Assembly: GCA_903858595.1 (NCBI GenBank)
Contig: CAIOJL010000004.1
Location: forward strand, 1-57,369
Source: an uncultured Spartobacteria bacterium
GTDB lineage: Bacteria; Verrucomicrobiota; Verrucomicrobiia; Chthoniobacterales; UBA6821
Length of the DNA: 57,369 bases
Direction of reading: 5' to 3'
Positions 1 through 57,369 of the stretch are shown in pieces. Position 1 is the stretch's first letter, and the number at the start of each line of letters is the position of its first letter. A program made the position numbers and the translations under genes. The notes beneath the pieces were generated by a model. That model saw only the letters and a program-made list of their open reading frames with translations. It was not told where the DNA came from and did no database searches.

Positions 1-147
1 CAACTCCCCGGCAGACTCCACAGAATCTTCCAGCTTTTGAGTGTTCATCCGTTTGAGAAAGTTCCTATCCATGAGCTACTTACAGAAGAAGACCTCAAAT
101 CTTATATGCCTCACAAAAATAACCAGTTGATGCTGTGGGACTTATAA
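1..147 (+). CDS. C-terminal fragment of a hypothetical protein (cut by window edge)
   Basis: Frame 1 open from base 1 to TAA at 145-147: QLPGRLHRIFQLLSVHPFEKVPIHELLTEEDLKSYMPHKNNQLMLWDL*; not in the supplied ORF track. Confidence 0.45.
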   Translation, partial: QLPGRLHRIFQLLSVHPFEKVPIHELLTEEDLKSYMPHKNNQLMLWDL

Positions 148-157
148 CCGGACGCTT

Positions 158-670
158 GTGGAAAGATATGAAGAAAAACAAAAGGCGCGATTAGAGGCGT
201 GGTACAAAAGTTGGGAAAACAAGTTCTGCACTTCAGATCATGTTAAAGTGTATTGGCTGCTTACATTGTTGATACCGGAACCGTCAGAAATGTCTAGTGA
301 GTATAATTCTGTAGTAGCGCGAAATGAAAAACTTAAAAATAGTATAAAGAACGGAGAAGTCGACTTTGAGGCAGCTGATTTTGCTGATAAAATTAACATA
401 GCAACCCTTACAAGATTAGGGCGAACAAAAGATGCTCAATATATTGAGGGACTTAGGCAAGCTCGGATTAATAAAAGAAACGAACTAATTGAACGCCAAA
501 AGATAGTTAAAGCTGCTGAAGAAAGAGAGGCAGCTTTGAATCAACAAATCAATCTTCTAAATCAACGAGTAGCTCAGGCACAAGCGGAGGCTAGACAGGC
601 ACAAATGGATGCGGATGATAATCGAATAAAAGCTAGAAATATAGAAATTCAGAGAATTAATAGATATTAG
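158..670 (+). CDS. Hypothetical coiled-coil protein, AT-rich
   Basis: 170 aa ORF, GTG start; C-terminal half rich in E/Q/A/R with heptad-like pattern; codon usage AT-rich relative to rest of window. Confidence 0.5.
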   Translation: MERYEEKQKARLEAWYKSWENKFCTSDHVKVYWLLTLLIPEPSEMSSEYNSVVARNEKLKNSIKNGEVDFEAADFADKINIATLTRLGRTKDAQYIEGLRQARINKRNELIERQKIVKAAEEREAALNQQINLLNQRVAQAQAEARQAQMDADDNRIKARNIEIQRINRY

Positions 671-774
671 ATGTTCGCAATATTATTCTGATAACATAAA
701 CTGCTTATAGGGTTATAAACTAGTATCTTTAACAGACTCTTTTCCTGCCTTCCTGAGTTCCAGATTAGTCCCTG

Positions 775-1959
775 TCAGTCATTCTTCTGGAGCCGCTTCC
801 GGGGCGTGTCCCCGAAGCGGTCATGGGCTTCGTGCAGGAAGTTTACCAACGAGGGGTATCCGGCCTTCCTGCCGATCTCTCCGATTGCGGCCTCGTCCAA
901 CTCCGCGGCATTGATGCCGGGAAACCAATGCCCTCCGTTCCCAAGCAGGTTGTAGCGAAGCTTTCCGTATGCCTGCATGTCGAATGCCCGGTCCAGCGCC
1001 CGGAGCCTTACGATCTCCTGAAGATTGATCCCCCCCGGCACCTCACCGAAGGGTGGGAGATCCCGATCCCAGCGCGCCGGCATGGGAGATGCGTTGGTAC
1101 GCAGAAACTCCTCCTCAATGCGCTCCGCCGTTTCGCGGACCCGATCCCAAGTGTCCTTGTGCTCCATGAGGGGAAGGATCTTCAGATGCTCGTCGAAATC
1201 CGAAGGTCGTGCGGCTCCGATGCTCAGCGTGTGGACCTCGGGATGCATCAGGCAGTAGAGGTCGTTGAAGACCATCGGTGAATAGGGGGAGCAGAGCGCG
1301 GTGAGCTTCTCCGTGGGTTGATGCATGCATCCCCCCTTCTCCGTGGGGCTGATGATGAAGACCCCCATGTCATGCCTGGTGGCCGCCTCGACGGCACTCC
1401 AGTTGGTCTGGTTCATGAAATACCAGTGGATGTTCACATAGTCGAAGGCATCGCTGGCGATGATCTCCTCGATGAGATCGCAAGGTGCGTGGGTGGAGAA
1501 TCCAAGGAATCTCGCCTTCCCCTCCCTGATGATCTGCTGTGCAGCCTCAAGAGCGCCGGCCGGTCCCACCGTTTTCTCCCAGCACTCCCTGTCGTTGATG
1601 CCGTGAATCGAGAGAAGATCAACATGTCGAAGTTGGAGGTTGGCCATCGACTGGTCAAACGTCTCGCGGAACTCGGCAGCTGAGGATGGCCCTACCTTGG
1701 TCTGCACGATCATCTCCTCGCGTGGAAATAGGGGTAGAATCTTTCCGAGCTGAACCTCCGACGTTCCATAGCCTCGGGCTGTCTCTATATGATTGATCCC
1801 TGAATCAAGCGATTTACGGATGCAGGCCTCAAGATTGGCCTGCCCATCGGGTGTTATTCCCCCGGCATCCTTGTCGTTCCAACTGTGCTGATAGCGCATC
1901 CCTCCGCAGGATAAGACTGGCATCTCAAGACCTGTTCTCCCAAAGCGACGGGTTATCAT
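775..1959 (-). CDS. Aldo/keto reductase family oxidoreductase
   Basis: MITRRFGRTGLEMPVLSCGGMRYQ..., GINHIETARGYGTSEVQLGKIL, QTKVGPSSA: AKR family motifs. Confidence 0.85.
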   Translation of the reverse strand: MITRRFGRTGLEMPVLSCGGMRYQHSWNDKDAGGITPDGQANLEACIRKSLDSGINHIETARGYGTSEVQLGKILPLFPREEMIVQTKVGPSSAAEFRETFDQSMANLQLRHVDLLSIHGINDRECWEKTVGPAGALEAAQQIIREGKARFLGFSTHAPCDLIEEIIASDAFDYVNIHWYFMNQTNWSAVEAATRHDMGVFIISPTEKGGCMHQPTEKLTALCSPYSPMVFNDLYCLMHPEVHTLSIGAARPSDFDEHLKILPLMEHKDTWDRVRETAERIEEEFLRTNASPMPARWDRDLPPFGEVPGGINLQEIVRLRALDRAFDMQAYGKLRYNLLGNGGHWFPGINAAELDEAAIGEIGRKAGYPSLVNFLHEAHDRFGDTPRKRLQKND

Positions 1960-2064
1960 TTTGTTTAAGAAAGAGTTTGGTTAACTAAAAACCAATTTCC
2001 AGAAGAATGGAGGATGTCTTCAAGGCCATCATATCACTGGGCCAGACTACCCAGGCGGGCGGGA

Positions 2065-3222
2065 TTAAGGAGCGATGGTCTCCACATAGGCGAACTTGCC
2101 GTTCTTCACCTGAAGCATCACGGCCGACTTGGTGGGATTGCGGTGCTCATCCAGCGTGATCTTGCCCGTTATTCCAGGAAAATCCTTCGTGGCAGCGATC
2201 GCTGCATTCACCTTATCTGGATCGGTTGTTCCAGCCCGCTTCATCGCATCAGCAAGGAGTTTCAACGAGTCATATCCGAGGGCCACCATGGCATCGGGAT
2301 CCTCATGGTATTTCTTGCGGTAGGCATCCACGAAAGCCACAACCTGCGGATCGGTGCTCTGGTTGGAAAAGTGATTGGAAAAATAGCACCCCTCGACCGC
2401 GGATCCCCCGACACTGATCAGTTCGGTGGAGTCCCAACCATCCCCACCGATGAAGGGAGCTGTGATGCCGAGTTGACGGGCCTGACGAATAATCAGGGGA
2501 GCCTCCGTGTAATAGGCTGGAAGGAAGACCACATCGGGGTTAGCTGACTTGATGGCCGTCAACTGGGCGCTGAAATCCTTGTCGCCACCGCTGTAGCTTT
2601 GCTCCCCGGTGATGACGCCCCCATTCTTGAGAAATTCGGCCTTGAAGCTCTTGGCCAAGCCGAGACTGTAATCCTTGGAGACGTCGGTGATGATGGCTGC
2701 CTTTTGGGCCGCAAGCTTGCCGGCAAACTTCGCACAGACTGTCCCCTGGAACGGATCGATGAAGCAGACCCGGAAGATGTGATCGCCGGTCTCTGTGACT
2801 TTTTCATTCGTCGAGGCGGGCGAGATCATCGGTATCCCACTGCGCTGGGCGATCGGAGCGGCTTCCAGTGAACGACCCGAGGCGACCTCTCCGATCAGGG
2901 CAACCACCTTGTCACGAGTGATCAGTTCACGGACAACCGTGGATGTCTCTCCGGGCTTGGACTGGTTGTCCTTGGTGATCATCCGGATCGGTTGACCCAG
3001 GACACCACCGGAGCCATTAATCTCCTCAAGGGCAAGCTGAACGCCCTTGTCGGTGCTCTGACCGAATGTGGCCTGCCCGCCGGTCAGTGAAGCGAACTGT
3101 CCGACGGGAATTCCGGATTCCTGCTTCTTGGAGCATGAGGAGCCGGAAAGGCTCAAAGTTGCTAGGAGGAGAGTGCTGGAGAGTTTAAGGAACTTCATAA
3201 CTCGGAGTGTAGGCAGACCCAC
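2065..3222 (-). CDS. ABC transporter periplasmic substrate-binding lipoprotein, branched-chain amino acid (LivJ/LivK) type
   Basis: Lipobox-like LSLSGSSCSKK; FASLTGGQATFGQSTDKGVQLALEEINGSGGVLGQPIRM; Peripla_BP_6 type. Likely start is the internal Met near 3198. Confidence 0.85.
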   Translation of the reverse strand: MGLPTLRVMKFLKLSSTLLLATLSLSGSSCSKKQESGIPVGQFASLTGGQATFGQSTDKGVQLALEEINGSGGVLGQPIRMITKDNQSKPGETSTVVRELITRDKVVALIGEVASGRSLEAAPIAQRSGIPMISPASTNEKVTETGDHIFRVCFIDPFQGTVCAKFAGKLAAQKAAIITDVSKDYSLGLAKSFKAEFLKNGGVITGEQSYSGGDKDFSAQLTAIKSANPDVVFLPAYYTEAPLIIRQARQLGITAPFIGGDGWDSTELISVGGSAVEGCYFSNHFSNQSTDPQVVAFVDAYRKKYHEDPDAMVALGYDSLKLLADAMKRAGTTDPDKVNAAIAATKDFPGITGKITLDEHRNPTKSAVMLQVKNGKFAYVETIAP

Positions 3223-3275
3223 CGGAAAAAAGCAGCCTATTGTTTCCAGTGCACTGTTGAGGCAATTCAGGCAAT

Positions 3276-4268
3276 TCAGGCCATGTGGTCAAGCATCTCT
3301 AGGGAGACTCCGTGAAGAAGAGGCTTGCCCGCCAGGTATCGATCGAACTCCTCCAGCATCCATGCTCCCATGCGAGCGACCTCTCCGCCCACACTCCCGG
3401 CGATGTGAGGGGTGAGAACGACATTTCCCAACGCATGAAGGGGGGAATCGGTGCTCGGCGGCTCGGGATACGTGACGTCCAGAATAGCGGTCAGATCGGG
3501 TCGGTCACGGAGCACGACGCAGATTTCGGCTTCGTTGACAATCGCGCCTCGCGATGTGTTGATGAGGCAGGCACCGGGTTTCATCATAACGACCAGTCCC
3601 CCGCCGATCAGATTTTCGGTTTCCGGAAGCCACGGAGTATGCAGGCTCACCACATCGCATCGTTCAAAGAGTTCCTCCAGGGAGACAAGGGAGACTCCGA
3701 GTTCCGCGGCCTGCTCCGATTTGACATAGGGATCGTAAACCAACACATCCAGATCAAATCGCGCCAAAAGCGCGGCAACCCGTTTGCCGATGGCACCCAG
3801 CGAGACTAGTCCCACCTTGGAACGGTAGGCGCCTGGAATCGGCGAGGAGATGACGTCGAAGGTGCCGGCCTTCATCTGGCGTGATGAGCTCCAGAACCCT
3901 TTCAGGCCAAGGAGAATTGTCCCAAGGGTATATTCGGAAACGGGGATGGCATTGGCCTCCCAGGCACTTGAGATGAGAATGCCGCGTTCGTAGGAGTGAG
4001 GTGTGGCAAAACATTTCACCGATCCTGCGGCGTAAAAAACAGCGCGTAATCGTGGCGCAGCTTCAAGGAAGGCCTGGTCAAGGACGGGCATTCCCCATGA
4101 GGAGAAGATGAGATCGGCCTCGGCAAGCAAGGGTAAGCGTTCTTTCCACTCCTCTCCTTCCAAGGATTCTGGAATCAGGGTGACGCGTTTTTCAATCTCC
4201 CGTCGAAGTTCTTCAGGATAAGCACACGGGAGGTTCCCTCTCATCCCTACAAAGATAGCTTTCAGCAT
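3276..4268 (-). CDS. D-isomer specific 2-hydroxyacid dehydrogenase family protein
   Basis: NAD-binding region VGLVSLGAIGKRVAALLARFDLDVLVYDPY and PGACLINTSRGAIVNEAE...DVTYPEPP. Confidence 0.85.
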   Translation of the reverse strand: MLKAIFVGMRGNLPCAYPEELRREIEKRVTLIPESLEGEEWKERLPLLAEADLIFSSWGMPVLDQAFLEAAPRLRAVFYAAGSVKCFATPHSYERGILISSAWEANAIPVSEYTLGTILLGLKGFWSSSRQMKAGTFDVISSPIPGAYRSKVGLVSLGAIGKRVAALLARFDLDVLVYDPYVKSEQAAELGVSLVSLEELFERCDVVSLHTPWLPETENLIGGGLVVMMKPGACLINTSRGAIVNEAEICVVLRDRPDLTAILDVTYPEPPSTDSPLHALGNVVLTPHIAGSVGGEVARMGAWMLEEFDRYLAGKPLLHGVSLEMLDHMA

Positions 4269-4440
4269 TCCGACTTCTTAACGGACTGCCTGAAGCGAAG
4301 CGAGTCTCTCATGATACCTTAACCAAAAAAACATCCTCCTCGGAACAATTTCATTGCCGAAGTAATTCTAGCGGCAGGCCGTAAAAGATCCGGTGTGGCA
4401 AAGACAGCCGAGCACTTGGTGCCGCGAACTTTTGATAAAA

Positions 4441-4532
4441 TGGCGGAAGGGGAGGGATTCGAACCCTCGGTGGGAATAACCCCACGTTCGATTTCGAGTC
4501 GAGTGCCTTAAACCGGACTCAGCCACCCTTCC
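4441..4532 (-). tRNA. tRNA-Ser (anticodon CGA)
   Basis: Reverse complement GGAAGGGTGGCTGAGTCCGG...CTCGAAA(loop)...long variable arm...GGTTCGAATCC...CCTTCCGCCA; class II tRNA with encoded CCA. Confidence 0.9.
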
Positions 4533-4602
4533 TAAAAACTGGGATCGCAACCATACCCCTATGATCAAGGAGGTCAAGACCTCCCCTTCCCTTGAAGGAA
4601 GA

Positions 4603-4995
4603 TTACCTAGACCAATCCAAAGCGCCCTTTTTGATGGCGTAAATATAGCCAACAAACAGAATCACCGAGAAGATTACAAGGGTCCAAAGGATGCCTATGC
4701 CATACTGCATCAGATACTCCCGGTAAACCACGGACCAAGGATACAGAAAGACGATTTCGATATCGAACAAGATGAACAACATCGCCACCAGGTAGAATTT
4801 GACACTGAAGCGTGGCTGAGGGCCCGGTTCAGGAAGCATTCCACACTCATAGGCAACATCCTTGACTCCTGTGCGTGTGCCGATCCGTCCGAGCAGAGTA
4901 CTGGCAATCCACATTGTTAGCGCCAGACCGACACAAACCACAATGTGAATGAGGAGGGATCCATAGCCGCTTAAGCTTCCTAGGGTGCCGTCCAT
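4603..4995 (-). CDS. nuoA: NADH-quinone oxidoreductase subunit A
   Basis: KDVAYECGMLPEPGPQPRFSVKFYLVAMLFILFDIEIVFLYPW is the NuoA signature. Confidence 0.92.
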   Translation of the reverse strand: MDGTLGSLSGYGSLLIHIVVCVGLALTMWIASTLLGRIGTRTGVKDVAYECGMLPEPGPQPRFSVKFYLVAMLFILFDIEIVFLYPWSVVYREYLMQYGIGILWTLVIFSVILFVGYIYAIKKGALDWSR

Positions 4996-5007
4996 GATCG
5001 GATGCCG

Positions 5008-5598
5008 TTACTTGCGCTTAACGGGAGCCTTCTTCACCGGAACTTTCTGAATCGGCTTTTTGACAACCGCGGCTTTCTTAGGCGCTGGCTTAACCGAAGA
5101 CATCGAGGCCTTCACGGGAGACTTCTTCAAAGGTGACTTGGCTGGAGCCTTCTTGGCAACAGGATTGGAAGCTACCTTCGAGGACAACTTTGAAGTTTTA
5201 GCAGCAGGCTTTACAGGAGATTTAGCCGCGGGTGTTGGTGCAAGCTTTTTGAGTGATTGAACAGGAACGGGCGTTATGGAGACGATGCCTGGAACCTGGG
5301 GCGCCGGGAGAGGTTCCTCCGGAGCGATGGCATGGGCCAAAGAGACAAGCCCTTTGTACTTTTTGCCGCTTTTCTTCACCATGTTGCGGGAAACAAGGTG
5401 CTGAAGCTTCTCGTAAGCTCGGAGACGAAGCATTTCCTCTCCACCGCTAGCGGCATTACGCTTCTTCAGACGGTCATGGACGACATCGAAGAGTTGCTTG
5501 AACTCAAAGGAAGCTCCCTTCTTGGAAAGAACTGCTACCAGCTCTTCAGTGACCAGATCGGGGAGTCTGCGGGAGAAGGCACTTTTACGTTGCATCAT
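5008..5598 (-). CDS. Lys/Ala/Pro-rich histone H1-like basic protein
   Basis: Globular N-terminal ~95 aa followed by KKAPAKSPLKKSPVKASMSSVKPAPKKA...VPVKKAPVKRK tail typical of bacterial H1-like proteins. Confidence 0.6.
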   Translation of the reverse strand: MMQRKSAFSRRLPDLVTEELVAVLSKKGASFEFKQLFDVVHDRLKKRNAASGGEEMLRLRAYEKLQHLVSRNMVKKSGKKYKGLVSLAHAIAPEEPLPAPQVPGIVSITPVPVQSLKKLAPTPAAKSPVKPAAKTSKLSSKVASNPVAKKAPAKSPLKKSPVKASMSSVKPAPKKAAVVKKPIQKVPVKKAPVKRK

Positions 5599-5812
5599 AT
5601 TTAAAAAATAAACATATCACTTGATCTCGTGGTCTGTCACTAAAAAAGCATTGCCGTGTATATCGCACCGTTTTGCATGGGCACAATGAGGAAATGTTAT
5701 TTATCCTAAAATTTCCCATCATGGACGCATTGACTTAGGTTTTTTAGATTCATAACGTGAAGACAATGTTGAGGTTCCTCCCCATCCTTTTCCAACGGAC
5801 AAAAAGTCTTTT

Positions 5813-7537
5813 ATGAAAACCATTCTCTTCGTATGCACGGGCAATGTCTGCCGAAGCCCTATGGCAGAGGGTCTCATGAAGGATCTTCTCACAGACCGGC
5901 TGGATATCATTATCCTCTCCGCGGGCATGAATGCACCACAAGGTGCCCAGGCCAGCCAACCCGCCGTCACTGCTCTCTCGGAACTGGGAATCGATCTGCG
6001 CTCCTTCAGGAGTCAAGCGGTTACCGAGGAGTTGCTAGAACGCTGCACCCATGTTTTCACCATGACACGGGATCACTATCGCCTAATCGACCTCCTATTT
6101 CCGGAACACTCCGGGAAGGTCCGCCTGCTGGGTGAATTCACCCGGAATGGCGGCGATGTGCCCGATCCCATTGGACAAGGACTCACTACTTACAAGCGCT
6201 GCCGTGATGTCATCAAAAGCGCGCTGGTACAAATCCGCGATTTTGTGGATCAATCTCCCTTCACCATGTCACAAGCAACTGACTCTCACCTCTCACACAA
6301 CAACTCCAGTGCCCTCGCGACGATCGATCCCGAGATCGCCGCAGCTATCACGGCCGAACATCATCGCCAGTTCGAACACATCGAACTCATCGCCTCGGAG
6401 AACTTCACCAGTCAAGCCGTCATGGAAGCCCAGGGCTCTTGCCTGACCAACAAGTACGCCGAGGGCTATCCCGGACGCCGCTGGTATGGGGGATGCGAGC
6501 ATGTCGATGTGGTTGAAACCCTCGCCATCGAGCGCTCGAAGAAGCTTTTTGGTGCCGAGCATGCCAACGTTCAGCCCCACAGTGGAAGCCAGGCCAACAT
6601 GGCCGTCTACTTCAGTGTGCTCCAGCCAGGTGATAAAATCCTCACCATGGACCTGGCCCATGGCGGTCACCTCACCCACGGACACAAGGCCAACTTTTCA
6701 GGCAAGCTCTACAACGTGACCCACTACGGGGTCTCTAAGGTTGATGGCCGCATCGATTATGATGCCCTCGCCAAGCAGTCCGAGGAGGTTCGCCCGAAAA
6801 TGATCACTGCCGGTGCCTCCGCTTACCCTCGCGAGATCAACTTTGCTCGTCTCCGCCAGATCGCTGATGCGGTTGGAGCCTATCTCTTCGTCGACATGGC
6901 CCATATTGCCGGACTTGTTGCCGGAGGGGTCCATCCCAATCCGGCCCCCCTGGCCGACTTCGTCACAACGACAACTCACAAGAGCCTCCGAGGCCCCCGC
7001 TCCGGCCTTATTCTCTGCAAGGAGCAGTATGCGAAGAAGATCGACGGGCAGGTATTTCCCGGCGTTCAGGGCGGTCCTCTCATGCAGGTCGTCGCGGCCA
7101 AGGCCGTCTGCTTCCACGAGGCGCTCCAACCTTCCTTCAAGGAGTATGCAAAGCAGATCGTCCTGAATGCCAAGGCACTCGCAGCACGCCTCTCGGTGCT
7201 CGGCTACACGATCAGCTCGGGAGGCACGGATAATCATGTCCTTCTGGTCGATCTCCGATCAAAGGGGATTAACGGACTCGAGGCTCAGCAGGCACTTGAT
7301 CAAGCGGCCATCACCGTCAACAAGAACGCCATTCCCTTCGATACCGAACCGATCAGTAAGACCGGCGGCATCCGCCTCGGCACTCCGGCCATGACCACTC
7401 GTGGACTCAAGGAGGAAGAGATGATGCAGGTTGCAGACTTCATCGATACAGGCCTCAAGGCTCGGAACGATGAATCTGCCCTTGCCAAACTCCGAAAGGA
7501 AGTCACGGCTTTCACAGCACGTTTCCCGCTCCCTTAA
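5813..7537 (+). CDS. glyA: In-frame fusion: low-molecular-weight protein-tyrosine/arginine phosphatase domain + serine hydroxymethyltransferase
   Basis: N-term [22 protein letters not shown] (LMW-PTP P-loop) and DVPDPIGQG; from residue ~152 MSQATDSH...[20 protein letters not shown] (SHMT). No stop codon between. Confidence 0.88.
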
Positions 7538-7635
7538 ATAAGTGGAAAGTTGGGAGTTGAAGTTAAAGTAATACCAAAATTCTCCAGCTTCATAGCTCTC
7601 CTGCCGTCTGCCCTTCAGCCTTCAGCCTTTTTCAA

Positions 7636-9165
7636 ATGCCTTCTCCAATAGTCAATCCTCTCCGTGAGGGGATCGCCAGCCGCCTCACACCCGAGCCCTG
7701 CACGCTTGTCATCTTCGGGGCGACCGGTGACCTCACCCACCGCAAGCTCATCCCGGCGCTCTATAATCTGGCCGCCGAAGGAGCGCTGCCTCCTGCCCTC
7801 ACGATCATCGGGTTTGCCCGAAGGGAAAAGACCTCCGAGCAGTTCCGCAAGGAGCTGGAGGAATCGACGCGCAAGTTCTCCCGCACCCCTCTCAATGAGG
7901 AACTCTGGGCGCAGTTCGCTTCCTCGATCATCTACCATCAGAGCCCCTTTGATCAGGCCGAGGGTTACACGACGCTCGCGTCACAGATGGATGAGGCAGA
8001 TCGCAACTGCGGCACAGGCGGCAACCGCCTCTACTACCTGGCCGTGGCACCCGACCAGTTCCCAGTCATTTTGAGCCACCTGCGTGAGAGCGGATTCAGC
8101 ACTGCCACCCAAGGAAGCTGGGCCCGCGTGATCGTGGAGAAGCCCTTCGGCAAGGATCTCAAAAGCGCACAGCTTCTCAACACCCTTGTCAGCGAAGTCT
8201 TCCCAGAGTGCGACACCTACCGCATTGACCATTATCTGGGCAAGGAAACCGCCCAGAACATCATGGTGATGCGCTTTGCAAATTCGATCTTCGAATCGCT
8301 TTGGGATTCCAATCACATCAGCCACGTTCAGATCACTGCGGTCGAACCGCTCGGCGTCGAGGGACGCGCCGGTTACTACGACACCTCGGGGGCCATGCGT
8401 GACATGATCCAGAATCATCTGCTCCAGCTCCTCACCCTCACGGCCATGGAGCCTCCTACCAGCCTGAGTGCCGACGCGATCCGTGATGAAAAGGTGAAGG
8501 TCTTGCGATCCCTCCGCCCCCTCCGTGGTGATGATGTCTTCAAGCATGTCGTCCGAGCCCAATACACCGCCGGTTTAATCGACGGCCAACCCGTCTCAGG
8601 CTATCGCGAGGCCGACGGGGTTCCCAAAGATTCGACGACCGAGACCTTCGTGGCCCTTCAGGTAAACATCGACAACTGGCGCTGGGCGGGAGTCCCCTTC
8701 TTCATCCGTACCGCCAAGCGTATGCCCAAGGGCGGCACGGAGATCGCCATCACTTTCAAGAGCGTCCCGCCCGTCCTCTTCAACCGGAACGGCGAAGGCC
8801 TCGACGAGAACGTCCTCGTCATCCGCATCCAGCCCGACGAGGGAATCTCCCTCCGCATGAGCGCGAAGATGCCCGGCTCCAGCCTGCGTATTGAGCCGGT
8901 GAAGATGGATTTCCATTACGGAACCTCCTTCGGCAAAGCAACTCCCGAGGCCTACGAGCGCCTTCTACTCGACGCGATGTCGGGCGACGCCACCCTCTTC
9001 GCGCGACGGGACGAAGTGGAGGAAGCTTGGGCCTTTGTCGACGGGATCGAAGAAGCCTGGAAGACCCGTTCCGATGATCTTGCCTTCCACACGGCCGGCT
9101 CCTGGGGACCAGCAGAGGCGGCCGACCTGGCAGCACGTCACGGTGTCACCTGGAGGAGAATGTGA
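7636..9165 (+). CDS. zwf: Glucose-6-phosphate 1-dehydrogenase
   Basis: IFGATGDLTHRKLIPALYNL, YRIDHYLGKETAQNIMVMRFAN. Confidence 0.95.
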   Translation: MPSPIVNPLREGIASRLTPEPCTLVIFGATGDLTHRKLIPALYNLAAEGALPPALTIIGFARREKTSEQFRKELEESTRKFSRTPLNEELWAQFASSIIYHQSPFDQAEGYTTLASQMDEADRNCGTGGNRLYYLAVAPDQFPVILSHLRESGFSTATQGSWARVIVEKPFGKDLKSAQLLNTLVSEVFPECDTYRIDHYLGKETAQNIMVMRFANSIFESLWDSNHISHVQITAVEPLGVEGRAGYYDTSGAMRDMIQNHLLQLLTLTAMEPPTSLSADAIRDEKVKVLRSLRPLRGDDVFKHVVRAQYTAGLIDGQPVSGYREADGVPKDSTTETFVALQVNIDNWRWAGVPFFIRTAKRMPKGGTEIAITFKSVPPVLFNRNGEGLDENVLVIRIQPDEGISLRMSAKMPGSSLRIEPVKMDFHYGTSFGKATPEAYERLLLDAMSGDATLFARRDEVEEAWAFVDGIEEAWKTRSDDLAFHTAGSWGPAEAADLAARHGVTWRRM

Positions 9166-10202
9166 GCTTTATCCCCGGCATCCCGGTGCCGATCGGTGGC
9201 ATCGAAAAAAAACTTGGAAAACTCTGGGACGAGAGCGGCGAGAGCAAGACGCGCGCCTCGCTTATCAACCTGGCCATCTATAACGAGAAGCTCGGATCTC
9301 TGGAGAGGAATACTGAAATCACTCGAGGGATAGCAGGAGAGCACGCGATGCGGGCCATTCTTATTGAGGCTGATCCCAAGGCGGAAGGAAGTAGCGCCGA
9401 AGCGTGGATCACCATGCACTGCTACCTGAGAGGGTCCAAGGGGGGCTCTGTCTGCAGCGAACAGATTTCCTTCCAACTGGCAGGCATGGCGGCGCGTTCC
9501 CTTCAAAGCGTCGTTTTCTCGCATCTCGATTCTGACCTGCCGCTGGTACTCTGGTGGCAGGCAGATTTCCATCCGCCGATCGACGGCAAGCTCTGGCGCT
9601 GGGTTGATAGACTGCTTTTTGACAGTAGGCACTGGAAGAATCCCAAGGAACAATTCGGTTTGATCAGACAGATTTCCGGACTCGCCGAAGCGCGCACCGT
9701 ACTCTGCGATCTGAACTGGGCCCGCTCCCTTCCCGTGCGACAGGCTCTGGCGGCTATCTTTGACGTCCCCGGCAACTTGTCCGAGCTTCAGCTCTTGCGG
9801 AAGATCGAACTCGATCACACCGCCGGATCACGCACCACAGCCATGCTTCTGGTGGGCTGGCTGGCCGACCGCCTCGGATGGAGCCTCTTCAATCCCTCGG
9901 CCAATCCTGAGTTCCGTGATGCCCAGGGCAATATCGTTTCTATAGAACTGAGAGAGAACGAGGGTGCCAGCATCTCCCGCATGAACCTCGCCTCCGAGAA
10001 TGCGGAATTTCATCTCCTGCGGGAATCGGGTTCCGATCTCTATGTCACCACGGCGCAGGGAGCGAATATCGTAACCACCACCAGAATACTCCGCGCACCC
10101 CGTGAAGAAACGCGTGAGATTCTTTTGGCGGAGCTCTCCCGCGGAGGACGCCACCCGCTCTACACCAAGGCCGTGAAAGCCGTGGAAGAACTCTGGGAGT
10201 AA
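9162..10202 (+). CDS. opcA: Glucose-6-phosphate dehydrogenase assembly/OpcA-family protein
   Basis: GTG start overlaps the zwf stop by 4 nt (GTGA); protein has OpcA-like features (CSEQISF, LPLVLWWQADFHP..LWRWVDRLLFDS). Confidence 0.75.
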   Translation: MSFIPGIPVPIGGIEKKLGKLWDESGESKTRASLINLAIYNEKLGSLERNTEITRGIAGEHAMRAILIEADPKAEGSSAEAWITMHCYLRGSKGGSVCSEQISFQLAGMAARSLQSVVFSHLDSDLPLVLWWQADFHPPIDGKLWRWVDRLLFDSRHWKNPKEQFGLIRQISGLAEARTVLCDLNWARSLPVRQALAAIFDVPGNLSELQLLRKIELDHTAGSRTTAMLLVGWLADRLGWSLFNPSANPEFRDAQGNIVSIELRENEGASISRMNLASENAEFHLLRESGSDLYVTTAQGANIVTTTRILRAPREETREILLAELSRGGRHPLYTKAVKAVEELWE

Positions 10203-10213
10203 ACGCTCGTCTT

Positions 10214-12781
10214 CTAAAACTCCGCCGGTTTCGGGGCTGGGATCGTCATGACCGGCGCGGCGCTCGGCAGATCCATCGGCCGAACGGCTTCCGCTTTCCT
10301 GACCTCTTTTTCACCGACTGGCAAAGCAACGGGCACATTCGTGGCAACTGCCGTCCCAGCCCCCCCCTTACCGTCGGTTCCGGGATCCTTACCGTCAGGT
10401 GATGTGGCACGCGCCACCTTGATACTCCTGTCATCCACGGCAGCGGTGCTTATGGTGGGATTCACCGCACGGTAGAGATCATTCTGGGCCAGAAGCGTCG
10501 GAGCATTCACAGGGACTGGTCGAACGCGCGTCAGATCGACCGCAGCAGCAGCTCTTGGCCACTCGGCCTGGTCAATGTCGCGATTGTAACTCCGTACCCC
10601 TCCCCCATGGACATCACAGGACACGGTGGGCATCTCAGCCTCCGTGGCGTACTCAGTGGCAACAACTCCCTGGAGTTTCCGACATCCCTCGGTGGGAAGC
10701 AGCCCTGAACTTCTGCAGATCTCGACCTGCTTCAAGCCCATGGGCATGGTCAGAAACTTGGAGGGAAAGGATCCCAACGATGCGTTCATCACCTGAGCCC
10801 AGATTGGAAGGGCAAGATCCTTACCGAAGGCTCCGCGGTAGATCTTCTGCGGTTTGTCGAATCCGACCCAGACCCCGCAGGTCACGGCGCTTGAGTAACC
10901 AACAAACCAAGTATCAGTGAAGTCGTAAGCAGTCCCGGATTTGCCGGCGAGCGGAGCATTCGTCGCGATACCGGAAGCGGCCGCCTCCTGAGCACAGGCC
11001 TTGAAGAGAGCATCCTGGAGCACGGAGTGCACCTGATAGGCTGCCTCTGCAGGCAACACTTGGACCCGGGTCACAGGATTCTCATAGAGGAGGTTACCCT
11101 CCTGATCGGTGATCCGAGTGATCGTGAAAAGCTTGGCCGAGCGTGTGCCCCCGCCCGGGAAAGCCGTGTAGGCAAGGGTCATTTCATCAAGGGACATCTC
11201 GCTGGATCCGAGATAGGCATTCGCCACATCTCGGAGTGGAGAACGTATGCCAGCGGCTTTACAGAATTCGTTGAGCTGATCGAGACCGGTCTTATAACCG
11301 AGACGAACGACGGCTGCATTCTTCCCACGGGCCACAGCCTCACTCGAGGGCATCGGCCCCTCATACTCATTGTCAGGGCGTTCCACGCCCCATTCCCCCA
11401 GGATGCCATTGACTCCACCGATCATGACGAAGTGATTGTCGATGCAGTCATCATCGACCGATTCTCCCGGGAAGAATCCGTTCGCATAGGCGGCGGCGGC
11501 CACCATCGGAGTGAAGAGTGTTCCGGGAGGACGGCGCCCCTGCAGGGCCCGGTTGTATTCGCTGTGCAGGAAGTCACGTCCACCCGCAACTGCGAGGATG
11601 CCACCAGTGGCATTCTCAACCGCCAAGACCGCACCCTGAAGATAGCCGGGAGGAGGCATCGTGACAGGTTCTCCACGCTGTGCAGCTTCTTCTATTGTTG
11701 CGTTGATCTGGCGGTACTGCTGATAGGTGATGTGGGCGAAGCCAGGTTGGCTCTCAACCTGTGTAAGGTGACCTTTCACCGCACGTTCCGCCACCATCTG
11801 GAGCTTGGCATCGAAGGTGGTTTCGATCTTCACCCCCTCGTTCATCGCCGTGTCATATCCCAGGGCCGCAATAGCCTGCTGGCGGACCAGGTCGATCGCA
11901 TAGGAAACCCTATTGGGATTCGTTCTCTTGCGGACTGAGAGGTTCAGTTCCACGGCGCTCTCATATTCTTCGCGCGTGATCAGATGCATCTCCCGCATGC
12001 GCCCCAGTACAAAATCCCGTACCTTCTTTGCACCCGTCGGATTATTCCAGGGAGAATAATAATTGGGGCTCTTGAGCAGGCCCGCAAGCATGGCGCATTC
12101 GCCGACACTCAGATCTTTCGAAGCCTTCCAGAAGTAGCCCCTGGCAGCAGCCTCGACCCCGTAAAACCCGCTCCCGAAGTAAACGCGATTCAGATAGCAC
12201 TCCATGATCTTCTCCTTGGTCAGATGATCCTCGATGCGTTCGGCCAAGAACATTTCCAGCAGCTTGCGGCGGTAGCTCTTCTCATGGAGGTCGAACGAGT
12301 TTCGAGCCAGTTGCTGGGTCACCGTACTGGCTCCCTGCTTCACCTTACCCTGGTGCCAGTTGCTGACGGCCGCACGCAACACGCCGAAGTAATCGACACC
12401 GTGATGATCGAAGAATCTGTTGTCCTCCTCAGCGACAACAGCATTCACCATCTCCTTCGGGATCTGATCATAGGGAATGGGCAGTCGATTCTGGATGAAG
12501 ATCTTGCCCATCTGCTGGCCGTTGCGGTCCAGGATCACGCTCGCGGACTCCATCTTGGGTATCTTCGCCAGATCAAAGGATTCAGCCTTGGTCTTGAACT
12601 CGGAAACCAGCCATCCGTAGACGATGAGGCCACACAGCGAAGCAAGGATCAGGAGCGTCACGGGCACGAGAAACCAAAGCCGTAGAAACCATGGTTTCCG
12701 ACGACGTTCCCTCTTCTCTTCCCAGCTGTAGCGATAGCGTGCGATCCGTCCATCTTTTCCATGAAAGCCCTCACCGGGCAA
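10214..12781 (-). CDS. Penicillin-binding protein 1A (bifunctional transglycosylase/transpeptidase)
   Basis: GT51 motifs EEDNRFFDHHGVDYFGVLRA, KQGASTVTQQLARN; transpeptidase LAGKSGTAYDFTDTWFVGY. Confidence 0.93.
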   Translation of the reverse strand: MPGEGFHGKDGRIARYRYSWEEKRERRRKPWFLRLWFLVPVTLLILASLCGLIVYGWLVSEFKTKAESFDLAKIPKMESASVILDRNGQQMGKIFIQNRLPIPYDQIPKEMVNAVVAEEDNRFFDHHGVDYFGVLRAAVSNWHQGKVKQGASTVTQQLARNSFDLHEKSYRRKLLEMFLAERIEDHLTKEKIMECYLNRVYFGSGFYGVEAAARGYFWKASKDLSVGECAMLAGLLKSPNYYSPWNNPTGAKKVRDFVLGRMREMHLITREEYESAVELNLSVRKRTNPNRVSYAIDLVRQQAIAALGYDTAMNEGVKIETTFDAKLQMVAERAVKGHLTQVESQPGFAHITYQQYRQINATIEEAAQRGEPVTMPPPGYLQGAVLAVENATGGILAVAGGRDFLHSEYNRALQGRRPPGTLFTPMVAAAAYANGFFPGESVDDDCIDNHFVMIGGVNGILGEWGVERPDNEYEGPMPSSEAVARGKNAAVVRLGYKTGLDQLNEFCKAAGIRSPLRDVANAYLGSSEMSLDEMTLAYTAFPGGGTRSAKLFTITRITDQEGNLLYENPVTRVQVLPAEAAYQVHSVLQDALFKACAQEAAASGIATNAPLAGKSGTAYDFTDTWFVGYSSAVTCGVWVGFDKPQKIYRGAFGKDLALPIWAQVMNASLGSFPSKFLTMPMGLKQVEICRSSGLLPTEGCRKLQGVVATEYATEAEMPTVSCDVHGGGVRSYNRDIDQAEWPRAAAAVDLTRVRPVPVNAPTLLAQNDLYRAVNPTISTAAVDDRSIKVARATSPDGKDPGTDGKGGAGTAVATNVPVALPVGEKEVRKAEAVRPMDLPSAAPVMTIPAPKPAEF

Positions 12782-12810
12782 GCGGCGATGGCAGGAAATC
12801 AGGATGCTTT

Positions 12811-13994
12811 TTACAAACCGGCTTCGGGCTTATCTTTCGCAAGGTATGGAAGCTTCGGGAAGATCGATTTCCAGCCTCTCTCTCCGTGCCAAGGGGAGAG
12901 TCTGACACTTACCAACCGGGCAGCAGCGTGATACCTTCCACCATACTGCAGGAATGAATGGCGTATTTTCCCGGCATATTCGGGATGACTGCGGGGGTAG
13001 GCCGTCTCCACTGCGGAGCGAGCAGCCGCCTCGCTCTCCTTGAGCACCAGGGCACCGCTGGCTCCCCGGTCACCGCCGCCAAGCATCCTCTCGCCGAGAA
13101 CACCAGGAATCGTCCTCACGATATCGCACATGGTTTCGAGTTCCTTACCGGAGACCTGATAGTCGTAGCGCAGTCCAAGGCCGTCAGCGCGGAAGATCTC
13201 ACCGACCATCTCGATATTCCCTTCACTCCAGGCTCGGAGCATCCGTTCGAACCGCCGCTGCGCATGCTAGATGTAATCCAGACGCTTGCAGAGATGAGGG
13301 TGACTGGCACCGAATTTTGCGAGGATCGACCGGAAGAGATCCTCGGAGCGGACATCACCCAGCAATCTGATGCCGAAAGGTTCGCGGCAGAGATCCACCA
13401 TCTCGGCGCACTAGGGATGGCGGATCGAGCGGTCGGCACATGGCGGATCGAGCGGTCGGCGGGGTTGTAATGCGTCCCCATGCCCGAGGGAAACTCGATG
13501 CCGTTCACCTCGGCCAGCGAGATCAAAAGATTGAGCGTTAGCGACGCGGAACGCGACATATCGCCGCCAAGTATATTCCCGTACAGAACCGCGTCCATGC
13601 CCGTCTGTAAATTGTAACCTTTTTGCTTGAGGATCCACGCGACACCAAGCGGAAATCGTGACCAGGAATCAGGAGCCGATCCGGGTTCGGGAATCGCATC
13701 GAGCGCCACGTCGATCAGCCCATCCTGCTCGAAGTTCCCACTGAAGAGACGGAGACGACCCAGATCATTAGGCTTGAAGGCCATCCAGATGAACCGGTCC
13801 GTGCCTACTCCAAAGAGTTCGGTCCCGTTATAATCCCCATGCTCCACACCGAGACAGAAGCGTGAGGAGGAACGCCTGATACTGCATCCTCCCATTGGGA
13901 TTCCGGCAGAGAGGGCAAGATCCAAAAGGACTTTTACTATTCCCGCATCGTACTCGTCGGCTTTCTTCATATTTCCGAGATCATGCTTCATCAT
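12811..13994 (-). pseudogene. Decayed galactokinase-like GHMP kinase
   Basis: N-terminal part (VEHGDYNGTELFGVGTDRFIWMAFKP, GVAWILKQKGY, GGDMSRSASLTLN) and C-terminal part (LRYDYQVSGKELETMCDIVRTIPGVLGERMLGGGDRGASGALV) lie in different frames, with TAG codons at 13411-13413 and 13267-13269 and a 23-bp-period duplication at 13417-13460. Confidence 0.8.
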
Positions 13995-14050
13995 CGTATC
14001 AATGATAGAAGAAGGAGAATCGATTTGGAAGTCGTGTCACGGATTGGCTC

Positions 14051-15004
14051 ATGATAAAATTTATAGAAATGACCGGAGAGCTCAATCCCAATGCTTCCAA
14101 GGAGCTGAAACAGCGATGGGGATTCGATTTGGGTGGAACCAAGATCGAGGGGGTAATCCTGGATCCGTTTGACCCTACCAAGGCGCTTCACCGACTCCGT
14201 TTACCCACCAGATCAGAGGAAGGTTATGAACAAATCCTGAAGCGTATAGAGACCCTTGTCGCGATGCTGGAGAGCGAATCAGGAAGCAAGAGACCTACTG
14301 TTATCGGAATCGGAACTCCCGGGGTCACCGACCCGCAGAACGGCCTGCTTAAGAATTCGAACACGGTCTGCCTGAACGGAAAAGCGTTGGACAGCGATCT
14401 CTCAAAATTTCTCGGATGCGAGGTCCTCCTCGCCAACGATGCCAACTGCTGCGCTCTGGCAGAGGCCACACTTGGAGCGGCCAAGGGGTACCGCACCGTC
14501 TTCGGAATTATTCTCGGGACTGGTGTCGGAGGAGGCATCGCTGTCGATGGCCGGGCATTAACCGGAGCGCACGGCATCTGCGGCGAGTGGGGGCACAATC
14601 CGATTCCGGGCGAGGTCACCCCCTGCTACTGCGGTCGCACGGGATGCGTGGAGACGGTTATTGCTGGACCAGCCCTAGAGCGCTTCTACAGGGAACTTAC
14701 AGGCAACAACCTTAGCCTGCCGGAGATCGTTGAACTGGCCGGCAGAGGAGATCCTCATGCCAAGGCAACCTTGGAGAAACTCCGGGAGAAGTTCTCCAGA
14801 GCCTTGGCTGCCGTGATCAACATTTTCGATCCTGACGCCATCGTTATCGGAGGTGGTGTTGGTAATCTCAGCCTGCTCTACGCGCAGGAGACCCGTGACG
14901 CCATCCGAGCTCACCTCTTTAACGACCGATTCGACACCCCCCTACTCCGTCCCCTGCTCGGGGATAGCGCTGGTGTCTTCGGAGCAGCAATGCTGACGGG
15001 CTGA
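14051..15004 (+). CDS. ROK family sugar kinase (glucokinase/fructokinase-like)
   Basis: WGFDLGGTKIEGVILD, GTGVGGGIAVDG, GEWGHNPIPGE..CYCGRTGCVETVIAGPAL. Confidence 0.92.
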   Translation: MIKFIEMTGELNPNASKELKQRWGFDLGGTKIEGVILDPFDPTKALHRLRLPTRSEEGYEQILKRIETLVAMLESESGSKRPTVIGIGTPGVTDPQNGLLKNSNTVCLNGKALDSDLSKFLGCEVLLANDANCCALAEATLGAAKGYRTVFGIILGTGVGGGIAVDGRALTGAHGICGEWGHNPIPGEVTPCYCGRTGCVETVIAGPALERFYRELTGNNLSLPEIVELAGRGDPHAKATLEKLREKFSRALAAVINIFDPDAIVIGGGVGNLSLLYAQETRDAIRAHLFNDRFDTPLLRPLLGDSAGVFGAAMLTG

Positions 15005-15089
15005 ATCCCGCCTGACGAAGGAGGCCTCTCAAGATTTTTTTCTTAACCGGAAAGAAAGCTTCATAGCCCAGGGCAGGCAAGCAAACGCA

Positions 15090-17051
15090 TCAGTTTGACT
15101 GATCCGTGGTGGACTGATCCTGATCCTTTGACTTGTCTCCCTTATCGGACTTTTCTGCCTTATCTTTATCGGTCTGGTCATTAGAGTTATGAGAGTCCGT
15201 AGAGGTTGACTTGGATTCCTTCTCTTTATCTTTGTTCTCTTTGGAGCCGTAGACCTCCTGGAGGACTTTACCGATGAGCGGTGCAGCGTGGCTGCCTCCA
15301 TGGATGTTGTTATCGCCGGGTTCTCCCTCATAGACGGCGGCAAAGGCATACTGGGGATTCTCGGCGGGAACGAATCCCGCAAACCATGCTGCGGTGCGCT
15401 GCTTCTCCTTGTTCCCTCCTCCACCCCATTGGGCAGTACCGGTCTTACCTGCGACATGGTAACCCTTGACCTGCGCATAGTGGGCTGTTCCCTGTCCATC
15501 TTCGGTCACGGCCACGAGAGCTTTTTTCAGCGTCTTCATATCCTCGGGCGTGATCTGGAGGTCATCCCGGAGACGGTCTGGGTAGGCTGAGACAACTTTG
15601 TTATCGATGCCCTGGATCTGCTTCACGAGCCGTGTCTGGTGGAATTGTCCACCCGTCGCGATTGCCCCGTAGGCCTGGACCATCTGGAGGGGGGTGATGA
15701 CGATGGCTCCCTGGCCGATGCTCATGTTGGCGACATCGCCCTTGAGGATCTTCCGCTTCTGGGTGCGTAGCATGTATTCATCGCTGGGAATGATGCCGCC
15801 CGATTCGGCTTTGAGCGGGATGCCGGTCTTCTTCCCGAGTCCTAGGCGTTCGGTCCAAGTGATGATGTTTTGCGCCCCGATCTTGATGCCGGCCTGAATG
15901 AACCATGTGTTGCAGGACTGGGTGAGCGCCTCGACAAAATTCAGGCGGCCCGCATTTGTCTTCTTCCAGTTGTGAAAGGTGAAATTGCCGATATCGATCG
16001 CTGTGGGACCGCTGTAGATATCGGTGGCCGTGAGCTTGCCTGACTGAAACCCGGAGAGCGCGACAAAAGTCTTGAAGGTGGAGCCGGGGGGGTAAGCGGA
16101 TCGGTAGGCTCGTGGCAGCAAGGGCGTGGAAGGATCTTCGCTGAGTTGTCTGTAGATCTCGGGATTCAGGATGGGCACGAAATGGTTCGGATTGTATTCC
16201 GGCCAGGAGGCCATGGCATGGATTTCACCCGTCCAGGGATCGATCACCACGATGGCGCCTCGCTTACAGTTCTCACTCAGGACCTTCTCGCAGATGCGCT
16301 GCAGATTCTGATCAATGGTCGTGATCACGTTATCGCCGGGAACGGGAGGCTGAGCGATCCTCTCCGAGGTCTTCCGCCCCTCCGCATCGTAGGTAACATG
16401 GATGCTGCCGGGGTGGCCTTTCAGCTGGTAGTCGAAGGTTTGCTCGATCCCCTCGCGCCCCTCGCTCTCGGTGAAGATGAGGTCCTTGTTCTCGATCGGG
16501 CGGATGGAGAGCGGAGCTTCCTTGCCGGTATAGCCGATAATGTGGGAGGCAAGTTGCCCATTGGGGTAAATGCGCGCGTAGACCTGCTGGAGCACCAGGG
16601 CACTGGTGAGACCGCGCCTGGCGGCGGCCAGTTCCTCGGGTTGTAGATCCTCAAGCAGAGTCAGCGGCAGGAGCCCGCGGTTGCGGTAATGATTCAGGAT
16701 AGCCTGATCGTGCAGTGAGATCTGGCGTCCGAGGAATCCCTTGGCGAAGGTAATTTGTTGGCGTGCGAATGCCAGAACCTTGGCTTCGCTCCAGTCGAGA
16801 GGGGTGGGAAACTGAAGCGCCAGGTTGTAACTGAGACGACTCTGTGCAAGCGGATAACCGTTCCTGTCGGTGATCTGTCCTCTCGGGGCAGGAATACCCA
16901 GATGGAAGGTACGCGCCTGCTTCTGGGTCTCCCATGTCGGCTTGGGATTCTCATCGACAGGTGCATTCGTCCCGTTGTTCATCTGAGCCACTGCCCAGAA
17001 CGTGAGGAAAAAAGAGCACAGTAGAGTAAGCAGAAGGGTCCGTGCGATCAT
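15090..17051 (-). CDS. mrdA: Penicillin-binding protein 2 (peptidoglycan D,D-transpeptidase)
   Basis: PAPRGQITDRNGYPLAQSRLSYNL, YPPGSTFKTFVALSG, YHVAGKTGTAQWGGGGN; charged low-complexity C-terminus (Asp/Lys/Ser). Confidence 0.9.
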   Translation of the reverse strand: MIARTLLLTLLCSFFLTFWAVAQMNNGTNAPVDENPKPTWETQKQARTFHLGIPAPRGQITDRNGYPLAQSRLSYNLALQFPTPLDWSEAKVLAFARQQITFAKGFLGRQISLHDQAILNHYRNRGLLPLTLLEDLQPEELAAARRGLTSALVLQQVYARIYPNGQLASHIIGYTGKEAPLSIRPIENKDLIFTESEGREGIEQTFDYQLKGHPGSIHVTYDAEGRKTSERIAQPPVPGDNVITTIDQNLQRICEKVLSENCKRGAIVVIDPWTGEIHAMASWPEYNPNHFVPILNPEIYRQLSEDPSTPLLPRAYRSAYPPGSTFKTFVALSGFQSGKLTATDIYSGPTAIDIGNFTFHNWKKTNAGRLNFVEALTQSCNTWFIQAGIKIGAQNIITWTERLGLGKKTGIPLKAESGGIIPSDEYMLRTQKRKILKGDVANMSIGQGAIVITPLQMVQAYGAIATGGQFHQTRLVKQIQGIDNKVVSAYPDRLRDDLQITPEDMKTLKKALVAVTEDGQGTAHYAQVKGYHVAGKTGTAQWGGGGNKEKQRTAAWFAGFVPAENPQYAFAAVYEGEPGDNNIHGGSHAAPLIGKVLQEVYGSKENKDKEKESKSTSTDSHNSNDQTDKDKAEKSDKGDKSKDQDQSTTDQSN

Positions 17052-17683
17052 GATACGATGGCTGTGGCTCTTAGCAGGGTGATGTGGGGAGGCTTTAGGT
17101 AGATTGGCACGGGAGTTCTCGAGACAAGGAAAAAGGGATCGTTCTTTTCCGCAAGAATTGCAAGTCGCACGGCACTTGGAGTGGCAATCACCAGGCTCTC
17201 GATTTCCGGCAAGCCTGCCGACCCGAGCACGGGCAGATCGATATACGAGCTCAGATGACTCAGCGTCTCGGCGGGAGAAAGCAGCTGGGGTTTCTCGACG
17301 AATACCCCTTGTTGAACCCGGGCTATCCAGTAATGGCCTCCCCGTGCATCTCCGACAGCCCAGAAGCCCTCATCCTGCTCATGCAACGCCAAGGGCGATG
17401 GGATGGCATGGAGCGGGAGATGCCGCGCGGTGGCGAATCCCCTAGCGGCTGCAATTCCTGTACGCAGGCCATTATACGATCCGGGACCGAGTCCCACGCA
17501 AATGGCATCAGGAAGACCGCATCTCTCCACGGCATCACGTAGTCCCTCGAAGAGAACCGCGGAGTCGGATCGCGCATGGGGAGTCTGCTTTTCAAGGAGA
17601 ACCTCCGGCATACCTCCTGTGAAGGAAACGAAGGCAACCGAGGCGACCGGTGAGGAGGAGTCGAGGGAAAGGATCTTCATCAT
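17048..17683 (-). CDS. tsaB: tRNA threonylcarbamoyladenosine biosynthesis protein TsaB
   Basis: MMKILSLDSSSPVASVAF...CVGLGPGSYNGLRTGIAAARGFA. Confidence 0.9.
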   Translation of the reverse strand: MMKILSLDSSSPVASVAFVSFTGGMPEVLLEKQTPHARSDSAVLFEGLRDAVERCGLPDAICVGLGPGSYNGLRTGIAAARGFATARHLPLHAIPSPLALHEQDEGFWAVGDARGGHYWIARVQQGVFVEKPQLLSPAETLSHLSSYIDLPVLGSAGLPEIESLVIATPSAVRLAILAEKNDPFFLVSRTPVPIYLKPPHITLLRATAIVS

Positions 17684-17687
17684 TATT

Positions 17688-18143
17688 TCAGAGGACTTCC
17701 CAGCGGAACGTGCGGATCTCTTCCGTACCCTCGAGCTGTGGCTCGATCCGGATTCTCAGCGTCCCGGGAGGGAGGATGGAGGCAAACTTGTCTCCCCATT
17801 CGATGAACATCAGCCCGTCATGATAGTAATCCTCGAGTCCAAGAGCTAGCGCCTCGGATTTGGATTCCAACCTGTACCAGTCCGAGTGATGCAGGCGGTT
17901 GTCTCCGGAACCATAGCTCTGAAGCAGAGTGAAGGTCGGGCTGGTGACATCCTCCACGATGCCCATGGCGAGGGCCGTGGCTTTGACAAAGTAGGTCTTT
18001 CCGGCACCAAGCGGCCCCTCCAGACTGACCACACCCGACTTCAGCATCAGGGGCAGGAGTTCTGCGGCAATAGACGCCGTTTCCTGAATGCTCCGGGCAG
18101 TATGCTCTCCCAGCTGATGTGTGACGGTATTGTCGGTTGCCAT
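17688..18143 (-). CDS. tsaE: tRNA threonylcarbamoyladenosine biosynthesis ATPase TsaE
   Basis: [38 protein letters not shown]...[20 protein letters not shown]. Confidence 0.92.
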
Positions 18144-18232
18144 TTTTGAGGCATTCTAGTTGGGTTACGGAGTCTAGCAATCTTACTGGAATAATCCTTC
18201 ATCATTCATCACTTATTACTCATCCTTTCCCC

Positions 18233-19855
18233 ATGATAAATCCGACCCAACTCCCTGCCTGGAAGGCACTCGAAGCCAATCGCGACCTAATCGCCCAGAC
18301 CACGCTCAAGGATCTCTTTGCAACCGATCCGACCCGTGGCGAACGCTTTACCGCCGAAGCTTGCGGCCTCTACCTTGACTACTCGAAGAACCGAGTCAAC
18401 GACGAGACCCTCAAGGACCTGGTGCAACTTGCCAAGGAAGTCGGACTGGAGGAACACCGCGACAAGATGTTCGCCGGTGAGAAAATCAATATTACCGAGG
18501 ACCGTGCCGTTCTCCACGTTGCCCTCCGGGCGCCGAAGACGGCGGTGATCAAGATAGACGGGGTCGATGTCGTCCCCGAGGTGCACAAGGTCCTCGAGGC
18601 GATGGGTTCCTTTGCCAACCGTATCCGCTCCGGTGAGTGGAAGGGCCACACCGGCAAGCGCATCAAGAATGTGATCAATATCGGCATCGGCGGCTCCGAC
18701 CTGGGACCTGTCATGGCATACGAGGCACTCAAGTCCTACAGCGACCGCGATATGACCTTCCGCTTTGTCTCCAATGTCGACGGTACCGACTTCGTCGAGG
18801 CCGTGCGTGATCTCGATCCCGCCGAGACCCTCTTCATTGTCTCCTCGAAGACTTTCACCACGCTCGAGACCATGACGAACGCCAACAGCGCCCGCGAGTG
18901 GTCGCTTGCTGGCTTTGGCAATGATGTTACTGCCGTTGCGAAACACTTCGTTGCAGTCTCCACCAACGCCGCAAAGGTCTCCGAGTTCGGCATCGACACT
19001 GCGAACATGTTCGGCTTTTGGGATTGGGTCGGCGGCCGCTACTCGATGGATTCCGCGATAGGTCTCTCCACGATGATCGCCATCGGTCCGAAGAACTTCT
19101 CCGATCTCCTCGCCGGATTCCACGCGATGGACGAGCACTTCCGTACGGCCCCACTCGACAAGAATCTCCCCGTCCTTCTCGGTCTCCTTATCGTCTGGTA
19201 CAGCGACTTCTTCGGTGCCCAGAGCATTGCCGTGCTTCCCTACGAGCAATACCTGAAGCGCTTTCCGGCCTACCTCCAGCAGCTTACCATGGAGAGCAAT
19301 GGCAAATCGGTTCGTCTTGACGGCACTCATATCACCTTCGATACCGGTCCGATCTACTGGGGCGAGCCCGGCACGAACGGCCAACACTCCTTCTACCAGC
19401 TCATCCACCAGGGAACGCGCCTCATTCCTTGTGATTTTATCGGGTTCAACAAGGCGATCAACGAGCTGGGTCACCACCACAATTATCTCATCTCGAATAT
19501 CTTCGCGCAGGCCGAGGCGCTCGCCTTCGGCAAGACGTCCGAGCAGGTGAAGGCTGAGGGGACGCCCGACTGGCTGAATCCCCACCGCGTCTTCGAAGGG
19601 AACCGTCCGTCGAATGTCATCATGGCCGACAAGCTCGACCCTCGTACCCTCGGCGTTCTGGTCGCTCTCTACGAGCACAGCGTCTTCACGCAGGGAGCCG
19701 TCTGGGGGATCAACTCCTTCGACCAGTGGGGTGTTGAACTCGGCAAGCAGCTTGCCCAGCACATCATTCCCGAACTGGAGTCGCCGGCCGAGCCCGATCT
19801 TAAGCACGACAGCTCTACGAACGCTCTCATCCGCCACTACAGGGCAAAAAAGTAG
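18233..19855 (+). CDS. pgi: Glucose-6-phosphate isomerase
   Basis: [51 protein letters not shown]; the ORF-track start 18137 is upstream extension. Confidence 0.95.
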
Positions 19856-19875
19856 GCCCACAACCAAATTAAGTC

Positions 19876-20577
19876 ATGGCTCTCACGATCGAGGTTCTTG
19901 CTGATGATGATGCGGTTGCCAAAGCGGCCGCCGGAGTGATCGCAGTCGCTGCACGTGAGGCGGTGGCTGCTCGTGGCGTCTTCACCCTAGCTGTGAGTGG
20001 AGGCAAGACTCCTTGGGCCATGCTGAGGGATCTCGCATCCGAGGAGGTGCCTTGGTCCCAGGTCCATGTCTTCCAGATTGACGAGCGTATCGCTCCCGAG
20101 GGGGATCCTGATCGGAATCTGACCCACCTGCATGAATCTCTCCTAGGTAATGCTCCTATCCCGAAGGAAAACATCCATGCCATGCCGGTGAATTCCGTTG
20201 ATCCCATGGAGGGAGCCAAAGAGTACGAGAAAGTCCTTCAGGAGATTTGCGGCTATCCCCCGATTCTCGACATGGCTCATCTTGGCCTTGGACCTGACGG
20301 TCACACCGCGTCGTTGACTCCGAACGATCCTGTCCTTGAGGTCACTGACCGCGATGTGGCGCTGACCGATCCGGCGAATCTCTATCAGAACCGCCGCCGG
20401 ATGACCCTGACCTACCCGATGATCAATCGCTCACGACGCATCATGTGGCTCGCCACGGGCGCAGCCAAGATCCCGATGATAGTGAAGCTCAAGGCAGCCG
20501 ACTCCTCAATTCCCGGAGGAAAGATCAGTCAGGCTAACGCGCTGCTACTAACGGACACCGCCGCAGCTGGTATTTAA
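19876..20577 (+). CDS. pgl: 6-phosphogluconolactonase
   Basis: LAVSGGKTPWAMLRDL, QIDERIAPEGDPDRNL, LGLGPDGHTASLTPND. Confidence 0.93.
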   Translation: MALTIEVLADDDAVAKAAAGVIAVAAREAVAARGVFTLAVSGGKTPWAMLRDLASEEVPWSQVHVFQIDERIAPEGDPDRNLTHLHESLLGNAPIPKENIHAMPVNSVDPMEGAKEYEKVLQEICGYPPILDMAHLGLGPDGHTASLTPNDPVLEVTDRDVALTDPANLYQNRRRMTLTYPMINRSRRIMWLATGAAKIPMIVKLKAADSSIPGGKISQANALLLTDTAAAGI

Positions 20578-21713
20578 TATTTTAAGGCCCGCTGATCCAA
20601 AGGCACGACGGTCTTGCCAACAGCAGGACCGACGTACTCGCTTAGCGGCCTGTAGAGACGGTTGTCGACGAGTTGCTCCAGGATGTGCGCCGTCCAACCC
20701 GAGGTGCGAGAGATCGCGAAGATCGGGGTGAACATATCGGTCGGAAGACCGAGCGAGTAGTAAACGGTGGCCGAGTAGAAATCGACATTGGCATTCAGTC
20801 CCTTGCGTTCCTTCATCAGCTCTGCGATGCGCTCGGACATGCGGATCCACTTCCCCTCGCCGAGTTGTTCGCAGAGCTGGACGGCCATGGATCGTAGGTG
20901 CGGGGCGCGCGGGTCGAGGGTCTTGTAGACGCGGTGACCGATGCCCATGACCTTCTTCTTGGTGGCGAGTGCCTCCTCGACCCAGCCGTCGACCTTGGTC
21001 TCGTCGCCAATCTCCTGAAGCATGTGAATGACTCCCTCGTTGGCACCGCCGTGGAGAGGTCCTTTGAGGGTTCCGATGGCGGAGGTGACGGCGGAGTAGA
21101 TATCGCTCAGCGTGGCGATCGTGACGCGGGCGGAGAAGGTCGAGGCGTTCATGCCGTGATCGGCATGGAGGACATAGGCAACGTCTAGGGTCATGGCGGC
21201 CTCGGCGGTGGGCTCAACGCCATTCAGGAGATAGAGGAAGTGGGCGGCCTCGCCGAGATCCTTGCGGACAGGGGGAAGATCCTGATCGAGACGGGCGCGG
21301 TGGTAATAGGCTGCAATCACGCCGATCTTGGCGGTGATGGAGACGGCACGGTGGCGATTGTTCGCCGGATCGATGTCACCGCTCGGGACCTTGTCGTAGA
21401 GACCCAGCATGGAAACGCCCGTGCGAATCACATCCATGGGGTTCGCATTCTTCGGGGCGGACTTGATGAAGTCGATGACACCCTGCGGGAGCTCGCGCTG
21501 CGATCCCAGTTCTTCGTGAAGAGCGTGGAGCTGTGCCTTGTTCGGGAGTTCACCTTGCCAGAGCAAGTAAACAACCTCCTCGTAGCTTACCTTGCCGGCC
21601 AGTTCGTCGATGTTGTAACCGGCGTAAATGAGGATGCCCTCTTCACCCCTAACGTCGCTGAGGGCTGTGGAGTTGGCGACGATACCTTCGAGTCCTTTGG
21701 CGATGACGGGCAT
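20574..21713 (-). CDS. gltA: Citrate synthase
   Basis: MPVIAKGLEGIVANSTALSDVRGEEGILIYAGYNI; YVLHADHGMNASTFSARV; GPLHGGANEGVIHML; GIGHRVYKTLDPRAPHL. ORF-track start at 21959 judged too far upstream. Confidence 0.93.
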   Translation of the reverse strand: MPVIAKGLEGIVANSTALSDVRGEEGILIYAGYNIDELAGKVSYEEVVYLLWQGELPNKAQLHALHEELGSQRELPQGVIDFIKSAPKNANPMDVIRTGVSMLGLYDKVPSGDIDPANNRHRAVSITAKIGVIAAYYHRARLDQDLPPVRKDLGEAAHFLYLLNGVEPTAEAAMTLDVAYVLHADHGMNASTFSARVTIATLSDIYSAVTSAIGTLKGPLHGGANEGVIHMLQEIGDETKVDGWVEEALATKKKVMGIGHRVYKTLDPRAPHLRSMAVQLCEQLGEGKWIRMSERIAELMKERKGLNANVDFYSATVYYSLGLPTDMFTPIFAISRTSGWTAHILEQLVDNRLYRPLSEYVGPAVGKTVVPLDQRALKY

Positions 21714-21760
21714 GGGAGTGGGCTTTTGAGAGGGTGGATGATTGAGTTGGAAAGTGACGT

Positions 21761-22657
21761 TTAGTGCTTCATCCGGCGGATGAGCGCGTCTGCCATATCG
21801 GAAGGAGTCTCGGCAATTTCGATGCCGGCCGCCCGGAGTGCGGCGATCTTGCCGGCTGCCGTTCCCTGACCACCGCTGACGATGGCTCCTGCATGACCCA
21901 TGCGTCTTCCCTCGGGAGCGGTCGCGCCCGCGATGAATCCGGCGATCGGTTTCTTGCAATGCTCGGTAGCCCAGGCGGCGGCTTCTTCTTCAGCGCTTCC
22001 ACCGATCTCGCCGATCATGATGATCGCCTCGGTCTCGGGGTCTTCGTTGAACATCTTCAGGATGTCGAGATGGGAGGTGCCGTTGATCGGATCTCCGCCG
22101 ATGCCGACGCAGGTGCTCTGGCCGTAGCCGCGGGTCGTGAGCTGCCAGACGGCCTCGTAAGTGAGGGTGCCTGAGCGGGAGACGACACCGACACTTCCTT
22201 TCTTATGGATGTAGCCGGGAGCGATACCGACACGGCAGCCTCCATGGGACTTGTCACCGGTACCTGGTGTCACGAGACCAGGGCAGTTCGGGCCGATGAG
22301 ACGGGTCTTGGAGCCCTTCATGGCCTCCTTCACCTTCATCATGTCGATGACGGGAATTCCTTCGGTGATACAGACAACGAGGTCAAGGCCTGCGGCAACA
22401 CCTTCCAGGATGGCGTCAGCTGCGAACGGAGGCGGCACAAAGATGGCGGAGACGGTCGCTCCTGTCTCACGGACGGCCTGCTCGACGGTATCGAAGATCG
22501 GCACCTGGTTCTCAAAAAGCTGCCCCCCCTTGCCTGGGGTGACGCCGGCCACAACTTTCGTGCCGTAGTCGAGACTGAGCTTGGCATGGCGTGCGCCGAA
22601 GCTGCCGGTGATACCCTGAATAAGAACCTTAGTGTCGGGAGTGACGAGAATAGACAT
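21761..22657 (-). CDS. sucD: Succinyl-CoA ligase alpha subunit
   Basis: [66 protein letters not shown]. Confidence 0.95.
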
Positions 22658-22699
22658 GGAGTGGGAGTGAAAAGTAAAGGTTTGCAGTTGACCCTGGGA

Positions 22700-23890
22700 T
22701 CAGGCGGCTGATTTTACGGCGGCGACGATCCTGTTCGCGGCGTCGAGGATGTTCTCGCCGCTTTCAAGCTTTAGGCCGCTCTCGGCAAGGGTCTTCTTGC
22801 CCGCCTCGACGTTGTTTCCCTCGAGTCGCACGACCAGCGGGATCGAGAGGCCGGTTTCCTTGGCTGCTTCGACGATACCGTTGGCGATGACATCGCAGTC
22901 CATGATGCCTCCGAAGATATTGACCAGGATTCCCTTCACGCGGGAATCCGCCAGGATGATACGGAAGGCCGAGGCGACCTGCTCACGGGTGGCGCCACCC
23001 CCGACATCGAGGAAGTTCGCGGGACTGCCGCCCGCATGCTGGATGATGTCCATGGTGGCCATGGCAAGACCCGCGCCATTGACTAGGCAGGCGATATTTC
23101 CATCGAGACCGATGTAGTTGAGGCTGTGCTTCGAGGCTTCGACTTCGCGCGGATCCTCCTCGGTGATATCGCGCATGGCGATGATCGAGGGCTGGCGGTA
23201 GAGGGCATTGTCGTCGAAGTTGAATTTCGCATCGAGGGCTATCAGGCGGCCATCGGTGGTGACGACAAGAGGGTTCACCTCGACCATCGAGCAGTCCCGC
23301 TCGATGAAGAGGCGGTAGAGATTAGTGAAGAGTTTTGAGGCCTGATTCATCAGCGGGCCGGTGAGTCCCAGTGAGGAGGCGATCAGACGAGTCTGGTAAG
23401 GCATGATCCCGAGGAAGGGATTGATGGAAAGACGGAGGATCTTCTCAGGGGTGTTCTCGGCGACCATCTCGATGTCCACACCTCCCTCGGTGCTGGCGAT
23501 CAAAACAGGAACCGACGTGGCGCGGTCGATAAGGATCGCGAAGTAGAGCTCACGGGCGATGTCTACGGCCTCACCGACAAAGATCTTGCCGACTTCCTTC
23601 CCCTCGGGGCCGGTCTGGTGGGTGACGAGAATCTGGCCGAGCATCTTCGAGGCAAAATCCTTGGCTTCCGCAGGGGTGTCGCAGAGATGGACGCCGCCCT
23701 TGAATCCGTTTTTGAACGTTCCCTTGCCGCGTCCTCCTGCATGGATCTGCGCCTTGATGACCAGCTTGCCTTGATTGAGTCCCGTCGCCACTGTCTCGGC
23801 CTCGTCGGGAGTATGGGCAACACTGCCCGGTTGGGTGGCGACGCCGAATTCGGCGAAGAGTTCTCGGGCTTGGAATTCGTGGATATTCAT
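22700..23890 (-). CDS. sucC: Succinyl-CoA ligase beta subunit
   Basis: [72 protein letters not shown]. Confidence 0.95.
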
Positions 23891-24213
23891 TTAAGGAAAA
23901 AAGATAAGCGTAACTCATACACAGGCATCGAACGGAGGGAAAGAACTCCCTTGTGAATGTGTGTAAAATCATACAGCGGGGTTGATACCCTCTCTCAGAG
24001 AGGGTGGAGATTTTGGCGAAGGGCGAAGAGGAAGACCGATGGCTACCTTCAGGCAACCAGAGCGATGACGACAATGCCATGCGCAGAAAGAAGCAGCTAG
24101 AGAGTCCGCTTAATGATGAGAGGTGATATGAGTTCCAGATTAACTAGATGATGTTTTAGAGGGCTTAACAGTCGAGAAGACAGTCCAAGATGACCACGCT
24201 CGGATTGCGAATG

Positions 24214-27200
24214 CTAAAGTGAGGCCTGCACTGGTGCAGGGGAGATATCGGCGGCCTTGCGATGTTCGTCGTCATCGTCGGAACCGCCATCCCCTCCCCC
24301 GTAGCCCATGATATCAATCGAGAAAACCGAGGGAGTGGCATCATCTTGATTGCCCGAATTGCTCTTATCAGCTGTCTTGTCAGCCGCGCTATTAGCTGCC
24401 GCCGCAGCGGCACTAGCTCCAGCTGGGGCCGAAACAGGAGGTGCTGCCGGTGGAGGGGCCGCGGCTGGGGCTGCAGCTGGAGGAGCTCCCACGATGGCAC
24501 CGGATGCCGCGATATTATCGGCGTTCAGGATCTTAGTGGCCGCCAGATTCAGAGTTCCCGAGGAGCGGATACCCGCATCACCCGCATCAATGACGCCCGA
24601 TGGCGCAACGAGATCGACAGTCCCCACGGCGGCATCTTTGACTGTTGCGAGGACACCGATGCCGCCACCGGTTGCGAGACCGGAGAGATCCGTTTCCACA
24701 TTGCCGCTGGTGGGATTCACCAGCACGCGGGTCGGAGGTGCTGTGGCCACCGTCTTCGCGGAGGATCCTGCGGCGATGTTCCCCTTGTCTGACCACATCA
24801 TGATATCTCCACCGCGAAGTGTGAAGATACGGCCGATTCCTATGGAGACATCGTTGCGGGTGTAGACATCGATCGCGCCGCCATGCTGGGTGACGATACC
24901 CGGAGGAGTCAGCGTGCTGAGGGTCGGTGGGACAATCGAGGCCAGGGAGACCCCTCCTTCCGGGGCAATCATGAAAATCGAGCCTCCATTCTGGGTACGG
25001 ATACTTTGAGTCCTGAGATTGATGTCTCCGGCTCGGGGGGTGGATCCGAACATCTCGGCGATGGCATTCTCTCCAGCTGAGTAGGTTCCGTAGCCGGGAC
25101 TTCCGACCTTATTGTGATCCCTTCCCGCATCACGAAGAACAAGAGAGAACAAGACCAGAGAGAGGCGCGCCTTCTGATCATCCGTGATTAAGGATGACAA
25201 AATCCCGGAGAGAGATCCGGCCGAGGCAAGAGCGGTGGCCAGATCATCATCCCCTCCCTGCAGGACCTGTTTCGATAGTTCCTTATAGTAGTTGGATGCT
25301 TCGGGAAGCGTCTGCACCTTTTGAATCAACCCAGTGAAATTAAGGGAGGAGGCTGCATCGAGGGAGGAAGGGAGATTGACACCAGCCATTGTGATGATGT
25401 CAGCTCCGTTGAAACTCAGGGCCGGATTGCGGGCATTTCCGATACTCGTGATGCCGACGCCCGTTCCATCGGCATTATTGGGGCCGTTGCCGAGATCGAT
25501 CCCGCCACCGGAGACCACCTCCAGGGTTCCGGGGCCGCTAATCTGGATATCCCCGCTACCGGTAATTCTCGCCTTGTATTGGCTGAGTTGCTGGTCGCTG
25601 AATCCAGTCCCCGCGGCTTGGGCAACCCTTTGGTAGAGGGTTTGATCATTATAGGCAATGATCCCGGAGACCGCAGAAATAACGCTGACATCCGAAGGGG
25701 AGAGATTCTGGAGATAAAGTCCCACATCCTCGATAAATCCCCCCGAAGAGATCTGCGCGCGTTTGGGTGAGAAGAGAGTGATGCCGGTGAGATCCCCCGA
25801 TCGGGCCACGATCTGCAGAGGGTTTGGATCGTTTTTGTGAAGGAGACCGGCATCGTGGAGCTGCTGCTGGAATTGCAGACTGGCCGCATCCCCCGAATAG
25901 GATCCCGTCTCCTGGAAGGGAAGGCCGTTGAATGAGGAGACGGGGGCCGACGGCGAAGGCATGCTGGAGGGACTCGCATCGGAGAGGTTGATCGTCGAGG
26001 AGATGTAGAGTCCCGAAGTGCCGATCGAAGGGGAGCCCGCTCCGTCTGTGGAGAGTCCGATCACACTGCCTGCGGCATCGAGAACAATATTGCCTGAAGG
26101 CGACGTCGCCGCGGTATAGCTGCCCTGCAGGAGGATATCCCCACCGAAGCAAACCGCCTGCAGAGAGGCCGGTTGGAGGGCCGTCTGAGAGACCAACGCG
26201 TTGACGCTTCCCGTGTTCAATCGCAGCCACGGCTGATAGAAGGACGACTTGTAATTATCGCTGGGGAGGATCGGACTGACATCCCCCTGATACCAGTTCA
26301 GCAGGATCGGAGAGACCGGATATCCTGCATTGGCGGCATACTGCCGGAGAGTCACGGAACCGCCGAGAGAAGCCACCGAGACTGAGGAAGAAGCGTCGAG
26401 GGTCGAGAAAAAAGAGTTGTAGTTAAGTCCGTTGTTGAGTCCCTCGGGCATCAGGAAGACGTTCGCCGCCGGCCCAAGAAGGACATTCCCAGAGGCGGCA
26501 ACGTCAAACGAGCTCTTGCCGAGGAACAGGGTGGTTGGCAGGGCTGCCCGATCCGTGCTTATTGGGGCACCCGCAATGGCGGCCAGCGAGGGAGTCATGA
26601 AGGTGTCGCGCGAGGGGTTGGTGATAATGGAACCACCCGCCCGGAGACGTCCCTGCCCCCTCTCCACATAATAGACACCGGCATCGAGGTTCTTGCCGGC
26701 ACGGATTGTCATGTCACCTCCTCCTGTTTCCACCAATGTTTGGGATGAGGGGGAAACCGGAACGGAGACTGTCGATCCTTGCGTCACCACATAGTCCGCA
26801 ACGGAGAGATTGTTCGCGGCAGCGAGATCAGCAGGGATCACACCGAATGCATCGGCCACGGTTTGGAGCGTGTCGCCGGAAGCCACCGTGTAGCTATCAC
26901 CGTTGCCGTCGGGAATGCTCAATGTGGCCCCCTCGGAAGGTCTTATCATTCCGATCGTGATCCCGTTCATCGAAGCAAGGGTTGAAAGCGGCACTCCTGA
27001 TTGGCTTGCAACGACTCCCAACGAAGAGTCATTACCAAGGGAGAGGGTTGTTTTTCCAGCCATGCGGGCCTGGGTCGGGATCACGGAGTCGACATTGCAG
27101 ATGATGCCGCCGGCCTTCATCGTGATATTCCCGCCTCCAAGAGCACCGACACCCTCGAAAAAATTGCTGAAATCGACCCACCAGGCGGTGGAGGTGATTT

Positions 27201-30200
27201 CGGTACGGGTGGTGGTCAGGGGCGTGACCCCGTCCGTGTCCAGCAGCATGTTGCCATTGGCATCCAGCTGATACGTCGTGTTTGCCACCGCGACGAATTT
27301 TCCGGTGATCGGATCGACGGCCCCCCTCCGGTAGAGCCAATTGGAGGGAAGTTCCCTCACGGAATCATCGACAACGACGGGGTTTCCGTCTCCATGGGTG
27401 ACGACCGCTCCTGTGGAATCTTTCTGGTAGGTCTTGTGGGCGATATTGCCGCCGACCTCAATGGAGATATTGCCGCCAGCCATCGAGAACTGCGCCTGAT
27501 AGGTCTGATAAATAGGGAGCGGGTTCCCATTGGCATCCATCAGGGGAGACCCGTTGACATCAGAGAGAGGAACGGGATTTCCATCAGCGTCGACCTTGAT
27601 CTGCTGGGCAGCACCGAGGCTGGTAGTTTCGATTCCGTTCATACTTGCAGCGGGCGTGTCAAAGGTTCCTCCCAGATTCTGATCCGGGACAAGGGTGCCG
27701 GCCGTGTAGACCGAGGAAAATTGGTTCCAGAGTTGAAAATCCCCCGAGGCATTGATGGCAATGTCACCGGTTCCGGTGCGGATCACCTGATAGAGTCCCC
27801 TGATCACCTGAGGGGTCAGCGCGTTTGCCCCATTCCCCGGATCATAACCCAGACCGGGGAGACCGAGCGTGACATTGGCAGCGGATCCTGTCGAAACGGC
27901 GCTGGTGTTGGCGGAGGACAGGTCAGTCCCGGCGGTGATGGCATACGACCAGCTTTGGAAGTTCGCGGGCAGCGCCGTGTTATGGCTCAGCAATGTGGCG
28001 GTGTAGTCGCTTGATGAGAATCCGTCGCTCAGACTGGCATTAAGGGCAATGTTTCCGGAGGCTCTCAGGGTCAGGAAGCCGGGCGCACTGTTGGCACCCG
28101 TACGGAACTGCGACAAATCCCAATCCTGCGAGAGCGTGAGATCACCTCCTTGATTAATGATTTCAACACCCGGGGCAAGATTCAGAACAGCTGCGACTGA
28201 GGGATCAAGGTCTCCTGTCAGTCTCGTGAGAATTGTGGCTGCCACGTCTGAGTTCGCACCCGGAGTTCCTAAAAATCCTTGGGCATCCGAGACCACTAGA
28301 GGAATGACAGAGGAAATCTCTGCAGATCCTCCGCCGTCCGGAGTCAGATCATAGAGTTTATAAGCCTCTACCGCGACACTCGAGGCCCCTGTGATCGTAG
28401 AGGAAATCTCGGAAATCTGAACATCGGAGCCATTGGCCAGTTGGGGAGCTCTCAGGTGCAGGGTGCCGCCAAACTGATCGATTCTCTCAGGAAGCGCTTT
28501 CACACCGAGATCCAGTGTGGATCCCGTTCGGAGATCAAGGAGAGCGTCGGGATTGATCACCCCGTTAACCGCCGCACCAGCACTCAGGAAGATCGATCCC
28601 CCCTTGCCCGCGGCATCGTAGGTGTCGCCATGGACGGAGAGAGAGCTTCCATCTTCCAGAATTACGCTTCCCGAAGCCTGCAGGGCGATAGCCCCGCCCG
28701 TCTTTCCGGAGGCATTGATTGATCCCGTGACATCAATAGATCCACCGTCTGCCGTCACCGTGAAGGAATGGGACTTCACGGCGGCATCGACCGCCACATC
28801 CCCAGAGCGAATCCTGAATGATTGGGAGGAGCTGAATCCAGCCGTTGCCAGCACCGGTTCGATGATCGACAAGGAAGAAAGCGATCCGACATCCAGGGTA
28901 AATGATCCTCCGATACCACCCGAGTTCCCTCCCTTGGCATTGATCAGGGCTTCTGAATCCACGGAGAAGGCACCACCGGGCGCACTGACCGAGAGGCTTC
29001 CTGCGGAGGAGGATTTGATGGCCGAAAGAACCAGTGCCGAACCGGCACCGAGAATCACATTGCCGGAACTCGAAACCAGAGTAATCGATCCTGCATCGGA
29101 AGAACGCACGTCACTCAGGAATGTTCCCTGCTTCCCGGAAACTCCGGCAACGGAGAGTCGGGCATTGTCGTTATTCCCGACGGTAAGATCGCCCGAAAGG
29201 GCGGTGGCAGTCAGCGATCCCCCTGGCAGGAGGATCGACGAATCGAGGGAGACCGATGAACCCAGGAGACTGAGTGCTCCTCCAGCCTGTAAGTCCGGAA
29301 CCGAACCGGAAGCGGCTCCGGATGAAGGGGAGACCAAAGAGAACGCACCGGCGGTGCTGAGCACCGTGGAAACTCCTCCCAAGGTCGTGACCAAAGGAGT
29401 GCTGATTTTCAGGTCGCTCGGCAGGCTTCCCGTACCGGCGGAGAAAGTACCTGAAGCGGTGCCGATCACCGAGGAGGATGCCTCCAGGGAAACAGCAGAG
29501 AACTGATCCCATGACATGCCATTTATACCCAGTGAGAGCTTGTCTGCGGAGATCCGGAGCGTCCCATCGGCCGCCGCCGTGACCGCACCCGGACCGGATG
29601 CCTGAACGGACGGATGATCGGAGCCAAGCGGATTCACCATCACGGCGGGGTTATCAAGCAGGATCGATCGGGCCGAGAGGAGAGCCTCATCCCCCGAATG
29701 ATCAAAGCCGCGGATCTCCCCGGCGTGAAGGGTCAGACTCCTCAAGGAGGTAGAACCGACGACTCCAGCCCCATAGAGATCAAGCGAACTATAGCTGGTG
29801 AATGAAAGGGATGTCGCCGAACTGAAACCATTCAACTGAGCGCTGGAGAGAACAAGGGCGTTGGCGGAGGAGGCATCCAGGTCCGCCGCCGTAAGAGTCG
29901 GAGAGGAAAGAAGAGCGATTTGTCCAGCCGTCAGTAAGAGTGAAGCAGCGCTCAGCGTGGTCGTCGGGGAAACCGTTGCGAGGGCACTGGAATCAAGAAT
30001 CACACCCTTGCCCGACAGGAGCGATCCATCCGCAAGGCTCAGGGAGGGAGCGCCGGGATTGCCATTGCCATCGGTGAAGCCTAACTGGGTCGCCAGAGAA
30101 TCGACACCGGCACGCCGAGAGGTGACCGCGCTGTCCGAACTCACACGGAGAAGAAGACCATCCCCTGCAAGGGTGAGCGATTCATCAGGAGCAGCGGATG

Positions 30201-33200
30201 TACCCGCGGCCGTAAGCGAGGCCCCTGATCCCAGAGAGATAAGCGTACCGCCCACGAGGATAATGTCGTTGCCCACAAGTTTCGTGCCATCCTGGATCGT
30301 GACGGAGGGACTGCTGACAGTGATAGGAGTGGTGCCATCGGACTGCACGGCACCGCGGCTTCCTCCGAGAAGAAGACTTCCGAAAGACCACCCCGAAAGC
30401 TGTTTCGCCCCAAGAAGAAGGGCTCCACTCGGATCTCCCGATCCGTCCGCATTGACCACGATCGCCAGAGGTGAGCTGACATCGATCCGCGCCCCCACAC
30501 CCTTCCCTAAACCTGAACCGCTGACGGAACCGGCCAAAGCCATCCCTGCCGAGGCGACAAAGTGGACACTCCCCCCGTCCGCCGGTTTCGGCGAGGCCAC
30601 ACTGGAATTGAAGAAGGTGTCCACCTGCAGAAATCTCTCCTCGTTTTTCCCCGCGAGAACGTAGGGTGAGGAGAGTATGAAGCTGCTTGCCAGCGATGAA
30701 AGTCCCGATGCTCCGTCCATGCCGTTGAAAACGATTCCCGAAAGTAGGATAGATCCGTCGGGATGGGGGACGGGAGATCCCGTAGCACCAGTGCCGGAGG
30801 CGCTGATGAGATAGGCGCCGGGGAGAGTTGCATAGGATACGGGAAGCAGGGTGTAGTCGCCTGCGGCAAGCCCCCCTGCCCCGGGCAGCCTTACCTTCTG
30901 ACCGAATGGGATGGATCCGTCCGAGTAACCGGTCGGTGCATAATCAGCGGTATATCCGGGAACAATCGCGTAACTGTTCGGCAACTTGGTCCAGTAAGGA
31001 CCGATCACCGGAGTGATTCCCGAGGAGGCCTGAACGGCTGACCAGAGACTCCCCCCATAGAGGACCAGATCCCCGGTACGGTAGCTATTCTGAGATGCAT
31101 AGGAAGTTCCGCTTCCCGTCCAGTTGATCGTTCCGCCAAGGCCATAGACCCACTGGGGAGCCTCCAGCGTCCCTCCACCGCTAACATCGACCGAAGAACC
31201 CTTTTCCATGGTGAGTTGAGAAGCCGAGAGGTTGACCGATTTTCCGGGAACTCCCCTGTAGGTGATGTCGAAGCCCGAGGGGTCCAGCCATTTCTGCCCG
31301 TCGGCAGAGGTTCCGTAAGGGAGAGCCATTCCATTGCCCGAGACGGAGATAAGACTCCCAGCCTGAAGCGTGAGGGTGGTGGTGGAGGGGAGACTCAGAT
31401 TGGAGAGAAAGTCCTTAGAACCACCGGTACCACCCAGCGTGATGGAACCCATCGGCGCGAAGAGCGATCCTCCGATGGTGAGGGTGTCGGCATAGAGCCC
31501 GAGGGAAGCTCCCGCGGAGAGGGGCGCTTCGGGCATGCCGGAGCGGATCAGGGTGATATGCCCCAGAGTGCCTCCCGAGGAGAGAGCCTCGCCGGTCGAA
31601 GGATCATAGCCGTAGGCGACCGCCTTGAACGAGGTGCTTCCGGCAGGATAGATCTCCGCGGCTGTCAGCGTAAGATCCCCGGTGACATCCAGGGTTCCAT
31701 CACCACGAATCGCCCCGCCGGGTGCCGAGAGACTCGTGCGGCGGATTCCCTGCAAGGAGAGATTTCCCAGATCGATAAGCCGCGCGTTCTCAACCGTGAG
31801 GCTTCCCGGGACATTGGCTCCATCGGCACCGGCTGATGGAGCACCCAGAAGGGTTTGATCGGAAGTGCCTGGAGGATTGGGCGTGCCGAATTTCTGCCCC
31901 AGGATGACATGGGCGGCCGAAAGAGTGACCGCATTGTCGGCACTCAGAGTTCCTGCCGTGGCAGCCGTTATGGTTCCAGGAACCGAGAGGGAGACGGGCC
32001 CGGAGAAGAAGGTTCCTCCGCTCAACTTCACCGAATCAAAACCTCCTCTGCGGAACGTGGCGAGGGAGACCTCTCCACCGCCATTCAGACTGGGCGCGGC
32101 GATGGCATCGGGAAGAGTCAGCTCGACACCCACTTGGGAGCCCGGGATGGAGGGATCAACGGCAGGAGGAAGAACGCTCCCCGACTGCACGATCATCAGG
32201 GTTAACGGGTTTTCCGCGGAACCGGAGGAGAAGGATACTGTCCCTCCCGCTGCCGTCGTACCGCCGCTGCGCCCCATCAACGTCGCATCGGAGTAGAGTG
32301 CTTTTTTACCAGAGAGAGTGATGGAGCCCCCGGCGCTGTCGATCCGTGAGGAGACGAATCCACTCTGATTCAATCCCAACTGAGCGGGCAGGAAATCGAG
32401 TAAACCCGAGGTGCCGGAGACATCAAGAAGCCCACCCTCTGCGAGAATATTTCCCCCGAGAGAAATACTTCCACCTGGAAGCACTGCACCGAAGCGCGAC
32501 CTCGCGCCCAGAGGATCAACGGTTGTCAGCACGATGCCAGCCGTCGACAAAACAGCCGACGGGGCGAGATCGAGCGTTGCCTGCGGATAGTTGGGAGGCT
32601 GATCATTGGAGGGAAAATCACCGGCAGCCGCTACCTTGATTCCTCCAGCCGGCGCAAAGATTGATCCATCGATCGTCACCGTGTTGCCGAAGAGAGAGAC
32701 AGATCCGCCCACCCCGGAACCAGAGGCCGTCAACTGGGGATCGACGATGATCGAGGCTCCTGAGCCGAGCACCAGATCACCTCTGGCCAGCACCTTGGAA
32801 CCCAAGAGAAGATTATCGTCCACTGTACCGGCCGAGGAGAAGGAGAGTTGTGCCGCGGGCCGCAGGGGGGATGGCAACAAGAAGGGAACAAGTGAAGAGC
32901 GGGATTGATTCAGAATCTGGGAAGCAATCACCGGATGAATCAAGGTTCCCTGATCGATCACCAAGCCCGGACGATAGGCATCATCCCCGGGAAGACCGAC
33001 TCCGGTTCCTGCAAGGGTGAATGAGGAAAATCCTCCCGTGTTGAAGAATGAGGGAAGGATCTCCGTCTCGCCGGTCAGCGCCGTACCCCCGACGCGGATA
33101 GCCGTGGCGGCCAGCGATAGCGATCCCCCACTGATCCCGGGTCCGGAGTATCCCCTTAGAGTCGATCCCAACCGGAGCGTGCCGTCATGGATGTCGGCGA

Positions 33201-36200
33201 GCACCGTCTGGGGTCGATTGCCCCCCGAGGCCTGCGGATCGGCACCTGCCTTGATCGAGATGGTGCCTGCCTGACCGTAGGTCAGCTTGGCAGAGGCAGT
33301 CACCAAGGCCCCTCCCGAGACATCCACCAGCGCACCTTGCTTCAGAAAAGAGTCATGCCCCGCTAACATGATCGAGCCTCCTCCTATCATGATCGGAGCC
33401 AGGGTCGAGGAACCGAGATCGCTGGTGAGAAGGCCCGCCGTGCTGAGGAGAGCACTTGACTCAACACGCAGATTCCCGGAGGTCAACTCGGGAAATCCAA
33501 GGATCGGTGGGGCGCCGGGATTGACGGCCAGAGGAATCAGATCGTAGGGGACGAGGTCGGCCATCAGTGAGATCGATCCTCCGGGAGCCGTGATGCTTCC
33601 TCCGACCTCCACATTGGCCGCCTCCATCGTGACACTGCCGCCCAGCCCTGCATCCAGCTTCACCCCGCGGGGAATCGAAATCGACCCGTCGTGGTTGAGG
33701 ATGTTCACCTTGCCAAATCCTGAATCGGAAAAAAGTCCCTCCGACAGGGTGATCTGTCCCTTGACGGCATCGGGCAACGGTGCGGCATTTCCCGATTCGT
33801 CCAGTGCAAAAGATTGTAGGGCCGTGGAGGCTGAGGCTTTGGCGAAAAGAACTGATGGGGCATATGGTGAGGTGGGCAAAACTAGGGAGGAGTTCACCTT
33901 CACACCCTCAAGACTCAGATTGAACGATGATGGGGCCGGTGGAGCCCCCGATGTTGCCGTGGCTCGGAGTTGACGGAATCCGGTCACCGTGTTGCCAGCA
34001 ATCCCCCCTTTCAGAGCCACCGAGGGAGCCGCAATGGAAAGGGATCCCCCCGATGCTCCCTGGAGAGAAGGAGCCTCATACGAGGAGGGAGCATTCTTCA
34101 GGATTCCGGTGTAGACTTGATCAGGAGTCGCCTTTGAAATATCAACAGCCCGCCCATCGCTCGTCAGCAGCTTTGTGGTGGCGAAACTCCCCCCCGAGTA
34201 CTGAGTCCATCCACCCGAGACATTGACGATCGACCCGGGACTCATCACCACGGCGTCACCAGCCGAGAGGGAGACCGAACCACCCGCCTCGGTGAGCTGA
34301 CCCACCCTCTTCTGGATAAGCCCCACGTAGCCGCCAGCCTTGCCGAGCGGGGTTCCGACCCAGTAAGTGCCGTTGTAGGATCCCGTGTTCCGGATATCGA
34401 TCGTGATGTCCTTGCCACGAACGGGACTGTTTCTTTGCAGGGGACTGTCGGCAAGCTCCGGCCCGCGGAGCTGGAGGGTCAGGAAATTCTGCGCCGAGTC
34501 GACCTGCACATCGGTCGATCCGGAGGCATCGATGACGGCCCCTTGATCCAGATAGATCTGTCCAGCCGTCGGAAGAAGCATTGAGGGGGAATTTCCATTC
34601 GGGAACCACTCCCCCGCAGAAAGAGTGATGCCATTGACCAAGGAAGATCCACTTTCGGAGAGCGCAAGGGGCTTGCCATTGGCATCGAGGGATTCCACGG
34701 CACCGGGTGCCAGAAGAACAGACCCATTCCCCAAATGGATGTTCCTGCCGATGATGTCGACGAGTGAATTGAGGGCTAAGGAGTTACCGATCACCGTGTC
34801 ATCGCTTCCCCACTCGGGAAGAATCCGAAGGACGCTTCTAGAGCCCAGCTCCACAAGGCCCGTCGATCCCTGATAATAGGCGGGGCCGTTCAGCCCATCG
34901 GTCGTGTAGGCGGAATTGATCATGGTTCCGTAACTGGCGACTAGGTCGACCCGGCCGTTGAGGGAGACCGAGGTGGAGCTGTCGAGAACGGCCCCTATGG
35001 AGCGCCCTCCGTTGACAGGGCTCAGGGAATCATCAGGCAACGATCCCTGGATAACGGACTTGCCGGCCATCGTGGCATTGCCCCGGTCAAAGGAGATAAG
35101 ACCGTCGTTAACGGCATTCCCGGCGTCCCCGGCCAAGGGAACCACCGCCCCGGCCTGAACCAAGGGATCCGGATCATCCAGTCTGGCGTCGCGCACCGCA
35201 CCGACCACGACATCCATGCCGCGGAGGCTCGGATCCTTCGAGGCATGGGGATTGAGCGCTACCTGAAGCCCCGCCGCCAGAACGGTCTGTCCCCCGGCGG
35301 TGCTGATGGTGCCATCATTGCGGACATTGGGGCCGACAAGGGCAACAAGACCACCCACACCGGCGGAATTCGGAGGGGAAACAATCGATGCTCCCGTCTC
35401 CACCACCACGTCACCCGGAGTGGCGCTCTGCGGAACCGATCCAAGGGAGGGATCAAAGGAGGGCGTGGGGCCATTCTTTCCGGAGGAGAGCTTCAGCCCG
35501 CTGAAGAGGAACTGGTTGTCCGGATTGTTCGCGATGCCGCGTCCAGTCACCCCGTCTAGGGCGTCCCCCGCCAGGTTTCTATTGATCGGTAGGGTGGAGG
35601 CGACCAGCGTGTGGGTATTCACGGTCGAGCCATTGTGAAAGAGAAGACCATTCTGGTTGAGAATCCAGACCTGCCCTTGCGCGGTGATATTGCCAAAGAT
35701 GTGGGAAGGATCCGTGGCGCTCATCACCTTGTTGAAGGCGATCCAGTTGCCGGGATCACCGTTGTTTCCCTTCTGGCTGAAATTTATCGTGGTTGCAGGA
35801 CCGACATTGAACTTATTCCAGTAGAGATACGCATTCTGCGAGGTCTGCTGGATATTGACGTAGTTGGGATTCGCCGCATTGGCGGCGTTCTGGGATGGAG
35901 TGATCGAGGCCCCGCTCCAGGAAGTGGTCACGGCCGTCCCGTTGACGATTCCGGCACGCTCACCCTTCACGTAGGGCTCGAGCCAACCGGCCTTCAGCCC
36001 GTTATAGACCGCCGTGTCGCCATTCACCGTCTGGCCGTTCGGAAGCACGGATGCCGGATTGGCCTTCGCGGCTTTAGCCGCCTGAGCCTGCAGCTTCGTC
36101 ATTGCAGAAACCACGGCATTCCCCTTGGCGATATCTTGCCGAGCGAGAGCCGCGGTCAGCGCGGCGGAGGCAGCACCGGCGTTGACAAGATTGGGTGCAG

Positions 36201-36495
36201 AACCCTGCCCCCCGGAGCCGCTTGTCGAACCCGCCTTGATCTGGCCCATCGTGATGGCAAGGAGCGGAGGGGACGAGGTCAGGAAGAGCAATGCCGTAAG
36301 CACCGACGCCACAGCCCTGACAGGCCAAGAATGACGGACCACACGGACCCCAAGGAGTTCGGGCAACGGATCAACGGACCCCTGCGGTACAAGCGCATGA
36401 TTTCCGCCTTCCCCACCGTAAAGGTGCGTCCTTTCCTCCCCGACTCCATAAAGGAAACGAAGCACTCGGTGCGTCATCGGGGAAAAGGCGGACAT
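24214..36495 (-). CDS. Giant FHA-like (two-partner-secretion TpsA type) exoprotein, 4093 aa
   Basis: N-terminal haemagglutination-activity type region (AYLYWNKFNVGPATTINFSQ...DPSHIFGNITAQGQVWILNQNGLLFHNGSTVNTHTLVAST), long beta-helix-like Gly/Ser-rich repeats, C-terminal DUF3739-like segment (ITGSGDIQISGPGTLEVVSGGGIDLGNG), Ala/Pro-rich tail. Confidence 0.9.
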   Translation of the reverse strand: MSAFSPMTHRVLRFLYGVGEERTHLYGGEGGNHALVPQGSVDPLPELLGVRVVRHSWPVRAVASVLTALLFLTSSPPLLAITMGQIKAGSTSGSGGQGSAPNLVNAGAASAALTAALARQDIAKGNAVVSAMTKLQAQAAKAAKANPASVLPNGQTVNGDTAVYNGLKAGWLEPYVKGERAGIVNGTAVTTSWSGASITPSQNAANAANPNYVNIQQTSQNAYLYWNKFNVGPATTINFSQKGNNGDPGNWIAFNKVMSATDPSHIFGNITAQGQVWILNQNGLLFHNGSTVNTHTLVASTLPINRNLAGDALDGVTGRGIANNPDNQFLFSGLKLSSGKNGPTPSFDPSLGSVPQSATPGDVVVETGASIVSPPNSAGVGGLVALVGPNVRNDGTISTAGGQTVLAAGLQVALNPHASKDPSLRGMDVVVGAVRDARLDDPDPLVQAGAVVPLAGDAGNAVNDGLISFDRGNATMAGKSVIQGSLPDDSLSPVNGGRSIGAVLDSSTSVSLNGRVDLVASYGTMINSAYTTDGLNGPAYYQGSTGLVELGSRSVLRILPEWGSDDTVIGNSLALNSLVDIIGRNIHLGNGSVLLAPGAVESLDANGKPLALSESGSSLVNGITLSAGEWFPNGNSPSMLLPTAGQIYLDQGAVIDASGSTDVQVDSAQNFLTLQLRGPELADSPLQRNSPVRGKDITIDIRNTGSYNGTYWVGTPLGKAGGYVGLIQKRVGQLTEAGGSVSLSAGDAVVMSPGSIVNVSGGWTQYSGGSFATTKLLTSDGRAVDISKATPDQVYTGILKNAPSSYEAPSLQGASGGSLSIAAPSVALKGGIAGNTVTGFRQLRATATSGAPPAPSSFNLSLEGVKVNSSLVLPTSPYAPSVLFAKASASTALQSFALDESGNAAPLPDAVKGQITLSEGLFSDSGFGKVNILNHDGSISIPRGVKLDAGLGGSVTMEAANVEVGGSITAPGGSISLMADLVPYDLIPLAVNPGAPPILGFPELTSGNLRVESSALLSTAGLLTSDLGSSTLAPIMIGGGSIMLAGHDSFLKQGALVDVSGGALVTASAKLTYGQAGTISIKAGADPQASGGNRPQTVLADIHDGTLRLGSTLRGYSGPGISGGSLSLAATAIRVGGTALTGETEILPSFFNTGGFSSFTLAGTGVGLPGDDAYRPGLVIDQGTLIHPVIASQILNQSRSSLVPFLLPSPLRPAAQLSFSSAGTVDDNLLLGSKVLARGDLVLGSGASIIVDPQLTASGSGVGGSVSLFGNTVTIDGSIFAPAGGIKVAAAGDFPSNDQPPNYPQATLDLAPSAVLSTAGIVLTTVDPLGARSRFGAVLPGGSISLGGNILAEGGLLDVSGTSGLLDFLPAQLGLNQSGFVSSRIDSAGGSITLSGKKALYSDATLMGRSGGTTAAGGTVSFSSGSAENPLTLMIVQSGSVLPPAVDPSIPGSQVGVELTLPDAIAAPSLNGGGEVSLATFRRGGFDSVKLSGGTFFSGPVSLSVPGTITAATAGTLSADNAVTLSAAHVILGQKFGTPNPPGTSDQTLLGAPSAGADGANVPGSLTVENARLIDLGNLSLQGIRRTSLSAPGGAIRGDGTLDVTGDLTLTAAEIYPAGSTSFKAVAYGYDPSTGEALSSGGTLGHITLIRSGMPEAPLSAGASLGLYADTLTIGGSLFAPMGSITLGGTGGSKDFLSNLSLPSTTTLTLQAGSLISVSGNGMALPYGTSADGQKWLDPSGFDITYRGVPGKSVNLSASQLTMEKGSSVDVSGGGTLEAPQWVYGLGGTINWTGSGTSYASQNSYRTGDLVLYGGSLWSAVQASSGITPVIGPYWTKLPNSYAIVPGYTADYAPTGYSDGSIPFGQKVRLPGAGGLAAGDYTLLPVSYATLPGAYLISASGTGATGSPVPHPDGSILLSGIVFNGMDGASGLSSLASSFILSSPYVLAGKNEERFLQVDTFFNSSVASPKPADGGSVHFVASAGMALAGSVSGSGLGKGVGARIDVSSPLAIVVNADGSGDPSGALLLGAKQLSGWSFGSLLLGGSRGAVQSDGTTPITVSSPSVTIQDGTKLVGNDIILVGGTLISLGSGASLTAAGTSAAPDESLTLAGDGLLLRVSSDSAVTSRRAGVDSLATQLGFTDGNGNPGAPSLSLADGSLLSGKGVILDSSALATVSPTTTLSAASLLLTAGQIALLSSPTLTAADLDASSANALVLSSAQLNGFSSATSLSFTSYSSLDLYGAGVVGSTSLRSLTLHAGEIRGFDHSGDEALLSARSILLDNPAVMVNPLGSDHPSVQASGPGAVTAAADGTLRISADKLSLGINGMSWDQFSAVSLEASSSVIGTASGTFSAGTGSLPSDLKISTPLVTTLGGVSTVLSTAGAFSLVSPSSGAASGSVPDLQAGGALSLLGSSVSLDSSILLPGGSLTATALSGDLTVGNNDNARLSVAGVSGKQGTFLSDVRSSDAGSITLVSSSGNVILGAGSALVLSAIKSSSAGSLSVSAPGGAFSVDSEALINAKGGNSGGIGGSFTLDVGSLSSLSIIEPVLATAGFSSSQSFRIRSGDVAVDAAVKSHSFTVTADGGSIDVTGSINASGKTGGAIALQASGSVILEDGSSLSVHGDTYDAAGKGGSIFLSAGAAVNGVINPDALLDLRTGSTLDLGVKALPERIDQFGGTLHLRAPQLANGSDVQISEISSTITGASSVAVEAYKLYDLTPDGGGSAEISSVIPLVVSDAQGFLGTPGANSDVAATILTRLTGDLDPSVAAVLNLAPGVEIINQGGDLTLSQDWDLSQFRTGANSAPGFLTLRASGNIALNASLSDGFSSSDYTATLLSHNTALPANFQSWSYAITAGTDLSSANTSAVSTGSAANVTLGLPGLGYDPGNGANALTPQVIRGLYQVIRTGTGDIAINASGDFQLWNQFSSVYTAGTLVPDQNLGGTFDTPAASMNGIETTSLGAAQQIKVDADGNPVPLSDVNGSPLMDANGNPLPIYQTYQAQFSMAGGNISIEVGGNIAHKTYQKDSTGAVVTHGDGNPVVVDDSVRELPSNWLYRRGAVDPITGKFVAVANTTYQLDANGNMLLDTDGVTPLTTTRTEITSTAWWVDFSNFFEGVGALGGGNITMKAGGIICNVDSVIPTQARMAGKTTLSLGNDSSLGVVASQSGVPLSTLASMNGITIGMIRPSEGATLSIPDGNGDSYTVASGDTLQTVADAFGVIPADLAAANNLSVADYVVTQGSTVSVPVSPSSQTLVETGGGDMTIRAGKNLDAGVYYVERGQGRLRAGGSIITNPSRDTFMTPSLAAIAGAPISTDRAALPTTLFLGKSSFDVAASGNVLLGPAANVFLMPEGLNNGLNYNSFFSTLDASSSVSVASLGGSVTLRQYAANAGYPVSPILLNWYQGDVSPILPSDNYKSSFYQPWLRLNTGSVNALVSQTALQPASLQAVCFGGDILLQGSYTAATSPSGNIVLDAAGSVIGLSTDGAGSPSIGTSGLYISSTINLSDASPSSMPSPSAPVSSFNGLPFQETGSYSGDAASLQFQQQLHDAGLLHKNDPNPLQIVARSGDLTGITLFSPKRAQISSGGFIEDVGLYLQNLSPSDVSVISAVSGIIAYNDQTLYQRVAQAAGTGFSDQQLSQYKARITGSGDIQISGPGTLEVVSGGGIDLGNGPNNADGTGVGITSIGNARNPALSFNGADIITMAGVNLPSSLDAASSLNFTGLIQKVQTLPEASNYYKELSKQVLQGGDDDLATALASAGSLSGILSSLITDDQKARLSLVLFSLVLRDAGRDHNKVGSPGYGTYSAGENAIAEMFGSTPRAGDINLRTQSIRTQNGGSIFMIAPEGGVSLASIVPPTLSTLTPPGIVTQHGGAIDVYTRNDVSIGIGRIFTLRGGDIMMWSDKGNIAAGSSAKTVATAPPTRVLVNPTSGNVETDLSGLATGGGIGVLATVKDAAVGTVDLVAPSGVIDAGDAGIRSSGTLNLAATKILNADNIAASGAIVGAPPAAAPAAAPPPAAPPVSAPAGASAAAAAANSAADKTADKSNSGNQDDATPSVFSIDIMGYGGGDGGSDDDDEHRKAADISPAPVQASL

Positions 36496-36597
36496 CAGGA
36501 TTCTACACTAAAGCACAACGAGTCGATTCCTGCGTTACGTTTTTGACACAATAGGTAAAATTCTCCCTCCCCTCCGCAACGTTATGAGGGGGGATCT

Positions 36598-37557
36598 CTA
36601 CTGAGCAAGGGGAGGATAGGCGGCCTTGATGGCGGCCGCCTCCTTGTCACCATGGCTGATCTGATCGGGCGTCATCAGGGCCGTGATCTCATAGTACATG
36701 CCGATAACCGGGACGTAGCCGGCATCCTTGGCAAGCTTGATCCAGGGGTAGCTTGCGGACGGCCCCTTGAGCACCATCATCTTGTGGGCATAGAGGAACT
36801 GGGCGGGGGAATTGCCCAGTCTAGCTGCTGTTGCAAGCCACTCATCCGACTTAGCCGGATCCTTGGGGAACCCCGTGCCGTTCTTGTAGAGATCGCTGAG
36901 TCGCAGGGCGGCCCCGTCGTGACCGGCCTGGGCGGCGCGCAGGAGAAGCTCTGCGGCCCGCTTGGGATCCTTCGTCATGCCGTTTTCCCCGGAGAGAGAG
37001 TCATCGGCCACGGAGACCAGAGCCGGTACATAGCCCAGATCAGCGGAACGTTGCATCATCTTCGAGGCTAAGCTCGGGTCCTTCGCCGTCCCGACCCCCT
37101 GACGGAGGAGCAGGGAGCAGGAAAAGAGGGCCTTGGGATCCCCGGCATCCGCACCAGAGCGGATCCAGCGGTATCCCTCGGCGGGATCGGCCGGCACACC
37201 CGCCCCCGCGAGTAGCATCACCCCGAGATTCTGCATGGCCCGGGGATCTCCGGCACGAGCCGCACGGAAGTAGAGTTCCCGAGCCTTCACAGGATCCGGT
37301 GTGTCTCCGATTCCCTGCTGAAGATTGACCGCCTTGTGGAAGAGCCGTGCGGCCTCCTTCCTGGTCAACTTCTCAGGAGAAGGCTCGGGAGTGGGCGTGG
37401 GCGAAGGAAGGATTGCAGGGGGCTGCTCGGCATGACTTCTTGCGACCGGAAGAGCCAGGGAGAGAAGAAGGGCCCCGGTGAGGCCGCGCAGCGGATGTGA
37501 TGATGCGGATAGCAGATTCATGATCGTGGTAAAAGGAGATGAATGGGTGTGGATCAT
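36598..37557 (-). CDS. Secreted Sel1-like repeat (TPR-like) protein
   Basis: Signal peptide MNLLSASSHPLRGLTGALLLSLALPVARSHA and repeats such as GDPRAMQNLGVMLLAGAGVPADPAEGYRWIRSGADAGDPKALFSCSLLLRQGVGTAKDPSLA. Confidence 0.88.
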   Translation of the reverse strand: MIHTHSSPFTTIMNLLSASSHPLRGLTGALLLSLALPVARSHAEQPPAILPSPTPTPEPSPEKLTRKEAARLFHKAVNLQQGIGDTPDPVKARELYFRAARAGDPRAMQNLGVMLLAGAGVPADPAEGYRWIRSGADAGDPKALFSCSLLLRQGVGTAKDPSLASKMMQRSADLGYVPALVSVADDSLSGENGMTKDPKRAAELLLRAAQAGHDGAALRLSDLYKNGTGFPKDPAKSDEWLATAARLGNSPAQFLYAHKMMVLKGPSASYPWIKLAKDAGYVPVIGMYYEITALMTPDQISHGDKEAAAIKAAYPPLAQ

Positions 37558-37629
37558 AGCAGATTCTTGGACAGATGGGAGAAGGGAATGTTCGGTGACA
37601 ATTTCGTAACAATCATGACCTCTCTTACT

Positions 37630-38391
37630 TTATTGTCTGACACGGATCAGACGCCCCTCGCGCTGCAAGACCCGCATCTCCAGCGCATCCTCACCGTAGC
37701 GTGCTCGGAAGGCATCATCAGCCGGACTGAGCGGCGTCGGCTCGGGTGTTGGCGCGGGAGGAGGGCCCTTGAGAGACTGGAGGGCCTCATCTCCATACTG
37801 CTGGCGGAAGATATCATCGGCCTGTTGGGCCGACTGCTTCCAGAGATCGGCATAGCCGGGTGCGTAGGGACTCAGGCCGCTGGACTGGATACGTGCAGTA
37901 AAATCCGCGGTGGTCTGATCGAGAAGCTGGAGCTGCTCCTCGGTGAGTGAGGAACGGGCTTCAGGCTGGGCATAGATGGCAGGGACATAGACTGGGACAG
38001 GCGTCGGTTCGGGTTCCACCACCTCAAAGACCTCTTCCGGTTGCTTGGGCTCTTCCCGGACGACAGTCGTTGCGGGTGAGACAGGGGATGCAGGAGAGGA
38101 GGAAGTTGTCAGAGTTAACGCGGATTGGGTCGAAGGAGTGGGGGGCACCGCTGTCGCTTGGGAACCCTGCGGAGTGGCAGTCCTGGAGGAGCTGCTTCCC
38201 CCATCCAAGGCCAAGGTCGATCCGACAGAGCTCCAGGAGCAAAAGAGCAGGAACGTAACCAAGAGCACGCCACCCCCCAGGGCGATTAGTAGAAATGGGT
38301 GGATGAATGCCGAAGCGTCTAAGCGACGCCTAAACGTGGGAGCATGAGCAGGAGCATAGTAATGTGGCTTGCGGTGAGTCATCACGGGCAA
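37630..38391 (-). CDS. Hypothetical membrane-anchored protein with Ser/Thr/Pro-rich linker
   Basis: One TM segment FLLIALGGGVLLVTFLLFCSW, then low-complexity linker and charged C-terminal domain. Confidence 0.7.
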   Translation of the reverse strand: MPVMTHRKPHYYAPAHAPTFRRRLDASAFIHPFLLIALGGGVLLVTFLLFCSWSSVGSTLALDGGSSSSRTATPQGSQATAVPPTPSTQSALTLTTSSSPASPVSPATTVVREEPKQPEEVFEVVEPEPTPVPVYVPAIYAQPEARSSLTEEQLQLLDQTTADFTARIQSSGLSPYAPGYADLWKQSAQQADDIFRQQYGDEALQSLKGPPPAPTPEPTPLSPADDAFRARYGEDALEMRVLQREGRLIRVRQ

Positions 38392-38454
38392 CTGGGCATG
38401 AAGGGTTGTTTATTTGTCGAGTAAGAACTCTTTCACTATTTGCCTGAGAAAACA

Positions 38455-38484
38455 AACAGGCCGACGGTTTCCCGCCGGCCTGTT
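38455..38484 (-). terminator. Rho-independent terminator downstream of the 38559-40214 gene
   Basis: Inverted repeat aacaggccgacgg-tttc-ccgccggcctgtt (one mismatch); T-rich (TTTGTTTTC) on the minus strand after the stem. Confidence 0.8.
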
Positions 38485-38558
38485 GTTAAGTTTTCTTTCC
38501 ACTCCCTCCCGGAGTTGCACTCCAGAAGGTTTCGGCAAGAAGGGAGAGAGGATCTCTC

Positions 38559-40214
38559 TTAGAAGCCAGCTCCGGCGCCGGCAGTTGCCTGCTTGGCGGT
38601 GGTGGAGTAGCTGGGCAGGTTGGTCAGCGTCACGCTGTTGGTCCAGTTCTTCGTGATGCTACCACCGTCAACCGTGCGGGCGACATTGTTGGTAACGTCG
38701 CTGAGCAGGAGAGTCCCCTTGGCCTTGGCCTGAAGGGCAGGTGTACTGAGAGACTGGATCGAAGTGGCAATCTGCGAAGCTAACGACTGAGCGGTCGCAG
38801 AGGCCTCATTGTTCACCAGGATGTGCTCGACGCTCCAGAAGGGATAGGCTCCCGACTTGATCGCTCCGGTACTCGGATAGACACCCTCGTAGGAGAGGAT
38901 GTTGGCACTCTTGCCAGTGGCATCGGCGAGACCGGCGTAGCCGATCGCGATGGCATTGCCGGGAGAGTTTGCCGAGGTGACTGCAGCAATCGTGGTGCAG
39001 AGATCACCACCCGATCCGTATCCATTGTGTCCGGTGGCGCAGAGCTTGCCCAAGGTGACCTCGGCGGGCCAGTTCGTGATCACCAGAGTGCTGGCGCTGT
39101 TGGAGGCATAGAGCGTTCCATCCGACTGGGTGTAGGTGGAGTACTTAATACCGCTGTTGGTGCCGAGGATCAGGTACTGCTTGATGCCGGTGTTGACACC
39201 GTTGGCAACCGAGGTGCTGGTAACTGTGCTGCCAAGACCAAGCATCGAGAAGGTGATCAGACGAGTGCCGGAATCAATGCTGCGACCGACAGCATAGACG
39301 AAGCGGTTCGTGTCATCAAGGCTGCCAGTGAACTGGGCGGCATTGACCTTGCCGAGCTTGAAGAGGGCGGCGGCCTGAGCCTTGGTGATGTTGGCGATGG
39401 CGCCGTTGGTGCCGGCGAAGTTCGCGCCTTGGGTCAAGGCCGAATTTGCGCTGGAAACGAATCCAAATCCGACAATGCCGACAGGGATGTCGTTCGTGAT
39501 CGCGGAATACAGGTTGGAAGCCACAAGTACCGAACGGCTGGCCGGAGCCTTAATGCCCAGGTACGTGGCATTGGTCGTCTGTGCGGGATCGAGGTTGTTC
39601 GTAGCAAAGACAGCAACCGTCTTGCCGGCACCGAAGGCCGAGGAGACCTGATAGGTGTCGGAGAAGGCGATGGTGCCAACAGCGGCCACCTTGCTGATCG
39701 TGCCGGTAGCAACGCCATTGGAGAGCGTGAAGCTCTGAGAAGGATCCCAGAAGCTAATCAGGTTCGGAGTGGCTGCGATGGCGTCGGTAATGCTGTTGGT
39801 GGTCTTCAGCGTGTTGGTCCATTTGCCAGCAACACCCGTCCAGGTTCCACCGACAACCAGATTCGTGGGCTTCACCGAGTTGGTGTAGGTGGTGATATTG
39901 GTGCTGACGACGTTGTAAGGGCTCTTGTAGCTCACGTTCTGGGGACCGGCGACGGTCTGGATGCCAGCCTCGGAACCATTCCAGCAAGCAACAACCTTAT
40001 CGCCATCCACGGTCGTCCAGACCACGTTGCCGGCACTGCCGAGTGTCGCATTGTCCCTGGCGTTCTGGGTTCCACCAGCGGTCGTGATGGTGGAATCAAT
40101 CTGGCTGTTCGCAGCGCTACGGAAAGCCGTAGAACCGGTGATATAGATCGTCTCGGCGGAGGCCGAACCGATCGCAAGAGCTGCAAGAGCAGCTGCTAGG
40201 ATGTTTTTTTTCAT
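38559..40214 (-). CDS. Secreted protein, PstS/periplasmic-binding-protein-like
   Basis: Signal peptide MKKNILAAALAALAIGSASA then ETIYITGSTAFRSAANSQID; VGRSIDSGTRLITF; GNAIAIGYAGLADA...GAYPFWSVEHILVN resemble the PstS-like layout; assignment is weak. Confidence 0.55.
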   Translation of the reverse strand: MKKNILAAALAALAIGSASAETIYITGSTAFRSAANSQIDSTITTAGGTQNARDNATLGSAGNVVWTTVDGDKVVACWNGSEAGIQTVAGPQNVSYKSPYNVVSTNITTYTNSVKPTNLVVGGTWTGVAGKWTNTLKTTNSITDAIAATPNLISFWDPSQSFTLSNGVATGTISKVAAVGTIAFSDTYQVSSAFGAGKTVAVFATNNLDPAQTTNATYLGIKAPASRSVLVASNLYSAITNDIPVGIVGFGFVSSANSALTQGANFAGTNGAIANITKAQAAALFKLGKVNAAQFTGSLDDTNRFVYAVGRSIDSGTRLITFSMLGLGSTVTSTSVANGVNTGIKQYLILGTNSGIKYSTYTQSDGTLYASNSASTLVITNWPAEVTLGKLCATGHNGYGSGGDLCTTIAAVTSANSPGNAIAIGYAGLADATGKSANILSYEGVYPSTGAIKSGAYPFWSVEHILVNNEASATAQSLASQIATSIQSLSTPALQAKAKGTLLLSDVTNNVARTVDGGSITKNWTNSVTLTNLPSYSTTAKQATAGAGAGF

Positions 40215-40781
40215 GTTGTTTTGTTTTTGTTTTTGGACTGACAGTTTTGTCTGACTAACGACTGGCTGACTGACGGCGCCGGAAGATCTGAGGGCTTTTT
40301 AGTGTTGGTTGGGCTCTCGTTTCGTCCGGGTTGATTGTTTGCTGCGCGGTGAAGCTGGCTGATTCGGTGTCGTGTTTTTGTTTGCCGCTGTTGCTATTTC
40401 GGGACTTGGCAGGCTGCGGATACCGATGAAATCAGGGTTTTTGGGTTGATGGTGAAAGTTTTTTGTTTCTGAACTGCCGTGAATATGCCCGAGACCCCGC
40501 GGATCGTCATGAGCTTTAATGTCACAAGTTTGTAACATTGCCTTGGTTGCCATGACCTACTACTCCCAGTCATTTTCCCCCGCCTCCGCAATGAGCGATT
40601 CCCAGCCCATGAACCAATGCCAAAGGACCGCCCGGAGAGAACATCGTGCGGGAATATCTCTCAATGCGTTCTCTTGCCACCCCTTAAAAAAACCGTTACT
40701 TCTTACTCTCGTTCTGATACTTACAATATATTCGGATATGGCTTCGGTGGTCATGCCATCCCCCACAGAACAACATCAACC

Positions 40782-42635
40782 ATGTTGAATCCCTCCGATC
40801 ACCCCCAGTCCGAAGGAGTCGAACGCCGGTCGCGCCAAGAAGCGGTTAATGAGATTCTTCCACCCGAGGGAGATGCAGTGGCCGGCATGCCGGAGCATGG
40901 ACGGGAGCGGGAACTCTCCACTCCGAATGAGGCGACCCAATCCCTCGCCTCTCGCGAGCTAGAGGAACTAGAGGAACTAGAGGAACTAGAGGAGCTAGAG
41001 GAGCTAGAGGCCGGGTCCGGGGAGGAATCTCTCCCACTCCAGACAACTGTCAGCGACTCGAGCCACACGACCCGTATGAACACTGGGATTATCGGCAAGA
41101 TTAGAATTGCTTGGCAGGAGAGTAGATTTTCTCATCAGCAGAGGATCCGCAGGTTCACGCTGCTGGGCGTCCGTATCACCAGTATCTCCCCGGAAGAAGC
41201 TGCGAAAAAGTGCTGCTCGGGAGGCCTGATCCTGGCGCCGTCGGGCCCCGGGCTTTGTAATGTCGCCTATGATCCCAACTATTGCCGGGCCCTGCAGGAG
41301 AGCGACATCAATCTCGCCGACAGTATCCTGGCCATAATGATCATGCTGTTTCTCGGTATCGGACGCCTTCGACGGACAAGTGGCCTGGGCTTCCTGAGGG
41401 CACTTCTCAAGCGGAACGAAATCAAACAGCTAGAATCCAGCTACTGGGTCATGCCAAGCACCGATTCCATGACAAAAAACCTGGCCTACCTGAACTCCAT
41501 GGGGATCCCGGTCCATGAGAACAACTGTTATGTGGCACCGATGTATCCTGCTTATGGCGAAGTAAGGGACTTCCGACTCCTGGCCGAGCTGAAACAACAC
41601 AAGCCTAGGTTCATCATGATCTGCACAGGGAGCGGATCGCAGGAAAAGCTCGGCGCCTGGCTGAATCGCCGACTGGACTATCACCCTACGATCTGCTGCA
41701 TCGGGGCGGCGATCGCCTTCGAGAGCGGGGACCAGATTCACATCCCGCGCTGGGCGGACGCTCTGGGATTAGGGTGGTTGTTCCGCTGCTTCTCCAACCC
41801 CAAGGTATTCGTCCCGCGTTACTTCAAGTCCCTGGAGCTGATCTATCTCTCCATCTGCCACCGCCGGGGAGCCCCTCTTCATGCCGCGCAACTCTTGATC
41901 AAGAACAACGCGCTCAATTACATCTCCTACTTCCTGATCATCCAGGGGATCGCGGTCTTCGGATCCTTAATCCTTTGGCACGATTTCCTGGAGTTTGTGT
42001 GTCATACGGATATGCTGGCCCATCGGCATTGGTTCATTGGTTCGGCGATTCTGCTGCTGAGCACCATCATCACCCGAATTGTGCGGATGCAAGGGAACGA
42101 TTACATCAGCATAAACAACACCCAAAACCTGCGCTCGGGATTTGTAGACTGGTTACTCACCTCCGCCATCTGCCTTGTGGCGCTGGTCATGACGAGGGAT
42201 CTGACGATTTCCAGGACCTTCATCATCACCTATCTGCCCATCCTTCTCCTAGTGATGGTGTCCTGCAATCTGCTGCTGCCGACTATCCTAACAAAGTATT
42301 TTTTTAGAAAAACCCTCACAACCAATACGGTGATCATTCCCCTTGCCATTCAAACCAAGAAAAACAAGACAATGATCGCAAAAATGCACTCTAACTGGGC
42401 GGCCCGCAACAGCTACTACTGCATGGAAATCTCGGGGCGGATTGGGGAGGAATCCTCGCCAGGGCTTGAGAAGATCCGTTATCTCGGGCCCGTAGAGGAA
42501 TTCCCGTCGATCTGCAATTCGCATGGCATACGACATGCCATGATTCTCATGCCGAACTCCCAAAAATCGAAAATCGAGAAACTTATCCAGGAATGCGAAC
42601 ACCTGAAGATCCACCTTTCGCTCATTCATGTCTGA
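40782..42635 (+). CDS. WecG/TagA/CpsF-family glycosyltransferase fused to membrane + CoA-binding-like N-terminal half of a polyprenyl glycosylphosphotransferase
   Basis: GT26-like region LGVRITSISPEEA...GPGLCNVAYDPNYCRALQESDINLADS...FIMICTGSGSQEKLGAWLNRRLDYHPTICCIGAAIAFESG; then several TM segments and LGPVEEFPSICNSHGIRHAMILMP. The track ORF starts at 40617; true start uncertain. Confidence 0.7.
   Translation: MLNPSDHPQSEGVERRSRQEAVNEILPPEGDAVAGMPEHGRERELSTPNEATQSLASRELEELEELEELEELEELEAGSGEESLPLQTTVSDSSHTTRMNTGIIGKIRIAWQESRFSHQQRIRRFTLLGVRITSISPEEAAKKCCSGGLILAPSGPGLCNVAYDPNYCRALQESDINLADSILAIMIMLFLGIGRLRRTSGLGFLRALLKRNEIKQLESSYWVMPSTDSMTKNLAYLNSMGIPVHENNCYVAPMYPAYGEVRDFRLLAELKQHKPRFIMICTGSGSQEKLGAWLNRRLDYHPTICCIGAAIAFESGDQIHIPRWADALGLGWLFRCFSNPKVFVPRYFKSLELIYLSICHRRGAPLHAAQLLIKNNALNYISYFLIIQGIAVFGSLILWHDFLEFVCHTDMLAHRHWFIGSAILLLSTIITRIVRMQGNDYISINNTQNLRSGFVDWLLTSAICLVALVMTRDLTISRTFIITYLPILLLVMVSCNLLLPTILTKYFFRKTLTTNTVIIPLAIQTKKNKTMIAKMHSNWAARNSYYCMEISGRIGEESSPGLEKIRYLGPVEEFPSICNSHGIRHAMILMPNSQKSKIEKLIQECEHLKIHLSLIHV
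40956..41009 (+). repeat. 6 x 9-bp in-frame tandem repeat (gaRctagag) encoding (ELE)6
   Basis: Directly read: gagctagag gaactagag gaactagag gaactagag gagctagag gagctagag. Confidence 0.97.
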
Positions 42636-42739
42636 TCACACTGAGGTGAATTTTCCTTCCAGGGGTGTTTTAAGGCACGTGCCGCCCGCAGTCAGGATGC
42701 CGGATTGACACGAATTTTGAATCAGATCAAATCAAGGGC

Positions 42740-43765
42740 ATGTTCCATGACGCCATCCACAGTCTGATCGTCCAACCTGATGACGGGATCGCCCCGATCC
42801 TCGGCACTATCGAGACCGCCAAGCACTCGCTCGACATCAAGATGTTCCAGTTCACGGATCCCGTCCTGATCGAGGCGGTGATCGCGGCCCACAAGCGCGG
42901 CGTGAAGGTCCGCGTGATGCTCAACCCCTCCCGATTCACCGGGGAGCATGACAATGACGAGGCCTTCGAGCTCTTCAAGAACGCGAAGGTGAACGTCAAG
43001 GAGACGAACCCCAAGTATCCGATCACCCATGAGAAGTCGATGGTCGTCGATGGCAAACAGGCCTTCATCATGTCGCTCAACTGGGCTCCGAAGTACTTCG
43101 GACTGACCCGTGACTATGGTCTGGTGACCAATGATCCGGAGGAGGTCTCCGAGGTGGCCGGCTGCTTCGAGGCCGACTGGAACCGTGAGGACTTCGTTCC
43201 TCCGGCAGTCTCGAACGTGATCTGGAGCGTCGGCCGTGCGCGGCAGGAGGTGATCGACTTCATCGATGGGGCCAAGAAGACTCTCTACATCCAGCATGAG
43301 AAATATGTCGACACGCCTGTCATCGAGGCGCTTGTCCGGGCCAAGATGAAACGCGATGTGAAGGTCCACGCCACGGCCCTGCCGGTGCATTCGCTCAGGG
43401 ACTTCTACATCGTCGAGGGGGTCGCGGGTCTCAGGCTTCTCGAGGATCTCGGTATTAATGTTCACAAACTCCACGGCATCCATCTTCACGCGAAGCTGAT
43501 CCTGGCGGACAAGCAGCGAGCGCTGCTGAGCTCCTTCAACATCTATCCTAAGTGCTTCAACGAACGCCGCGAGCTTGGCATCCGCTTCAGCGATCCCGAC
43601 CTGATCAAGCGTCTGGTGAAGATCTTCGAGTCGGACTGGGAAACCTCGAAGAAAATGGACCTCACCGACGCAGGCATCCAGGCTGACCGGGAAAAGTATG
43701 CCGCGAAGGTGCTGGCAGAACAAAAAGAAGGAAGAGGCAATGCCGGGGAAAGCCCGGCATCCTGA
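42740..43765 (+). CDS. Phospholipase D-like domain protein
   Basis: SLDIKMFQFTDPVLIEAVIAAHKRGVKVRVMLN; THEKSMVVDGKQAFIMSLNW (HKD-like); HLHAKLILADKQRALLSSFNI. Confidence 0.88.
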   Translation: MFHDAIHSLIVQPDDGIAPILGTIETAKHSLDIKMFQFTDPVLIEAVIAAHKRGVKVRVMLNPSRFTGEHDNDEAFELFKNAKVNVKETNPKYPITHEKSMVVDGKQAFIMSLNWAPKYFGLTRDYGLVTNDPEEVSEVAGCFEADWNREDFVPPAVSNVIWSVGRARQEVIDFIDGAKKTLYIQHEKYVDTPVIEALVRAKMKRDVKVHATALPVHSLRDFYIVEGVAGLRLLEDLGINVHKLHGIHLHAKLILADKQRALLSSFNIYPKCFNERRELGIRFSDPDLIKRLVKIFESDWETSKKMDLTDAGIQADREKYAAKVLAEQKEGRGNAGESPAS

Positions 43766-44381
43766 CCCGGAAGAGGTGGCGGGCTTCTCCCCCTCCACTT
43801 CTTTAAGGGTCAAGGTATCGCTTCTGGAGATCGCCGGTCTCTTCTGCTTCATCGGTCTCACGAGCTTCGGGGGCGGTATCACCGCCTATATCCGGCGGAT
43901 GGTGGTCACCCAGAAGAGGTGGCTGACGGACGATGAGTTCATGCCCGGCCTGGGGCTGGTCCAACTCCTTCCGGGTGCCAATGTGGTGGGGCTTTCCGTC
44001 TATATTGGCAATCACCTGAAGGGCCCCATCGGCTCGGTGGTGGCTCTCGGCTCCCTGCTTGTGCCCCCGTTCGTATCGACTTGTGCGCTGGGGTTCCTCT
44101 ACTTCCACGCAGGTCACACCGCCGACGCCCACGCGGTGCTGGCTGGAGTCACAGCGGCTGCCTGCGGACTGATGGCGAGCATGGTCTTCGAGGCGGGAGG
44201 TGAGGCGATCAAGGGGGCCTTCGACGTGGTGCTGATCCTAATCACGTTTGCCCTGGTGAGGTTCGCCCATCTCCATGTCCCCTATGTGATCCTGATCGTG
44301 GCTCCCCTAGCCATCTGGTGGCACAGACCACGCCCTCCCAAGCTCAAGGCACCCGATACGGGTGATTCCACGGTCTCATGA
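43740..44381 (+). CDS. chrA: Chromate transporter, N-terminal-type half
   Basis: LFCFIGLTSFGGGITAYIRRMVVTQKRWLTDDEFMPGLGLVQLLPGANVVGLSVYIG. Start set to internal Met MPGKARH (track ORF starts 43698). Confidence 0.85.
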   Translation: MPGKARHPDPEEVAGFSPSTSLRVKVSLLEIAGLFCFIGLTSFGGGITAYIRRMVVTQKRWLTDDEFMPGLGLVQLLPGANVVGLSVYIGNHLKGPIGSVVALGSLLVPPFVSTCALGFLYFHAGHTADAHAVLAGVTAAACGLMASMVFEAGGEAIKGAFDVVLILITFALVRFAHLHVPYVILIVAPLAIWWHRPRPPKLKAPDTGDSTVS

Positions 44382-44923
44382 ACAAGACCCTGCTTCAGCT
44401 CGCAGGTCTCTTCTCGTCGCTCTCGCTCTCGGCCTTCGGTGGAGGGAAGGTGGTTCTGCCCTCGATGCATCAGGCCTCGGTCGGTGAATATCACTGGATG
44501 ACAAGCCAGGAGTTCGTGGACCTCTTCTCCATCAGTATGGCGGCACCGGGGCCCTCGATGATGGTGGTAACGCTCGTCGGCCTGAAGGCCTGTCTTCCCT
44601 ACGGCCCGGCGATCGCGATTCTCGGTGCGCTTGTCGCCACGCTGGCGATGTTCGTGCCGAGTTCGATCCTGGTCTATTTCGCCGGCAATTGGTGGGATCA
44701 CTGGAAAGAATCCCCCTGGAGGCACTCGGTCATGAATGCGATCCTGCCGATCTCTACCGGCCTGATCCTGGCCGCGACCTGGATCATCACCAAGACCTCG
44801 ATCCACTCGGTGCCGACCGCCATCATGGGCATCGTGGCGCTGGCTCTGATGCTCTTCACCAAGATCAATCCCGTCCTGATGATGGGCATGGCAGGCTTGA
44901 TCAGCTGGGTATTCCTCAGATAA
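44378..44923 (+). CDS. chrA: Chromate transporter, second half
   Basis: LFSSLSLSAFGGGKVVLPSMHQASVGEYHWMTSQEFVDLFSISMAAPGPSMMV; overlaps the preceding gene by 4 nt. Confidence 0.85.
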   Translation: MNKTLLQLAGLFSSLSLSAFGGGKVVLPSMHQASVGEYHWMTSQEFVDLFSISMAAPGPSMMVVTLVGLKACLPYGPAIAILGALVATLAMFVPSSILVYFAGNWWDHWKESPWRHSVMNAILPISTGLILAATWIITKTSIHSVPTAIMGIVALALMLFTKINPVLMMGMAGLISWVFLR

Positions 44924-45127
44924 AGCGCGGGTGCGAAAATGGGATTGCAGGCGTTTCCCTAAGCAGTTTCGTTAGCGCTGGATAAGCGTTTCCCCATCTA
45001 TCGGGCAGGGTCAGCCGGCATTACTTTTCTTTCATGCGCCGGGAAATTCAATCCGGTTCCATCGCTCGGTTCATTTGGCAGGTGATCCGGCGATCCATGA
45101 AATCCATGCCACACCAACGAAAAAGCT

Positions 45128-45583
45128 ATGAACATGACACTGACACGATGGAACCCGATCCGCGAACTTGAGGAGGTACAGTCACGGCTCTCCAGCATTC
45201 TCCCCTTCCCGTCACTACGACACAATGGGGACAAGGAACTGATGACCGTGGCCCAGTGGGCGCCGGCGGTGGATATCATCGAGGATGAGCACGAATATGT
45301 GATCACGGCGGAGTTACCCGAAATCAAGAAGGAAGAGGTCAAGGTGACCGTGGAAAACGGCATCCTGACGATTTCCGGAGAACGAAAATTCGAGAAGGAG
45401 GAGAAGGGAAAGAAGTACCACCGCATCGAGCGCTCCTACGGCAGCTTCCTGAGGAGCTTCGATCTGCCGGATGATGCTGATGCAGGCAAGGTCGACGCCA
45501 AGTTCAGTGATGGTACACTGAAGGTGCATGTCATCAAGAGCGAGAAGGCCCGTCCGAAACAGATCGAGATCAAGGCTTCCTGA
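45128..45583 (+). CDS. Hsp20/alpha-crystallin family small heat shock protein
   Basis: MNMTLTRWNPIRELEEVQSRL; PAVDIIEDEHEYVITAELPEIKKEEVKVTVENGILTISGERKFE; SFDLPDDADAGKVDAKFSDGTLKVHV. Confidence 0.95.
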   Translation: MNMTLTRWNPIRELEEVQSRLSSILPFPSLRHNGDKELMTVAQWAPAVDIIEDEHEYVITAELPEIKKEEVKVTVENGILTISGERKFEKEEKGKKYHRIERSYGSFLRSFDLPDDADAGKVDAKFSDGTLKVHVIKSEKARPKQIEIKAS

Positions 45584-45648
45584 TCACGGCTCAACACTAA
45601 TGACTGGAATGATCCGGAGCGGGAATCCCCCCTCCGGGATCATTTGGA

Positions 45649-47844
45649 TTACTGGGATCGCAGAATGGAGAGAGACCAGGCAGGAAGTGTGAAACACTGA
45701 TTGTCCGAGATCGCGCTTGTGATCGTGCTCTGGGAAGGAAGTAGATTGCGAGTCGGATGCCCCGTGGGGCCGTCGGCTTGCCAGTAATATTGATCGGCAG
45801 CATAAGTCACGAGTCGTGCTGAACCTGCCCAGGGATTCCTTCCCCGGATAAGGAGATGAACAGGGTGCGTCGAATCTTTGTTGATCAGTAGCAAGGACCA
45901 CTTGTTATCGGGGCGCTTGAGTGCAAAGGCACTCAGTAGATCCTTTGTTTTCTTGCCGGAAAGATGAACGGGGAAGCTCTGATGCATCCCTCCCTGGGCA
46001 GCTAACCATTCCCTGTTCATCATCTTCAGGGCTTGGTACGTGGCAACGGGCGCTATCCCGTCCTTGTCTTCCAGCAGCATGAGCTGGTTGCCCCAGGAGC
46101 CGCTGCTGCCATCGAGTTTGTTCGGCTCATAGCCGTAGTAGTAGAAGGCATCCCCTCCCCCACAGAGGAACTGAGCAGGCGTCTCAACATTCAGAAGGCC
46201 ACCACCGAGATCGACCTCTTGGCGGCAGGGGAAGACAGAGTAGTTGCTCTCACCGATCACAAGCGGCAGATGAAAACAGCGTAGAGATCGCATCGTCCGC
46301 GAGAGCATCCCCGAGGCCTTCGGAACCTGCATAGACTCCTTTCCGACGATATCACCCACCTCGTCGAAGGGATAGCACTCGAAGGAGAGGAAGCGGAAAT
46401 CGCGTGACTGATTCCGCCGCTTGAGCTCCCCAAAAAAATCCCGAATCCACCAGCGCTTGTCGAAGCGATAGGTCTGGTCATCACCCGATTCGACATCCAG
46501 CGTGACAAAGCTCGGACCTCCCATCACGGCATCCGGCACGACTTTTCTAACTTCACGGCTGACCTGGGCATAGAGCGCCCCGAAATCCTTCGGGTCGATC
46601 CGCTGGCCGTCGGGTTCCTCGCCGAGTTCATAGCGACTGACAGGATAACTCGAGCGCTGAACATAGGCGGCCAACCCCGCGGCATTCTCTGGGGTGTCGT
46701 AGAGCGCTGGTAATGCCAGCATCAGGGGTAGCCCTCTGGTGATGCCGCATCGGGCCAGAAGATCAATCCCTGCTTGCTCAACCTTTGGATCACGATCGCA
46801 GGCTCGATGCCATGGGTCGGTCGAGGATGCGTAGGTGATGGTCTGCTTCTTGTCCGGGCTGTGAATCACATGATCATCAAAATAGAACTGCGAGGCCTCA
46901 CCCGCACTGATCTCACGAATGGCATAGCCCAGATGATCACGGGGATCCGTCGCTCTCGGCATCGCAGTTCCTGAACCCCCCGTCATCCAGACCCTGAGAT
47001 AACGTGCCTTCACGGCATGCTTCGCCAACTTCAGGAACTGATCCCCTCCTTTTCCGGTGTTAACCTCCCCCTTCGGAAAAGTGCGCCAGACAGGGAAAAG
47101 AATGTTTCCCGGGTGTCCTCCGAAATAGACACGCCCCTTGGTTGCATACTCGACACGGAAGCTCGTGGCGTAGGGCTCGGCCCACAGGATATCGATTGCA
47201 TTTACAGGAACCGGCTTCCCGAAATCCAGAACCACCCACTGAGGATGACGGGAATCAGGCTCCCCAGTGTAAGGTTGGCAGAGGTAAGGATTGCTCTTCC
47301 AGAAGGTCTTAAGATTACCGTCGTCGAACCGCGAATAGCCGTCGTCGTTGGCCTCATCGAGCGTATCACCTCGTCGTGGCAGCTTATAACCGTAGGAAAG
47401 CCGGATGGAATAAGACGGATCGGGTTTGGCATCGGAGGTCCAATAGCCCTGATGATGATTCGAATCACTCCATCTTCCCCTCGGATTCCAGTGCCAGGCC
47501 TCGACCGCTAACTCGGTCCGTAATCTCACCGAAATCGGGCCCAATCCAGCTCCCAGCATCTGCTTCACACTCTCCGGCGAGAGCATTCTCTGACAATCGC
47601 CCTGCTCGTGCCCATCAATCCCGGCGCCAAAGGCCTTGCAAGGGTCAAAGCTCGCTGTCGGGTGCTTGGTATCGATCGAGAGCGTTACCTCCCTTGGCTG
47701 TTCGGCGGAACAAAGCACCCCACCGAGGCAGAAGAAGAGCAGAATGAATTTCACAGGGATGAAGGGAATCAAAGGGACATTCAAAAAAACTTCCTCCCTT
47801 CTGCACGAACAGCCTAAACCCCTAAAACAGGAACAGCCCCGCAA
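45649..47844 (-). CDS. Secreted glycosidase-like protein with F5/8 type C-like (discoidin) domain
   Basis: DGNLKTFWKSNPY...HPQWVVLDFGKPVPVNAIDILWAEPYATSFRVEYAT (F5/8 C-like); VSRYELGEEPDGQRIDPKDFGALYAQVSREVRKVVPDAVMGGPSFVTLD (GH39-like barrel). Confidence 0.65.
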   Translation of the reverse strand: MRGCSCFRGLGCSCRREEVFLNVPLIPFIPVKFILLFFCLGGVLCSAEQPREVTLSIDTKHPTASFDPCKAFGAGIDGHEQGDCQRMLSPESVKQMLGAGLGPISVRLRTELAVEAWHWNPRGRWSDSNHHQGYWTSDAKPDPSYSIRLSYGYKLPRRGDTLDEANDDGYSRFDDGNLKTFWKSNPYLCQPYTGEPDSRHPQWVVLDFGKPVPVNAIDILWAEPYATSFRVEYATKGRVYFGGHPGNILFPVWRTFPKGEVNTGKGGDQFLKLAKHAVKARYLRVWMTGGSGTAMPRATDPRDHLGYAIREISAGEASQFYFDDHVIHSPDKKQTITYASSTDPWHRACDRDPKVEQAGIDLLARCGITRGLPLMLALPALYDTPENAAGLAAYVQRSSYPVSRYELGEEPDGQRIDPKDFGALYAQVSREVRKVVPDAVMGGPSFVTLDVESGDDQTYRFDKRWWIRDFFGELKRRNQSRDFRFLSFECYPFDEVGDIVGKESMQVPKASGMLSRTMRSLRCFHLPLVIGESNYSVFPCRQEVDLGGGLLNVETPAQFLCGGGDAFYYYGYEPNKLDGSSGSWGNQLMLLEDKDGIAPVATYQALKMMNREWLAAQGGMHQSFPVHLSGKKTKDLLSAFALKRPDNKWSLLLINKDSTHPVHLLIRGRNPWAGSARLVTYAADQYYWQADGPTGHPTRNLLPSQSTITSAISDNQCFTLPAWSLSILRSQ

Positions 47845-47938
47845 CTTTTCGGTTGCAGGCTGCCTCTGGGTGGATTTCCCCCACGGGAAATCCCATGGGG
47901 GTCTCGGGGAGGAAATCCTGAATTAGTTTAGTGACGAC

Positions 47939-49000
47939 TTACCACTCGAGAGAGCTGGCGTTCTGGTAGGCGGTAACCTTGGTCTCGAAGAAGTTCGCCT
48001 CCTTGGAGAGGTCGGCCACCTCGCTCATCCAGGGGAACGGATTCTGACTTCCGAACTCCTGGGGCATATTGAGTCGGTCAAAGCGGCGGTCGGCGATGTA
48101 CTGAACATACTCGCGGAAGAGGCCGGCATTCAGTCCTAGGATGCCTCGGGGCATGCAATCCTGAGCATAGGCAATCTCGAGTTCGACGGCCTTCAGAATC
48201 ATGGTGCGCACTTCACCCTCGAGCTCCGGGGTCCAGGCCTCGGGGTTCTCCTCGCGGATACCGTTGATGAGGTCGATACCGAAGTTCAGGTGGATCGACT
48301 CGTCGCGCATGATGTATTCGAACTGCTGGCCGATGCCGACCATCTTGTTCTGCCTCTTGAAGGAGAGGAGCATCACGAAGCCGCTGTAGAAGAAGATTCC
48401 CTCCATAATGACATAGAAGCCGACTAGGTTCTTGAGGAAGGTCTGGAGTCCCTCAGTGGTCTCGGTGGAGAACCCATCCTCCATAATGGAGGCGGTAAGG
48501 CTCATCTCGAAGGCATCCTTCTCATTAATGGAATTCACCTCATGGTACATGTTGAAGACCTCGCGCTGGTCCAGCGAAAGACTCTCGACGATATACTGGA
48601 AGGTGTGCGTGTGAATCGCCTCTTCGAAGCCCTGACGAAGCATATACTGACGGGCCTCGGGATTGGTGACGTGCTTGAAGATCGCGAGCACGATGTTGTT
48701 CCCGACGAGGCTCTCGGCGGTGCTGAAGAAGCCGAGATTCCGCATGATGACCTGGCGCTCGTCGGCCGTGAGCTTGTTGGACTTCCAGAGCTCGATGTCG
48801 CGCTGCATCGGGACCTCATTCGGCATCCAATGATTGGCGCAGCCCTTAGTGTAGTAATCCCAGGCCCAGGTGTACTTCAGGGGCATGAGCTGGTTCACGT
48901 CGACCTGCTTGCAGTTGACCAGGCGTTTCTGATCAGAGTCGATCCGCTTGGTGAGGTCGTGAAAGGTGGCTGGTTGGGTAGTGGAGGAGCAGCAGGACAT
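47939..49000 (-). CDS. nrdB: Ribonucleoside-diphosphate reductase beta subunit, class Ic-type
   Basis: R2 motifs; radical-site region EEAIHTHTF has Phe134 in place of Tyr and Glu96 (STAESL) in place of Asp. Confidence 0.9.
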
Positions 49001-49124
49001 AATGGTGAGTTCGTTGGTATGGGTTAAGTTATGTGCAGACCGTCGTTTTTTCCAGCGTGGGTGTGTTGTTGGGTTGGTGACGACGGGGTGGGGTGGGGAA
49101 TCTTAAAGGGGTATCGATGTCAAC

Positions 49125-52046
49125 CTATTGACAGGCCTCGCACTCCCCTCCGTTGCGCATCGCCTCGATGCTGCAGGCGGCGGCATCTTCGGCGGTGAAC
49201 TTCTTTTCCTTTCCCCCCGGCTGCGACTGGGATAGGGACTGGGACTGTGATTGAGGCTGATTGACCCAGTTCGGACGGGCCTGACTGGTGCTCTGCTCGA
49301 CCGTGGAAGCTGCTGTGGCACGCAGGTAGTAAGTGGTCTTGAGACCTGTCTCCCAGGCATGGAGATACATGTCGTTGAGTCTCTTACCGCTCGGGGCGGC
49401 GATGTAGAGGTTCAGGGATTGGCCCATGTCGATCCACTTTTGACGACGGCTGGCACACTCGATGTACCAATGTGGCTCGACCTCGAAGGCCGTGCGGTAG
49501 ATTTCGCGGATCTTCTCCGGAATGCGGTCGATGCCGAGGATGGATCCATCCTTGTACTTGAGTTCTTCGAGCATTTTGCGATCCCAGATGCCGAGCGCCT
49601 TGAGATCCTCGACGAGGTAGCTATTGATAACGGTGAATCCGCCGCTCAGGTTTTCCTTGGCAAAGAGGTTCTTGAAAGTTGGTTCGATCGACTGGGAGAC
49701 ACCCGTGATGTTGGAGATTGTGGCGGTCGGGGCGATCGCCATGGTGTTGCTGTTGCGCATGCCATGCTTCTGGACAGCCACGCGAATGACGCTCCAATCG
49801 AGACTGGAGGAGCGATCCATGCTTACGGGCATTCCCCTCTCCTGCTCAAGGAGATCGATCGTGTCGATCGGCAGCAGGTCGCGATCCCACTTCGATCCTT
49901 TGTAGCTCTCGTAGGCCCCACGCTCGGCGGCAAGCTCCGTGGAGGCTAGGATGGCAAAGTAAGAAATCGCCTCCATGCTAGTATCAGCAAAGCTGACAGC
50001 CTCGTTACTAGCGTAGCTGATCTTCAGCTTGTACAGAGCATCCTGGAATCCCATGAGTCCGAGACCGACGGGGCGGTGACGGAGGTTCGCGGTCCGGGCC
50101 TCGGGGGTCGGATAATAGTTGATGTCGATGACGTTATCGAGCATGCGCATGGCCGTGCGGATGGTCTTCTCCAGGAGGGCCAGATCGAGGCCTCTCTCGG
50201 TTACATGAAGAGGGAGCCCGATGGAACCGAGGTTGCAGACAGCCGTCTCCTCGGCTGAGGTGTTCAGCAGGATCTCGGTGCAAAGGTTAGAGCTATGGAC
50301 GACTCCCTGGTGATCCTGCGGGGAGCGGATGTTGGAGGGATCCTTGAAGGTGATCCAGGGATGGCCTGTCTCGAAGACCATGGATAGAATCTTGCGCCAA
50401 ATGGAGGAAGCCTCGATCCGCTTGAAGAGCGGGATCTCGCCGCGGTCTGCCATGGCCTCGTACTCGCAGTACCGCTCCTCGAAGGCGCGGCCGTAGAGAT
50501 CGTGCAGGTCGGAAACGTCGCTCGGACTGAAGAGTGTCCACTGGCCGTTCTCCTTGACCCTCTTCATGAAGAGGTCGGGGATCCAGTTGGCGGTGTTCAT
50601 GTCGTGGGTGCGGCGGCGCTCGTCGCCCACGTTCTTGCGAAGCTCGAGGAAGTCCTCGATGTCAAGGTGCCAGGTCTCTAGGTAGGCGCACATCGCTCCC
50701 TTGCGCTTCCCGCCTTGGTTCACGGCGACGGCGGTGTCATTGGCGACCTTGAGGAAGGGAATGACACCCTGGCTCTCGCCATTGGTACCCTTGATGAGAG
50801 ATCCTGTGGCGCGGACGTTGGTCCAGTCATTGCCGAGTCCTCCTGCCCACTTCGAGAGCTTTGCGTCGTCGCTGATGCACTTGAAGATATGGTCGAGATC
50901 GTCCATCACCGTTGTCAGATAGCAAGAGCTAAGCTGAGGGTGCAGGGTGCCGCTGTTGAAGAGGGTCGGCGTGGAGGAGGTGAAGAGGAAGCTGGAGAGG
51001 AGTTCGTAGAACTCGATCGCCCGCTCGTTCTTCTGCTCCCCCTCATTCATGGCAAGACCGAGGCAGACGCGCATCCAGAAGAACTGGGGTGACTCGAGGC
51101 GGTGGCCGCCGATGTGAATCAGATAACGATCGTAGATGGTTTGCAGCCCCATGTAGTTGAAGAGGAGATCGCGCTCAGGCTTGAGAGCCGCGGCGATCTT
51201 ACCGAGATCATACTCCAGAAGCCCCGGGGCGAGGCGGCCTGCTGCGATCCCCTCCTCGAGGTAGGCTTGGAAGCGGGAAGTATGCGCGATTGTGACATCG
51301 TGGTAGTGCTCGTAGCCGGGAAGGGTCTCGCCGTAGATCACATCCAGAAGAAGACGGGCGGTTACGTAGCCGTAGGCGGGATCCTGCTCGATGCGGGACT
51401 TCGATGCAAAGATCATCGCCTTCTCGATTTCGTCGATGCGGACGCCGTCGTAGAGGCTCCTCATCGTCTCGTCGGCCATCTCGCGGGCCTCACAGCGGTC
51501 CTCGAAGCCGCGGCATGCGCGGATCAGGGTACGGCGGATGCGCTGCGGCTCGAGGATTTCCTTGCTGCCGTCACGAAGGGTTACATGAAGCTCGGCCTGG
51601 ACATGGCCCGAGACATTGCGGTCGCCTCGCAGAGCGCGGGCCTTACGGCGATCCTCACGGTAGATGATGTACCGGCGGGCTACCTGGACGTGTTCCTGCA
51701 CCATGAGGGCCTCTTCCACTGCATCCTGGACACGCTCGATCTCGAGTTCCTCACCGCGGGCGGCTCGGCTGAGCAGGCGTTGAACGACAGCGACCGTCAC
51801 GGAAAGAACGGCAGCCTGATCCTCCGGAGAAAGGGAATAATCGCTGGGAATATCGCGGTCGGCCTTAAAAGCGCTCTCCACGGCAAGTCGGATCCGCTCC
51901 TCGTTGAAGGGTTCGCTGCGGCCGTCGCGCTTGCGGACGATGAATTCGCAACCCTGCAGGGGGTCGACTCCGCTCAGGGAGAGTTGTCCGGAGAGTGGTT
52001 CCATAGATTTAGGAAGAGGTTTTTTGATTTTGGGGAAAAAGTCCAT
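49125..52046 (-). CDS. nrdA: Ribonucleoside-diphosphate reductase alpha subunit with two N-terminal ATP-cone domains
   Basis: [26 protein letters not shown] and [25 protein letters not shown] (ATP cones); R1 catalytic regions [26 protein letters not shown]-terminal GGECEACQ. Confidence 0.93.
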
Positions 52047-52049
52047 TAT

Positions 52050-52065
52050 ACACTATATGTTGTGT
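52050..52065. promoter_or_regulatory. NrdR box upstream of nrdA
   Basis: acactatatgttgtgt, near-match to the published NrdR box consensus acaCwAtATaTwGtgt; begins 4 nt upstream of the annotated nrdA ATG. Confidence 0.8.
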
Positions 52066-52296
52066 CTCGAGGACTAGATGACCGCAACTTGTAGATTATG
52101 CAGTGACATCGGGTCAACCAGAATTGCAGAAATCTTTTTCTTTTTCTTTTTTCTCTTTTGAGGGGGTGAAAAAACAGGGTGTGAACCATGATTTTCCTGC
52201 CCCAGAATCATCTCAGCAAGCACAAGAACCTATTGTGAATAACTATAACTTGGAAAAAGATTGCTCCCTTCTGGTCGTTTACGGGGGGGCTGGCCC

Positions 52297-53547
52297 TTAT
52301 TGGCTGCGCGGCAGGAATACCTCGCCGGAAAGCAAAGTAAGGGCCTCTCCGACCAAGAAGAGCGATCCAGTCAATAGAACAGGGGCTTCCGAAGCAGAAT
52401 CATGGTCCAGGAGCTCCTCCAAGGCCTCCCGAAGTGACCCAAAGACCTTGGGAATGGGTTGTGAACAACCGCTGAAGCACTCCCCTGAAGCTATTTTCCA
52501 AGGATCAGCCGATCGCGGAGAGGCTACCGTCACGAGAAAAATCTCCGAAGCCAGCGGCATCAATTTGGAGAGCATCGCCGAGGGATCCTTGTCCGCAAGC
52601 GCCCCAAAGATCAGTCTGCAAGGGCGCTCTCCATATTCCTCCCGCCACGTGATTGCGAGTTGATGGGCCGAATGGGGATTGTGGGCACCATCAAGGATCA
52701 GCTCAGCCCCGTGAATATGAAGCCGCTGAAAGCGGCCGGGCCAGAACACATCACGGAGCCCTCTATCGAGGGCGTCGGCAGAGGGCTCAAATCCAGCCGC
52801 GCGGATCAGGGAAAGAGCCACCGCGGCATTCCAGCGCTGATGAGATCCAGCTAGACCGAGCGGAATGTCCGAGGGAATCGGCGCGGTGACCCACTGGCAG
52901 GGAGCTTCAATCGCCTGTGCTGTCCTTGCAAGAACCTCCGAGACCTCGGGCTCCTGGGGTGCGATGACAACGGGTATGCCTTCCCGGAGGATCCCGGCCT
53001 TCTCCCTCGCAATCTTGCCCAACGTCCCTCCCAGCCACTCCGAGTGATCGAGGGCGACCGGCGTGATCGCGCAAGCAAGCTTGGTGGCGGTGTTGGTGGC
53101 ATCAAGTCGACCGCCGAGTCCCGTTTCCAACACCACAACCTCGCAGTCAGACCGGTTAAAAAGATCGAAGGCAAGGGCCGTCACCAACTCGAAAAACGTC
53201 GGCTGTTCCTCCTCTCTCCACGATTCCGTGATCTCCCGTAACTGCGCGATTCCTTCATCGATCATGGCATCAGTGACATTCTCCCCGTTGATCCGGATCC
53301 GCTCGGAGAACTCCACCAGATGGGGTGAGGTGTAGAGACCGGTATGGATTCCAATGCTCCGGAGCACGGACTCGGCAACGGCGCAAACGGAGCCCTTACC
53401 ATTCGTGCCCGCCACATGGAGACAACGAAGATTCTTCTCGGGATTTCCCAACGCCGAGAGCAAGCGCTCCATCCGATCGAGTCCAGGATGCACACCCCGG
53501 GACTGCGTGGCCATCAGCCAATCGAGGGATGAGGAATCGGAGATCAT
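52297..53547 (-). CDS. folC: Folylpolyglutamate synthase/dihydrofolate synthase
   Basis: CLHVAGTNGKGSVCAVAESVLRSIGIHTGLYTSPHLVEFSERIRING; ETGLGGRLDATN; LILDGAHNPHSA. Confidence 0.93.
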   Translation of the reverse strand: MISDSSSLDWLMATQSRGVHPGLDRMERLLSALGNPEKNLRCLHVAGTNGKGSVCAVAESVLRSIGIHTGLYTSPHLVEFSERIRINGENVTDAMIDEGIAQLREITESWREEEQPTFFELVTALAFDLFNRSDCEVVVLETGLGGRLDATNTATKLACAITPVALDHSEWLGGTLGKIAREKAGILREGIPVVIAPQEPEVSEVLARTAQAIEAPCQWVTAPIPSDIPLGLAGSHQRWNAAVALSLIRAAGFEPSADALDRGLRDVFWPGRFQRLHIHGAELILDGAHNPHSAHQLAITWREEYGERPCRLIFGALADKDPSAMLSKLMPLASEIFLVTVASPRSADPWKIASGECFSGCSQPIPKVFGSLREALEELLDHDSASEAPVLLTGSLFLVGEALTLLSGEVFLPRSQ

Positions 53548-53687
53548 CTAAATGAAAAGAAACTCACAGGGCTAAAGGGGAAGAAGGAGATTTTTCGAAA
53601 ACATCTGCATTCCAGATCCCTTTGATCCCCTTTATCCCTATGAAAAACTCGTTACACCTTGATCTCTGTGGGGATTCCCACGCCTCC

Positions 53688-54530
53688 TTACTTTCCCATC
53701 AGGTTCGCAATGATCGTGATGATGGTCTCCCTCATTCGAGAACGAGGCACGATCTCATCGATCAGGCCATGCTCAAGCAAGAACTCGGCGGTCTGGAATC
53801 CCTCGGGTAATTCCTGATGGGTGGTCTCGCGGATCACGCGTGGACCGGCGAAGCCGATCATGGCCCTCGGTTCCGCCAGGGCGATATCACCGAGCGTGGC
53901 GAAGCTGGCCATGACGCCGGCCGTTGTCGGATTCGTCAGGACGGCGATGTAGGGAAGACCCGCCTCGCTGTGGCGGGCTAGGGCGCCGCTGGTCTTGGCC
54001 ATCTGCATGAGGGAGAGCATCCCCTCGTACATACGGGCACCTCCCGAGGCACAGACGATGATCACGGGACGCTTGGCCTTCGTGGAGGCCTCGATGATGC
54101 GGGTGATCTTCTCACCGACTACCGAGCCCATGGTGGCAGCCAGGAAGGAGAAATCCATAACGGCCAATCCGACGGGATGACCTCCCATCACCCCAGAACC
54201 GGTAATCACGGCATCGACGAGTCCGGTCTTCTCCCGATAAGTCTTGAGTCGATCCTCGTAGGTGGCGACTCCTCTGAATCCGAGCGGATCCACCGATGAC
54301 ATCGCGGCATCCGTCTCCTCGAAGGTCCCCTCGTCAACCAGTGTGGAGATCCGCTCTTGCCCCCCCATGGCGAAGTGATGGCCGCATTTGGGGCAGACAC
54401 GCAGATTTTCCTCAACCGCGAGATGATGGACCATCTCGGAACATCCGGGGCACTTTGTCCAGAGACCTTCGGGCATTTCGCGCCGCTTTTTCCCCGAAAA
54501 CTTAAGCGACGGCTTTTTGAACATGGTCAT
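53688..54530 (-). CDS. accD: Acetyl-CoA carboxylase carboxyltransferase beta subunit
   Basis: LWTKCPGCSEMVHHLAVEENLRVCPKCGHHF zinc motif; VCASGGARMYEGMLSLMQMAKTSGAL. Confidence 0.95.
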   Translation of the reverse strand: MTMFKKPSLKFSGKKRREMPEGLWTKCPGCSEMVHHLAVEENLRVCPKCGHHFAMGGQERISTLVDEGTFEETDAAMSSVDPLGFRGVATYEDRLKTYREKTGLVDAVITGSGVMGGHPVGLAVMDFSFLAATMGSVVGEKITRIIEASTKAKRPVIIVCASGGARMYEGMLSLMQMAKTSGALARHSEAGLPYIAVLTNPTTAGVMASFATLGDIALAEPRAMIGFAGPRVIRETTHQELPEGFQTAEFLLEHGLIDEIVPRSRMRETIITIIANLMGK

Positions 54531-54705
54531 GGGTTACAATTCTGCAACAAATCTGCCGTGGATGGAAAGCCTGATGGGGGGAATCGGTTCTAGGAGATAG
54601 GTTATAGGGGGAGAATGGAAAGGCGTGGGGCGTGGAAAGAAGAGATCCGTGCCAAATCCAGTTTACCCCATCACCTATGTCCTATTGCCCATTGCTCATT
54701 GCCGA

Positions 54706-55452
54706 TCAGCCTCTCGCCACCACCACCGCGCAGACTTCCGCGGCTCCAGCCTCCATCAGAACGGCAGCACAGGCATCCAGCGTGGCCCCCGTCGTCGTGA
54801 CATCGTCAACCAGAAGCATGGAAACTCCTGCCAGTGGAGGCTTCCTGACTTCGAAGGCTCCCTCGAGATTCTCCATTCTTTCCTCACGACTGAGACCGGC
54901 TTGAGGGGCCGTGGCACGGGTACGCTTCAGCAGGTTTTTCACAGGGCATCCGAGATGCTTCCCAATCCTGGCGGCCAGAAGATCTGACTGATTGAACTCG
55001 CGTTCGCGCTCCCGCAGGCGATGGAGAGGTACCGGGACGATGATGTCGAATTCTTTACCAACCAGTCTGGGATCGTTCATAGCCCCGAGCAGGAGATCAC
55101 CCAGAAGAGGCGCCAGTGTCGGGTCGCGGCCGTACTTGAAACGCTTGATCAACTCTCCCGCAACCCCCTCATAGCGACAGGCCGCTACGATGGTGGAAAG
55201 GTGCCAGCTATGGCCGTCGCAGTTCGGACAGCGCGACGTCCCGAGCATCGGATGGGAGCACATCGGGCAAAGATGTTCCGGTGGAGCCAGAATTCCGTTC
55301 CTGCATTCTCCGCAGAGAAAGTTGTCCCGGCTTTCTCTGGCCTCAATACTACATTCACACGAGGCACAATGGGCCGGGTAAACAAGGCTCAACAGGGGAC
55401 TCAGAAACGATGCCCCGGCTCGACGGAGCAATGAATAATCATCGGTTCCCAA
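54706..55452 (-). CDS. ComF family phosphoribosyltransferase-like protein
   Basis: Zinc-finger-like HCASCECSIEA...CGEC...CPMC...CPNC; MLLVDDVTTTGATLDACAAVL. Confidence 0.9.
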   Translation of the reverse strand: MGTDDYSLLRRAGASFLSPLLSLVYPAHCASCECSIEARESRDNFLCGECRNGILAPPEHLCPMCSHPMLGTSRCPNCDGHSWHLSTIVAACRYEGVAGELIKRFKYGRDPTLAPLLGDLLLGAMNDPRLVGKEFDIIVPVPLHRLREREREFNQSDLLAARIGKHLGCPVKNLLKRTRATAPQAGLSREERMENLEGAFEVRKPPLAGVSMLLVDDVTTTGATLDACAAVLMEAGAAEVCAVVVARG

Positions 55453-56416
55453 GGGGATGGAGTGGCGGTTGCCTGCGGTGACAGAGCAGGATCATTGCCA
55501 GAAAGCCCGCGAGCAGCAATGCCCCCAGCGGAATGAGCCCCACGGGCACCATGCCGTGGCACTGTGGAGGACCGAACATCGGCAAAAGACGATCCGGAGG
55601 CTGCACGCGGAAACCGATGAGCGCGTTGAATACCTGTTGTCCGAGGATCCAGCTTCCATGGAGTCCAATCGCCGCCCAGAGAGAACCAGTGTGCACCGTC
55701 ATCCAAGCCAGAATGATTCCCGCCACAAAGAGGGTCGTAAACGCCCAGCAGAAGAGCTGCCACGGAGGGAGTGAACTTCCGAGGGAAGCAAGAACGGAAA
55801 GTCCCGAGCACCAAATAGGAGCAACTTCTCCCGACGATGCCGCAGGGAGATTCAAAAAATGAACCCCAGAAAAGATGATGGCCGAGAGCAGGATGGCCAT
55901 CGATGGAACCATCACCTGACGGAAAAATCCTAGAAGCACGCCCCGAAAAAGAAACTCTTCTACCGTGGCGACAACAACGGCGGTCAACAGAAAGCGAGGA
56001 AGAGTCGTCATCAAGCCCGCGCTCCAGCCGGGATGGAGAACAAAAACTCCGGAATAAAGAGCAACCGACTCCAGGAGGAGGAGGCAGGAGACTCCGGAAA
56101 ACAAACCGACCATCAAATCACCCAGGGGGCGGCAGCTGCCATGCAGTCCGAGTTCTCCAACAGATCGGATGCGAAGCGAGCGTAGTAGCGGCCAGAGCAG
56201 CATGATGGCAGCTACCTGCAGACTACGTGAGAGATAGCGGTGGAAGGGCATCCCCTGTATCTTCCCGATCAGACCGCCGAAAAGATGAGGCGGGAGCATC
56301 TGGATCAGATGCCAAGCCATGGGTGCAGCCAGGGTCCCGCCGATCAGGACGAGTAGAAGGTAGAGAAAGATCTTCCCGAGGGAGCGCACACAGGGGAAGC
56401 TACCAGCCAAAGCCAT
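55439..56416 (-). CDS. CPBP family intramembrane metalloprotease
   Basis: VVATVEEFLFRGVLLGFFRQV (EExxxR), SAIIFSGVHFLN (H), AIGLHGSWILGQ; start placed at internal Met MALAGSF. Confidence 0.8.
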   Translation of the reverse strand: MALAGSFPCVRSLGKIFLYLLLVLIGGTLAAPMAWHLIQMLPPHLFGGLIGKIQGMPFHRYLSRSLQVAAIMLLWPLLRSLRIRSVGELGLHGSCRPLGDLMVGLFSGVSCLLLLESVALYSGVFVLHPGWSAGLMTTLPRFLLTAVVVATVEEFLFRGVLLGFFRQVMVPSMAILLSAIIFSGVHFLNLPAASSGEVAPIWCSGLSVLASLGSSLPPWQLFCWAFTTLFVAGIILAWMTVHTGSLWAAIGLHGSWILGQQVFNALIGFRVQPPDRLLPMFGPPQCHGMVPVGLIPLGALLLAGFLAMILLCHRRQPPLHPLGNR

Positions 56417-56687
56417 GAGAGGAAACCATGAATGGAAAGTCCGTGATGAGGATGGAGTGAAGCGTGAACTCCGTGTCATCAAGGAAGCCAGTCTCTTCCG
56501 CTTCCAGACGAAGAGGACAGATGCCGAAGTCTGGACATACTACGACAACAAGAAGACCAAGCCCCCGGCGGCTGATGTCGAGTCGCTCATTGAAATCCTC
56601 GAACGGAAGTACCAGCGGAAGCGCACCCCCTACAGCGACCTGCTTCTTGCCAAGAAGATGTTGGCCGATGTTTCGAGCCCAAGGTGA
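56415..56687 (+). CDS. Small hypothetical protein
   Basis: 90 aa ORF divergent from the CPBP gene; protein-like composition, no family recognised. Confidence 0.5.
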   Translation: MRGNHEWKVRDEDGVKRELRVIKEASLFRFQTKRTDAEVWTYYDNKKTKPPAADVESLIEILERKYQRKRTPYSDLLLAKKMLADVSSPR

Positions 56688-56864
56688 GCGGTAAGGTTTT
56701 TAGACTGAAGACTGGCTGTTAGGTTAGAGCCGAAGAATACAGACGGAAAAAAACCTCGCTAGGCGTGAGAGCGAAGCCGTAGTAGAGCTACAGCGAGCGA
56801 GCAGCAACAAAGCCACACGCCAAAAGAACCAGCTGATTCCACCAGAATAAGAGTGGAGATGGTA

Positions 56865-57215
56865 TCAGGCCTCCTGAACGACCGGATTGGTGAGCCGTCC
56901 GATGCCGTTGATTTCAATGGAGACCTCGTCGCCGGGCTTGAGCCAGCGCGGGGGCTTGGAGGCCATGCCGACGCCGTGCGGGGTGCCGGCGGGCAGGGTG
57001 TTGCTCCTGCTCAGGAAGGCGATGATCTGGGCGACGGAAAAGATCATGTCGTCGGTGCTCCAGTCCTGCACGGTTTCGCCGTTGAGGATGGTGCGGATGC
57101 CGAGGGGCTGCGGGTCGGTGATTTCATCGGCGGTGACGAGGCACGGGCCCAGCGGGGAGAAGGTGTCGAAGGTCCAGGCCGTGTGCTTGCGGCGGGCGGC
57201 GATCACAAGACCCAA
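56865..57215 (-). pseudogene. Truncated fumarylacetoacetate-hydrolase family remnant
   Basis: [97 protein letters not shown] is only the C-terminal half of an FAH domain and lacks the usual residues before GTPxGVG. Confidence 0.7.
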
Positions 57216-57218
57216 AGA

Positions 57219-57369
57219 CTAAGCCTTTTCGACCTGCCAATATTCGAGCTCCACCGGCGTATCGCGACCGAAAATACTGACCGAGACGCGGAGCTTGCCG
57301 CGCTCGGGGTCGACTTCCTCGACGATACCCTGCTGGTTTTGGAAGGGACCGTCAGAGACCTTGACCTTG
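57219..57369 (-). CDS. nusG: Transcription termination/antitermination protein NusG, C-terminal KOW domain (cut by window edge)
   Basis: Minus-strand translation [49 protein letters not shown], stop at 57219-57221; not in the ORF track. Confidence 0.92.

Follow-up and report, generated by a model that had tools for sequence, protein, structure and literature searches.

Which regulator, if any, reads the three similar intergenic sites that lie within about 4 kb beside FHA-like, Sel1 and PstS-like genes in this uncultured Spartobacteria bacterium? We addressed this in the window, by which we mean the entire 57,369-nucleotide stretch of DNA analyzed, in the rest of the genome and in related genomes. 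An exact pattern search confirmed the coordinates of all three from an earlier note on this DNA: site 1 (GTGTCAAAAACGTAAC) at 36534–36549 on the minus strand, and sites 2 (GTGACAATTTCGTAAC) and 3 (GTCACAAGTTTGTAAC) at 37595–37610 and 40521–40536, respectively, both on the plus strand as the pattern reads. Nowhere else in the genome (2.35 Mb in 242 contigs) does the pattern match exactly; the reversed-pattern control gives one match there, and none of 100 shuffled windows contained the exact pattern. A looser form allowing two mismatches shows no enrichment across the genome (438 matches versus 681 for the reversed control); hence, the regulon is not findable from the pattern alone.

As the pattern had been fitted post hoc, we tested it independently with a position weight matrix (PWM) and a sequence-only covariance model (R1), built from 27 sites that come purely from other genomes, with none from this one. 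The training of R1 took in part of the sites of the relatives and excluded the PitA, Na/Pi, OlsB-like, LpxH-like and other-family sites described below; its E-values are rough. In the window, the three sites fill PWM ranks 1, 2 and 3 (31.6, 23.6 and 21.7 bits), and in the whole genome R1 places site 3 at rank 1 and site 2 at rank 2. Site 1 is weaker than these (12.6 bits, rough E-value 0.41), appearing among the 10 R1 hits of the genome, and the case for it leans on conservation more than on score. R1 yields 8–16 hits per genome versus 0 for its reversed version, which returned none in 10 genomes, an empty answer that alone is little proof. The observation made in the note is thus confirmed. 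The next PWM score in the window, 20.4 bits, followed by 12.0 bits, belongs to a candidate at 54528–54551, immediately 5' of the start codon of a gene labeled accD-like by eye from its sequence. We judged it to be a false positive, probably arising by chance, because its right half-site is lost in two relatives (G012 and G002) despite 94–95% identity of the gene.

The 27 training sites align without gaps to the consensus TGTKAC-N5-TGTNAC, i.e., two 11-bp direct repeat units. The Pho box likewise consists of two 11-nt direct repeats, with a sequence that differs between species (PMC4415409). The direct repeat geometry of the PhoB/OmpR type that had been proposed is hence borne out and can be narrowed to PhoB: from the sequence comparisons, we consider it very likely that the three sites are PhoB-bound Pho boxes, linking the FHA-like, Sel1 and PstS-like genes to the phosphate-starvation response. 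As such, they add new examples to a known type of element. The inconsistent orientation that had counted against them is only apparent, being a consequence of the near-palindromic nature of the TGTNACA half-sites; read towards their genes, all lie on the minus strand, as TGTTACAAACTTGTGACA for box 3 (PstS-like gene, 40521–40536), TGTTACGAAATTGTCACC for box 2 (Sel1 gene, 37595–37610) and TGTGTCAAAAACGTAACG for box 1 (FHA-like gene, 36534–36549).

The promoter arrangement around these boxes is conserved. Site 3 had been placed in the divergent region between the PstS-like and WecG-like genes; the conserved promoter points to the former, and a role for the latter is not supported. The WecG-like gene itself shows a short tandem repeat at 40960–41015 of the window that encodes a Leu-Glu-Glu run. 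The predicted PstS-like promoter (40482–40510, minus strand) has the −35 hexamer ATGACG (40505–40510), a 17-bp spacer and the −10 hexamer CATATT (40482–40487), with equal spacing and near-identical hexamers in the aligned relatives. In many of these, the promoter reads towards the gene as GATTGTGACGAACTTGTGACATTAAAGGTCATGACG-N17-CATAGT, comprising the direct repeat, an AAAG element, the −35 and the −10, and its counterpart in the window is CAATGTTACAAACTTGTGACATTAAAGCTCATGACG-N17-CATATT. For the Sel1 gene, the sequence offers a candidate −10, TATGAT, at 37553–37558 (minus strand), which overlaps the annotated start (37557); the true start is therefore probably the next in-frame ATG at 37521. 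At the FHA-like genes of the relatives the position of the box is kept, with sites such as ATGTCGGAATTGTAACA, a −10-like hexamer 22–23 bp on and the start codon about 10 nt later. Going by this spacing, the candidate −10 of the FHA-like gene in the window falls within 36500–36510 (minus strand), as either TAGTGT (36505–36510) or TAGAAT (36500–36505). Given that the annotated start (36495) comes just 4 nt after the likely −10, the true start is probably the next in-frame ATG at 36477.

Across same-genus genomes, PstS-like, FHA-like and Sel1 genes likewise have the box on their 5' side, and the −35 and −10 elements downstream of it are conserved. Homologs of the PstS-like protein were recovered from 16 of the 38 genomes searched, this one included; among named genomes, a search with the protein gave no match. 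The loci around the homologs bear the same motif; the relatives also carry diverged paralogs of the protein, and in several of them a PEP-CTERM gene sits between the box and the PstS-like gene. The motif is therefore kept upstream of orthologs, which supports the proposal of a co-regulated locus of presumed surface proteins.

The PstS-like exported protein (38559–40214, minus strand; 551 aa) displays a PstS fold. It matches the PstS profile with an E-value of 3.9e-10, and a Foldseek search with its predicted structure (mean pLDDT 72.8; the inserted segments are unreliable) gave a best E-value of 4.1e-8 and a TM-score by target of 0.78, all 17 matches at E ≤ 0.001 being phosphate-binding proteins. 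While it resembles the PstS phosphate-binding proteins (PDB 4lat, 4exl and 4ecf) in fold and profile, it differs from them in its length, its low-confidence insertions, a score below the NCBIfam PstS cut-off (30.4 versus 206.6 bits) and a gene that is not beside pstCAB, the canonical pst operon being on another contig. The Sel1-repeat exported protein (36598–37557, minus strand; PF08238) has 319 aa as annotated. The FHA-like TpsA exoprotein (24214–36495, minus strand) is a giant of 4093 aa with an N-terminal TPS secretion domain (PF05860, 57.5 bits; cut-off, 33.5), LysM and a C-terminal DUF3739; a comparison with PHROGs gave no match. Between the PstS-like and Sel1 genes lies a gene for a proline-rich protein (37630–38391, minus strand), which has no box of its own within the window; in the relatives, its homologs are again neighbors of PstS-like or Sel1 genes.

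We then examined the genes that share the box elsewhere. The canonical pstS-pstCA operon is preceded by the same box arrangement in this genome, in G001, G006, G010, G011 and G015, and in a member of another family (G029); in G002, G003 and G012 the pst box is degenerate or was not found. Besides the window genes, the R1 hits in this genome lie before a TpsB gene of the ShlB/FhaC type and before genes for two transporters (PHO4/PitA and a Na/Pi cotransporter) and two enzymes, an OlsB-like N-acyltransferase and an LpxH-like metallophosphoesterase, the last of these genes being divergent from a NusG-like one. Of the other two hits, one is found in front of the gene for a short exported protein and one between Nramp and methyltransferase genes. 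A box-like site flanked by genes for an Nramp-type transporter and a methyltransferase is conserved between this genome (L156, G000:C56:1565) and a relative (L178, G004:C4:8251). The box before PitA also occurs in G002, G005, G012 and G015; in G014 and G015, LpxH-like genes have it as well. Among the order's other families, the best R1 hits are found 5' of canonical pstS in G022, G027, G033 and G037; G025 has a hit between phoU and pstB, and G027 has further hits 5' of PstS-like and LpxH-like genes. Thus, the genome scan that had been suggested as a check placed high-scoring sites 5' of genes, including pst, pit and Na/Pi transporter genes, and not with equal frequency inside coding regions.

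The TpsB gene is present as a single copy in this genome, on contig C222, unlinked to the FHA-like gene and with its own box. Of 16 TpsB genes examined in the genus, 11, from 11 genomes that include G002, have a box. TpsB is probably the partner of the FHA-like protein, a pairing that we infer, and the shared box would thus tie TpsA to its presumed TpsB.

The regulator shows a matching distribution. A PhoB-type protein is present in 14 of 14 genomes tested; that of this genome finds its best library family in TIGR02154 (PhoB) at 231 bits, under the curated cut-off of 296, and its gene adjoins one for a PAS/HisKA kinase. Boxes accompany a single OmpR/PhoB-type protein in G004, G014 and G015, and likewise in G022 and G027 of other families. 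The six genomes of a sister genus (G016–G021) keep pstC; none of the six codes for an OmpR/PhoB-type protein, and none has an R1 box hit at E ≤ 0.5, an apparent loss of the whole switch. The regulator and the boxes are hence co-present and co-absent across the genomes tested, and given this co-absence together with the set of phosphate genes, PhoB is the best candidate by a wide margin. In most genomes, a clear box is missing from the canonical phoB gene itself. G007 (L100, C22), G011 (L099, C42) and G010 (L167, C145) each encode an additional OmpR/PhoB-type regulator whose own gene has a box on its 5' side; these are possibly secondary regulators under PhoB, or self-controlled. A second Trans_reg_C protein in this genome (L165:2617-3262, G000:C119) has an incomplete receiver reading frame, reflecting a frameshift, an assembly error or decay.

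These extra regulators raise the question of whether the boxes bind another response regulator of the OmpR family, such as a PhoB paralog dedicated to the surface locus. The box upstream of the additional regulator in three genomes and the second Trans_reg_C protein here would fit such a paralog; against it, strong boxes occur at PstS-like and at FHA or TpsB genes of G004, G014 and G015, genomes with only a single such regulator, the receiver frame of the second protein here is incomplete, and pst and pit genes have boxes as well. We therefore regard a dedicated paralog as improbable. Some copies do look palindromic, e.g., TTGTGACGAAATTGTCACAATT at a TpsB gene, which would suit CRP/FNR-type palindromes (TGTGA...TCACA) reporting on carbon or oxygen state. 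The arms of a CRP palindrome are spaced by 6 bp. In the copies here, the TGTGA–TCACA spacing is 8 and not 6 bp, most copies are not palindromic, the targets are phosphate genes and the sites are missing where PhoB-type regulators are missing. Both the spacing and the target genes led us to reject this very unlikely reading.

As for mere chance resemblance among three intergenic sites picked by eye, the post hoc nature of the pattern and the lack of enrichment of its two-mismatch form speak in its favor. However, an independent matrix puts these very sites on top, they are conserved across species together with promoter elements, and the other hits are functionally coherent; chance, which the results for sites 2 and 3 already contradict, is barely credible as an explanation.

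Under PhoB control, scarcity of phosphate would cause the kinase to phosphorylate PhoB, a dimer of which would bind each box and recruit RNA polymerase. The box would act from just 5' of the −35 at the PstS-like and pst promoters and, at the FHA promoter, from closer to the −35 position. Within the window, the predicted output is the switching on, rather than repression, of the exported PstS-like protein, the Sel1-repeat exported protein and the giant FHA-like TpsA exoprotein. Elsewhere, the same regulator would activate the pst operon, PitA and the Na/Pi cotransporter, the TpsB pore presumed to partner the FHA-like protein, the OlsB-like ornithine-lipid enzyme and the LpxH-like phosphoesterase.

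This predicted system resembles the PhoB/PhoR Pho regulon of E. coli and other bacteria (PMC4415409) in having two 11-nt direct repeats 5' of pst and other phosphate-gene promoters and a regulator of the OmpR/PhoB type that matches PhoB best among NCBIfam families. It differs in its half-site (TGTKAC/TGTNAC rather than CTGTCAT), in the −35 element that follows the box at the pst and PstS-like promoters, in a PhoB-like protein that scores below the curated cut-off and in the inclusion of several surface proteins of the lineage. A comparable case for the last of these is the two-partner secretion system PdtA/PdtB of Pseudomonas aeruginosa, whose expression depends on PhoB, low phosphate and the sigma factor VreI (PMC7035377). 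There too PhoB is linked to a TpsB and its large TpsA exoprotein, a link predicted here from the boxes; however, the Pseudomonas genes are clustered, whereas TpsA and TpsB are unlinked here and have a box apiece. An analysis of Verrucomicrobia MAGs from fresh water reported phoRB and pst genes (PMC5615132), and among open-licence papers we found none defining a PhoB motif or Pho box in Verrucomicrobiota. The present model thus offers a usable Pho box for a group of uncultivated lake bacteria, from which the phosphate-starvation regulon can be read, and the sister genus, which keeps pst but lacks a PhoB-type regulator and any detectable box, provides a natural knock-out.

By its NrdB sequence, this genome falls among Spartobacteria/Chthoniobacterales MAGs (Verrucomicrobiota; 99% to JAPJNA01). 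The isolate names of these MAGs suggest a freshwater origin, and the prediction is that these lake bacteria would meet phosphate scarcity by altering their surface. It is conceivable, albeit speculative and rather doubtful, that the phosphate-starved cells build a phosphate-scavenging surface from a giant two-partner-secreted fiber and diverged PstS-like binders without linkage to an ABC transporter. In relatives, PstS-like binders are encoded beside PEP-CTERM proteins. If such a surface exists, two-partner secretion would serve phosphate capture and not adhesion alone.

The 5' ends of the predicted transcripts have features of their own. At the FHA-like genes, both in the window (36495–36510) and in the relatives, the start codon follows the likely −10 by only about 10 nt, so that their mRNAs may have next to no leader. 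In the 5' leader of the PstS-like gene, a stretch at about 40410–40440 (approximately CAAACCCTGATTTCATAAGCCTCC) is conserved in the aligned relatives, where its spacing from the promoter stays constant, and is possibly a leader RNA element.
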